In this document: positions 1 to 38,270 of the stretch, piece after piece
How the letters are laid out: every line of letters begins with the position of its first letter
How positions within the stretch are numbered: position 1 is the stretch's first letter
Translations under genes and position numbers: made by a program
NCBI GenBank assembly: GCA_000961585.1
Contig: LADN01000021.1
Span: 1-38,270, forward strand
DNA length: 38,270 nt
DNA from: Peptococcaceae bacterium BRH_c4a
GTDB lineage: Bacteria > Bacillota > Desulfotomaculia > Desulfotomaculales > Desulfocucumaceae
Reading direction: 5' to 3'
Notes under the pieces: generated by a model
The model's database searches: none
What the model saw: the letters and a program-made list of their open reading frames with translations, nothing else
What the model was told of the DNA's origin: nothing

Positions 1-39
1 TCCGTTGTTTTACAACAACTAAATATTAAAAGAAGCTTT

Positions 40-62
40 AAAGCCCGAGAATTCGGGCTTTT
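40..62 (+). terminator. Intrinsic terminator-like hairpin at IS left end
   Basis: AAAGCCCGA (40-48) pairs perfectly with TCGGGCTTT (53-61) across a 4-base loop and is followed by a T. It lies between the presumed IS end and the transposase start, so it probably insulates the transposase from read-through of outside transcripts. Confidence 0.6.
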
Positions 63-136
63 CTCTTGTCAATCTTTGTGTATAATAATGTTGTGAATGT
101 CGTGTATTGCGACATAATGGGCTTAGAGGTGAATTT

Positions 137-1933
137 ATGTATCTAAGGAAAAGTATAAGCAATGGTAAACCCTATTTATCTTTTGTCCAAGGTTACAGGC
201 AGGGTGGGAAGGTAAAACAAAAAACAGTTGAGAAGCTTGGCTATCTTGAAGATCTGGAAAAGGAATATTCTGATCCTATCGCCCATTTCAGGCAGGTCGC
301 AAAGGAACGTTCCAAAAGTGAAGTTCCTCAGAAAACGTTAGAACTTAACCTATTAGCCAAACTTCCGGATCAAGCAGCATTGCGCAAAAATCTTGGTTAT
401 ACTGTGCCAAAGTTAATGTACAATTTACTTGGTCTTAGGGAATATTTTCAGAACAAACAGAGGCAACTGAACGTGGATTATAACCTAAACAGTATATTCA
501 GCCTTCTTGTTTTTAATCGTTTTTTATTTCCTTCATCGAAAAAAAGCGCCTTTGAAACTAGGGACTCCTTCTTTGAATCCTTCAACTTTTCATTAGCCGA
601 CATTTACCGCGCTTTGGATTACTTTGCCGGGTATTCAAATGAGATCCAACAGCATCTCCACGGCAAAGTACGTCAACTAATTGGAAGGGGTAACCAGCTT
701 GGATATTATGATGTCACCAACTATTACTTCGAGATCCCCTATGAGGATGAAGACACATATGATGAAGAGGGGAGTATAATTAAAAAGGGTCAAAAAAAAC
801 GTGGGCCATCCAAAGAGCACCGTAAAGATCCCATTATTCAGATGGGACTCCTCATGGATTCAAATGGAATTCCAATGGCCTTCAATACTTTTTCCGGTGG
901 CGAAAGTGAAAAGCTCTCTCTCCTTCCAACAATTCGTCGTGTAAAAAGAGATTTCGCCTTGGAACGTGTTATCGTTGTAGCGGACAGGGGGCTCAACACC
1001 AGTGATAATACTGCTTTTCTTTCAGGAAAGAACCATGATGACATGGCAGGTAATGATGGTTATGTTTATGGTCAAAGTGTTCTTGGTGCTGACAAACAAT
1101 TCAAAGAATGGGTATTAAATCAGGAAGATTATCTGATAGACAAAAAAGAAGATAATGACGGAAATGACATCTGTTTTAAGCACAAGTCCCGGATTTATGC
1201 AAAGAAAATACAGTTAAAGGGAAGGGATGGTAAACGTGCCCGAAAGATGGAAATATATCAGAAGCAGATGGTTTACTATTCCGAAAAATACGCCAAAAAA
1301 CAGAAGAAAGATAGAGATAAGGCTATTGCCAAGGCAAAAGAATTGATTGCCAATCCAGGGAAATATACAAGAGCTACCAGCTTTGGAGCCGCCGGCTATG
1401 TATGCAACATCAAGTTCTCAAAAGAAACAGGTGAAATACCCGACGGACTAATTCTTTCCCTAAACGAAGCAAGAATTAAGGAAGAAGAAAAATATGATGG
1501 ATACTATTCCATTGTTACCAGTGAAAAGCACTTATCTGATATAGAAATTCGAGATATTTACAAGGGACTTTGGGAAATCGAAGAATCCTTTAAAATAATC
1601 AAAAGCGAGTTCAAGGCAAGACCTGTATATGTAAAAAAAGATGAACACGTAGAAGCACATTTCCTGATATGTTTTGTGGCACTCGTAATCATGAGGGTTC
1701 TTGAACAGATGCTAGGGGAAAAACATACCGTAAAACAGATTCGATACTCCTTGATTAGCTATTCATGTTCCTATTTGGAACAAAACTATTACCTGTTTGA
1801 TTATCGAGATGATGTAATAAAATCTTTTGAGTCTACCTTTGATTTTGACTTAAGTAAAAAAATCATGTCCCAGTCCGAGATTAAAAAAATTTTGCAATAC
1901 AAAAATAAACGTAAATACACTACAACTTTATGA
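137..1933 (+). CDS. IS1634-family (IS4-like) DDE transposase
   Basis: Moves its own insertion sequence by DDE chemistry. I chose the ATG at 137, not 107, because GAGGTG (126-131) sits just before it and the family N-terminus begins at MYLRKS; this gives 598 residues, full length for the family. The first catalytic Asp is in YYDVTNYYFE (about residue 195), the second in VIVVADRG (about 280). The Glu lies in the IS4-type signature YKGLWEIEESFKIIK (about 485-500). A large insertion rich in Lys separates the second Asp and the Glu, as in IS1634 relatives. The frame is intact, so the copy may be active. Its AT-rich codon use differs from the genes to the right, in keeping with transfer. Confidence 0.9.
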   Translation: MYLRKSISNGKPYLSFVQGYRQGGKVKQKTVEKLGYLEDLEKEYSDPIAHFRQVAKERSKSEVPQKTLELNLLAKLPDQAALRKNLGYTVPKLMYNLLGLREYFQNKQRQLNVDYNLNSIFSLLVFNRFLFPSSKKSAFETRDSFFESFNFSLADIYRALDYFAGYSNEIQQHLHGKVRQLIGRGNQLGYYDVTNYYFEIPYEDEDTYDEEGSIIKKGQKKRGPSKEHRKDPIIQMGLLMDSNGIPMAFNTFSGGESEKLSLLPTIRRVKRDFALERVIVVADRGLNTSDNTAFLSGKNHDDMAGNDGYVYGQSVLGADKQFKEWVLNQEDYLIDKKEDNDGNDICFKHKSRIYAKKIQLKGRDGKRARKMEIYQKQMVYYSEKYAKKQKKDRDKAIAKAKELIANPGKYTRATSFGAAGYVCNIKFSKETGEIPDGLILSLNEARIKEEEKYDGYYSIVTSEKHLSDIEIRDIYKGLWEIEESFKIIKSEFKARPVYVKKDEHVEAHFLICFVALVIMRVLEQMLGEKHTVKQIRYSLISYSCSYLEQNYYLFDYRDDVIKSFESTFDFDLSKKIMSQSEIKKILQYKNKRKYTTTL

Positions 1934-1944
1934 CAAAAAACGAA

Positions 1945-1984
1945 ACCCGCTAGCCCTTGATAACACTAGGCTAACGGGTATTAT
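1945..1984 (+). terminator. Hairpin after the transposase gene
   Basis: CCCGCTAGCC pairs with GGCTAACGGG with one mismatch across about 13 bases, directly downstream of the transposase stop and followed by a T/A-rich run. It probably ends the transposase transcript and may also block entry from the right. Confidence 0.5.
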
Positions 1985-2154
1985 TTAGTCATTTTTGCTG
2001 TAAAACTCAGGATATAAAAGCTGTGCTCATTTTGTCAAGAACCTAGCTTTCATATTAACCTTTATTATCCACATCTATTCTAAATATGAGCCTTTCTTAG
2101 TATAAATCATTTGAAAAAAGTTTTCCAGTAAATATCACCGGGGGAGTCTATATT

Positions 2155-3450
2155 ATGGTTCCTGCCATAGCAGTGTTTGCCTCAATCGTCGCGATCTTTT
2201 CCCTACTGGTGGCAGGGAGAAGGCTGCGGTTTACCCCTGCCCAGGCCGCCAGGCTTTTCTGGGCAGTCTGCGCCCTGGCCTTTGCCGTCGGCATGATTTG
2301 CCAGCCCAAAGAGGTTTTCGATGGCGCCACCATGGGACTAAAAGCCTGGTGGAATATAGTGTTCCCGTCCCTGCTGCCTTTTTTCATAGCCTCGGAGCTA
2401 TTGATGAGCTTTGGGCTGGTGAATTTTATAGGGGCTTTGACCGAGCCGCTGATGCGTCCGCTGTTCAATGTCCCCGGCTGCGGGTCCTTTGTTCTGTGTG
2501 TCGGCTACACCAGCGGATACCCCATAGGGGCCATGGTCACTGCCCGGCTGCGGTCAGAAAAACAATTAACCAGAATTGAAGCTGAAAGACTGATGTCCTT
2601 TACAAATAATTCCAGCCCGCTTTTTATGTTCGTGGCTGTTTCGGTGGGAATGTTCGGGCGTCCGGAACTGGGAATTATCATAGCAGGCTCCCACTACCTG
2701 GCCAACCTCACCCTGGGCCTGGTCTTACGTTTTTACGGCATGAACGACCGGGAAGCGCTGCCCTTAAGGGGTGATCCCCATGAAAACATACTGGCCCGGG
2801 CATACAGGGAATTGGTGTCTGCCTGGCGGAAGGAAACCCGCCCCATGGGGAAAATTATAGGTGACGCAGTGCGCAATGCCACCGGCAGCCTACTGGCAAT
2901 AGGAGGCTTTATAATACTTTTCGCAGTGATTATAAAGCTCATCACCAAAGCAGGCTTTATCAGTTATATGGCCCGATTTATGGGGCTGATTCTCAATCCC
3001 CTGGGGTTTTCATCAGAAATAATGCCTGCCCTGGCCAGCGGTTTTTTTGAAATGACCATAGGATCAAAAATGGCTGCAGAGTCGTCGGCCTCACTCATGC
3101 AGCAATTGGTGGCGGTGGAGATTATACTGGCCTGGAGCGGACTATCAGTCCATGCCCAGGTGGCCGGCATGATCAGCGAAACCGATATCAGAATGCTTCC
3201 TTTCATCTGTTCCAGGATAATACATGCAGCCCTGGCTGTTTTTTACACCATTTTCATATTCGGTCCGGCCATGCCCCTGACCTCGGGGTTTATTATCCCG
3301 GTGGCCGCCGCCATGGGAAAAATGCATGAGACTCCCGGCCTTTTGACCGGATTAAAATTCTCAGCAATACAGTTTGGATCAATGCTGTCGTTACTACTGG
3401 CAATTTCTCTAATTTATTGCGCGGTGAGGAAACTTAGAGCTGATAGCTGA
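2155..3450 (+). CDS. ylbJ: Sporulation integral membrane protein YlbJ
   Basis: Multi-pass membrane protein of the nucleoside-recognition/Gate fold. In Bacillus subtilis, YlbJ is made in the mother cell and is needed for normal spore heat resistance. The 431-residue length is close to the roughly 410 of B. subtilis. Characteristic sequences seen here are WWNIVFPSLLPFFI (about 65-78), GYTSGYPIGAM (about 118-128) and FTNNSSPLF (about 149-157), with about eight hydrophobic segments. The ATG at 2155 follows GGGGGAGT at good spacing. The last residues (RADS) are encoded where the 7-bp-period repeat begins, so the stop was probably supplied by the repeat. It stands alone between the IS and a convergent kinase. 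Confidence 0.9.
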   Translation: MVPAIAVFASIVAIFSLLVAGRRLRFTPAQAARLFWAVCALAFAVGMICQPKEVFDGATMGLKAWWNIVFPSLLPFFIASELLMSFGLVNFIGALTEPLMRPLFNVPGCGSFVLCVGYTSGYPIGAMVTARLRSEKQLTRIEAERLMSFTNNSSPLFMFVAVSVGMFGRPELGIIIAGSHYLANLTLGLVLRFYGMNDREALPLRGDPHENILARAYRELVSAWRKETRPMGKIIGDAVRNATGSLLAIGGFIILFAVIIKLITKAGFISYMARFMGLILNPLGFSSEIMPALASGFFEMTIGSKMAAESSASLMQQLVAVEIILAWSGLSVHAQVAGMISETDIRMLPFICSRIIHAALAVFYTIFIFGPAMPLTSGFIIPVAAAMGKMHETPGLLTGLKFSAIQFGSMLSLLLAISLIYCAVRKLRADS

Positions 3451-4948
3451 CGGCTGATAGCTGATTGCTGTTTTCATGGAGCGGGAGATATATGCGAAAG
3501 CTGGTTCCCCTGCCCACCTCACTGTCCACCTCAACCCTGCCGCTGTGTTCTCTGATCATGCTGTACGTTACACTTAACCCCAGTCCGGTGCCTTCGGCCT
3601 TTGTGGTAAAAAAGGGAGTTCCCAGTTTGTTCAGATCTTCCGGTTTAATTCCAGACCCTGTGTCAGACACATTGATCACCAGAAACCCTCTTTCAAGGCC
3701 GGTACTTATGGTTATTACACCTCCCTGAGGCATGGCCTGTACGGCGTTGCTGCATAGGTTCAGGAGAACCTGCCCAATCTGGGCGGGATCGATTAAAATA
3801 TCTATATCAGCCGCTGAAAGATCCTTCACCAGGGTTACGTTCTTCTGAAGGGCATAAGGCGCTATTGTATTACATATTTTTTCAAGCGAGTTGGCCATGT
3901 TAACCTGAACCCTTTCGGTTTTTTTAGGTCTGGACAGTTGAAGCAGATCAATGATTAGCCGGTTCATGCTCCGGCAATTATCCACAATTTCCTGCTGATA
4001 GTAAATAATGGTTTCTTTAAGTTTTTCATTTACCGCCGCTTTTTCAATTTTGCTTTTTGTAACCTCTGCAAATCCTGATATTACAGTCAACGGATTCTTT
4101 ATTTCGTGGGCTATACCGGAAGTTAACTGGCCAATTAAAGCAAGCCTCTCATTTTCTATGCTCCTTTCCTGCTTTTCTATAAGAGCTGTGATGTCGGAGC
4201 CTATCAGAACCATGCCCGACAGCCCTGCGCTGAAAACCGGGGCACAGACAAAGATAAAGGTTTTAACCTTTCCAGACCTGGTGGTAATCCTGGCGCTGAT
4301 CTTATCAAAAAAGTTCATCTCTTTTATATTCTTAAACGATATTTCTTTGCTTTCAACCTTTAGTAAGCCTAGCAGTTTTTCAAACGCCTCGCCTGTCACC
4401 TCGGCCTCGGACAGCTCCCACATTTCCAGTCCTGCCCTGCTGCAAGCCACCACTTCAAAATCATTATCAATAATTACTACCGGAGAAAATGTACTTTCCA
4501 GAATCCCCCGGAGGACTTTTTTCACCCCGTCCAGCGGATTTTCCTCATTCCTCTCCCCGGCAAACCCGGACTCCATAGCCGTCCCCACTATATGCCTGGT
4601 TTCACCGCCTTGATCCACCACCGGGCTGTAAACCATGTTGTAATACCTGTTGCGGCCCCTGGAGTCAGTCAGCTTGGCATTATTAATTCTGAATATTTTC
4701 TTTTCTCTTCCAACTCGCTTTAAAATGTCTTTAAATTCTAATACATCTTCAGACTTTTTAAATATTTCATCAAAGGTTTTTCCCAGAATATCGCCATCAT
4801 TAACCTCCCTGCACAGTAGCGGGGACAACAGCTCTTTATTACTGGCACTGTTGGAAACAATATAACGGAGATCCGGATAAGAAATTATAAAGAAAGGTGT
4901 TTCCATTACGTTCAGCGCTTTGCTTATATCATAATGCAATCCATCCAT
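3434..4948 (-). CDS. Soluble PAS-domain sensor histidine kinase, orphan, sporulation-kinase-like
   Basis: Autophosphorylating sensor kinase. Two PAS-like regions (about 10-125 and 145-255) precede HisKA with the phospho-acceptor H281 in GIAHEIKNPL. The catalytic domain shows an N box (LLNLCSNAVQAM), G1 (DTGSGI), an F box (PFFTTK) and G2 (GTGLGLS). No transmembrane segment is visible, so the signal is probably cytoplasmic. The ATG at 4948 has GAGG eight bases upstream. It starts 35 bases after the CoA-transferase-like gene, so co-transcription is possible. No response regulator is nearby; in spore formers such orphan PAS kinases often feed Spo0A, which is inference here. The C-terminal tail (about SNQLSAVSYQL) is encoded by the heptad repeat and is unlikely to be part of the fold. 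Confidence 0.85.
   Translation of the reverse strand: MDGLHYDISKALNVMETPFFIISYPDLRYIVSNSASNKELLSPLLCREVNDGDILGKTFDEIFKKSEDVLEFKDILKRVGREKKIFRINNAKLTDSRGRNRYYNMVYSPVVDQGGETRHIVGTAMESGFAGERNEENPLDGVKKVLRGILESTFSPVVIIDNDFEVVACSRAGLEMWELSEAEVTGEAFEKLLGLLKVESKEISFKNIKEMNFFDKISARITTRSGKVKTFIFVCAPVFSAGLSGMVLIGSDITALIEKQERSIENERLALIGQLTSGIAHEIKNPLTVISGFAEVTKSKIEKAAVNEKLKETIIYYQQEIVDNCRSMNRLIIDLLQLSRPKKTERVQVNMANSLEKICNTIAPYALQKNVTLVKDLSAADIDILIDPAQIGQVLLNLCSNAVQAMPQGGVITISTGLERGFLVINVSDTGSGIKPEDLNKLGTPFFTTKAEGTGLGLSVTYSMIREHSGRVEVDSEVGRGTSFRIYLPLHENSNQLSAVSYQL
3439..3470. repeat. 7-bp-period tandem repeat at the ylbJ/kinase junction
   Basis: Four and a half heptads, GCTGATA GCTGACG GCTGATA GCTGATT GCTG. 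The stop codons of ylbJ (plus strand) and of the kinase (minus strand) both fall in or beside it, so the two convergent genes overlap by 17 bp inside the repeat. Confidence 0.85.
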
Positions 4949-4983
4949 CCCATTAACCTCACATTTTCATTGTAATTTTTCTT

Positions 4984-6141
4984 TTAGGGATTGAATGCTC
5001 CACTTTCCTTCAGTTTTTCCATCTCAACCTGGTCCATGCCTATTTCCCGGAACACCTCTGCGTTGTGATCACCCAGCCCAGGCCCGTAGCCGGCCCCGGG
5101 CTGATCCAGTTCCCTGCCCTTGATGGGGCAGTTAATCTGACGCAGTTTAACGCCTTCCAACTCCGCCGATACAAGAACGTTCCTGTGCCTAGCCTGGGGG
5201 TGCTCCACGGATTCCATCAACGGCAGCACAGGGGCAACGCAAAGCCCTGCCGGGCCCAATATTTCCATCCACTGGCCGGCAGTTTTGGTGAGAAATAATT
5301 CTCTCAGCTCATTCTTAGCCCTCAGAGCCTCTTCACCAACGGCAAACTGCATGTCCACCAAATGTTCCTTGTGGATTAGCCTGCAAATCGCCTCCCAAAA
5401 GTGGGGCTCCACAGCGCCAATACTGATGTTTTTCCCGTCCGCCGTCTGATACAGGTTATAGCAGGGGACTCCCCCGCTTAGCATCCCCTCACCGGCACCA
5501 TATTCAACTCCGGCTAGGTGAAGAGAGGCGTTAAAATGCTGCCATGAAAAACAGCTCTCGTACATCGATATATCCAGGTACTGTCCCTTATTTTTAGCAG
5601 TTCTCTGCCAGAGGGCTGATACTATGGCCAAGGCGGCCAGGGTTCCCGAAGAGGTATCCGCTATAAGCACCGGAGGCAGAGCAGGAGAACCCCCCTTTAC
5701 CCCGTTCATATACTGAATACCGGTCATGCTGATTATGTTTAAATCGTGAGCCGGTACGTCCCTCCACGGCCCATCTTGTCCAAAACCGCTGATGGAACAG
5801 TATATGATCCTCTCATTGACCTTTTTAACCTCGTCATAGTCAACACCCAGCCTTTTAACAACACCGGGCCGGAAGCTTTCCAAAATGACGTCGCAATTCT
5901 GCGCCAGGCTTAGAAATGCTTCCCGCCCGGCATTATTCTTTAAATTTAATTTAACACTTCTCTTACCCCTGTTTAGCTGACTGAAAAATGATTGGCTCAA
6001 AATCCTGGCCTGGTCCCCCATCCTGGGCTCCTCTATCTTTATGACATCGGCCCCCAGATCCGACAAAAGCATGGTGCAGTATGGCCCCGGCAGGTTCATG
6101 GAAAGATCCAGTATTCTGACGCCTTCCAACATAAGCCCCAT
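4984..6141 (-). CDS. CaiB/BaiF family III CoA enzyme, alpha-methylacyl-CoA racemase-like
   Basis: 385 residues, full length for family III CoA-transferases and racemases. The N-terminus has the family pattern GVRILDLS, GPYCTMLLSDLGADVIKIE. Residues aligning with the catalytic set of mycobacterial alpha-methylacyl-CoA racemase are present: R91 in SFRPG, H132-D133 in AHDLN, D162 in LIADTSSG and E245 in GAVEPHFWE. That combination favours racemase over formyl-CoA-type transferase, but the family is hard to assign from sequence. The start is the ATG at 6141 or the in-frame one nine bases later; a G-run lies just upstream. A LysR gene precedes it on the same strand and the PAS kinase follows. Likely role: acyl-CoA stereochemistry or CoA transfer in fatty or branched-acid use. 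Confidence 0.8.
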   Translation of the reverse strand: MGLMLEGVRILDLSMNLPGPYCTMLLSDLGADVIKIEEPRMGDQARILSQSFFSQLNRGKRSVKLNLKNNAGREAFLSLAQNCDVILESFRPGVVKRLGVDYDEVKKVNERIIYCSISGFGQDGPWRDVPAHDLNIISMTGIQYMNGVKGGSPALPPVLIADTSSGTLAALAIVSALWQRTAKNKGQYLDISMYESCFSWQHFNASLHLAGVEYGAGEGMLSGGVPCYNLYQTADGKNISIGAVEPHFWEAICRLIHKEHLVDMQFAVGEEALRAKNELRELFLTKTAGQWMEILGPAGLCVAPVLPLMESVEHPQARHRNVLVSAELEGVKLRQINCPIKGRELDQPGAGYGPGLGDHNAEVFREIGMDQVEMEKLKESGAFNP

Positions 6142-6298
6142 ATTTTTATACCCCCCCCGGTAAAACTAAAGAATAAATTAATTCTAACATAAAAATGGCT
6201 CTGGAAATATCACCAATAATTCTCCATCATTAATTCAACAATTTACTCTTAGTCCTGCCTTAGGTAGCCGCTACTGCCCGACGGCCCCCTTTAATCTG

Positions 6299-7204
6299 TC
6301 ATTGTTCAGGGACAAGCTTTTTCTTCCGCCTTAAAAGCAGGAGAAATTCCTCGGCCACGGCACTATCCGTGTTTTGCCTGCTGCCAACAAGATAAAGCGA
6401 TCTTTTCATATCCATGGGCACATTAATTCTCTTTATTTTCCCCAATTCCAGGGCATCCCCGGCAGCCAGCCCCGAAACCACACTGACCCCAAGCCCTGCC
6501 TGCACTGCGGTTATTATGGCCCTGGTGCTTCCCAGTTCCATGGAAAGATTTATCCTGACAGGGTCAATCCCCATTTCACTCAGCTTCTGCTCAAAAGACC
6601 GCCTGGTTCCGGATCCCGGCTCCCTTAATATAAAAGGCTGGGCCATCATTTCCGCCAGATCGGCGAAACCTTTTTGCACCCAGGGATGCCCCGGGGGAAC
6701 TATCAGAACAAGATCGTCCTGGATCCAGGGATCACACCACAGCCAGTTTCCGGCGGAGGCCGACCCGGTTACCCCAATATCTATTTCCCTGTCCTTTATC
6801 CAGCGAAAGACCTGTCCGCTTCCCGCCACCTGAAGGCTGACGCTGACACCCGGATATATTCTGTTGAGCTCTCCAATCAGAAGCGGAACCAGGTATTCAC
6901 CCGGCGTTGTACTGGCGCCCACCACCAGGTGACCGGTTTTCAGCCCCTTTATATCCTCAATGCCGGACCTTATTTTCTGATACCTTATGACCATTTTTTT
7001 GGCCTCGGCATATAAAAGCTTACCGGCCCGGGTCAAACTGAGCCTTTTATCTCCCCTCTGGAAGAGACTCACCTGGAGGTCCTCCTCCAGGGATTTTATT
7101 TGAAAACTCACAGCGGGCTGACTCATATACAGCTTTCGGGCGGCCGCTGTAAAGCTTTGCAAATCAGCCACCAGGAGAAAGGTTTCAAGATGTTTAAGAT
7201 TCAA
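6299..7204 (-). CDS. LysR-family transcriptional regulator
   Basis: I place the start at the TTG at 7204, after AGAGGTG at 7-base spacing. This gives 301 residues, the normal LysR length, and removes 22 upstream residues that do not look like the family. The winged helix-turn-helix (LKHLETFLLVADLQSFTAAARKL, SQPAVSFQIKSLEEDL) is followed by a periplasmic-binding-like effector domain. GASTTPGEYLVPLL and GSGTRRSFEQ are typical of the CysL/CbbR-like branch, which includes regulators annotated as selenium-metabolism-associated; I would not go further. It sits 156 bases upstream of the CaiB-like gene on the same strand, a plausible target. It also lies 69 bases downstream of the phosphatase operon. 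Confidence 0.88.
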   Translation of the reverse strand: MNLKHLETFLLVADLQSFTAAARKLYMSQPAVSFQIKSLEEDLQVSLFQRGDKRLSLTRAGKLLYAEAKKMVIRYQKIRSGIEDIKGLKTGHLVVGASTTPGEYLVPLLIGELNRIYPGVSVSLQVAGSGQVFRWIKDREIDIGVTGSASAGNWLWCDPWIQDDLVLIVPPGHPWVQKGFADLAEMMAQPFILREPGSGTRRSFEQKLSEMGIDPVRINLSMELGSTRAIITAVQAGLGVSVVSGLAAGDALELGKIKRINVPMDMKRSLYLVGSRQNTDSAVAEEFLLLLRRKKKLVPEQ

Positions 7205-7273
7205 AGAACCGCACCTCTTCCGGCAAATTAATACCACCGGTATACTCCCGGGGGAAGGATACGAAGACATTGC

Positions 7274-8359
7274 TTATTTTGGGGTAAACAGCGCATAATT
7301 GTTGAGCTTTAAATGTTTATCAATAAATAGGTTCTTGTCATCCAGGTTATACCCGTGAATGTAGATAATACTGTTGCTGTTTTTTACATGATTTATTATT
7401 TCCTCCACCCCGATGAAGCCGCTTCCCATCCTTTTAACGGGTATTACCTTGAACGCCAGCCCCAGCCCTTCACAGGTGATCCTTTCCGTTTCAATCCGCT
7501 GGGCGTCCTCCATGTTATCAGGATCAAGGCAGGAAATCACTTCTTTAATCTGGCACCTCACCACCAGGTCAAGCCACTCGTCCTGGACGGGCAGGGGGCC
7601 CAGAATAATCCTTTTGTTCTGGTAATACTTGAGTTCACCCCGCTCGATCCTTGCCACGTAAGCCGACTGGCCGGCCTCGCCAAGGGTCTCTTCAACAATC
7701 ATTCTGGCCAGATTGGTTCTGTGTTTTCCCAGATTGCAGTGCACATAATAGCGGCCCTTTTTGCTCTTAACCAGCTCCTCTAATTTCTCTATGGACTCTT
7801 TATTGCTGCTTACCCAGGGAAGCATGGGGAAGGAGTGAACTTCCATCCCTATCTTCCTGCCGGCCTCTATTTCCTTGTCCAGGAGTATTCTCTCAAACGG
7901 TATGGTTGGGCTTAAGAGCGTAACGACCCCGGTATACCCCCCTTTTTTTAATATTCTCAAATAGGCCTCAGTGGGGTAGGGACCGTAGGCAAACCCCTTC
8001 CCCGACTCAATGACAACGCCCTTTATAACCGCCATAAGAGCACTGTCCGTAGAAAGGAGTGTGTAAAAGATACCCGAGCAGACAAAAAATAGTCCCGCAA
8101 TTATATATACGGCCAAAGACCGAAAAACCCTGTCCCGGGTAATTCCCCTGTGAAACGTAAAGGCGGCGGCAAGGGAGACGGCGGCCCATATAAATATAAT
8201 CACGTTCATAACCAGATCGATTGTGCCCTGTGAAACCTGTGATCGCTTTAAAACGGCTTCTACCGGGGTGCTGACAAAAAAAAGAAAAAATACGCCCAGT
8301 GAAAATCCGGCCAAAGCCATAAATGAAGCAATAAAAAACAATACCTTTACAGTGCCCAT
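7274..8359 (-). CDS. Membrane-anchored tandem protein-tyrosine/dual-specificity phosphatase, second domain degenerate
   Basis: Last gene of the exosortase-type operon. Residues 1-105 hold about four membrane segments. The first phosphatase domain (about 118-245) has the active-site loop HCNLGKHR, that is C208-x5-R214. A second copy follows (about 250-350): YGPYPTEAYLRILKKGGYTGVV in the first matches LGPLPVQDEWLDLVVRCQIKEVI in the second, and YYVHCNLGKHR matches IYIHGYNLDDK. The second copy therefore has Gly336 where the catalytic Cys should be and lacks the Arg, so it is probably a regulatory or binding pseudo-phosphatase. The ATG at 8359 follows GAGGGATG. Inferred role: dephosphorylating a protein or lipid-linked intermediate of the polysaccharide pathway at the membrane. 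The substrate is unknown. Confidence 0.75.
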   Translation of the reverse strand: MGTVKVLFFIASFMALAGFSLGVFFLFFVSTPVEAVLKRSQVSQGTIDLVMNVIIFIWAAVSLAAAFTFHRGITRDRVFRSLAVYIIAGLFFVCSGIFYTLLSTDSALMAVIKGVVIESGKGFAYGPYPTEAYLRILKKGGYTGVVTLLSPTIPFERILLDKEIEAGRKIGMEVHSFPMLPWVSSNKESIEKLEELVKSKKGRYYVHCNLGKHRTNLARMIVEETLGEAGQSAYVARIERGELKYYQNKRIILGPLPVQDEWLDLVVRCQIKEVISCLDPDNMEDAQRIETERITCEGLGLAFKVIPVKRMGSGFIGVEEIINHVKNSNSIIYIHGYNLDDKNLFIDKHLKLNNYALFTPK

Positions 8360-8396
8360 TAAAACGCATCCCTCATAACTGGCTGAAGAATATTAA

Positions 8397-9713
8397 TTAC
8401 CAGAACTTGTTGGATTTCAGCGCCCTGGTGAACTGGGTCACTGGATTTTCCACCTGCCAGGATTTAAGCTCAGTGAGAGCCATAAGAATCCCGGACATCC
8501 GGAACCAGTACGAAAAATACCTGTAAACAGGCAGGAAAAGCACAATCCACCATATTTTTTTTAAATCCTTGCGGTAAGCCTTATTAACGCTTTTATAGGC
8601 CACCAGGAAATATGCTGCATCCAAAAGCAGGTAGCATAAAAAAAGACCTGTCATGGAGATAACCACCAAGGGAAGTGAGTATCCCAGAAAATAAAGGAAC
8701 GGGATTAAAAAAGTCCATGTCAGCCTTGAAAAAGCCTGGGTGTGGTCGGAGATGAGTATGCGGCCGGTAAATTCCTTTACGGCCTGAAAAGCGTTGGGAA
8801 TATTGCTGAAAGAAATAGAGGCCACCTCTATTTCCCCACGCTGCCACCGCACCCTCTGTGAATAAAGGCGGGACAGGGACTCTATGGGTTCGACAAAGGC
8901 CACCGCACTGGAAATTGAGCCTATACGGGCCTTTTTATTCTTTACTGCATTTCTGATGTAAAAGGTCAGATCGGTATCTTCGGCCAGCGTACGATCCTGA
9001 TACATAAAGGATTGAAGAATTATGTCCCGGCGAAACACCGAAAAAGCGCCGGACAGCGTAAACAGGGTATTGGTCAACGTCTGGTAGCGCCTGCCCACGT
9101 CAAAGGCAATCAGGTATTCAATTACTTCGCAGTAGTTGACTATGTCTATAAAGCCGAAATTCTTGCCCAGTTCCTTGTCCACCCTTATTGTCCCGGTGGC
9201 GGCCACCAACGACGGATCATTTTCAAAAGTCTTCACAACCTGCATTATGGCGTCCTTATCCAATGTTGTGTCCGAATCCAGGTTGCACAGGTAAGATCCT
9301 TTTCCGGAGTAGAGGCCGGCGTTTAACGCCCTTGACTTGCCCGGCCGGTCAAGCTTGGCCCAAGATACCGCCAGTTCATGGTGTTCGGCCTGAAACCTCT
9401 GGAATACCTCAAAGCTGTTGTCCTGGCTGCCGTTATCAACGCAGATTACATGAATGCAATCAACGGGGTAGCTCTGGTACAATATGGACCGAAGGCACTG
9501 GTAAAGGTTCCCGGTGGAATTATACACCGGAACAACAATCGTCACCATGGGATAAAAAGTAAGCTCGGGCACCGGTTTAGCCTTATAACTGTGGAAAAAA
9601 AGGCTGATGAAATAAACTATGGCCGTAGAAATGTCAAACATAAGTGGAGCCAAAAGCCAAACGCCCCAAAACAGAAGAAAATTAAGCGTTCTTTCCAAAA
9701 AAATCTCATCCAT
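8397..9713 (-). CDS. Membrane family 2 glycosyltransferase, exosortase-G-associated type
   Basis: 438-residue processive-type GT2 enzyme. Two N-terminal membrane segments precede the catalytic domain, which starts at VTIVVPVYNSTGNL. The nucleotide-sugar site includes CVDNGSQD and the DxD motif D146-S147-D148. The acceptor loop is SGAFSVFRRD, the general base region LAEDTDLT (E245, D246), and QRVRW (286-290) is the QxxRW motif of cellulose/hyaluronan-synthase-like enzymes. At least three C-terminal membrane segments follow. It overlaps the exosortase gene by 8 bp, so translation is coupled. This GT type is a known companion of XrtG and the PTPS-like membrane protein, and all three are adjacent here. 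Likely job: polymerising or extending a surface glycan. Confidence 0.88.
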   Translation of the reverse strand: MDEIFLERTLNFLLFWGVWLLAPLMFDISTAIVYFISLFFHSYKAKPVPELTFYPMVTIVVPVYNSTGNLYQCLRSILYQSYPVDCIHVICVDNGSQDNSFEVFQRFQAEHHELAVSWAKLDRPGKSRALNAGLYSGKGSYLCNLDSDTTLDKDAIMQVVKTFENDPSLVAATGTIRVDKELGKNFGFIDIVNYCEVIEYLIAFDVGRRYQTLTNTLFTLSGAFSVFRRDIILQSFMYQDRTLAEDTDLTFYIRNAVKNKKARIGSISSAVAFVEPIESLSRLYSQRVRWQRGEIEVASISFSNIPNAFQAVKEFTGRILISDHTQAFSRLTWTFLIPFLYFLGYSLPLVVISMTGLFLCYLLLDAAYFLVAYKSVNKAYRKDLKKIWWIVLFLPVYRYFSYWFRMSGILMALTELKSWQVENPVTQFTRALKSNKFW

Positions 9714-10908
9714 CGCTTACATACTCCCTGACGATTTTAAGCGTGGGCTTGGTTAATAAATGCCAGTAGAGGGCTACGATCAGGATGAAAAAAACAATCC
9801 GCCCGAACAGCGTATGGGCCAGAAAGATCATATCCCGCCCCCCCAGGTGTATTATGGTTATCACCACCATGATGCGAATGAGGTTGATCACAAACACAAT
9901 GAAAACCGACACCGGGGAAAACACCAGCCTCTTAAAAAGACTGTATCCCGGATAGAACAGCAGCAACCCCAGCAGGATGCACATCTCCAGGAGGCCGGAG
10001 CTCTCTATGTCGATATCGATGGTAGTCCAGCTCCTGTCCACTTCTATAAGGACCAGTATAGTTCCTGGGGCTTTGTCGAAAACATTGGTTTTTATATCCA
10101 TAAAATTTAAAATATAATGTATCAACAAACCCACCAGGTTCTCCATCTGGTATTCCAGAAACGAACCCCTCAGCAGCAAAATGGAAATGTAAGTGAATCC
10201 CACAGCGGCAACAATATAATAAAAGAGCCAGATCCGGTGGCGGTAAAAAAAGGCGATTGCCGCACACCAGATTAGAAAGCCCACAGCAATTAACGACCTG
10301 CTCTTGGTAACCACCGGAAAGGGCATCCACAAGACATCGCCTTGGTCAGGCAGGCGGTCTGCGCCGCTACCGGCGCCGGAGATATAAAACCTCACAGGCT
10401 GGGCTGGAAAAACATTAATATCTTCCATAGATAAGGCGAATTCAAAACGTCTGCCCCCTTCCCGGATCGATTCCCCCAAGTTTCCACTGTAGGTGTTCAC
10501 ATGGTTACCGGCAACCGAATACAGACTGACTTCCACTTCCCCGTCCAGGCCGGGGCTGTAAACCACCTCAGAATACTTGTCGACAGCGTCCTCATAACTG
10601 CCGTTGCTATTGACATCAAAATACACCCGGCAGGTCATTTTACTGCCCGCATTCTCAGGGGAAAACCTTTCCACCATGAAGTACAGCTTTTGGTCGTTTT
10701 CCCCGGTCCCCCAAAAAACTGCTTTAAGATCAGCGTCAACTGCTGTGTCCCCCTGACCATCAGCAAGAAAGGTTTTCTCCCCCCAGTCGTCCAAGCTGCC
10801 GTCCAGCCTTATGACAGGCTTTTTCCACTCCAGAAAGGATATTTCCGACCAGAAAAAAATCAGCAGAAAAACCATTAAAACACCGGACAGAGCAATGTGC
10901 TTCTTCAT
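9706..10908 (-). CDS. xrtG: Exosortase (XrtG type) fused to an N-terminal CBM9/DOMON-like domain
   Basis: An N-terminal membrane segment (about 5-20) leads into a beta-rich domain (about 28-195) beginning IRLDGSLDDW, the usual opening of CBM9/DOMON-like sugar- or ligand-binding domains, with a possible calcium loop DVNSNGSYED. From about 200 to 390 is a multi-pass exosortase/archaeosortase domain. Its three conserved sites can be aligned: ESSG (302-305) where most exosortases have xCSG, NLIR with R345, and AHTLFGR with H365 and R370. The catalytic Cys position is therefore Ser303, with C310 the nearest Cys. I cannot tell whether Ser is normal for this subtype. Start and stop overlap neighbours by 4 and 8 bp. 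No PEP-CTERM-type substrate is visible in the window. Confidence 0.75.
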   Translation of the reverse strand: MKKHIALSGVLMVFLLIFFWSEISFLEWKKPVIRLDGSLDDWGEKTFLADGQGDTAVDADLKAVFWGTGENDQKLYFMVERFSPENAGSKMTCRVYFDVNSNGSYEDAVDKYSEVVYSPGLDGEVEVSLYSVAGNHVNTYSGNLGESIREGGRRFEFALSMEDINVFPAQPVRFYISGAGSGADRLPDQGDVLWMPFPVVTKSRSLIAVGFLIWCAAIAFFYRHRIWLFYYIVAAVGFTYISILLLRGSFLEYQMENLVGLLIHYILNFMDIKTNVFDKAPGTILVLIEVDRSWTTIDIDIESSGLLEMCILLGLLLFYPGYSLFKRLVFSPVSVFIVFVINLIRIMVVITIIHLGGRDMIFLAHTLFGRIVFFILIVALYWHLLTKPTLKIVREYVSDG

Positions 10909-13900
10909 CTATCAGGGCCGTCCCTTCTTCCGAAATAAATAAGGGAAATAAACAACATCGCCACTGAACCCACCGACAGGGCCGTCCCCCACCGGTAGTC
11001 CGGACCCTTTGTCAGGGCTATAACGATGGTGTGGCTGCCGGAGGGGAGGCTCATCTGCAGCAGATTTTCATATTTACCAGTCTCCCACGGCGTACCATCC
11101 ACTCTCACCGTCATCCCGTCCATGGCGGCGATGGGCACTATAGCCTCAAAACCGTGATCAGAATTGTAGCCCAGCACATATCCATTTTCTGTAATGCGAT
11201 ATTCCGTTAATGGAACCGTTTGCTGAGCCTCATAATTCATACTTAAGTTCAGGATGTCTTTAATAATTTTCAAGGCCACCGGATCACCCGTCAGATAGGC
11301 ATGATAACTAATATTGGCGCCAAGGAAATTTATCCTGTGGCCGTTAACCACCTTATAGCCGTAAACAGGGGCGCGGTTTCCATAATACATAAACTCCATG
11401 GCTATCTCGTCAAGCCCCAGTGGAATGTAAGACTTCCAAAGAGGTATTTCCGGCGAAAATGGCTGCAGCAAGTATTTCTTATCCCCACCCAGAATTTCCA
11501 ACTGCCCCCGCAGGGTCACCGTCTCACCGGCCACACCCAGAAACTCGGGCTGCTTGGAAAGCACGTTTTGGGGCATGCCGGCCAGCTCTATGAACACCTT
11601 GCCTCCGGCCTCCGCATACCGGGTAACCGCCTCGGCTGCCCTGGACTTGGAACGCCATTCCGACCCGCTGAAAATAACCTGGGGGAATTTTTTCAAATAC
11701 TCAAGAGGGTAATCGTCAATATAAGCGGAGTATCCAATTTCCACCCCGGGAAACAGCATGGACAATATCTCACCCTGCTTTCCCACCACCAGGCATTTAT
11801 TTTTTTTCTCCACCAGGTACGGCCCGTCCTTGGAGTGCCACAGGCTGATTCCAGCCTCACCGCCCAGATACTTGTAACCCGCAATGCCGGCGGCCTTGCT
11901 GAAGGCATCCTTTCCCTTTATCACCTCATCATCCACCACCAGTTCGGTGGCGCCAAGGTTGATACATGACCGGAATAAAAATGGATAATACTCCTTTTCC
12001 AGGCCGGTATTAAGGAGCATGATGCTGGAGGACGTAACAGCCCCCTGCCAGGCCCAGCCAAAGACCTGCTCCAGCCCGGCAGTATTGGAAAAAATGAAGG
12101 AGGGGGCCGAACCCAACCGGCTAAGATCTAAGGTGGCAACGCGCCAGCCGCGCCTGTCCTCCAACATCCCGGCTATTTCCATCAGGCTGGACGATCTGGG
12201 CCCAGTATAGACCAGAGTCCTCACTGAAAGGAGGCAGTCTAACAGCAGAGCAGCAAAAATCCCCGCTATTAAAAAGCCTGTGACATATGTAGACTTAAGC
12301 AGCCGCTGGCGCCCTTCCGGCGGGTTGAAGACCAAGCACGACGCCAAAAGCGCCAGGGCGGCAAAACTGGAAAAGCGCAGTGGCCAGAGAAGGTTGCTCA
12401 TGGGCATGTTTGTGTAGAAGACCTGAAATGCCGGAAAAGTTATCAGCATCAAAACAAGGCCGCAAATGACAAGGCTTTTGGCCCAGGGGGGCTTTGAAGG
12501 CCAGGCCGGCAGGGTAACGGCTATGGCCGGCAAAAGACTTATGCCCCAGTAGAAGGTTTCCCGGTTGGCAAACCGGGTGATGGGATTGAATGAAATTTCT
12601 GCCGGAACAAACTGTATGGCGCTTCTGACTGCCTCAGCGTCAAGGCTGGTTATGCCGCCGGTAAGGCTTGGCAGCAGCCACCAGGACGCACTGGCCACAC
12701 CTGCGGCAAGGGCCAGAAGACCCCTTTGGCAGTCTCCTGGCCGGCACCCGCCAAAAACCCACAGCAGAAAGGTAAACATAAGCAGACATAGGCAGTATAT
12801 AGCGGCTATCATTGCGTGGCATAGTATTACCAGGTGGATAAGCACAACAACGGACAGCAGGTTTAAATAAGACTTCCTATTTTCCAACGCCTTTAGAAAT
12901 ATAATAAATAACAAAGGCAACAGTGCAGTTGCCAGCACCCGGGGCAGATTACCCTCCGAAAAGGCGACCCTGACGTTATCCTGCCACACTGACCAGACAA
13001 CCCCGGCCAGAATGGAAGGCGCCAGGCCCATCCGTCCGGAATATAAGATCCATGAAAGGCCCCCAAAAAGCGCGCATACGAATACAAAATAAATGCCGGC
13101 ATAATAAATATCACCGGTGAACCACCGCATCAGGGCCAGCAGATAATAAGGCAGCGGGGCCCAGTACCGGAAAGGCTGGCCGCCGTTATACCAAAACTGG
13201 GAAAAATCCGGGTAATAATTGCCTTTTAAAATTTCGTGGTATAGGTATTCAGCCTTAAAAAGATGCCCCCAGGTATCTGAACCCCATGGATAATGCTGTT
13301 CAGCGGGGGGCCAAAGAACATTGCCGTATGAAATAATAGCAGCCAGGCTGATGATTAATACAGCGAGCAGGTAACGGCCGGCCGATTGCCTGAAGCCAGT
13401 GACAGCGGCGGTTTTTTCCAGGTCCGGGGCAGGTGCCGCACAAGCCTCCTCCTGAATATTCCGGAAAGGGTAATCCTGGGCATCGCCGGAGACGGTGGTC
13501 ACCGCCACCTGTTGCAGCGCCTCCGGGGGGTCATCCTCTTGCATCCCGTTTCCATCCAGCCCCTCAAAGCCGGCGAAACGGCAGTTTACTTCTATCCCCT
13601 TGGTTGGAGTCTCCCAAACTGAAAGCCTTCCCAGGCTGAGATCCATGCTTTTCAATATGTCATCCAGCCTGTTGAAAAAAAACAGGGCCATATTCTCTGT
13701 GGTTGGCTGGACCTTGTTGAAAGGATATAACTTGTTTAAAAGACTTTCTTCATAAGGAATAAATACTGACTTGACGGCGTCCAATACCTTGGCAAATCCA
13801 ACCAACTCAGACTTCCCCGGAACCTGTACATCGATCTGTATCTGCCAGGAGTGGGCGTGCACCGGGCCGGTTTTTTTTCCAAAAGACACAAAGTGCCTGG

Positions 13901-14366
13901 CGTTTACAAAGGTAGCCAGTTTAATGATATAGGTCGACGGGCTGTCGGTCCCATTATAGAAACCATCAGATTTTAAATCCCGGCCTTTCAGTGCCGGTTC
14001 TTCCCGTCCATCCGCCCCTTCGCTTTCAGGGCGTGAGAATCGCTGATAAAACCGCATCTCCCTGCCAAGGGCGTTAATTTCTTCATTGATGCCAACCAGT
14101 TGTTTCTCTTTTGAGGCAACTGTCTCTTCCGCCTCCGCCAGTATCAGCACAGCTTTCAGGCGGGCTTTGCTTTCTGTTTCCCTGGCAACCTGATCACAAC
14201 GGGCAAGAGCCCGGCTGGCATAGCCGGATTCTACTTCCTTGTCAACAATCTTTTCATTTAATTCCTCTGCCTCTTTTTTCAGCCGCTCTTTGAGGCTCAG
14301 GCATTGTACCAGCTCATCCTCAAGCAGTCTTACCGTGCCTGCGGCGCCATTATCTCCCGTACCAAT
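10905..14366 (-). CDS. 6-pyruvoyl-tetrahydropterin-synthase-like domain fused to a large membrane protein (PTPS_related)
   Basis: Numbered from the GTG at 14150 there are 1081 residues, but coiled-coil coding continues upstream to a stop at 14370-14372, so the GTG is not the real start. No ATG, GTG or TTG lies in that extra frame; an ATT (14366) stands 7 bases after a GGAGAGGG site. From the GTG: coiled coil (1-35); PTPS-like fold (about 70-215) with zinc-type ligands H86 and H98-x-H100, ENMALFFF and WETP; then about ten membrane segments from about 258 with YWAPLPYYLL; a large outside domain; and a final membrane helix near the C-terminus. The membrane part resembles lipid-sugar glycosyltransferases. 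The fusion is the known PTPS-related partner of XrtG loci. It overlaps the exosortase start by 4 bp. Confidence 0.8.
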   Translation of the reverse strand: MGTGDNGAAGTVRLLEDELVQCLSLKERLKKEAEELNEKIVDKEVESGYASRALARCDQVARETESKARLKAVLILAEAEETVASKEKQLVGINEEINALGREMRFYQRFSRPESEGADGREEPALKGRDLKSDGFYNGTDSPSTYIIKLATFVNARHFVSFGKKTGPVHAHSWQIQIDVQVPGKSELVGFAKVLDAVKSVFIPYEESLLNKLYPFNKVQPTTENMALFFFNRLDDILKSMDLSLGRLSVWETPTKGIEVNCRFAGFEGLDGNGMQEDDPPEALQQVAVTTVSGDAQDYPFRNIQEEACAAPAPDLEKTAAVTGFRQSAGRYLLAVLIISLAAIISYGNVLWPPAEQHYPWGSDTWGHLFKAEYLYHEILKGNYYPDFSQFWYNGGQPFRYWAPLPYYLLALMRWFTGDIYYAGIYFVFVCALFGGLSWILYSGRMGLAPSILAGVVWSVWQDNVRVAFSEGNLPRVLATALLPLLFIIFLKALENRKSYLNLLSVVVLIHLVILCHAMIAAIYCLCLLMFTFLLWVFGGCRPGDCQRGLLALAAGVASASWWLLPSLTGGITSLDAEAVRSAIQFVPAEISFNPITRFANRETFYWGISLLPAIAVTLPAWPSKPPWAKSLVICGLVLMLITFPAFQVFYTNMPMSNLLWPLRFSSFAALALLASCLVFNPPEGRQRLLKSTYVTGFLIAGIFAALLLDCLLSVRTLVYTGPRSSSLMEIAGMLEDRRGWRVATLDLSRLGSAPSFIFSNTAGLEQVFGWAWQGAVTSSSIMLLNTGLEKEYYPFLFRSCINLGATELVVDDEVIKGKDAFSKAAGIAGYKYLGGEAGISLWHSKDGPYLVEKKNKCLVVGKQGEILSMLFPGVEIGYSAYIDDYPLEYLKKFPQVIFSGSEWRSKSRAAEAVTRYAEAGGKVFIELAGMPQNVLSKQPEFLGVAGETVTLRGQLEILGGDKKYLLQPFSPEIPLWKSYIPLGLDEIAMEFMYYGNRAPVYGYKVVNGHRINFLGANISYHAYLTGDPVALKIIKDILNLSMNYEAQQTVPLTEYRITENGYVLGYNSDHGFEAIVPIAAMDGMTVRVDGTPWETGKYENLLQMSLPSGSHTIVIALTKGPDYRWGTALSVGSVAMLFISLIYFGRRDGPDR

Positions 14367-14405
14367 ATGTTATCCCTCTCCTCCTGATTTATCAGAGTAA
14401 CAGCG

Positions 14406-14894
14406 CTACGCCCTCTGCCTTTCGGAAACCACCAGGGTTGGCGTAAAATTAGTTTCCCGCGTTCCGACATCCGGCTCTTTGATAGCTTCCACCGAAATCT
14501 TGTAGCTTTCCAGTGCCCTTAGGAATTCCTCTTTGAAAGCTCCTATTTTTATTCTTAAAGATTCAAGCTCCCGGAGTTTTTTATCGACCTCCGCATCAGC
14601 TTTGTCAATCATTTCACGGGCTTTTTCCCTGGCTTCATCTTCAACCTTTTGAGCATTTTTTTGGGCGATTATCATTACTGACGAAATCACGTGTTCCCTT
14701 TCCTTGTATTCATTCAGTTTCTCCTGTAGTTGTTTGGCTTGTTCTTCATATTCTTTTATTTCCGATTTAACCATTTCTATTTCGGATTGCAGAGCAGAGA
14801 CCTTTTCTTGGTATTCCACATCCATTATTCCCATTTGGTTTATAACTTCCTCAGGTTTAAATCCAAACAGGGTTCTGCTGAACGCTTTTGTCAT
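14406..14894 (-). CDS. DivIVA-like coiled-coil protein
   Basis: 162 residues. The N-terminus GFKPEEVINQMGIMDVEY resembles the DivIVA/GpsB membrane-targeting motif, and about residues 25-140 form an almost unbroken charged coiled coil. Such proteins mark curved membrane, septa or poles and recruit cell-envelope machinery; here it may place the polysaccharide complex, which is inference. The ATG at 14894 follows AAGGAGTG. That ribosome site overlaps the stop codon of the preceding Cys-rich gene, so the two are translationally linked. The next gene begins after an AGGAGGAGAGGG site about 20 bases beyond the stop of this one. Confidence 0.72.
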   Translation of the reverse strand: MTKAFSRTLFGFKPEEVINQMGIMDVEYQEKVSALQSEIEMVKSEIKEYEEQAKQLQEKLNEYKEREHVISSVMIIAQKNAQKVEDEAREKAREMIDKADAEVDKKLRELESLRIKIGAFKEEFLRALESYKISVEAIKEPDVGTRETNFTPTLVVSERQRA

Positions 14895-14908
14895 AATTAA
14901 AACACTCC

Positions 14909-15211
14909 TTATTCATCAATATTTTCCAGATTATATTCTTTTATCCGTTTGTCATATCCATATAGAGAGCATTGAAATATTCGAGCTATTGCAAGGCTTG
15001 CGCCATCGGGGAGAGAAGTCCATATACTGCAGTGAATGCAGGTCTTACTGTAAACCGTGCCTACTATAGAAATATTTTTATTGCAGCATTTTCCCATGCA
15101 GGGAAATTGCCGCTCAAGCACTGCACAATTACAACCGGAGCCGGTACCCCGGCTAATATCGGCAAGTTGTTCGTCACCCAAGGGTATGCTGGGATTTTTT
15201 TTATCAGACAC
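14909..15211 (-). CDS. Cys-rich 100-residue protein heading the exosortase-type operon, leader-like N-terminus
   Basis: I do not recognise this protein. The GTG at 15211 has GAGGTG at 7-base spacing, a near-ideal site, and the stop TAA overlaps the ribosome site of the next gene, so I regard it as real. Eight Cys lie at 27, 29, 38, 42, 43, 58, 61 and 81 (patterns CxC, CxxxCC, CxxC). The N-terminal SIPLGDEQLADISRGTG looks like the leader of ribosomally made peptides, whose leaders often end in an acidic helix followed by Gly. No modifying enzyme lies nearby, so a metal-binding or redox protein is equally possible. It has no signal peptide. It is the first gene after the operon promoter at 15277-15302. 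Confidence 0.6.
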   Translation of the reverse strand: MSDKKNPSIPLGDEQLADISRGTGSGCNCAVLERQFPCMGKCCNKNISIVGTVYSKTCIHCSIWTSLPDGASLAIARIFQCSLYGYDKRIKEYNLENIDE

Positions 15212-15276
15212 TGGGTTTCACCTCTATCTGGAAGAACAAATCAGGGTTAAAGGCTCTCCGTGATCTGTTCAATATC

Positions 15277-15302
15277 ATTATAAATCACAGTAACTAACAT
15301 AA
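15277..15302 (-). promoter_or_regulatory. Promoter of the exosortase-type operon with shared GTTAGTT element
   Basis: On the minus strand, TTATGTTAGTT (15302-15292) is followed by exactly nine bases and then TATAAT (15282-15277). There is no good -35 hexamer 17 bases upstream (CTGTTA), which suits an activator-dependent promoter. Further TGTTA copies lie just upstream. The predicted leader to the GTG is about 60 bases. Confidence 0.6.
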
Positions 15303-15347
15303 CAGCTAACAGAAAAATGATTTTTCCATTCTTTTGATATTTTTTTA

Positions 15348-15389
15348 TTACGTTAGTTGTAATCTGATATAATATTATCACCAACGTAA
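15348..15389 (+). promoter_or_regulatory. Promoter of the STAND/BTAD regulator with the same element and an inverted repeat
   Basis: TTACGTTAGTT (15348-15358), nine bases, then TATAAT (15368-15373): the same element and spacing as in the divergent operon promoter. TTACGTT (15348-15354) also forms an inverted repeat with AACGTAA (15383-15389), which straddles the -10 and the probable transcription start and could be an autoregulatory operator. Confidence 0.55.
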
Positions 15390-15408
15390 ATATTAAGGGG
15401 TATGTAGC

Positions 15409-18300
15409 ATGGGCAATGTAGCAAGTGTGAGGCTGGCGGCTCCAAAGGCGTCAGCGGGGGAGATAGTCCGCAAAGAGCTTATTAACGCTATACTCGGCAG
15501 CAATAAGAAACTTACCTATATCCATGCGGGAGCGGGTTATGGCAAAACCACCCTGCTTTCACAGATTGCCAGTTCGAGGGAAAACACCGTTTGGATTTCT
15601 TTTGATGGCGAAAGCGACGTTTTTGCTTTCGCCATCACCCTGTGTGCTGCTGTACGGCTTCGCTTTCCCGATTTTGACTTTACTACTTCGGAATATCTGC
15701 CCTTTGAAAGAAAAGTCAACTTTATAACTATTCTTGCCAATGCGTTGATAAGTGCCGTTGAAAAGCTGGCAAAGGATTTTATCATTATTATGGACGATCT
15801 TCATACAATGGAAGAGCCGCAGATTAAGAAACTCATCGCCTGTATTGTCAAATACAAACCGGAAAATATTCAACTTTGCCTCAGCGGCCGGGAGTCCCCC
15901 TGGAAGGAACTTGTTCCTCAGCGTGTGAGAGGCAATATATTAGAGCTCACCCAAAAGGAACTTAAATTCACAAGAAACGAAGTAATGCAGATCCTGGGTT
16001 TTGATGATGAGAATATTTATGGCATCACAGAAGGATGGCCGCTTGCCATCGGCTCTTTTAAAATACTTTTGGAAAACGGCGTATCCCTTGTTGATATTCC
16101 CGGACAAGGAAATGAAGCTTTGCATTCTTATCTCTTATATGAATGCATCAGCCGTCTCCCATCTGAAATTGTGGATTTTCTGAGAACTACCGCTTGCTTT
16201 GAGGAATTGGACGCACAAATGATTGATGCAGTTTTAGACAAAAGAAATTCAAAACTTCTGTTTGAAAGCCTTGTATCGCGAAATATTTTCACAATAAGGA
16301 CAGACAACGGACTATACCGTTATCATTCACTTTTCAGGGAGTATTTATTGGAAGGCACAGAGGATTTACAAAGATTTTTATTACTTAATAAAGCCGCTTC
16401 TTTTTACTACGACAAAAAACAATACTCCAAAGCCGCAGAATATGCAATCATTTCAAAAAACGCAGAAATGCTGCGACAAATCATATTAACCAGCTATAAG
16501 AACCATATTAAATGCGGCAATTTCAGTGAACTACGCTTGTGGTTTCAAGCTCTTAACGATGCAAATGCTCTAATAAGCCATGAAATTTTAGTGGCGAAGG
16601 GCGCTTTTTTATCAAGCACTGGAAACTTCAGCGATGCCAACACATGCCTGGATACAGTGATACCTTTATTAAGCGCAGATGATCAAGAACTTTATATAGA
16701 AGCCATGATACACAAAGCAAGGGTGCTTCGAAACTTTACCTCTTTCGAGGAGTCAAACAAACTGCTTGATGAGCTTTTATTAAGCACTGACAACCTTGCT
16801 TCCGATATGCTATATGCCGTTGCCATTGAAAAGATTTATAACTTATGCTGGACTTCCCAAATAAGGGAAGCCTACGCTGCCACATATCACATGATCTTAA
16901 CATGTGCCAAAGCAGGTGATGTACAAGTTAAAGCCTGGTTCGAGAGATATTTGACCACAATACACTTTTTTGCAGGCCGGATGAAAGAATCCGTTTACTG
17001 TTATGAAAAATCTCTTGAACTCCCGGAAAATGATCAGAAATATTTAGATATACACAACGTAGGCATATATGCGGCAAAGGCTTATCAAATACTGGGCGAC
17101 CAAAGCAAAGCCGTGTCCATCATATCAACGGAGATTCAAAAACTAAGGAGTACAGGAAGATATGAAGAAATGTGGGCAGCCTATCTTTTAGCAGCAGAAA
17201 TACACTATCATATCGCTTATGTAGATAGAATGAATGGCGGCAGCCAAACCTATGAAACAGCAATTAAATATTTTACCCTTGCGGATGAGTATGCGCCACT
17301 TTACCGCGCCACCGAATTCCAGATGCTATGGGCAAAAATACAGCGCCTTATCTGCAGCCTCATTTTTTTAAATGACGCGAAAGAACCTATTATAACCGAA
17401 ATTCTCGCAAACTTTGATAAAATAAATGACTATTTAAAAACCATCGTTTTAGGCAGGCTCTTCAGTTATTATGCCGCTGTGTCCGATTTCCCAAGTGCCG
17501 TTAAATACGCAAAGCTTTCGATAAAAATCGGAGAAGAGTCCAATATTATGATCATTCCAACCATTGCTTACGGTGTGCTGGCCAGAGCTTTCATCACCAT
17601 GCAGGATCATGACCAGGCAGTCTGGTTGACCCAACGCTATCTGCAACTTTGTTCCGAAAACGGTATATATGATTTTTTCAGGATGCGCAAGGCGTATGCC
17701 CCAATCCTTGAATTTGCGCTTGATAATGGTATAGAGCCTGATTTCGCAGAACAAATGATGGCATTGACAGGTTATAAAACAAAAAAGGTATATATCAAAA
17801 CTTTGGGTGGATTCTCTGTTTTCCCCTATAAAAACAGACAAAACCCGCTAAAAATGCGCACTAAAAAGGAGCGTGAGCTTTTAGCTTTTCTTATTGATGC
17901 AGGTAATGAAGGAGTTACCAAGGAACAAATATATAATGCAATATGGTCGGAATCTGAATCTAATGACATAAAAAAGCTTATTGGGGTTAATCTTTCCCAT
18001 ATTAAAAAAGATCTTTCCAGCCTCGGTGTTGAAAACCCTATTATAAATAATGAAAAGCATTACAGCATTTGCATGGATGAAATTCAGTGTGATATCGAGC
18101 TTTTCCAATCGGCTGTTGAAGAATTTAAGCTTCAACACAGCAATGAAGCAGCACAAAAGATTTTATCGCTGTACAAAGGTGAATATCTCTCTGATTTTGA
18201 AGCGCTTTGGGCCATCGGTAAAAGAATAAGATGCAGGGAAGCCTATGAATTGGCTTTAAATCATAGCGTTAAGAAAAATAATCTCCACACTAATCTATAA
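15409..18300 (+). CDS. STAND-type ATPase transcriptional regulator with C-terminal winged helix and short BTAD (SARP/MalT-like)
   Basis: 963 residues. The N-terminal NTPase has Walker A GAGYGKTT (41-48) and Walker B FIIIMDDLH (D129, D130), as in MalT/AfsR-type signal-transduction ATPases. A long helical, TPR-like sensor region spans about 330-780. From about 790 comes an OmpR-like winged helix (IKTLGGFSVFPY, KERELLAFLIDAG), then a BTAD-type start (CDIELFQSAVEEF, YKGEYLSDF). The BTAD part is only about 70 residues against about 145 in typical SARPs, so it looks shortened at 18300. The ATG at 15409 follows AAGGGG. It is divergent from the exosortase-type operon and shares its promoter element, so it is probably that operon's ATP-dependent activator; the ligand is unknown. 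Confidence 0.85.
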   Translation: MGNVASVRLAAPKASAGEIVRKELINAILGSNKKLTYIHAGAGYGKTTLLSQIASSRENTVWISFDGESDVFAFAITLCAAVRLRFPDFDFTTSEYLPFERKVNFITILANALISAVEKLAKDFIIIMDDLHTMEEPQIKKLIACIVKYKPENIQLCLSGRESPWKELVPQRVRGNILELTQKELKFTRNEVMQILGFDDENIYGITEGWPLAIGSFKILLENGVSLVDIPGQGNEALHSYLLYECISRLPSEIVDFLRTTACFEELDAQMIDAVLDKRNSKLLFESLVSRNIFTIRTDNGLYRYHSLFREYLLEGTEDLQRFLLLNKAASFYYDKKQYSKAAEYAIISKNAEMLRQIILTSYKNHIKCGNFSELRLWFQALNDANALISHEILVAKGAFLSSTGNFSDANTCLDTVIPLLSADDQELYIEAMIHKARVLRNFTSFEESNKLLDELLLSTDNLASDMLYAVAIEKIYNLCWTSQIREAYAATYHMILTCAKAGDVQVKAWFERYLTTIHFFAGRMKESVYCYEKSLELPENDQKYLDIHNVGIYAAKAYQILGDQSKAVSIISTEIQKLRSTGRYEEMWAAYLLAAEIHYHIAYVDRMNGGSQTYETAIKYFTLADEYAPLYRATEFQMLWAKIQRLICSLIFLNDAKEPIITEILANFDKINDYLKTIVLGRLFSYYAAVSDFPSAVKYAKLSIKIGEESNIMIIPTIAYGVLARAFITMQDHDQAVWLTQRYLQLCSENGIYDFFRMRKAYAPILEFALDNGIEPDFAEQMMALTGYKTKKVYIKTLGGFSVFPYKNRQNPLKMRTKKERELLAFLIDAGNEGVTKEQIYNAIWSESESNDIKKLIGVNLSHIKKDLSSLGVENPIINNEKHYSICMDEIQCDIELFQSAVEEFKLQHSNEAAQKILSLYKGEYLSDFEALWAIGKRIRCREAYELALNHSVKKNNLHTNL

Positions 18301-18417
18301 TTAACTGCTCACACTTGTCCCTAACATATTTTACTTATTCTGTTTATACCTTCTATGGCATATTTTTTATAAAAAAAGACACCCTAATATACAACAGCCA
18401 AAAGGAGGTGAAATCTG

Positions 18418-18954
18418 TTGGCAAAGGCAACTGGCATTGTACGGAGAATAGATGATTTGGGCAGGGTGGTAATTCCCAAGGAACTGCGCAGAACCTTGAG
18501 AATCCGCAACGGGGATCCGCTGGAGATATATGTCGACAGAGCAGGACAGATAATGCTAAAAAAATATTCACCCATAAACGAACTGGGGCAGTTTGCGCAG
18601 GAATATGCAGAATCGCTCAATGAAGCCCTGGGTCATATGGCTATTATCACCGACAAGGACAGCGTGGTTGCGCTGGCTGGGAAAAACGTACAAGACATGT
18701 TGAACCAGAATATCAGTGCGTCCGTGGAGGAAGTAATGGAGAACAGGAAGGCTCAGGCCTTCACCTCACCCGTTTCGATAACTGAAGATGAAAAGTCATC
18801 CTTCGAATCGGCGGTAATAGCTCCTATTATTTCCGAAGGCGTCTCCATCGGTGCTGTGGTCATAGCCTCCAGAGAAAAGGTCCAGATGAGCAACATGGAA
18901 GCCAAGCTTGCAGAAACAGCGGCAGTATTCCTTGCCAGACAGATGGAGCAGTAA
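18418..18954 (+). CDS. spoVT: Stage V sporulation protein T, AbrB-family regulator
   Basis: 178 residues, the normal length. The AbrB-type swapped-hairpin DNA-binding domain is at 1-52 (GIVRRIDDLGRVVIPKELRRTL, DPLEIYVDR), followed by a GAF-like domain (about 60-178). In Bacillus, SpoVT is made in the forespore under sigma-G and tunes that regulon. The start is TTG at 18418 after an almost complete anti-ribosomal match, AAAGGAGGTGAAA. The 117-base upstream gap has GCATA near 18358 that might be part of a forespore promoter, but I cannot fit a convincing -10. It is followed at once by a terminator shared with the convergent adhE. Confidence 0.95.
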   Translation: MAKATGIVRRIDDLGRVVIPKELRRTLRIRNGDPLEIYVDRAGQIMLKKYSPINELGQFAQEYAESLNEALGHMAIITDKDSVVALAGKNVQDMLNQNISASVEEVMENRKAQAFTSPVSITEDEKSSFESAVIAPIISEGVSIGAVVIASREKVQMSNMEAKLAETAAVFLARQMEQ

Positions 18955-18980
18955 AAAAACGCCCTGACGGGCGTTTTTTT
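18953..18980. terminator. Bidirectional terminator between spoVT and adhE
   Basis: ACGCCC-TGAC-GGGCGT flanked by seven A on the left and seven T on the right, so it works on both strands. The same hairpin recurs as the first module of the repeat copy at 24211. Confidence 0.9.
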
Positions 18981-18981
18981 A

Positions 18982-21618
18982 CTACCGGAGAATGGAAAGG
19001 TAATTGTGAGCAATCAGATTCTCCCCAATTTCCCTGTTCAGCGGCGGGCCGAAGGCCAGACGGCAGAGGTCAGCCAGCTCGGAAATAAGCGGACTCCGCG
19101 GGTTGGTTCCGGTAACTTGATCGTCAAAGGCCTCCTCCGCTATATAATCCACCATACCGGCAAATTTATCCCGGCTGATGCCCAGCCCTGACAGGTTGAC
19201 AGGCATATCCAGATCCACTGTAAGTCTCTTCACCTCTCCCATCAGCGAGATTATCCCCTCCCCGCTGTCCTTAGCCGGAAGACCCAGATATGATGCTGCT
19301 TCCCGGTATTTTTCCGGTGCCCTGAAATATTCATACTGGGGAAAAGAAGTGAATTTACCCGGAGGACTGGCATTATAAGCGATAACATAGGGAAGCAATA
19401 CAGCGTTGGCCCTCCCGTGTGATATTCCGAACTCGGCGCCCAGTTTATGCGCCAGACTGTGATTTATACCCAGAAAAGCGTTGGTAAAAGCCATGCCGGC
19501 CATACAGGAAGCATTGTGCATTTTTTCCCTGGCCTCCCTGTCCTCCGGGTTCTGATACGACCGGCGGAGGTACCGGAAGACCATTTCCAGCGCCTTAATC
19601 GCCAGGGCGTCGGTGTAATCCGAAGCCATTACCGAAACATATGCCTCCAGGGCATGGGTAAGCACATCCATGCCGGTATCGGCCGCCACCCGGGGCGGCA
19701 TTGATTTGGCCAGCCCGGGGTCGATAATGGCAACATCCGGAGTCAGTTCGTAATCAGCCAGAGGGTACTTTATGTGCTTTCCTTTGTCACTGATTACAGC
19801 AAAGGCCGTTACCTCGGAGCCAGTCCCGCTGGTGGTGGGAATGGCCACAAAAGTTGTTTTGCGCCCCAGCTTGGGAAATTTGTAAGTTCTCTTTCTGATA
19901 TCAAGGAACCTGAGCTTCAGAAACTCAAACTCCACCTCGGGGTGCTCGTAAAAAAGCCACATGGCCTTGGCTGCGTCTATGGGGGAACCTCCGCCCAGAG
20001 CTATTATAGCATCGGGCTTGAAGTTCCGCATCGCTTCGCAGCCCTTCCTGACGGTATCCAGAGACGGATCCGGCTCCACCTCGCTATAAATCTCAACCAC
20101 TACAGGGCTGCGGCGCTTATTGAGGTGGAAAACGGCTCTTTCCACCATTCCCAGCTTCAATACAACAGGATCTGTCACAATAAAAGCCCTGTTTATCCCG
20201 GGAAGTTTACTGAGGTAGCTTATTGACCCGCGCTCAAAGTATATTCTTTCCGGAACCCTGAACCACTGTATCTTCTCCCGCCTCCGGGCCACCCTCTTGA
20301 TGTTTATAAGATTTTCCACGCTGACATTGGACGTTGTGCTGTTGCTGCCCATTGACCCGCAGCCCAGGGTAAAGGAGGGGACATTGATGTTGTACAGATC
20401 CCCGATGGCGCCGTGGGTGGCCGGGGAGTTGACGATAATTCGCCCGGTCCTAATGCGCCGGGAAAACTCCTCGATGACCTCTTCACTTTCCGAATGAATC
20501 ACTGCGGTATGACCCAATCCCCCAAATTCAACCACCTTAACGCAGATATCAATGCCTTCCCCGGTGCTATCCGCCGTATACAGTGACAGTATGGGGCTGA
20601 GCTTTTCAATGGAAAGGGGATGATCCGGCCCGACACCGGACAGGGGAACAACCAGAATTTTTGTATCGGATGGCACCGAAAAACCAGCCATTTCAGCAAT
20701 GGCCCTGGCGTACTGACCGGCCACCTCGGAATTCAGGGAGCAACTGCCGTCTTTTACGACCAGCCCTTCCAGTTGGTCTGCCTCCCCGGGGTTTACAAAA
20801 TAACATCCGAAATCCCTCATTACTTCAAATACCTGTTCTGAAATCTCCCGATCCACCACCAGGGACTGTTCAGACGCACAGATAAGACCGTTGTCAAAGG
20901 TCTTGCTCATGATTAGGTCCGTCAGCGCCCGCCTTATATTGGCCGTCTTTTCAATATAGCAGGGAACATTTCCCGGCCCCACACCCAGGGCCGGCTTGCC
21001 GGTGCTGTAAGCCGCCCTCACCAGCCCGGCCCCCCCGGTGGCCACTATGAGGGAGACCCCCGGATGTCTCATCAGGTAACCGGTGGCCTCTATGGAGGGG
21101 TTTTCTATCCAGGATATACACCCCCTGGGGGCTCCGGCCGAAAGGGCGGCCTCCAGCATTGTACGGGCAGCCTCGGTGCTTGAGCGCACCGATCCCGGAT
21201 GAAAGCTGAAAATAATTGGGTTCCTTGCCTTAAGACAGATTAAGGCTTTAAACATGGTGGTTGACGTGGGGTTTGTCACCGGAACAATGGCAGCCACCAC
21301 TCCTATGGGCTCGGCCACCTCCAGGAAGTCCTCTTCCTCCACCTCCCTGATTATTCCCACCGTTTTCTTGTACTTTATACTGTGATATACCGACTCAGTG
21401 GCAAAAATGTTTTTGGTTATTTTATCTTCGTAAACACCCCGGCGGGTCTCTTCCACAGCCATTTTCGCCAGCGGCATATGTTTATCCAGCCCTGCCAGGG
21501 CCATAGCATGAACAATTCTGTCCACCCTTTCCTGGTCATAGGATAAAAACTCTTCTGCGGCCTTCAAGGCCGGGGACACCAATTGGTCAACCTGAGGAAA
21601 AACTTCCTCCGCAGACAA
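18982..21618 (-). CDS. adhE: Bifunctional acetaldehyde-CoA / iron alcohol dehydrogenase AdhE
   Basis: 878 residues, full length. Converts acetyl-CoA to acetaldehyde and then ethanol with NADH, or the reverse; it usually forms cytoplasmic spirosomes. The N-terminal aldehyde dehydrogenase half has PVTNPTSTT, a Rossmann-type ATGGAGLV and the catalytic Cys in DNGLICASEQ (about 246). The C-terminal iron-ADH half (from about 455) has GGGSPIDAAKAMW, TTSGTGSEVT and the metal region DTGMDVLTHALEAY with GINHSLAHKLG and GISHGRANAVLLP. The start is TTG at 21618 after GGAGGTG at 7-base spacing. It is a single gene, divergent from the zinc-ribbon gene. I see no Rex-type operator in the 126-base gap. In a syntrophic or fermentative anaerobe it would handle ethanol formation or oxidation. 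Confidence 0.95.
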   Translation of the reverse strand: MSAEEVFPQVDQLVSPALKAAEEFLSYDQERVDRIVHAMALAGLDKHMPLAKMAVEETRRGVYEDKITKNIFATESVYHSIKYKKTVGIIREVEEEDFLEVAEPIGVVAAIVPVTNPTSTTMFKALICLKARNPIIFSFHPGSVRSSTEAARTMLEAALSAGAPRGCISWIENPSIEATGYLMRHPGVSLIVATGGAGLVRAAYSTGKPALGVGPGNVPCYIEKTANIRRALTDLIMSKTFDNGLICASEQSLVVDREISEQVFEVMRDFGCYFVNPGEADQLEGLVVKDGSCSLNSEVAGQYARAIAEMAGFSVPSDTKILVVPLSGVGPDHPLSIEKLSPILSLYTADSTGEGIDICVKVVEFGGLGHTAVIHSESEEVIEEFSRRIRTGRIIVNSPATHGAIGDLYNINVPSFTLGCGSMGSNSTTSNVSVENLINIKRVARRREKIQWFRVPERIYFERGSISYLSKLPGINRAFIVTDPVVLKLGMVERAVFHLNKRRSPVVVEIYSEVEPDPSLDTVRKGCEAMRNFKPDAIIALGGGSPIDAAKAMWLFYEHPEVEFEFLKLRFLDIRKRTYKFPKLGRKTTFVAIPTTSGTGSEVTAFAVISDKGKHIKYPLADYELTPDVAIIDPGLAKSMPPRVAADTGMDVLTHALEAYVSVMASDYTDALAIKALEMVFRYLRRSYQNPEDREAREKMHNASCMAGMAFTNAFLGINHSLAHKLGAEFGISHGRANAVLLPYVIAYNASPPGKFTSFPQYEYFRAPEKYREAASYLGLPAKDSGEGIISLMGEVKRLTVDLDMPVNLSGLGISRDKFAGMVDYIAEEAFDDQVTGTNPRSPLISELADLCRLAFGPPLNREIGENLIAHNYLSILR

Positions 21619-21744
21619 AGCACACCACCTCCATAGATACTACTGATCAATTATTCCGCAACTGCGCCCGGGTTATGCCAAAGTCTTGAATACCCCGGCA
21701 GCTTGGGTGAAAGAATATCCTTGAACTTGCGAAGGAGAGTCCCA

Positions 21745-21963
21745 ATGACCACAATGTGCCCTGCCTGCAGCGGACTTTTAAAAAACGGCCCGGTCTGTTC
21801 CTGCGGTGAGAAAACCATTGACACAGGCCCGGTCAGCGACTGCTTCGGCCCCTACAGCCCTTATTTCAACATGAGTTTTGAGGCCAACCAATGTGTCCAC
21901 CTTTATAAATGCCCCGCCTGCGGCGGAGACAGGAGGATCGCCATTGGTCTCAGGCATATCTGA
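21745..21963 (+). CDS. Small zinc-ribbon-like Cys-rich protein
   Basis: 72 residues starting at the ATG at 21745, chosen because AAGGAGAG lies just before it; the frame is open a little further upstream. Metal-type knuckles CPAC, CSCG and CPACGG are present with two further Cys, so it probably binds one or two zinc ions. The stretch DCFGPYSPYFN is distinctive, but I do not know the family. It is divergent from adhE and 133 bases upstream of the nucleotidase gene. Confidence 0.65.
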   Translation: MTTMCPACSGLLKNGPVCSCGEKTIDTGPVSDCFGPYSPYFNMSFEANQCVHLYKCPACGGDRRIAIGLRHI

Positions 21964-22096
21964 ACTAAAAATATATTTCAGAATGATTAACAAACAGGCT
22001 AATTTATTAACTGACCAAAGGAATTCCCCATCCTACGTTGAATTAAAGTTGTGGCAAGGCTGCCTTATTTGTGGCATAAAAGGAGAACAACAAAAG

Positions 22097-22657
22097 ATGA
22101 AAAAAATCGGAGTGGATATAGACGGAGTTATTGCGGATTCTCAGCCTGTGATTATAGAAAAACTTAACCGCTTTTTTGGAAAAAGCTATTCCCTGGCGGA
22201 TTTTGCAAACTTTGATCCTCAGGAGATGTTTGGAATTGACCGAAAGCAATTGGATGAAATTATTATGCAAAAGGAACTGGAAATTATCGAAGAGGCGGTA
22301 CCCCTTCCGGGATCGGTTGAAAGCCTTGGAGAATTAATCAAAGATTATCACATACAGATCGTTTCGGCCCGCACCTCCGCTTATCTGGGCCAGACCAGCA
22401 ACTGGCTGGAAAAATATAAGATTCCTTACCACGGCCTGAGTCTTTTGGGTCAGCATGACAAACGCAGCCGCTGCCTCGACCTTTGTGTGGATATTTTTAT
22501 TGAGGACAATAAAAAAAATGCCCGACAGATCTCTTCCTGCGGTATCCCGGTACTCTTAATGGACGCCGCGTACAACCAGGGATTACTGCCCCAAATGGTG
22601 ACCCGGGTTTATAACTGGGATGAAATAAGGGACTACATTGCAAAGTATCTGAAGTAA
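22097..22657 (+). CDS. HAD-superfamily 5'-nucleotidase-like protein (NT5C/YqfW type)
   Basis: 186 residues from the ATG at 22097, which follows AAAAGGAGAA; the open frame extends upstream but lacks a ribosome site and sequence character. HAD motif I is VDIDGVIADS (catalytic Asp 7 and 9 in DxDG), motif II the Ser in IVSARTS, and motif IV the acidic pair in IFIEDNKKNA. The small cap, the length and DxDGV match the short nucleotidase group that dephosphorylates deoxynucleotides, though the substrate cannot be fixed from sequence. The stop codon TAA is also the first three bases of the modular repeat (TAAAATAACCGCC), whose first hairpin probably ends the transcript. Confidence 0.8.
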   Translation: MKKIGVDIDGVIADSQPVIIEKLNRFFGKSYSLADFANFDPQEMFGIDRKQLDEIIMQKELEIIEEAVPLPGSVESLGELIKDYHIQIVSARTSAYLGQTSNWLEKYKIPYHGLSLLGQHDKRSRCLDLCVDIFIEDNKKNARQISSCGIPVLLMDAAYNQGLLPQMVTRVYNWDEIRDYIAKYLK

Positions 22658-23102
22658 AATAACCGCCTTGTCGGCGGTGCCGTCTTGCAGACGGCGGAAT
22701 CCAGGAGCCAGAAGCCAGAATAGTGACAGCCTGCTTTAATAGCGACCCTCAAGAGACCCCACAGCGACATGCAGTGAGGGGGAGGGGTTTTAGTCCAGGC
22801 GGATGTTCCGGAGGCTGTTATCTGGCTCTTGGCGACAGAGCCGTACGGAATGCCGAGCCGGCTGCAGGACGCAGCCGGTAGCCGGAATCGACGCAAGGAT
22901 GCGGCGTTGGAGGCGGTCGGCAGTCCGTTAGGCGACGAGCTTAGAGCCAGTTCAGCCGGAGGATAAGTAGATCGGACTCAAACCCCTCCACCGGCCACAG
23001 AGTGACCCAGGAGCGACCCCAGAAAAACTCTGGGCTACATAAAAATGCTTTGGCGATTTAGCGCTTTAATACTTTAATATGGTATATACTTTCCTTAACG
23101 AT
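22655..23102. repeat. Modular structured repeat, copy 1 (complete)
   Basis: Order of modules: TAAAATAACCGCC with hairpin CCGCC-TTGTC-GGCGG; hairpin GCCGTCT-TGC-AGACGGC; heptads at 22697-22724; 11-bp iterons AGCGACCCTCA, AGAGACCCCAC, AGCGACATGCA (22741-22773); a long stem whose outer part is 22781-22796 with 22974-22989 (15 of 16 pairs) and inner part 22822-22829 with 22943-22950 (8 of 8); small hairpins in its head (CCGGCTGC-AGGAC-GCAGCCGG); iterons AGTGACCCAGG, AGCGACCCCAG; hairpin CCCAGA-AAAAC-TCTGGG; an A/T-rich tail ending CCTTAACGAT. It codes for nothing I can support. Confidence 0.85.
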
Positions 23103-23225
23103 GATAAAGCCGCCCTGACGGGCGCTTGGGAATCCAGAATCCAGAACGATGACAGCCTGCCTTAAAAGCGACCCTCAAGCTGCATGCGTAGAGGGGGATC
23201 GACCCAAGAGTGAGCTGGATTGCAT
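23103..23225. repeat. Modular repeat, tandem truncated copy 1b
   Basis: Begins directly after copy 1 with a variant first hairpin (CGCCCTGACGGGCG), then GAATCCA heptads, CAGCCTGCCTTAAAAGCGACCCTCAAGC-like iteron start and a shortened GAGGGGGATC. The long stem is missing. It shows that the element can lie head to tail. Confidence 0.75.
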
Positions 23226-23244
23226 AGAATTGATTTAGTTCTAA

Positions 23245-23277
23245 AGCTTATAGCTTATAGCTTACAGCTTACGGCTT
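23245..23277. repeat. 7-bp-period tandem repeat before the EamA gene
   Basis: AGCTTAT AGCTTAT AGCTTAC AGCTTAC GGCTT, ending eight bases before the ribosome site of the transporter gene. Confidence 0.85.
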
Positions 23278-23298
23278 TTTTTCAAGGAGGATTTCCGA

Positions 23299-24300
23299 TT
23301 GAATAGTGGAGTTATTGACACCAGATCATATGCAGCCTATGTGGTGGTTTGTATCGTGTGGGGTTCCACCTACCTGGCCATCCGCGTGGGTGTAGGCGAA
23401 CTTCCCCCCGCGCTTTTTGCCGGAATAAGGTTCCTTCTGGCCGGCAGCTTAATGATGGCCTATGTGTACCTAAAAAAGCTGAAACTGCCGGAAACCGCCA
23501 GGGATATCAGAATTATAGCAACAGTTGGGCTTTTTCTGCTGTTCGGGGGGAACGGACTGGTGGTATGGTCGGAGCAGTATTTAGCCTCCGGCATCACCGC
23601 CCTGATCATTTCCACCGTTCCCCTTTTCGTGGCCGTACTGGATACGCTGTTTCCCGGCGGAACACCAATGAGCTGGAAGGGCTGGCTGGGCATGTTCATA
23701 GGGTTCTCAGGGGTGGCACTCCTGGTTTCCCCGGGAAACGGCATGCATGATGCCGACCCCCGCGGTGTGGCCGGGGTACTGGCGGCCTCCTTTGTCTGGG
23801 CTGCCGGATCGGTATACTCTTCCAGGAACCGTGTTACCGGGTCCATGCTGGCCATATCCGCCCTGGAAACCCTGGCGGCCGGAGTAGCCCTGACCCTTAC
23901 CGGGATAGCCGCCGGTGAGCTTCCCCGCTTCCATCTGACCCTGAACGGGGCACTGTCCATGGCGTATCTCATCTTTTTCGGTTCAATTCTGGGGTACAGC
24001 TGCTTCGTTTACATAATAAAAACAATGCCCCCTTCCATTGCCTCCACTTATTCATACGTCAACCCCGTGGTTGCAGTAATACTTGGGGCGCTGATACTGC
24101 ATGAAAACATCACCCTTCTGGAAATTGCCGCATCCGTTGTAATACTGGGGGGTGTGGTAATGGTACAAACATCCAGGTTTAATCCCCCCCGCAAAGAAAA
24201 AGTGGAAAGTAAAAAACGCCCTGACGGGCGTTGCCGTCTTGCAGACGGCGGAAGCCAGGAGCCAGGAGCCAGAAGCCAGAATAGTGACAGGCTGCCTTAA
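23299..24300 (+). CDS. EamA/DMT-superfamily transporter with repeat-derived C-terminus
   Basis: Drug/metabolite exporter of ten membrane helices made of two EamA halves. IVWGSTYLAIRVGV (about 18-31) is the typical first helix, and PSIASTYSYVNPVVAVILG (about 248-266) the typical end of the second half. The start is TTG at 23299, eight bases after AAGGAGG. The fold ends near residue 295. The last roughly 35 residues, from about ESKKRPDGR, are read from the modular repeat (its hairpins and heptads) and look accidental, so the original stop was probably replaced when the repeat arrived. The substrate is unknown; relatives export amino acids or metabolites. No partner gene is nearby. Confidence 0.88.
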   Translation: MNSGVIDTRSYAAYVVVCIVWGSTYLAIRVGVGELPPALFAGIRFLLAGSLMMAYVYLKKLKLPETARDIRIIATVGLFLLFGGNGLVVWSEQYLASGITALIISTVPLFVAVLDTLFPGGTPMSWKGWLGMFIGFSGVALLVSPGNGMHDADPRGVAGVLAASFVWAAGSVYSSRNRVTGSMLAISALETLAAGVALTLTGIAAGELPRFHLTLNGALSMAYLIFFGSILGYSCFVYIIKTMPPSIASTYSYVNPVVAVILGALILHENITLLEIAASVVILGGVVMVQTSRFNPPRKEKVESKKRPDGRCRLADGGSQEPGARSQNSDRLP

Positions 24301-24655
24301 AAGCGACCCTCAAGAGACCCCACAGCGACATGCAGTGAGGGGGAGTGATTTAAGTCCGTGCGGAATGTACCGGAGGCTGCTACTGTCTCTTAACGACCGA
24401 GCCTACGAATTTGGAGGTTAGATGTTGGAAGTCGGAAGTCGGAAGTCGGATTAAGCTAGAAATGGCTCTGAGGTCATTTCCTACAAGTTTTCTAACCTCT
24501 AACCTCTGGCCTCCCACCTCCAAAATGGTCGGCATTCCGTTGGCGACCGAGCTTAGAGACAGTTGCAGCAGGAGGTAATGCAGGCCGGACTTAAATCGCT
24601 CCACCTACCCATTAGCGACCATGCAGCGACCCTCAAGTGACCCCAAAGATGTCTG
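24211..24655. repeat. Modular structured repeat, copy 2 with replaced hairpin head
   Basis: Starts with the ACGCCC-TGAC-GGGCGT hairpin, then GCCGTCT-TGC-AGACGGC, heptads, iterons AGCGACCCTCA, AGAGACCCCAC, AGCGACATGCA, the long stem, and 3' iterons AGCGACCATGC, AGCGACCCTCA, AGTGACCCCAA. The distal head of the stem (about 24407-24525) is not the usual GCCGGCTGCAGG module. It is replaced by two 7-bp-period arrays that can pair with each other (TTTGGAGG..GTTAGA with TCTAACC..CCTCCAAA). The lower stem is intact. Confidence 0.85.
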
Positions 24656-24682
24656 GATTGCGAGGCATCGGGGCCTGTCCCT

Positions 24683-24752
24683 CAACTTGTTAACTTATTG
24701 CTTGTTGGTTACGTCTTGTTATTTTTAGCTTATAGCTTACAGCTTAAAGCTT
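24683..24752. repeat. Ten-unit 7-bp-period tandem repeat
   Basis: Ten consecutive heptads drifting from CAACTTG, TTAACTT and ATTGCTT to ATAGCTT, ACAGCTT and AAAGCTT; most end in CTT. The stop codon of the beta-propeller gene (24744-24746) lies inside it, so the last residues SKL are repeat-coded. Confidence 0.85.
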
Positions 24753-26903
24753 ACTGCCATTTTCAGGCAGCCCAATTGTTTTAATCTCTTTTAAATCCTC
24801 TATACCGCTCATTTTTACCGCACCTTCTGATATGGTATAAAAAACCTCGTTAATGTACGCCGCCCTCTTCACCGCATCATTTACCCAATATCCGGTTATA
24901 TCTTTCTTAGACGGATGCTCAATCCTACCCTTCAGGCTGATGCCTTCTGACGGAGAGATATTGAATACGTACATCCCCTGCCACTGCCTGTAACGGGGCA
25001 TAAACAACGCCTTGTCTTTTACGGGCCAGTTTTCCGGATAAGAAACCGGCAAAGCCATCAGATTCCTGTTCTTACTGAAAAGAAAGGCCTTGTGATTCCT
25101 TGAAACCTCGGAATCGGAATGAATCTTATCCACCACGTATTTAGAAACCTCCACCGGCTTGGAGGGATTGCTTACATCAAACAAAGCAATCTTTACACCC
25201 TGTTCCCTAACCGGAACCGGAGGAGCAATTACGGGCATCCGCCCGGGAACCGAAGTTTCCCCGGGAAGTGGCATTGGCATCGGCAGCGGGTCCGGCTGCA
25301 CCGGAACCTCTTTACCTATACCAATGATATGGTTTTCATCATACGGGTGTAAATAATCGGAATATCCGGGTATTTTTAATTCACCCAATACCTTGGGGCT
25401 GACAGGGTTTTTAAGGTCAATTACAAACAGGGGGTCAATCCTCCTGAAAGTTACCAGATAAACCCTTCCTCCCATAAACCTGGCCGAAAAAATTCTCTCT
25501 CCGGGGGCCAGGCCCTCCAGTTTACCCACCACATCCAGCTTTTCGTCCATAACATATATATTGTTTCGAGTTGCGGGCCGGTCAGTAAACAGCCACCCCT
25601 CCGAAGTAGTGGCCACCCTGAAGCAACCCCCTTCCTCATCCATGGAAAACTGGTTCAGCAGCCGGCCATTAACCTCTCCCCGGCACCTGTAATCAACGCT
25701 GCCATCCTTTACTGAAAATTTGTATATGACGGTTTTATTTCTCTCCCTGGCCACATCCCTGTTATATTTTTCCTGCATCTGCCTTATTTTTTCCTCCAGG
25801 ATCCCCGCCCCGGCATAGTCCAGCCCGCTTATGTAATTCTCCAGAATCTGATAGGCCCGCTGTACTTTCTCGTCAGGTCTGTCTGATGAAGCCGGGATGT
25901 TCCTTATCTGGTCGGCGGTATCCCCGTTCACCAGGGATGCCAGTCCCTCAATAAGTCTGTTGCCGATGAACAACATATCTGGCGCCTTGGGGCCGGTTAG
26001 ATACAGGTTTTCCGGGGAGGAGTAGACATTCTGGGAAGCCCCGGTCAAAAAAGTTTTGCATAAAGCCTCCTGCCGGTCATCCTTTATGTTTATTGAAACT
26101 ATCATTGTATAAAGATAGGAGTAGTCGGGATGGTCAAAATACTGTATTTCCTCCGGCTGGATAACCCTGGTCCGGTCATTATCATTAAACACCGGAAGAT
26201 TGATATTATCCCCCTCCCCCTTATCCCCCCCGTTTAGAACAACAGGCATATTGAGCACAAGATAGATGCAGTCGCCAATCATCCTGGAGCTAACGTAACC
26301 CCCTTCCCAGGCCAGAGTCCTCACCAGGGACGGACTGGCCCTGTCAGTAATGTCATAAACAGCCGCCATCATCCCCGGGGCGCCGGATCTGTCACTTATG
26401 ACAACGATCCTGCTGCCATTGAGGAATAATCCGGAAATATACCCCTTAATTTTAACGGTGGATAAAAGCCTGGCCTGTTCAGCCGGGTAGGCCTCCAGTA
26501 TGTGCAACTGATTGGCCGAGGCTATGTACATATATTTCCCGTCATTTTTTATTATGTCAGCCTCATCAACCCCCTCAACCTGAACATTGGTTGCGGAGTA
26601 CGCATCACCCGGCGAATCCTGCACGCGGGAGGCAGCGGACTTTTCATTCTTCATTTCCTTGACCGCAGCCGGCGCCCCCGAAACGGCATTCATCACCATC
26701 ATGTCGGCAGAGGCCCTGCCTGTTAAAAATACACCATATCCATGAGCCAGCTGGATATTCTCTCTGACATATTCGGCCAGGTGCTGTCTGCTGGTAAATC
26801 TTCCGGGCTCCTGGGCCACCGACTGCCGGGGGTAAAAATACTGCCCAATGATTACCGCGGCGGCCGCCAACAATATAACGGGGAAAACACTTCGTCTCAT
26901 CAT
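24744..26903 (-). CDS. Secreted/anchored beta-propeller-domain protein (Beta_propel family)
   Basis: 719 residues. An N-terminal signal or anchor helix (VFPVILLAAAAVIIGQYF) exports it. The family hallmark YSATNVQVEGVDEADIIKNDG is at about 105-125, followed by propeller strands (YMYIASANQLHILEAYP, RIVVISDRSGA, NIYVMDEKLDVVG, GRVYLVTFRRIDPLFVIDL). A Pro-rich loop (PDPLPMPMPLPGE) lies near 545. Homologues (COG4880) occur in clostridia and archaea and are of unknown function, probably outside the membrane. The ATG pair at 26903 follows AGGAGCAGGGG. It is a monocistronic-looking gene, divergent from the 54-residue gene. Confidence 0.85.
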   Translation of the reverse strand: MMRRSVFPVILLAAAAVIIGQYFYPRQSVAQEPGRFTSRQHLAEYVRENIQLAHGYGVFLTGRASADMMVMNAVSGAPAAVKEMKNEKSAASRVQDSPGDAYSATNVQVEGVDEADIIKNDGKYMYIASANQLHILEAYPAEQARLLSTVKIKGYISGLFLNGSRIVVISDRSGAPGMMAAVYDITDRASPSLVRTLAWEGGYVSSRMIGDCIYLVLNMPVVLNGGDKGEGDNINLPVFNDNDRTRVIQPEEIQYFDHPDYSYLYTMIVSINIKDDRQEALCKTFLTGASQNVYSSPENLYLTGPKAPDMLFIGNRLIEGLASLVNGDTADQIRNIPASSDRPDEKVQRAYQILENYISGLDYAGAGILEEKIRQMQEKYNRDVARERNKTVIYKFSVKDGSVDYRCRGEVNGRLLNQFSMDEEGGCFRVATTSEGWLFTDRPATRNNIYVMDEKLDVVGKLEGLAPGERIFSARFMGGRVYLVTFRRIDPLFVIDLKNPVSPKVLGELKIPGYSDYLHPYDENHIIGIGKEVPVQPDPLPMPMPLPGETSVPGRMPVIAPPVPVREQGVKIALFDVSNPSKPVEVSKYVVDKIHSDSEVSRNHKAFLFSKNRNLMALPVSYPENWPVKDKALFMPRYRQWQGMYVFNISPSEGISLKGRIEHPSKKDITGYWVNDAVKRAAYINEVFYTISEGAVKMSGIEDLKEIKTIGLPENGSKL

Positions 26904-27157
26904 GCCCCTGCTCCTTTCAATACTGCTTTACCCTTTATACCTATTGACGAAGGAAAAGGTCCGGCGGTTCGGGTGAAAAGAAAAAAAGACAGCAATCTTG
27001 TGAAACTTTCGCCTAGCCCGGCGGCTGCATTCACTTCATGTGAAACCGTAGACATTTACTTTAAGCAATTCAACAAAAATCAATTTATCTTTTATCCCGG
27101 TGGGAGTACGATGATATCAGGTAATAAGTATTTATCCATTTTAAGGAGATGTCGGGT
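26904..27157. other. Intergenic region, no gene seen
   Basis: Divergent region between the beta-propeller gene and the small gene at 27158. It holds the ribosome sites of both. I see no convincing promoter hexamers, riboswitch or repeat. Confidence 0.5.
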
Positions 27158-27322
27158 ATGGTAACAAAGTTCAAGAATTGGTTTGAAAGACATTTTGAGG
27201 AGCCATTCTTCCGCGCAGAAATCAAGAAGGCTGAGATACTGTCGGAAAAAAGAAATGGCGGAATGATGGTGTCCCTGGCCGGTTCACTGAGCCGCAATTA
27301 CGACACCATGAAAAGCTGGTAG
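27158..27322 (+). CDS. 54-residue protein of unknown function
   Basis: Begins MVTKFKNWFERHFEEPFF and ends NYDTMKSW. AAGGAG lies ten bases before the ATG and two strong terminators follow the stop, so it is a well-bounded transcription unit and probably real. It is basic and amphipathic, with no signal peptide, Cys or known motif. Conserved small proteins of this type in spore formers are often sporulation-specific, but nothing here proves that. Confidence 0.6.
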   Translation: MVTKFKNWFERHFEEPFFRAEIKKAEILSEKRNGGMMVSLAGSLSRNYDTMKSW

Positions 27323-27328
27323 AATAAA

Positions 27329-27350
27329 AGACCCCCAGGAGGGTCTCCGG
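27329..27350 (+). terminator. Hairpin after the 54-residue gene
   Basis: AGACCC-CCAGGA-GGGTCT, seven bases after the stop codon. There is no T-tract, so it may be stabilising rather than a full terminator. Confidence 0.5.
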
Positions 27351-27362
27351 CATATAGATGGC

Positions 27363-27407
27363 AAACACCGGCAAGAACGGAAAAACGGCGTTCTTGTCGG
27401 TGTTTTT
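27363..27407. terminator. Strong intrinsic terminator
   Basis: AAACACCGGCAAGAACG pairs with CGTTCTTGTCGGTGTTT with a single mismatch across about nine bases and ends in a T-run. The A-run on the other side would let it act on both strands. Confidence 0.85.
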
Positions 27408-27541
27408 CATATGCCTTGGCCAACTTCCGCCTCCTGTCTCCTAACGGCTGTTTTCCAGAGACCTTTTTCCTATTTTTTCGGCTCACCCCCCTTAAAAAAA
27501 ATAGCCTGGCGTATATAAGAGTTAAAGGAGGGTGATCTAAA

Positions 27542-28456
27542 GTGTCAAAAAAATTCATATCCCTATTAATGGTTACCTGTCTTCTGTTTCTGACGGTTCC
27601 GGCTGCGGTGGCAACACCCAATGAAAAGAATGAGCCCGGATGGCAGCAGAACAACAACCAGGACAGGCCTGACGAGCAGTTACAAGAGAATGAAGAGGAG
27701 GAAACGGTAACAGGATCAGTTTACGGCAAAATTAACAAAGGAAAACACCTGGGCATACCGAATGCTCTTTTACATGTCAAAAACCCCCGCGCCAGAGCGG
27801 TGCTGCAGGCTGTTCTGGATGGCAAAAGCGTATCTGAGGCGGTATATACCTTTAAAAACGATGTGGACTCCGGTATCGAACCGGAGGATGTGGAAATTGT
27901 CACCAACGAGATCGATGCGAAATTAACCGGGGATAATTCCACAGACAATCAGACCATAGCAATTACCTATAAACTCATGGCCCAAATACACGTGAAAAAG
28001 GGAAAGATGTCCGAAGCCGTCAGGTTCATGGAAAGATCCATCATTAAAAATCCTGCAGACGATGATACATTTAGAGAGCTTGACCGCATACACGCAAAGC
28101 AAAATAATATGTCGGTAAAGGTTTATGTCAACGGAAAAGCCCCTAAGTTCGACGTACCCCCCAGGATAGTGAACGGCAGAACTATGGTTCCAGTCCGATT
28201 CGTAGCCGAAGGTCTGAACGCCAATGTGGATTACAACGCTGAAACAGATACGGTGACTGTAACCGGTCCCGGCATGTCGGTGGAAATGAAAATAAACAGC
28301 ACTACGGCAGTGGTAAACGGAGAAGAGGTGCAACTCGACGTCCCTGCCACCATTGACAGCGGAAGGACCATGGTGCCCCTGCGGTTCATAAGTGAGGGGT
28401 TCAAGTGCAAGGTCAACTTCTACGGTGAGAGCAACCTTGTAAGCGTTAACAAATAG
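27542..28456 (+). CDS. Secreted protein with copper-amine-oxidase N-terminal-like domains
   Basis: 304 residues. A signal peptide (about 1-24, FISLLMVTCLLFLTVPAAVA) is followed by a Gln/Asn/Glu-rich low-complexity stretch, a helical TPR-like part (about 90-190) and two copies of the copper-amine-oxidase-N module: VYVNGKAPKFDVPPRIVNG with RTMVPVRFVAEGL, and INSTTAVVNGEEVQLDVPA with RTMVPLRFISEGF. These modules are common on the surface of clostridia and are not amine oxidases by themselves; wall binding is the usual guess. The start is GTG at 27542 after AAAGGAGGGTGAT. A terminator built from a fragment of the modular repeat follows the stop. Confidence 0.85.
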   Translation: MSKKFISLLMVTCLLFLTVPAAVATPNEKNEPGWQQNNNQDRPDEQLQENEEEETVTGSVYGKINKGKHLGIPNALLHVKNPRARAVLQAVLDGKSVSEAVYTFKNDVDSGIEPEDVEIVTNEIDAKLTGDNSTDNQTIAITYKLMAQIHVKKGKMSEAVRFMERSIIKNPADDDTFRELDRIHAKQNNMSVKVYVNGKAPKFDVPPRIVNGRTMVPVRFVAEGLNANVDYNAETDTVTVTGPGMSVEMKINSTTAVVNGEEVQLDVPATIDSGRTMVPLRFISEGFKCKVNFYGESNLVSVNK

Positions 28457-28463
28457 CACCAGG

Positions 28464-28511
28464 TAAAATAACCGCCTTGCAGACGGCACCGCCGACAAGG
28501 CGGTTATTTTA
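28464..28511. terminator. Terminator made from an inverted fragment of the modular repeat
   Basis: TAAAATAACCGCCTTG (28464-28479) pairs perfectly, 16 bp, with CAAGGCGGTTATTTTA (28496-28511). On the minus strand about 30 bases match the opening of the modular repeat (TAAAATAACCGCCTTG, then TCGGCGGTGCCGTCT). The terminator thus looks like two opposed repeat ends fused together. Confidence 0.85.
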
Positions 28512-28944
28512 TCGTTATGGTAAAATAACTCTGTTATAATTTTTTTAAAGACGGGGATTTCACCTTCAATAAAATCTGATATAATTAACCTGTTGGCTTT
28601 TAAATATTAGAAAGCATCCGTTGTCTGCAGGTCAGGTTTTATAAAGCTTTTTTCCATGGATGGAGGGGATTTTAAGTCTTTAATAACAGTTTTTCTAATT
28701 ATTATAAAAAGAAGCCCCTTTTATCCCGGAAGACACCGTCAAATTTTCGATAAAATAGCAAAAAACATTGTTCTTTCTGTAAACTTGACCTGTTTACCTC
28801 TCTGGCGCCAAATTTGCATATAGAATATTTTTAATGTTTTTTACCGGTAAAAAACATAAATTCCCTCCCGGTATGCGTCTGCGGTACTCTGGTCAGGTCC
28901 CGGGCGCGTCGCCGGATTAATGAGGACAACGAAAGGAGACAAAA
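28512..28944. other. 433-base gene-free region upstream of sdhC
   Basis: A/T-rich and without a supported gene. It contains the perfect palindrome at 28834-28857, a TTGACC at about 28787 and, near the right end, GAAAGGAGAC as the sdhC ribosome site. The length suggests a regulated promoter or a leader RNA. I could not fold it into any riboswitch I know. Confidence 0.5.
28834..28857. promoter_or_regulatory. Perfect 24-bp palindrome, candidate operator of sdhCAB
   Basis: ATGTTTTTTACC followed by its exact reverse complement GGTAAAAAACAT, about 87 bases before the sdhC start. A perfect dyad of two 12-base arms with a central CCGG suggests a homodimeric repressor or activator site. It does not match the usual Rex or Fnr boxes. 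It could also fold as a hairpin in the leader RNA. Confidence 0.55.
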
Positions 28945-29577
28945 ATGCTTGCACAAAAAATCTTAACCAGAAACCCAAAAGCCGAACTGTACTATGACCT
29001 GGTTGAGCTTCTGACCGGGGTGACGCTGGTGGGTTTCCTATGGACACACATGCTTTTTGTGGCCACCATCCTTCTGGGGAAAAACACGTTTAATTCCCTG
29101 TCCCAGGCCCTGGACGACTATTATCTGTCATACGTAGGCATACCCTTTATTATCCTGGTATTTATGATGCATATCCTTACGGCCGGCCGCAGGCTGCCAA
29201 CCCGCTACCAGGAACAGCAAATAATCTGGAGACACGCCAAAATGCTTGAGGGCGCCGATACCTGGGTCTGGGTTTTCCAGGTAATAACGGGGGCTGCAAT
29301 ATTTGCCCTGGGAAGTATCCATATGTGGGTTGTAATATCAGGCTGGCCCATCTCCGCAATGACCAGTGCGGAGCGCATGCAGGCCTTCTGGTGGTTTTAT
29401 CTGGTTCTTCTTATACTGGGTGAATATCACGCCGGTTTCGGTATCTATCGCCAGTTTGTAAAGTGGGGCTGGTTCCCCAGAAAGCCTCTGGGCTATATTT
29501 CCAAGGTCATCACCGCAATTATTCTGACACTGGGTCTGGCTGCCCTGTGGGTATTTCTTAAGCTGGGAGGTGCCTGA
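28945..29577 (+). CDS. sdhC: Succinate dehydrogenase/fumarate reductase cytochrome b subunit
   Basis: 210 residues with five membrane helices, the diheme type B anchor seen in Bacillus and Wolinella. Candidate heme or quinone-site His are in LWTHMLF, FMMHILTAGR, WRHAKM, GSIHMWVV and GEYHAGFG. It binds the A and B subunits to the membrane and exchanges electrons with menaquinone. GAAAGGAGAC precedes the ATG. The stop overlaps the sdhA start (TGATG), so translation is coupled. Confidence 0.93.
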   Translation: MLAQKILTRNPKAELYYDLVELLTGVTLVGFLWTHMLFVATILLGKNTFNSLSQALDDYYLSYVGIPFIILVFMMHILTAGRRLPTRYQEQQIIWRHAKMLEGADTWVWVFQVITGAAIFALGSIHMWVVISGWPISAMTSAERMQAFWWFYLVLLILGEYHAGFGIYRQFVKWGWFPRKPLGYISKVITAIILTLGLAALWVFLKLGGA

Positions 29578-31403
29578 TGAGTAACTATACTACCGTAATC
29601 ACCGATGTTTTGGTTGTCGGGGCCGGGCTTTCGGGGGAAAGGGCAGCCATAGAGGCGGCCTCCCAGGGCCTGGACGTTATAATTCTAAGCTTAGTGCCGC
29701 CCCGGCGCTCTCACAGCACCGCAGCCCAGGGGGGATGCCAGGCGTCTCTGGGCAATTGCGCCATGGGTAAAGGCGACAGCACTGACGTTCACTTTTCTGA
29801 TACCGTAAAGGGCTCTGACTGGGGATGCGACCAGGAAGTGGCCCGGATCTTTGTGGAGACCGTACCCAAGGCCATCCGCCAGATGGCCATGTGGGGTGTC
29901 CCCTGGAACAGGGTTGTGGCGGGTAAAAAGGTTCTTCCCGACGGACGGGAGATTGAAGACACCAAGGATAAAGAAGGGCTGATCACGGCCCGGGATTTCG
30001 GGGGGACCGCCAAGTGGCGCACCTGCTACACCTCCGATGGCGCCGGGCACACCATGCAGTATGCCGTGGACAGCATAGTGATCAAGATGGGTATAACGGT
30101 GCACGACCGCACCGAGGCCATTTCCATCATTCACGACGGGGAGACCTGCCTGGGAGTGGTAGCCAGGTGCCTCAAGACCGGAGAGCTGAGAATTTACCTG
30201 GCGAAATCCACCATTATAGCCACCGGAGGCTACGGAAGGCTTTACGGGGCATCAACCAACGCAATTATAAACGAGGGCGCCGGAATGTCCATAGCCCTTG
30301 ATACCGGACTTGTCCCCCTTGGCAACATGGAAGCGGTGCAGTTTCACCCCACCGGCATGGTTCCGGTATGGATACTGATTACCGAAGGGGCAAGGGGCGA
30401 CGGCGGTTACCTTCTGGATAAGAACATGCACCGCTTTATGCCGGATTATGAGCCCAAGAAAAAGGAGCTTGCTTCCCGGGACGTGGTGTCCCGCCGCATG
30501 ATCCAGCATATTCGCAAGGGTCTCGGAGTGGACAGCCCTTATGGCCCGCACCTCTGGCTGGATATCAGGCACCTGGGGGCAAAGCATATTAATATAAACC
30601 TTAGGGAAATAGCCAATATCTGCAAGAATTTCAACGGAATAGACCCGGTAGACAGCCTCATCCCGGTGCGCCCCACCCAACACTACAGCATGGGAGGGGT
30701 AAGGACCAACAAGGACGGCTATGCCTACGGTCTCAAAGGACTGTTCTCGGTGGGCGAGTCATCTTGCTGGGATCTGCACGGCTTTAACCGCCTGGGAGGA
30801 AATTCACTGGCCGAAACCATAGTCAGCGGCTGGGTGGTGGGTAAAAAAGTGGCGGAGTACACCCTGGGAGCAGAACTGAACTATCAGTACAGCCTGGTGC
30901 AGGACTTTGCAAAAAAACAGCAGGAGCGTATAGCCGGCCTTATTTCCGGCAAACAGGGCAAGGAGAATGTTTTCGCCATCAGGAAGGAAATGGAGCAAAC
31001 ACTGATGGATTATGTAGGCATATTCAGAAACGGCCCGGATCTTCAGACGGCAGTTGACAGGCTCAGGGAACTTCACCAGAGGGCTGGAAGAATCGGGCTT
31101 AAGACCAACGGGAAATGGGCCAGCCCTGAATTGACCGCCGCCCTGCGCTTGCCCGGAATGGTTCGGCTGGCACTGTGCATTTCCTATGGGGCGCTGACCA
31201 GGACGGAAAGCCGGGGCAGCCACGCCAGGGAAGACTATCCCAAGCGGGACGACGCCAACTGGCTGAAACGAACCCTGGCCTACTGGAAAGAGGGAAGTGA
31301 TTTGCCCCAGTTACAGTATGAGCCGGTAAAAATAACCGAACTTCCTCCGGGAGACCGCGGTTACGGTGAATCCTCCGCTTCCTCGGCGGAAGGGAAAAAA
31401 TAA
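29577..31403 (+). CDS. sdhA: Succinate dehydrogenase/fumarate reductase flavoprotein subunit
   Basis: 608 residues. Catalyses succinate-fumarate interconversion with covalently bound FAD. The N-terminal dinucleotide fold is VLVVGAGLSGERAA. The FAD-linking region is RSHSTAAQGG, with His44 or so as the attachment residue. Substrate-site motifs are HPTGMVPVW and DLHGFNRLGGNSLAETIVSG, with the catalytic Arg in the helical domain (RGDGGYLL region). The C-terminal tail (ESSASSAEGKK) is low complexity. The middle gene of sdhCAB; 17 bases separate it from sdhB. In a syntrophic propionate oxidiser this complex runs succinate to fumarate; in a respirer it can run in reverse. Sequence alone does not decide direction. 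Confidence 0.95.
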   Translation: MSNYTTVITDVLVVGAGLSGERAAIEAASQGLDVIILSLVPPRRSHSTAAQGGCQASLGNCAMGKGDSTDVHFSDTVKGSDWGCDQEVARIFVETVPKAIRQMAMWGVPWNRVVAGKKVLPDGREIEDTKDKEGLITARDFGGTAKWRTCYTSDGAGHTMQYAVDSIVIKMGITVHDRTEAISIIHDGETCLGVVARCLKTGELRIYLAKSTIIATGGYGRLYGASTNAIINEGAGMSIALDTGLVPLGNMEAVQFHPTGMVPVWILITEGARGDGGYLLDKNMHRFMPDYEPKKKELASRDVVSRRMIQHIRKGLGVDSPYGPHLWLDIRHLGAKHININLREIANICKNFNGIDPVDSLIPVRPTQHYSMGGVRTNKDGYAYGLKGLFSVGESSCWDLHGFNRLGGNSLAETIVSGWVVGKKVAEYTLGAELNYQYSLVQDFAKKQQERIAGLISGKQGKENVFAIRKEMEQTLMDYVGIFRNGPDLQTAVDRLRELHQRAGRIGLKTNGKWASPELTAALRLPGMVRLALCISYGALTRTESRGSHAREDYPKRDDANWLKRTLAYWKEGSDLPQLQYEPVKITELPPGDRGYGESSASSAEGKK

Positions 31404-31420
31404 ACTGACAGGAGGGCAAA

Positions 31421-32146
31421 ATGAGTATACAGCGGAAGTTCAGCATTTTCAGGTATAATCCCAACACGCCGGACGTAAAGCCCTTCATGCAGGAATACGT
31501 CATCGAGGAACCGCAGAGCATGACGATCTTTACGGCTCTAAACAAAATTCGCGAAGAGCAGGATCCTTCCCTGATGTTCGACTTTGTATGCCGGGCAGCC
31601 ATCTGCGGGTCATGCGCCATGGTTATCAACGGAAAGCCACGGCTGGCCTGTAAGACCTTAACCACGGACTTTTCGGGAACCATTACCCTGATGCCTCTCC
31701 CGGTATTCAAGCTGGTGGGTGACCTTTCAGTGGATACCGGTGCGTGGTTCAGGCATCTTTCACTAAAAACAAAAGCCTGGGTCCATACCGACAAGGAATT
31801 TGACCCCAACGCCGCGGAGGAGCGCATGGACAACGAAACCGCCCTCCTCATATACGAGGCCGAGCGCTGCATTGAATGCGGCTGCTGCATAGCCGGGTGT
31901 GTAACGGCTAATATCCGGGAAGATTTCCTGGGAGCTGCCGGAATCAACCGGGTGGCCCGCTTTATGGTGGACCCCAGGGATGAAAGATCGGGAAATGAAT
32001 ATTTCGAGGTTATCGGATCCGACGAGGGCGCTTTTGGCTGCATGGGACTCATGGCCTGTGACGACAACTGCCCAATGCAGTTGCCCCTCCAATTGCAGCT
32101 ATCCTTTGTGCGCAGAAAGATGCTGGCATTCGGACTTTCGAAATAA
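31421..32146 (+). CDS. sdhB: Succinate dehydrogenase/fumarate reductase iron-sulfur subunit
   Basis: 241 residues. Carries electrons between FAD and the heme subunit through three clusters. The [2Fe-2S] ligands are in CRAAICGSC and, 12 residues later, LACKT. The [4Fe-4S] ligands are in CIECGCCIAGC. The remaining Cys for the [3Fe-4S] cluster and the last ligand lie in GCMGLMACDDNCPM. The N-terminus (FSIFRYNPNTPDVKPFMQEY) is of the Wolinella FrdB type. GGAGGG precedes the ATG. The transcript probably ends at the strong hairpin at 32257-32297. Confidence 0.95.
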   Translation: MSIQRKFSIFRYNPNTPDVKPFMQEYVIEEPQSMTIFTALNKIREEQDPSLMFDFVCRAAICGSCAMVINGKPRLACKTLTTDFSGTITLMPLPVFKLVGDLSVDTGAWFRHLSLKTKAWVHTDKEFDPNAAEERMDNETALLIYEAERCIECGCCIAGCVTANIREDFLGAAGINRVARFMVDPRDERSGNEYFEVIGSDEGAFGCMGLMACDDNCPMQLPLQLQLSFVRRKMLAFGLSK

Positions 32147-32175
32147 ACACGCCAGCCCTCAGTGCTGGAAGTATA

Positions 32176-32210
32176 GAACACAGAACTCAGAACACAGAAT
32201 GTTGAAAGCC
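32176..32210. repeat. 7-bp-period tandem repeat after sdhB
   Basis: GAACACA GAACTCA GAACACA GAATGTT GAAAGCC, five heptads between the sdhB stop and its terminator. Confidence 0.8.
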
Positions 32211-32256
32211 AGCTTTACTGGCAATCTCAGGAAGACCATAATCATACAAAGCCTTT

Positions 32257-32297
32257 AACTGGAAAAGCTCCCCGCCATGCGGGGAGCTTTTCCAGTT
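32257..32297. terminator. Strong terminator of sdhCAB
   Basis: AACTGGAAAAGCTCCCC pairs perfectly over 17 bp with GGGGAGCTTTTCCAGTT around a 7-base loop. It lacks a clean T-run after the stem, but the inner TTTT and the stability make it a likely transcript end. Confidence 0.8.
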
Positions 32298-32658
32298 ACT
32301 TTATCGTAAGCTAAACCAGTTTAATTTACCCCATACAACTTGTGTGCCGTAAATATGCCTCATATCCCTGCCGAAGGAGAATACTGTTGGCTAGACAGGG
32401 AATTGAGTCGCAAGTCTCAACAGAATAAGCATTGTGTATGATTAAATCAATTCTCGGTTGCATTAAAATTATGTATATAAGTTTAACCAATCCCAGGATC
32501 GGAATTCTGAAAGCCGTCCCCCCGTCAGAGAGGGCGGAAACATCAGCTGGGATCTGAAGGCCATCTGGAATTTCAATCGTATATTCAGTAATATTATTGC
32601 TTTCCGGTAAATAGCATTAATTAAAATATATAATGCCGCCGGAAGGGGAGTAAACATT

Positions 32659-32829
32659 ATGTCCATTCAAAAAAGCAAAGAAAAAAATGAAAACCGGTCC
32701 GATGATGTTAATTTTAAGCAGATTATTAAAAAAGAACTTGTCAGGTGGTACTGCAACGCAATGTACTCAGGGAAAGTCAAGGCTACCAATCGATCTGACC
32801 GATCTGGCTGCTCGGTCAAAAAAGCTTAA
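32659..32829 (+). CDS. Possible 56-residue basic protein, unknown
   Basis: Begins MSIQKSKEKNENRSDD and ends GCSVKKA. GGAAGGGGAG is eight bases before the ATG, which is the main support. It is very Lys/Arg-rich, with one predicted helix (IIKKELVRWYCNAMY). A GGAGGG/CTCC hairpin follows the stop. It could be a degraded remnant rather than a gene. Confidence 0.4.
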   Translation: MSIQKSKEKNENRSDDVNFKQIIKKELVRWYCNAMYSGKVKATNRSDRSGCSVKKA

Positions 32830-32942
32830 AGGAGGGTTATACTCCTGACCCTTTAATTTTACCAGTTTAAAAAAATATGACTTAAAGCAACAGGTTTAGT
32901 TATCCTTTTGTCGAATGAATATTAATACCGGTTCATATAAAA

Positions 32943-33182
32943 ATGGGGGTGCGGGTTTTGATTATCATAGGATGTGGTGAATGCGGCGGGAAGTATCAGG
33001 TTGTTGAAGCAAGGATGGATAACCCCAAGTGTCCCAGTTGCGGAGTCGAAATACCCGACAAGATACGGGGACCCATTAAGTCCCTGGTGGATGAAAACCG
33101 CAACCGTCCAAACTGGAAACTGTTTATTGATATGGGCAATATGTTTAATATTGAACTTACCGTGAAATCCAGGAGCCAATAA
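32943..33182 (+). CDS. Small zinc-ribbon protein
   Basis: Up to 79 residues. Two knuckles, CGECGG and CPSCGVEIP, suggest one zinc. The ATG at 32943 has no clear ribosome site; a TTG about 15 bases downstream, after GGGGGTGCGGG, may be the true start (about 74 residues). The C-terminal half is not recognisable. It is followed 21 bases later by the next unknown gene and probably co-transcribed with it. Confidence 0.55.
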   Translation: MGVRVLIIIGCGECGGKYQVVEARMDNPKCPSCGVEIPDKIRGPIKSLVDENRNRPNWKLFIDMGNMFNIELTVKSRSQ

Positions 33183-33203
33183 AATAGTGATGGGGTGCTG
33201 GGC

Positions 33204-33605
33204 ATGTGGGTAATACAACCGGATAAAGAAGCGTTTACCTTTGGGCTGGAATTCGTTGTTCCCAATGACATCAATTCATCAGCGGATTTGAAAAAAGAAT
33301 TCTACGACGCAGTTTTAAAAAAGCTGCAGGAAAAGGGCTATAAAACCTTTGAAAAAAAGGTGGCCATTTTAGCAAGGGTTCAAAGAAACAGCCTAAAAGA
33401 GACCGAGGCCGACAGCATTTCCAAAACTCTGCTGGACGCCCTGCATAACTGGAGAAAGGTGAACCAGTATGACGTTCAGGTAGGACCCAGAAGGCTCATT
33501 GAAAACGATTCCTCGGCCTATGTGGCCTCTTTTACGGTGGAAGTAAAAAAGGGCTCCAACAGGGTGGATTACTTTATATGGGAAGTGTGCCCCACGGGCT
33601 GGTAG
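33204..33605 (+). CDS. 133-residue protein of unknown function
   Basis: I chose the ATG at 33204, six bases after GGGGTG, giving MWVIQPDKEAFTFG; the frame opens nine bases earlier at a GTG. A compact alpha/beta soluble protein is suggested by alternating segments (FGLEFVVP, KKEFYDAVLKKLQEKGYK, KVAILARVQ, VASFTVEVKKG). There is no signal peptide or catalytic motif. The Trp-rich C-terminus (FIWEVCPTGW) is distinctive. It is probably paired with the zinc-ribbon gene upstream. Confidence 0.6.
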   Translation: MWVIQPDKEAFTFGLEFVVPNDINSSADLKKEFYDAVLKKLQEKGYKTFEKKVAILARVQRNSLKETEADSISKTLLDALHNWRKVNQYDVQVGPRRLIENDSSAYVASFTVEVKKGSNRVDYFIWEVCPTGW

Positions 33606-33635
33606 AACCCCTTTTAAACCCTCAGCCCCCGAAAA

Positions 33636-33695
33636 CTATTTAAACCGCACCCTATTCATTTTATCGCCAATTTCCAGTTTGTCCACCACATCCAT
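33636..33695 (-). CDS. Possible 19-residue micro-ORF or gene remnant with ideal ribosome site
   Basis: On the minus strand GAGGAGGT is followed, about eight bases later, by ATG and a 19-codon frame (MDVVDKLEIGDKMNRVRFK) ending in TAG. The ribosome site is better than those of most genes around it. It may be a true micro-ORF, a leader peptide, or the surviving start of a deleted gene. Confidence 0.3.
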   Translation of the reverse strand: MDVVDKLEIGDKMNRVRFK

Positions 33696-33747
33696 TCTAA
33701 AAAACCTCCTCGTTTCTTATCGAAATATATGAAAAGGAGTTTTTTTT

Positions 33748-34245
33748 ATGTCTACCACCATTGATGGAGTAATCGCCTGCGCCACCTATCTTCTGGCAAT
33801 TTCAGCCGGAGCCCAGGGGTTGACGGAAACCCTAAAAAACGCCATGCCATGGCTTATGATGGAAAAGGCGCCGTTAAACCCCGAGAGCCAGGACGACATT
33901 TCAGCGGCCTCAAAACTGGAAGGCTATCGGCAGGGGGCTCTGAAGGTAATGGCTACTCTTTCCGCCATGACGCTTATTTGGCTGGCCGAAGTAAATCCCA
34001 TTTATTTTCTCACAGGAAGTGAAGCGCCGCTTAACATACCCCAGATAGTGGCCTGGGGTATGGTTTCATCCTTTGGATCGCCTTTTTTAAATCAAATACT
34101 GAAAATACTTATTTCCATAAGGGATACAAGAAACGCTCTGATTGACAAAAAATCCCCCACACAAGGAATAGGCAGTAAAAAGAACCAGGCAAAAAGTGCC
34201 TTTTTTAAAAGCGACCCCACAGCGACATGCAGTGAGGGGGAGTGA
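33748..34245 (+). CDS. Membrane protein of unknown function with repeat-derived C-terminus
   Basis: 165 residues; AAGGAG lies nine bases before the ATG. Membrane segments are visible near 5-25 (GVIACATYLLAISAGAQG), 70-90 (ALKVMATLSAMTLIWLA) and 105-125 (IVAWGMVSSFGSPFLNQIL). The pattern resembles small phage- or stress-type membrane proteins, but I do not recognise it. The last roughly 15 residues (FFKSDPTATCSEGE) are read from modular repeat copy 3, so the native stop has probably been lost. Confidence 0.6.
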   Translation: MSTTIDGVIACATYLLAISAGAQGLTETLKNAMPWLMMEKAPLNPESQDDISAASKLEGYRQGALKVMATLSAMTLIWLAEVNPIYFLTGSEAPLNIPQIVAWGMVSSFGSPFLNQILKILISIRDTRNALIDKKSPTQGIGSKKNQAKSAFFKSDPTATCSEGE

Positions 34246-34490
34246 TTTAAGTCCGTGCGGAATGTGCCGGAGGCTGCTACTGTCTCTTAACGACCGAGCC
34301 TACGGAATGCTGAGCCGGCTGCAGGACGCAGCCGGAAGCCGGAATCGATGCAAGGATGCGGCGTTGGAGGCGGTCGGCATTCCGTTGGCGACCGAGTTTA
34401 GAGACAGTTGCAGCAGGAGGTTATGTAGGCCGGACTTAAATCGCTCCACCTACCCATTAGCGACCATGTAGCGACCCTCAAGCGACATGC
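34207..34490. repeat. Modular structured repeat, copy 3 (5'-truncated)
   Basis: Lacks the opening hairpins and heptads; starts at AAAAGCGACCCC inside the end of the preceding gene. Two 5' iterons (AGCGACCCCAC, AGCGACATGCA), the complete long stem with its CCGGCTGC/GCAGCCGG head, and 3' iterons AGCGACCATGT, AGCGACCCTCA, AGCGACATGCG. The small differences from copy 4 include paired changes in the stem. Confidence 0.85.
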
Positions 34491-34497
34491 GTCTAAC

Positions 34498-34517
34498 AAA
34501 GCTTAAAGCTTACCGCT
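34498..34517. repeat. Short 7-bp-period repeat
   Basis: AAAGCTT AAAGCTT ACCGCT, abutting the end of repeat copy 3 and about 95 bases before the acyl-CoA synthetase gene. Confidence 0.6.
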
Positions 34518-34611
34518 ATTCAGGGAAGGCACGTATTTATGAAAGCGACTCTGGAAAGTATAAAAAAGGCTTTAGTATAAGTTGACACCGCAGGAAAAGG
34601 TGGAATAAGCA

Positions 34612-36714
34612 TTGGGTATCCTTGACAGTTTTTTCAATCCTGAATCGGTGGCCATCATAGGAGCCTCAAAAACACCCGGAAAGATAGGCAATGCCATTGT
34701 AAAAAGTATAGTAAGCAGCGGCTTCGGCCGGGATGTATATCCGGTTAACCCCCGCGAGGGGGAAATAGAAGGATTAAAATGTTATCCGGATATAGTATCC
34801 ATCGGGAAAAAGGTGGACCTTGCAGTTATATCTGTTCCTGCGGCAACCGCAGTATATGTTGCTGAAAGCTGCGGCAGGGCAGGTGTCAAAAACCTGGTGG
34901 TTATTTCCGCAGGCTTTAAGGAAGTGGGGACAGAGGGGCTCGCCCTGGAAAAGGATCTGGTGCGGATATGCAAAGAATTCGGTATGCGCATGCTGGGGCC
35001 CAACTGTGTGGGTATGATGGACACCCACGTTCCCATCAACGCTTCTTTCAGTGAAGGATTTCCCGCCACAGGGGATATTGCCTTTATCTCCCAAAGCGGG
35101 GCCATGCTGGTGGCCATACTGGACTGGAGCAGATCCATCGGCCTTGGATTCAGTAAAATAATAAGCCTGGGAAACAAGGCTGACCTTACAGAGTCGGATT
35201 TTATTGAGGATGCCGCAGATGACCCCAACACCAGGGTAATTCTCTGCTATATCGAGGATGTGGCCAATGGAAAGCATTTTCTGGAAGCCGCCCGGGTGGC
35301 CAGCAAAAAAAAGCCTGTTATAATTTTAAAAAGCGGCACCAGCCAGGCCGGAGCCCAGGCCGCATCCTCCCATACAGGGGCCCTGGCCGGAAGCAACCTG
35401 GCCTACGATACCGCTTTCCAACAGTCCGGCATAATCAGGGCATCCACCATGGCCGATCTTTTCGATCTGGCGGTGGCCTTTTCCAATCAGCCAATACCCG
35501 GGGGCGATCGGGTGGCGGTGGTTACAAATGCTGGGGGGCCGGGCATTATTACAACAGACCGGATTGAAAATCTTGGGCTGGCCATGTCCCGCTTTCAGAA
35601 AAAAACCATTGAAACCCTTCGGTCTGGACTTCCCGAGGAGTCCAATGTTTACAATCCTGTGGATGTACTGGGTGATGCCAGGTCAGACCGGTTCAGACTG
35701 GCTATGAACAGCGTTCTGGGAGATGAAAATGTTGACAGCATGGTGGTCCTGGTTTGTCCCACAGCGGTAACCGAGGCTGAGGAAACAGCCCGGTCATTGA
35801 TAGAGGCCCACCGAAATTACCCGGAAAAGCCTGTGTTCGCAGCTTTGATGGGCGGCCGGTCCCTGGAGGGCGGGGCCAGGATATTGTCCGGAGCCGGCAT
35901 ACCCTCCTTTACATTCCCGGAAACTGCGGTGTCAGTCATAAGCGGCATGAGCAGGTATTCCAGGATCAGACAAAGGCCTCCCAGGATAAGGGAAGCAATG
36001 GTATCCGGAGTATCCCCGGAAACAGTGCGGGAAATCTTTGAAAGGGTAAAGGATGAGGGAAGGCTGGTGCTCCTGGGCAGTGAATCCGCCGAAGTGGCCG
36101 AAGCCTATGGAATTCCGGCGGCCCCGGTGAAACTGGCCACCACTCCCGAAGAGGCGGCCAGGATTGCGGAAGAAATGGGATTTCCACTGGTAATGAAAGT
36201 GGCCTCCCCCAGGATTCTACACAAGACAGATGTGGGGGGAGTAAAAATTGGAATAAAAACGGCGGAGGAAGTCAGGCGCAGCTTTATAGAAATAACCGAG
36301 AACGTTCACCGTTACCTCCCCCGCGTGGTTATTCACGGCATAGAGGTGCAGAAGATGATGCCAGCGGGAACCGAGCTTATCATAGGGATGTCCAGGGACG
36401 TTCAGTTCGGGCCGCTGATAGCCTTCGGACTGGGCGGCATCTATGTAAACCTTTTAAAAGACGTATCCTTCAGGCTGGCAGAAGGTCTGACCCGGCAGGA
36501 AGCCAAGGCCATGATCAGCGAAACAAAGGCCTATACCCTGCTGAGAGGTTACCGGGGAGAAACCCCGGCTGACATTGACACCGTCATCGACATAATAATG
36601 CGGGCGGCCGCCCTGGTAACTGAGTTCGACCAAATCACAGAGATGGATATAAATCCTGTGTTTGCATACAGTAAAGGGGCCTCCGCCCTGGATATAAAAA
36701 TAACGGTATCGTGA
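34612..36714 (+). CDS. ADP-forming acyl-CoA (acetate-CoA) synthetase, fused alpha-beta
   Basis: 700 residues, both subunits of the NDP-forming family in one chain. Converts acyl-CoA, ADP and phosphate into free acid, ATP and CoA, or the reverse. The N-terminal CoA-binding Rossmann domain has SVAIIGASKTPGKIG. The phospho-histidine is His254 in SSHTGALAG. The C-terminal ATP-grasp part (from about 475) has GFPLVMKVASPRILHKTDVGGV and EVQKMMPAGTELIIGM. The start is TTG at 34612, eight bases after AAAGGTGG. The next gene begins two bases after the stop. Probable use: ATP yield from acetyl- or other acyl-CoA in energy-limited fermentation. Confidence 0.92.
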   Translation: MGILDSFFNPESVAIIGASKTPGKIGNAIVKSIVSSGFGRDVYPVNPREGEIEGLKCYPDIVSIGKKVDLAVISVPAATAVYVAESCGRAGVKNLVVISAGFKEVGTEGLALEKDLVRICKEFGMRMLGPNCVGMMDTHVPINASFSEGFPATGDIAFISQSGAMLVAILDWSRSIGLGFSKIISLGNKADLTESDFIEDAADDPNTRVILCYIEDVANGKHFLEAARVASKKKPVIILKSGTSQAGAQAASSHTGALAGSNLAYDTAFQQSGIIRASTMADLFDLAVAFSNQPIPGGDRVAVVTNAGGPGIITTDRIENLGLAMSRFQKKTIETLRSGLPEESNVYNPVDVLGDARSDRFRLAMNSVLGDENVDSMVVLVCPTAVTEAEETARSLIEAHRNYPEKPVFAALMGGRSLEGGARILSGAGIPSFTFPETAVSVISGMSRYSRIRQRPPRIREAMVSGVSPETVREIFERVKDEGRLVLLGSESAEVAEAYGIPAAPVKLATTPEEAARIAEEMGFPLVMKVASPRILHKTDVGGVKIGIKTAEEVRRSFIEITENVHRYLPRVVIHGIEVQKMMPAGTELIIGMSRDVQFGPLIAFGLGGIYVNLLKDVSFRLAEGLTRQEAKAMISETKAYTLLRGYRGETPADIDTVIDIIMRAAALVTEFDQITEMDINPVFAYSKGASALDIKITVS

Positions 36715-36724
36715 GGTGCGTCAG

Positions 36725-37774
36725 GTGAAAAGCCTTTTTATTATGGGTACCCCGGCCAGTGGCAAGACTGCGGCCAGTGTCGGTCTTGCCCTTAAATTCC
36801 AGCAGGAGGGCTACAGGGTAAATTATTTTAAGCCTGTGGGCATAGCCGGCGGGACATCGCAGGATGAAGACGAAGACGGGGTTTTGATGAAAAGCGTATT
36901 GAGGATGGATCATTCCCTGAAGGACATAATTCCTTGCACCGTGGGGCCCTCATACCTCTCCGGCAACCGAAACTGCGTATCCCTGCAAGAAATAATTTCG
37001 GCCTACCGAAGGGTTTCGGAAGGATCAGACATAGTCATTGTGGGAGGAGCGTCCTTCCCGCATATAATGGGCTGCGTTGGACTTGACTCCATTACCCTGG
37101 CCAGAGAATTCAAATCCACGGCAGTATTTCTGATACACATAGAAAACGACTTCAGCCTGGACAATGCCATTTTCATAAACAGCTATCTGGAGTGCCGGGG
37201 AATTCCCATATCCGGAAATATATTCAACAATGTTCCCAGACCCTTGCTGGCTAAAACCCAGGGAGTCTACCAGGCGGTTATAGAGGAAAAAGGGTACCGC
37301 TCCCTGGGAGTGGTACCCCGTCGGCCGGAAATTGCCTCCCCCACCGTTGCGGAATATTTTGAGGCTCTTGGGGGTGAAGTGCTTTCCGGCAAGGAAAACA
37401 TGGATCGTCTGGTGGAGGATGTTCTTGTGGGGGCCATGACCATTGAGAGTGCGCTGGGATACCTGCGCAGGGCGCCCAACAAGGCTGTCATTACCGGAGG
37501 CGATAGGGCGGATATAGCCCTGGCGGCCCTTGAGACCAGCACTTCGGCCCTGATACTGACGGGAGGGCTTTACCCGGATGTAAAGGTAATCGCCAGGGCT
37601 GCCGAAAGAGAGGTGCCTGTATTGCTGGTGCATTATGACACCTACACCACCCTTGAGAGGTGCGCCGAAATCTCAAGACGCATCCGGCCCGCCGACCGTA
37701 GAAGTATAGAGCTGGCACTGGAAAATATAGATAAATATGTTGACTGGAAGGGAATATTGAAAACACTGAAATAA
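36725..37774 (+). CDS. BioD-like P-loop plus DRTGG-domain protein (phosphotransacetylase-N-terminal family)
   Basis: 349 residues from the GTG at 36725, six bases after GAGGTG; a GTG nine bases upstream also opens the frame but has no ribosome site of its own. Walker A is GTPASGKT (about 8-15). The first half is dethiobiotin-synthetase-like (YFKPVGIAGG, IVIVGGAS). The second half is a DRTGG domain (VITGGDRADIALAALE). The same two domains form the N-terminus of long phosphate acetyltransferases; here the catalytic PTA domain is absent. It follows the acyl-CoA synthetase almost without a gap, so a regulatory or sensing role towards acyl-CoA/acyl-phosphate metabolism is likely. The stop codon coincides with the start of repeat copy 4. 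Confidence 0.85.
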   Translation: MKSLFIMGTPASGKTAASVGLALKFQQEGYRVNYFKPVGIAGGTSQDEDEDGVLMKSVLRMDHSLKDIIPCTVGPSYLSGNRNCVSLQEIISAYRRVSEGSDIVIVGGASFPHIMGCVGLDSITLAREFKSTAVFLIHIENDFSLDNAIFINSYLECRGIPISGNIFNNVPRPLLAKTQGVYQAVIEEKGYRSLGVVPRRPEIASPTVAEYFEALGGEVLSGKENMDRLVEDVLVGAMTIESALGYLRRAPNKAVITGGDRADIALAALETSTSALILTGGLYPDVKVIARAAEREVPVLLVHYDTYTTLERCAEISRRIRPADRRSIELALENIDKYVDWKGILKTLK

Positions 37775-38248
37775 AATAACCGCCTTGTCGGCGGTGCCGT
37801 CTTGCAGACGGCGGAATCCAGAAGCCAGAAGCCAGAATCCAGAATTGTGACAGCCTGCCTTAAAAGCGACCCTCAAGCGACCCCACAGCGACATGCAGTG
37901 AGGGGGAGTGATTTAAGTCCGTGCGGAATGTACCGGAGGCTGCTACTGTCTCTTAACGACCGAGCCTACGGAATGCCGAGCCGGCTGCAGGACGCAGCCG
38001 GAAGCCGGAATCGACGCAAGGATGCGGCGTTGGAGGCGGTCGGCATTCCGTTGGCGACCGAGTTTAGAGACAGTTGCAGCAGGAGGTAATGCAGGCCGGA
38101 CTTAAATCGCTCCGCCTACCCATTAGCGACAATGCAGCGACCCTCAAGTGACCCCGAAGCGACCCCGGAAAAACTCTGGGCTTGCATAAAAATGCTTTGG
38201 CGATTTAGAGCTTTAATGCTTTAATATGGCATATACTTTCCTTAACGA
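37772..38248. repeat. Modular structured repeat, copy 4 (complete)
   Basis: Same order as copy 1: TAAAATAACCGCC hairpin, GCCGTCT-TGC-AGACGGC, heptads at 37814-37848, iterons AGCGACCCTCA, AGCGACCCCAC, AGCGACATGCA, long stem, iterons AGCGACAATGC, AGCGACCCTCA, AGTGACCCCGA, AGCGACCCCGG, then CCCGGA-AAAAC-TCTGGG and the A/T tail ending CCTTAACGA. Outer stem 37905-37921 pairs with 38097-38113 over 17 bp with one G-T; inner stem 37946-37953 pairs with 38066-38073. Confidence 0.88.
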
Positions 38249-38270
38249 TAAAATAACCGCCTTGTCGGCG
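38249..38270. repeat. Modular repeat, next copy begins (cut by window end)
   Basis: TAAAATAACCGCCTTGTCGG starts directly after copy 4, as copy 1b follows copy 1. At least two copies are therefore head to tail here and the array continues outside the window. Confidence 0.7.

Follow-up and report, generated by a model that had tools for sequence, protein, structure and literature searches.

The window analysed here, 38,270 nucleotides from Peptococcaceae bacterium BRH_c4a, contains six ORFs packed on the minus strand and a divergent ORF on the plus strand (Table 1). This arrangement had been described in an earlier note on the same DNA, and it is present as claimed, with all coordinates, gaps and overlaps confirmed. 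That is, the Cys-rich and DivIVA-like genes are separated by 14 nt, the DivIVA-like and PTPS genes by 39 nt (counted from the upstream PTPS start) and the GT2 and phosphatase genes by 37 nt, the PTPS and exosortase genes overlap by 4 nt, and the exosortase and GT2 genes overlap by 8 nt. Promoter and terminator scans of the locus gave results at chance level only. The conserved core consists of four genes, which encode the DivIVA-like protein, the PTPS fusion, the exosortase and the GT2.

Table 1. Genes, domains and sites of the XrtG locus and its flanks, in window coordinates.
Feature	Position	Strand	Basis or remark
Membrane phosphatase of dual-specificity type, with a C-terminal truncation compared with its family	7274..8359	-	Family alignment
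GT2 glycan synthase	8397..9713	-	TIGR03111; DSD, ED and QRVRW motifs
Exosortase gene, domain fusion	9706..10908	-	400 aa; ORF call and alignment
Exosortase (XrtG) domain	9736..10296	-	Residues 205-391; TIGR03110 match, 28-exosortase alignment
S303 codon, where the exosortase nucleophile Cys is expected	10000..10002	-	28-exosortase alignment
Putative former sorting-signal junction, DVLWMPFPVVTKS	10300..10338	-	Comparison with unfused proteins
CBM9-like domain at the exosortase N-terminus	10312..10821	-	CBM9 fold match; separate homologues elsewhere
PTPS/GT-C fusion	10905..14366	-	About 1153 aa; ORF as first called 10905-14150; probable ATT start at 14366
GT-C membrane glycosyltransferase part	about 11829-13400	-	STT3 fold
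PTPS-like T-fold of the PTPS/GT-C fusion	about 13581-13934	-	PTPS fold Z 15.1 (2dj6)
DivIVA-like coiled-coil protein	14406..14894	-	PF05103
Cys-rich protein, leader-like N-terminus	14909..15211	-	Separate module, outside the XrtG system
MalT-like STAND regulator, paired with the Cys-rich gene	15409..18300	+	Outside the XrtG system

The identification of an XrtG/GT2/PTPS locus was borne out. The neighbours matching TIGR03111 and TIGR03112 both score over their cut-offs (393 bits against 364 for the GT2, whose three motifs are intact, and 75.7 bits against 69.4 for the PTPS domain, which also matches PF10131 at 514 bits). For the exosortase, TIGR03110 gave 101.9 bits with the protein and 103.6 bits in the genome search, the curated cut-off being 102.75. 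A single-protein scan of genome contigs returned one relative only. These three families are also encoded together in the XrtG system with a Firmicu-CTERM protein (TIGR04145) in Lactiplantibacillus plantarum, where a CBM9-like domain is likewise encoded directly ahead of the exosortase (PMC12854382). However, in the window the free CTERM protein is absent and a substrate-like domain is fused to the exosortase, the catalytic Cys is replaced, and there are a DivIVA-like partner and a coiled-coil extension on the GT-C protein.

The DivIVA-like protein matches PF05103 over residues 3-130 (41.5 bits, cut-off 28). Among the roughly 20 XrtG loci whose upstream side could be read, its gene lies directly upstream of the PTPS gene in 10, always adjacent, and so it passed the neighbourhood check as a conserved partner. 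In Streptomyces, the membrane GT2 glycan synthase CslA is likewise found together with a DivIVA-type protein (PMC13432765); there the physical interaction is known and no exosortase takes part, whereas the window offers gene adjacency only.

The protein labelled a PTPS-like membrane fusion in the earlier note is predicted to be a GT-C glycosyltransferase with an STT3/PglB-like fold, which that label had overlooked. The GT-C region of the structure model matches STT3 (8age_A) with Z 24.7 and rmsd 4.2 over 461 residues, PglB with Z 21.1 and AftD with a Foldseek E of 2.6e-7. The predicted membrane fold is that of STT3/PglB, ArnT and AftD (Z 18-25), and the conserved Asp after the first helix is shared (D292 in the window). 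Unlike these enzymes, the window protein carries an N-terminal PTPS-like T-fold and a coiled coil, the order being coiled coil, T-fold, GT-C part and extracytoplasmic C-terminal domain. A GTG start at 14150 would remove the coiled coil, which relatives keep; the gene almost certainly starts near 14366, at ATT or another rare start rather than ATG, GTG or TTG. The three Zn-binding His residues of the T-fold (H86, H98 and H100) are invariant in the aligned relatives. QueD/PTPS enzymes are expected to carry a catalytic Cys shortly before the HxH motif, and none was found between the two His motifs in 10 aligned sequences. Several relatives' clusters also encode an ArnF-like flippase and PgfS/ArnC-like Und-P-sugar synthases, which might supply the donor there; the window does not contain these genes.

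Exosortases are defined by the motifs Cys-X-Gly, Asn-X-X-Arg and His-X-X-X-Gly (PMC1569441), and the activity of archaeosortase ArtA requires Cys173 and Arg214 (PMC9263693). Like the PEP-CTERM/EpsH exosortases and ArtA, the window protein has several membrane helices and carries Asn-X-X-Arg (N342, R345) and His-X-X-X-Gly (H365, G369). However, the Cys of Cys-X-Gly, invariant in those proteins, is Ser in the window, where the motif reads S303-S304-G305. An alignment of 28 exosortases shows Ser, Asn or His at this position in each of the 14 fused proteins and Cys in all 12 unfused XrtG, and two other exosortases of the same genome have Cys there as well; the Arg and His motifs are retained in fused and unfused XrtG alike. 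Within the fused clade E302, S304 and G305 are invariant, and thus the Cys position has changed inside a motif that is still constrained. A catalytically intact exosortase was considered at first, but the Cys noticed initially, C310, lies outside Cys-X-Gly, and this view was dropped for that reason. Apparently, the window exosortase has lost its cutting residue and is joined to the protein that it formerly cut, two features that the earlier note had missed. In the structure model, confidence is modest for the exosortase part (mean pLDDT 74, pTM 0.54); Foldseek with the whole model gave no match with E under 0.001, and the exosortase part had no solved-structure match among the matches listed.

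The N-terminal domain of the exosortase is predicted to share the CBM9 beta-sandwich fold (7nwn, Z 11.2, rmsd 3.9, 159 residues; unrelated rows Z 7 and below). In other XrtG loci it is a separate, CTERM-tailed protein, which is likely the exosortase substrate. The domain is free in L014, L036, L098, L099 and L100 (for example, ORFs 9026-9811 in L014 and 9035-9724 in L036), is joined to the GT-C protein in L033 and L039-L041, and in L015 shares one 1539-aa ORF with both the exosortase and the GT-C protein. At the position of the junction, the unfused counterparts show P[VI]Pxx[GP] along with a TM helix and a basic tail, and this signature has become PFPxxx[KQ] in nearly all fused proteins. At the window locus no free CTERM protein was found; the domain is fused there and its signature altered, and a substrate may be encoded elsewhere in the genome. 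The fused loci group together in one clade (12 rows, support 100/100), and since fusion and Cys loss are both confined to it, their correlation may rest on a single evolutionary event. Homology to the curated Firmicu-CTERM family is weak at the sequence level. TIGR04145, the family that most CBM9-like members match, scores 11.9 bits (E 0.15) with the window domain, short of the 50-bit cut-off, and weakly matches 10 of 11 members, the best relative at 19.4 bits and the best E at 8e-4, also below cut-off; hhalign against two CTERM proteins gave no clear result.

Could the whole gene cluster, as the earlier note proposed, be one STAND-regulated pathway of Cys-rich, DivIVA-like, GT-C, exosortase, GT2 and phosphatase proteins? 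The common strand, the 14-39 nt gaps and the recurrence of the DivIVA-like gene speak for this, and so does the enrichment of the phosphatase family in XrtG genomes (4 of 6 carriers versus 13 of 398 genomes). However, leaving out the window and one same-genus genome weakens this enrichment to P = 0.004. No other XrtG locus that was read has the Cys-rich or the STAND gene, the two occur paired in genomes without XrtG, and the same-family genome G007 has an identical gene order on both sides and lacks these two genes and the phosphatase. The neighbourhood comparison thus largely contradicts the single-pathway proposal, which we regard as very improbable. Neither the Cys-rich gene nor the STAND regulator held up as a member of the system, and the two instead form a separate module. 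The BTAD domain attributed to the regulator is not reported by Pfam, which gives MalT-like and winged-helix matches.

The phosphatase is an occasional partner of XrtG loci. Its description as a tandem enzyme stands for the first unit, with the HCX5R signature HCNLGKHR (about 7718-7741) and H207, C208 and R214 invariant in seven aligned sequences, but not for the second, which is degenerate (HGYNLDDK) and lacks the Cys and Arg. The window protein ends at 361 aa, relatives reach about 580 aa, and no remnant of the missing C-terminus was found downstream. We had at one stage regarded this gene as only local gene order, a view that was revised when a phylum search placed relatives near XrtG, 8-12 kb away in three genomes of one distant genus. 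Membership is upheld as a sporadic accessory, not as a constant partner; same-family XrtG loci lack the gene. In one XrtG-rich order it is limited to one genus (3 of 14 XrtG carriers), no relatives were found within the window organism's own order, and in two genomes without XrtG the family adjoins another GT2 synthase.

With gene content, fusion, Cys loss, conservation and tree position observed, and the GT-C and CBM9-like folds predicted from structure models, we infer a glycan product, its donor, a non-proteolytic role for XrtG and scaffolding. The reading we favour, with a probability of roughly 55%, is a locus for glycan synthesis and transfer in which XrtG, fused to what was once its substrate, has turned into a non-proteolytic subunit. 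This derived locus would assemble and export a putative surface glycan. The GT2 would polymerise the glycan at the membrane, the GT-C fusion would move a sugar or oligosaccharide from a putative polyprenyl-phosphate donor at the outer face, and XrtG with its CBM9-like domain would handle the product. In the ancestral layout, XrtG would have cleaved a separate CBM9-like protein at its C-terminal sorting signal and joined it to an acceptor. Within the window's own clade, the substrate domain would then have been fused to the first membrane helix of the exosortase, with the signature altered and the nucleophilic Cys gone. The Arg/His pocket of this putative glycan-binding subunit may still bind, for example, the glycan or its lipid. 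Together, the GT-C coiled coil and the DivIVA-like protein might form a cytoplasmic scaffold that positions the complex, and the phosphatase would be an optional accessory. More specifically, and at slightly less than even odds, a sorting transpeptidase in one Gram-positive-type clade may have become a pseudo-exosortase: having lost its nucleophile and fused with its own former substrate, it would now serve a GT2/GT-C assembly complex as a structural subunit that binds glycan, with a DivIVA-like scaffold placing the complex.

Alternatively, the nucleophile may have moved, so that C310 now does the cutting and the fused exosortase continues to process its N-terminal domain or some other protein. 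C310 lies seven residues, or two helical turns, after the old Cys; it is invariant in the fused clade, as are R345 and H365, and is present in six unfused relatives. The invariance of these three residues would suit a moved nucleophile as well as a binding site. However, the unfused relatives with C310 keep the original Cys too, the fusion junction has an altered cleavage signature with no free CTERM tail, and C310 is inside a predicted helix (306-317) rather than at a helix end, which makes cleavage by C310 unlikely. Less probable still is that the fused exosortase is a decaying relic beside a GT2 and GT-C pair that works alone. The loss of the nucleophile would fit decay, but about 23% of the columns in the exosortase domain do not vary among 11 distinct fused rows, those of N342, R345, H365 and G369 among them, and at least 10 genomes carry an intact ORF.

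Literature on XrtG systems is nearly absent, and searches of the openly accessible literature found no exosortase described as inactive or as fused to its substrate. The series of domain fusions ties the exosortase, its substrate and the GT-C transferase together as one complex, and it suggests the glycan machinery itself as the partner of the exosortase. A natural Cys-less, substrate-fused exosortase would provide a built-in control for roles of exosortases besides cutting, and the DivIVA link makes the placement of the machinery testable by microscopy. In addition, a lipoprotein-like protein of about 722 aa, with no Pfam or NCBIfam family match and no match in the genome of the window organism (a search run without a positive control), is encoded near several XrtG loci.

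The seven ORFs lie where the earlier note placed them, and the names given there agree with the profile matches listed in the table, while the BTAD part assigned to the STAND protein was not reported by the profile searches. The intergenic gaps and gene overlaps are short; since promoter and terminator patterns, for which the region was scanned, occur only at chance level, the presumed operon structure is read from gene spacing alone. It is noted that the PTPS/GT-C gene lacks an ATG, GTG or TTG start that would take in the conserved coiled coil, and the first codons of its frame past a stop are CAT-ATT. Therefore, initiation at ATT or another rare codon, or else an error in the sequence, is likely.

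Profile matches and locations of the features discussed
Feature	Location	Profile match
GT2		TIGR03111
Exosortase		TIGR03110, score at cut-off
PTPS fusion, PTPS part		TIGR03112 and PF10131
DivIVA-like protein		PF05103
STAND protein		MalT-like and winged-helix domain
Opening of PTPS/GT-C frame	window 14366	
IS1634-family transposase, close to contig edge	window 107-1933	
~720-aa lipoprotein-like protein	L012 7784-9952	no Pfam or NCBIfam match
Phage-tail-like and retroelement-like ORFs (genome G055)	L016 11576-16455	
Second exosortase-family gene and two flanking ORFs (own-genome contig C49)	L018 8955-12236	

XrtG is present in 7/113 genomes of the genome's own order, 13/398 of the phylum sample and 14/63 of a second order. 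In about 20 loci, the core can be seen together with the region upstream of the PTPS gene, and these form the denominator for DivIVA adjacency. They include L041, whose PTPS frame is broken in its N-terminal part, which makes its upstream side less certain. In 10 of these ~20 loci, a DivIVA-like gene is located on the same strand directly upstream of the PTPS gene, 19-150 nt off, which bears out the proposal that it is a recurrent XrtG partner. Within the clade containing the DivIVA loci, the PTPS proteins carry an N-terminal extension of 75-189 residues, which in most of them is rich in coiled-coil-type residues; outside the clade, the PTPS motif, where found, begins at residue 9-16. A scaffolding role of the DivIVA-like protein could be envisaged. 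The N-terminal motif is missing from the DivIVA-like protein of L014, a locus from the same genus as the window.

In the structure model of the PTPS fusion (pLDDT 73, pTM 0.58), residues 73-190 form the PTPS fold (Z 15), residues 251-774 match STT3, AglB, PglB, PMT and ArnT (Z 18-25), a predicted GT-C fold, and the C-terminal domain shows a partial match to glycosidase-type folds. All 10 aligned sequences share Asp292, which follows the first membrane helix. The T-fold keeps three His; because no Cys occurs between its two His motifs, pterin synthase activity is unlikely. Several relatives hold ArnF-like and PgfS/ArnC-like genes within the cluster, whose products would make a flipped polyprenyl-phosphate sugar available as the putative donor for a presumed glycan product.

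Residues 30-199 of the exosortase fusion are predicted to fold as a CBM9-like sandwich, with Z 11.2 against a CBM9. The arrangement of this domain varies: L014, L036, L098, L099 and L100 encode it as an ORF of its own directly before the exosortase, L033 and L039-L041 have it fused to the GT-C protein, and L015 has it fused to both GT-C protein and exosortase; fusion to the exosortase alone is seen in the window and 13 further cases. Free forms carry P[VI]Pxx[GP] near the C-terminus, with a membrane helix and then a basic tail behind it; in L032 and L011, the most distant of the loci, the motifs are different. At the fused junction, a PFP motif, in most cases with a basic residue after it, leads straight into the first exosortase helix. 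Firmicu-CTERM is matched weakly by 10/11 members, and the free protein of G328 scores 116-118 bits against it. In addition, a conserved ~720-aa protein with a lipoprotein-like start lies near the XrtG cluster in L012, L035, L038, L090, L091 and L104.

Exosortases share three motifs, Cys-X-Gly, Asn-X-X-Arg and His-X-X-X-Gly (PMC1569441), and Cys173 and Arg214 are critical for the activity of ArtA (review PMC9263693). In the alignment, all 12 unfused XrtG sequences have ECSG, and all 14 fused ones have E[SNH]SG. The fused loci constitute one clade in the GT2 tree (support 100/100), within which E302, S304, G305, C310, N342, R345, H365 and G369 are invariant. The simplest reading of these residues is that peptidase activity was lost together with the fusion, the rest of the pocket being kept for binding, presumably in a non-proteolytic function. 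C310, conserved throughout the clade, could instead be a relocated nucleophile in the role of the lost Cys. As both the fusion and the Cys loss occur in this clade only, a single event may lie behind their correlation. Judged by the defining feature, the fused protein is an XrtG lineage member by descent, not to be called an active exosortase. L014 (genome G001) encodes an unfused XrtG whose Cys is intact and which is placed outside the fused clade; this points to horizontal transfer of either the window or the L014 locus.

Of the larger system proposed in the earlier note, the Cys-rich protein and the STAND activator are not supported as members, and the phosphatase only as an occasional accessory. 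The G007 locus matches the window in order (AdhE, SpoVT, DivIVA, PTPS, exosortase, GT2, LysR, CoA-transferase), with one additional gene between LysR and CoA-transferase, and is without STAND, Cys-rich and phosphatase genes. Six other genomes of the order, all of them lacking XrtG, encode relatives of the Cys-rich protein with 51-57% identity, and there is a seventh, weak match. In 5/6, a STAND protein with 62-68% identity is encoded a few genes away, and in the sixth (G088) the two genes lie near ends of separate contigs. The Cys-rich and STAND pair is a module separate from the XrtG system. The Cys-rich relatives have in common a PLEDELLAGIGGGTG-like start that recalls double-glycine leader peptides, and the L056 neighbourhood has a second short leader-like ORF and, judged by eye, the start of a C39-peptidase-transporter-like protein. 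Such pairs, seen in L054-L058 from several genera, are possibly a secreted-peptide system.

No relative of the phosphatase was detected in the order's other 112 genomes, and six genomes of the phylum sample, window included, have a clear one. XrtG is present in 4/6 carriers vs 13/398 genomes (hypergeometric 1e-5; 0.004 after leaving out the window and one same-genus genome). In G127, G243 and G526, the phosphatase gene is found at a distance of 8-12 kb from XrtG, accompanied by a phosphomannomutase-type gene and, in G127 and G243, by the lipoprotein-like gene as well. G129 and G301, which lack XrtG, have it next to another GT2 synthase. The phosphatase is an accessory of glycan loci. The window copy is truncated to 361 residues, against about 580 in its relatives, and retains one intact HCX5R site. 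L093 and L094 are another glycan locus using the same phosphatase family, a conserved cassette without XrtG, with a GT2 synthase and a 357-379-aa ORF that has no Pfam match; L093 additionally holds a HEAT-repeat protein.

By eye, L016 has phage-tail-like ORFs, a reverse-transcriptase-like ORF and a small ORF similar to accessory proteins of diversity-generating retroelements, and this series extends up to a truncated fused exosortase, giving the impression of a prophage insertion that brought such a retroelement along. In L018, the Cys of the exosortase-family protein aligns with the nucleophile position, and the C-termini of both flanking proteins, IPE[LF]PA followed by a hydrophobic segment and then basic residues, resemble archaeal PEF-CTERM tails.

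Follow-up and report, generated by a model that had tools for sequence, protein, structure and literature searches.

A cysteine-less XrtG-type exosortase fused to its candidate substrate domain in Peptococcaceae bacterium BRH_c4a

In a 38,270-nt stretch of contig LADN01000021.1 of Peptococcaceae bacterium BRH_c4a (hereafter the window), we found an XrtG-type exosortase that lacks its catalytic cysteine and is fused in frame to a CBM9/DOMON-fold domain. Exosortases normally cut a partner protein and anchor that partner at the cell surface. With a probability of roughly 0.6, we read the fused protein as an XrtG exosortase that has been joined to its own substrate and has abandoned cleavage, serving as an uncleaved membrane anchor of the CBM9-like domain in a polysaccharide-making complex.

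Results

A fused XrtG gene in a standard XrtG neighbourhood

The fused protein is encoded by a 400-aa open reading frame with an ATG start at 9706..10908 on the minus strand, and the plus-strand reading of the same interval is interrupted by stops; the coordinates given in the preliminary description of this DNA were correct. The product comprises an N-terminal transmembrane (TM) segment or signal anchor, a CBM9/DOMON-fold domain at residues 31-198 (10315..10818, minus strand; domain-profile match of 254.7 bits) and an XrtG exosortase domain at residues 201-398 (9715..10308, minus strand). The XrtG profile TIGR03110 matched residues 205-391 with an E value of 3.7e-29. Its score was borderline relative to the cut-off of 102.75 bits, falling just below it for the whole protein (101.9 bits) and above it for the six-frame translation (103.6 bits) and for the C-terminal half alone (104.1 bits). 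The exosortase/archaeosortase signature TIGR04178 scored 51.9 bits against a cut-off of 23, and both matches bear out the XrtG-type identity first proposed for this gene.

Alignment of XrtG homologues placed Ser303 (codon AGC, 10000..10002, minus strand) at the catalytic Cys position, which is Cys in all 23 aligned unfused XrtGs, so that the motif of the window protein reads ESSG. The active-site residues Arg345 (9874..9876, minus strand) and His365 (9814..9816, minus strand) are invariant in all rows. The absence of the Cys beside a retained Arg and His, noted from the window alone, was thus confirmed, and the residue numbering used there (E302-S303-S304-G305, R345 and H365) agreed with the alignment. 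Another cysteine, Cys310 (9979..9981, minus strand), lies seven residues past the lost one.

The gene cluster of the window is the standard XrtG neighbourhood. Downstream of the fused gene lies an XrtG-associated family 2 glycosyltransferase gene (8397..9713, minus strand; TIGR03111, 393.1 bits, cut-off 363.95), and upstream lies a gene encoding a 6-pyruvoyl-tetrahydropterin-synthase-related (PTPS) domain together with a large PF10131 membrane protein (10905..14150, minus strand; TIGR03112, 75.7 bits, cut-off 69.35; PF10131, 514 bits). Both overlap the fused gene: its ATG shares bases with the stop of the upstream gene, and its own stop with the ATG region of the glycosyltransferase gene. A DivIVA-like coiled-coil gene (14406..14894, minus strand; PF05103, 41.5 bits), with relatives in six loci, heads the cluster. 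The fused protein shows the profile match, the TIGR04178 signature, the Arg and His and the TIGR03111 and TIGR03112 neighbours expected of an XrtG exosortase, and it departs from one in lacking the Cys of the xCSG motif and a substrate encoded apart with a sorting tail at its C terminus. Judged by its sequence, it should be classed as a member of the XrtG family and should not be labelled an active exosortase.

The N-terminal domain adopts a predicted CBM9/DOMON fold

An AlphaFold model of the fused protein (mean pLDDT 86, pTM 0.68, 34 rows) was superposed on known structures. The predicted fold of residues ~31-198 matched the CBM9 structures 7nwn (Z 11.5, rmsd 3.5, 152 aligned), 7nwo (Z 11.2, rmsd 3.8, 154 aligned) and 1i82 (Z 11.1, rmsd 3.4, 151 aligned), the ethylbenzene dehydrogenase gamma subunit 2ivf_C (Z 10.7, rmsd 3.4, 154 aligned), 4jpq_B (Z 10.0) and glucodextranase 1ug9 (Z 9.5), and Z dropped to 7.4 for the best superposition outside the CBM9/DOMON group. 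The model of the separate-gene domain from BICA1-7 (pLDDT 81.6) gave the same picture, with Z 11.2 for 7nwn (rmsd 5.2, 160 aligned) and Z 10.6 for 2ivf_C (rmsd 3.5, 153 aligned). These superpositions of the fused and the free domain support, as a fold, the CBM9/DOMON domain that had been suggested ahead of the exosortase; the domain would probably bind glycan.

Sequence searches placed the domain less readily. The Pfam search gave nothing above threshold for the domain of the window protein, CBM9/DOMON included, and the rows returned were mostly sub-threshold (DUF5057, GEVED) apart from one FG-GAP row at 7.7e-5 in one family member. Searches of PDB sequences returned nothing for either half (up to E 1 for the N-terminal domain and E 10 for the exosortase domain), and neither a viral fold library nor Foldseek against the PDB gave a match at E ≤ 0.001, the top Foldseek rows being human dopamine beta-hydroxylase. 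The Firmicu-CTERM profile TIGR04145 (cut-off 50 bits) gave no row for the window protein and at most 21.5 bits for the separate relatives with the CBM9-like domain. Over its DG-F-DDW start, the N-terminal domain gave a weak hhalign match to Firmicu-CTERM (E 2.9e-4, probability 41%). The N-terminal domain and the Firmicu-CTERM protein occupy the same gene position.

Across 14 genomes, the domain profile found one copy per genome, within or adjoining XrtG, in 12; of the remaining two, one carried the domain in two pieces on two contigs (G073) and one had neither domain nor XrtG (G001). Its only occurrence away from the XrtG locus in this set was one half of a broken D. putei gene on another contig, and a genome-wide profile search of the window genome found no second copy of the domain.

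The fused domain resembles the upstream partner of unfused XrtGs

G002, a genome of the window's own genus, encodes the domain in a gene of its own immediately upstream of xrtG, and the XrtG motif there is ECSG. In all 24 unfused copies, the product of the upstream neighbour ends in a hydrophobic segment followed by basic residues, and 22 of these neighbours lie at -15 to +18 nt from the start of the XrtG domain, the other two being L069 and the Lactococcus lactis plasmid, whose neighbour is annotated Firmicu-CTERM. By domain profile, 16 of the 24 carry the CBM9-like domain; TIGR04145 or annotation identifies three others as Firmicu-CTERM (L010, L069, L071), one matches the domain profile weakly (L047), and four from Chloroflexota look unrelated and have a tail of the same kind. 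Most Bacillota copies with the domain bear a tail of P-V/I-P-x-L-G or P-I-P-I-M-P ahead of the TM, and one tail (L037) scored above the IPTL-CTERM cut-off (23.8 vs 20.5). TIGR04145 exceeded its cut-off in 0 of 4 whole genomes searched and in 2 of 196 in another order.

The fused copies retain W-x-P-F-P and have lost the LG/MP, the sorting TM and the basic tail. At the junction of the window protein (P-F-P-V-V-T-K-S, residues 196-203; 10300..10323, minus strand), where W-x-P-x-P is kept, the chain passes directly into the first TM helix of XrtG and then into a basic loop (R-H-R-I-W). By the positive-inside rule, the sorting TM and XrtG TM1 would both run from outside to inside. In several separate-gene loci the xrtG start overlaps the substrate stop codon, suggesting that a small deletion could create the fusion. 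The extra domain is thus most likely the usual upstream XrtG partner, a candidate substrate fused in cis without its sorting tail, an identity that the preliminary description had missed.

Other fusions occur in these clusters. In two Thermincola loci (L040, L043) the CBM9-like domain is in frame with a PF10131-type protein while the sorting tail and a Cys-type XrtG are retained, and in G095 (L007/L075) the CBM9-like domain, XrtG and a PF10131-type protein share one 1564-aa frame. These fusions lend Rosetta-stone support to a complex.

Fusion and loss of the cysteine coincide

We collected XrtG loci from 41 genomes of the window organism and its relatives, 113 of the class and 398 of the phylum, some genomes being shared between samples, and added 26 loci from named genome contigs and then 63 and 10 more genomes. 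Removal of identical domains, by which 24 loci were counted once, left 40 distinct XrtG domains, and a copy was called fused if the domain profile matched within the same stop-to-stop frame as XrtG. All 24 distinct unfused domains, including the annotated xrtG of the L. lactis plasmid, have the Cys (ECSG), and all 16 distinct fused domains lack it, with Asn in 11, Ser in four and His in one. The codons at position 303 fit one-base steps (TGC/TGT for Cys, AGC/AGT for Ser, AAC/AAT for Asn and CAT for His), and the residue switched at least four times on the tree among the fused copies.

Two loci with weak TIGR03110 matches (L009 and L021; E 5e-6 and 7e-5) were left out as another exosortase type with an ACAG motif. 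L020/L044 was counted as unfused, having XrtG and the glycosyltransferase in one frame, pieces missing and the CBM9-like domain in another frame, and L023 (D. putei), whose XrtG frame includes just the C-terminal part of the domain, was counted as fused. L088 ends at a contig edge after the Arg, and L080 and L090, near-identical copies within one genome, were both counted. The pattern used to scan the named genome contigs took only C, N or S at position 303, so other letters could escape it; the profile searches accepted any residue there, and the His form came from these. An artefact of one assembly or a chance fusion was ruled out by the same two-domain protein in 16 distinct copies. Ser as an XrtG-wide trait was likewise rejected, the unfused XrtGs being all ECSG.

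In a 33-row tree with the motif column masked, a single branch (87/82; 86% of bootstraps) separated the fused rows from the others. When three distant XrtGs served as outgroup in a 40-row tree, they attached among the fused rows, with a long-branch warning at that attachment, and the fused label needed two changes. One-change trees made up 4% of bootstraps, a single change is all that the starred branches force, and the position of the root is uncertain. These results indicate that one or a few events underlie the perfect association. The counts of fusion and Cys loss are accordingly not independent, and the association may reflect such events followed by long maintenance.

The window genome contains two further exosortase-family matches, one over the cut-off (35.5 bits). 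This 290-aa protein keeps its Cys (ACAG) and lies beside proteins with PEFPA/PELPA sorting-like tails, so that Cys loss in this genome is specific to XrtG. No further exosortase-family match was found in 7 of the 9 fused genomes examined, and G095 has one weak extra match below the cut-off.

The rest of the active site is under purifying selection

Invariance was tabulated over 12 fused and 23 unfused rows, four fused copies and one unfused copy having been found later. At 21 near-invariant columns, all 12 fused copies agree except at position 303 and for a mild Ile/Val change at position 349, and E302, S304, G305, N342, R345, H365 and R370 are kept in 12 of 12. For the exosortase domain, six pairs of fused copies gave dN/dS values of 0.091-0.141; two unfused pairs gave 0.085 and 0.107, and a further two pairs were saturated. 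The retained columns together with the low dN/dS indicate that this is not a decaying enzyme, and strong purifying selection on the near-invariant residues, Arg and His included, suggests a cleavage-independent role.

Cys310 is present in 15 of the 16 fused copies and replaced by Gly in one fused, Cys-less copy (L026). It also occurs in six unfused copies that keep Cys303, indicating that it predates the loss of Cys303.

Retention of the Arg and His without the Cys is the oddest feature of the fused form, because Cys173, Arg214 and Arg253 are reported to be critical for the activity of the archaeosortase ArtA (PMC9263693), and an archaeosortase model, called speculative in its source (PMC7157517), has the Cys form a thioester with the cut substrate that a lipid amine then releases.

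Discussion

The fusion, the loss of the tail, the loss of the Cys alone, the purifying selection and the overlapping genes are shown by the sequences, and we explain them as follows. The ancestral state would have been a secreted CBM9/DOMON-fold protein with a P-x-P, a TM and a basic tail, encoded directly upstream of xrtG; the XrtG Cys presumably cut this protein, which was then attached to the cell surface again. The lineage of the window protein would have shed both the sorting TM and the tail, with the domain joined in frame to XrtG TM1, which has the same out-to-in orientation. Held permanently by the exosortase itself, the substrate domain would have made cleavage superfluous, and the nucleophile could then have been lost, with drift among Ser, Asn and His. 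Since all other parts of the active site persist, the pocket would still have a ligand, which may be the P-F-P linker that was retained or a lipid or glycan partner. We infer that the fused protein is most likely a membrane-anchored, probably glycan-binding subunit or scaffold of a polysaccharide-synthesis complex formed with the PF10131 protein and the glycosyltransferase of the overlapping gene. Against this reading, the co-occurrence of fusion and Cys loss may go back to one evolutionary event, strict conservation of the Arg, the His and the pocket would seem to exceed the needs of a pure anchor, another Cys could act in the 15 of 16 fused copies with Cys310, and the domain only weakly resembles the curated Firmicu-CTERM family.

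Several other explanations would leave the fused protein an enzyme. Cys310, two helical turns on (i+7), could cut in place of Cys303, as its presence in nearly all fused copies and the retained Arg and His might suggest; yet the fused, Cys-less L026 has Gly there, the six unfused copies show that this Cys predates the loss, and no sorting tail remains to cut, so that a relocated nucleophile is possible but unlikely. The Arg/His pocket might instead catalyse lipid or glycan transfer with no covalent thioester intermediate, in keeping with near-invariant pocket residues other than the Cys in 12 of 12 fused copies, a dN/dS as low as in Cys-type copies and gene overlap with two sugar-related membrane proteins. 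However, we know of no relative that works in this way, and conservation alone cannot separate binding from catalysis. The critical Cys173 of ArtA (PMC9263693) also speaks against such chemistry, which we consider improbable.

The preliminary description had offered two options for the Ser form, transfer chemistry on sugars or action without protein cleavage, and the second appears to be the right one. An exosortase using Ser, or Asn or His, as an altered nucleophile finds some encouragement in the Ser of the window protein and three more fused copies, but a nucleophile would be conserved, whereas 11 of the 16 fused copies have Asn and one has His. This variety and the switches at position 303 indicate that no particular side chain is maintained there, making Ser-based chemistry very improbable. 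We give equally little credence to a decoy or regulator on which a second exosortase of the same genome, one of the Cys type, acts or for which it substitutes. The ACAG protein near PEFPA/PELPA tails would provide such an enzyme in the window genome, but it belongs to a different type and probably has substrates of its own, and most fused genomes (7 of 9) have no other exosortase match.

Beyond the uncleaved anchor, it is conceivable, though we advance it only tentatively, that XrtG-type exosortases also serve the polysaccharide-synthesis complex in a second way that needs no cleavage, the fused form being a permanent enzyme-substrate complex. This function could be the binding or gating of a lipid-linked glycan, or the holding of the substrate motif in the pocket. 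The leaving tail and the nucleophile would then be all that evolution took away, the other near-invariant pocket residues being kept.

The closest described system is that of XrtG (TIGR03110) with Firmicu-CTERM (TIGR04145), which shares with the window the membrane domain, the TIGR03111 and TIGR03112 neighbours and the upstream place of a beta-rich partner. It differs in that the window has the domain fused, the sorting TM and basic tail lost and the Cys replaced by Ser, Asn or His in the fused forms; on the L. lactis plasmid, the Firmicu-CTERM protein, xrtG, the TIGR03111 glycosyltransferase and a PTPS-type gene are all separate. The Peptococcaceae/Syntrophomonadaceae system (BICA1-7, L004/L032) comprises close sequence relatives in the same cluster order, but its substrate and xrtG are separate overlapping genes and its ECSG is kept. 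ArtA of Haloferax volcanii belongs to the same superfamily, whereas it has the Cys and cuts separate PGF-CTERM substrates. Structures such as 7nwn, 1i82 and 2ivf_C share the predicted fold of residues ~31-198 (Z 10.7-11.5), although the window domain has no sequence-level match to Pfam or PDB chains. By title and abstract, no fused or Cys-less exosortase appeared in the open-access literature searched, and an earlier mention in the founding paper, Haft 2012, is possible. A single paper in that literature names XrtG together with exosortase, and it describes a 'complete Exosortase G (XrtG) system' in L. plantarum.

The fusion acts as a Rosetta stone, suggesting that the true partner of XrtG in this group, where the curated Firmicu-CTERM model barely scores, is the CBM9-like protein encoded upstream. 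It also provides a natural mutant series in which the Cys is replaced by Ser, Asn or His and nearly all else is kept, making testable both the roles of exosortases besides cutting and the joint working of XrtG, the glycosyltransferase and the PTPS-related membrane protein. These results suggest that the fused form works as a fixed scaffold and that cutting need not be the sole task of such enzymes.

Gene fusions around XrtG in relatives

Fusion around XrtG extends further in genome G095, where a single open frame of 1564 aa (locus L007/L075; L075 2594..7285, minus strand) joins a PF10131/PTPS-related protein, a CBM9-like domain and an XrtG that lacks the Cys and carries the motif EHSG. In four other loci, L040, L043 (Thermincola), L011 and L018, the CBM9-like domain shares a frame with the C-terminal part of a PF10131-type protein and retains its sorting tail, and XrtG is a separate protein with its Cys present. 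Across fused and free CBM9-like domains, a D-x-N-x-N-G-x-Y-x-D-x-x-D loop is mostly conserved (residues 98-110 of the window's fused protein; 10579..10617, minus strand), and it resembles a calcium-binding loop.

The fused gene is broken in Desulforamulus putei. At this locus (L023; 3370..4664, plus strand), a reverse transcriptase gene (PF00078) whose start carries an RT-14 RNA (Rfam) immediately precedes a fused gene without its N-terminal half, and the remaining half of the CBM9-like domain lies on a different contig (G073:C48). This arrangement probably reflects an insertion.

Second exosortase and genomic surroundings

The window's genome encodes a second exosortase-family protein of 290 aa (L072; in the region G000:C49:88500-93000), in which the Cys is kept within an ACAG motif. 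Neighbours on both sides end in PEFPA/PELPA followed by a TM segment and a basic tail, and one of the two seems, by eye, to contain SLH repeats.

Elsewhere in the window are two TwoAYGGAY RNAs (RF01731; 22806..22964 and 37931..38088, both plus strand), both scoring barely above the gathering score, and a DDE transposase (PF01609; 107..1933, plus strand) located in a lower-G+C segment (0.377). Downstream of the glycosyltransferase, a membrane protein (7274..8359, minus strand) carries a phosphatase-like HCxxGxxRT motif, reading HCNLGKHRT, and gave only sub-cut-off family matches.

The first gene of the XrtG cluster encodes a DivIVA-like coiled-coil protein (14406..14894, minus strand). Relatives lie upstream of the PTPS-related gene in six other loci, a hint that the complex is positioned at the pole or septum.
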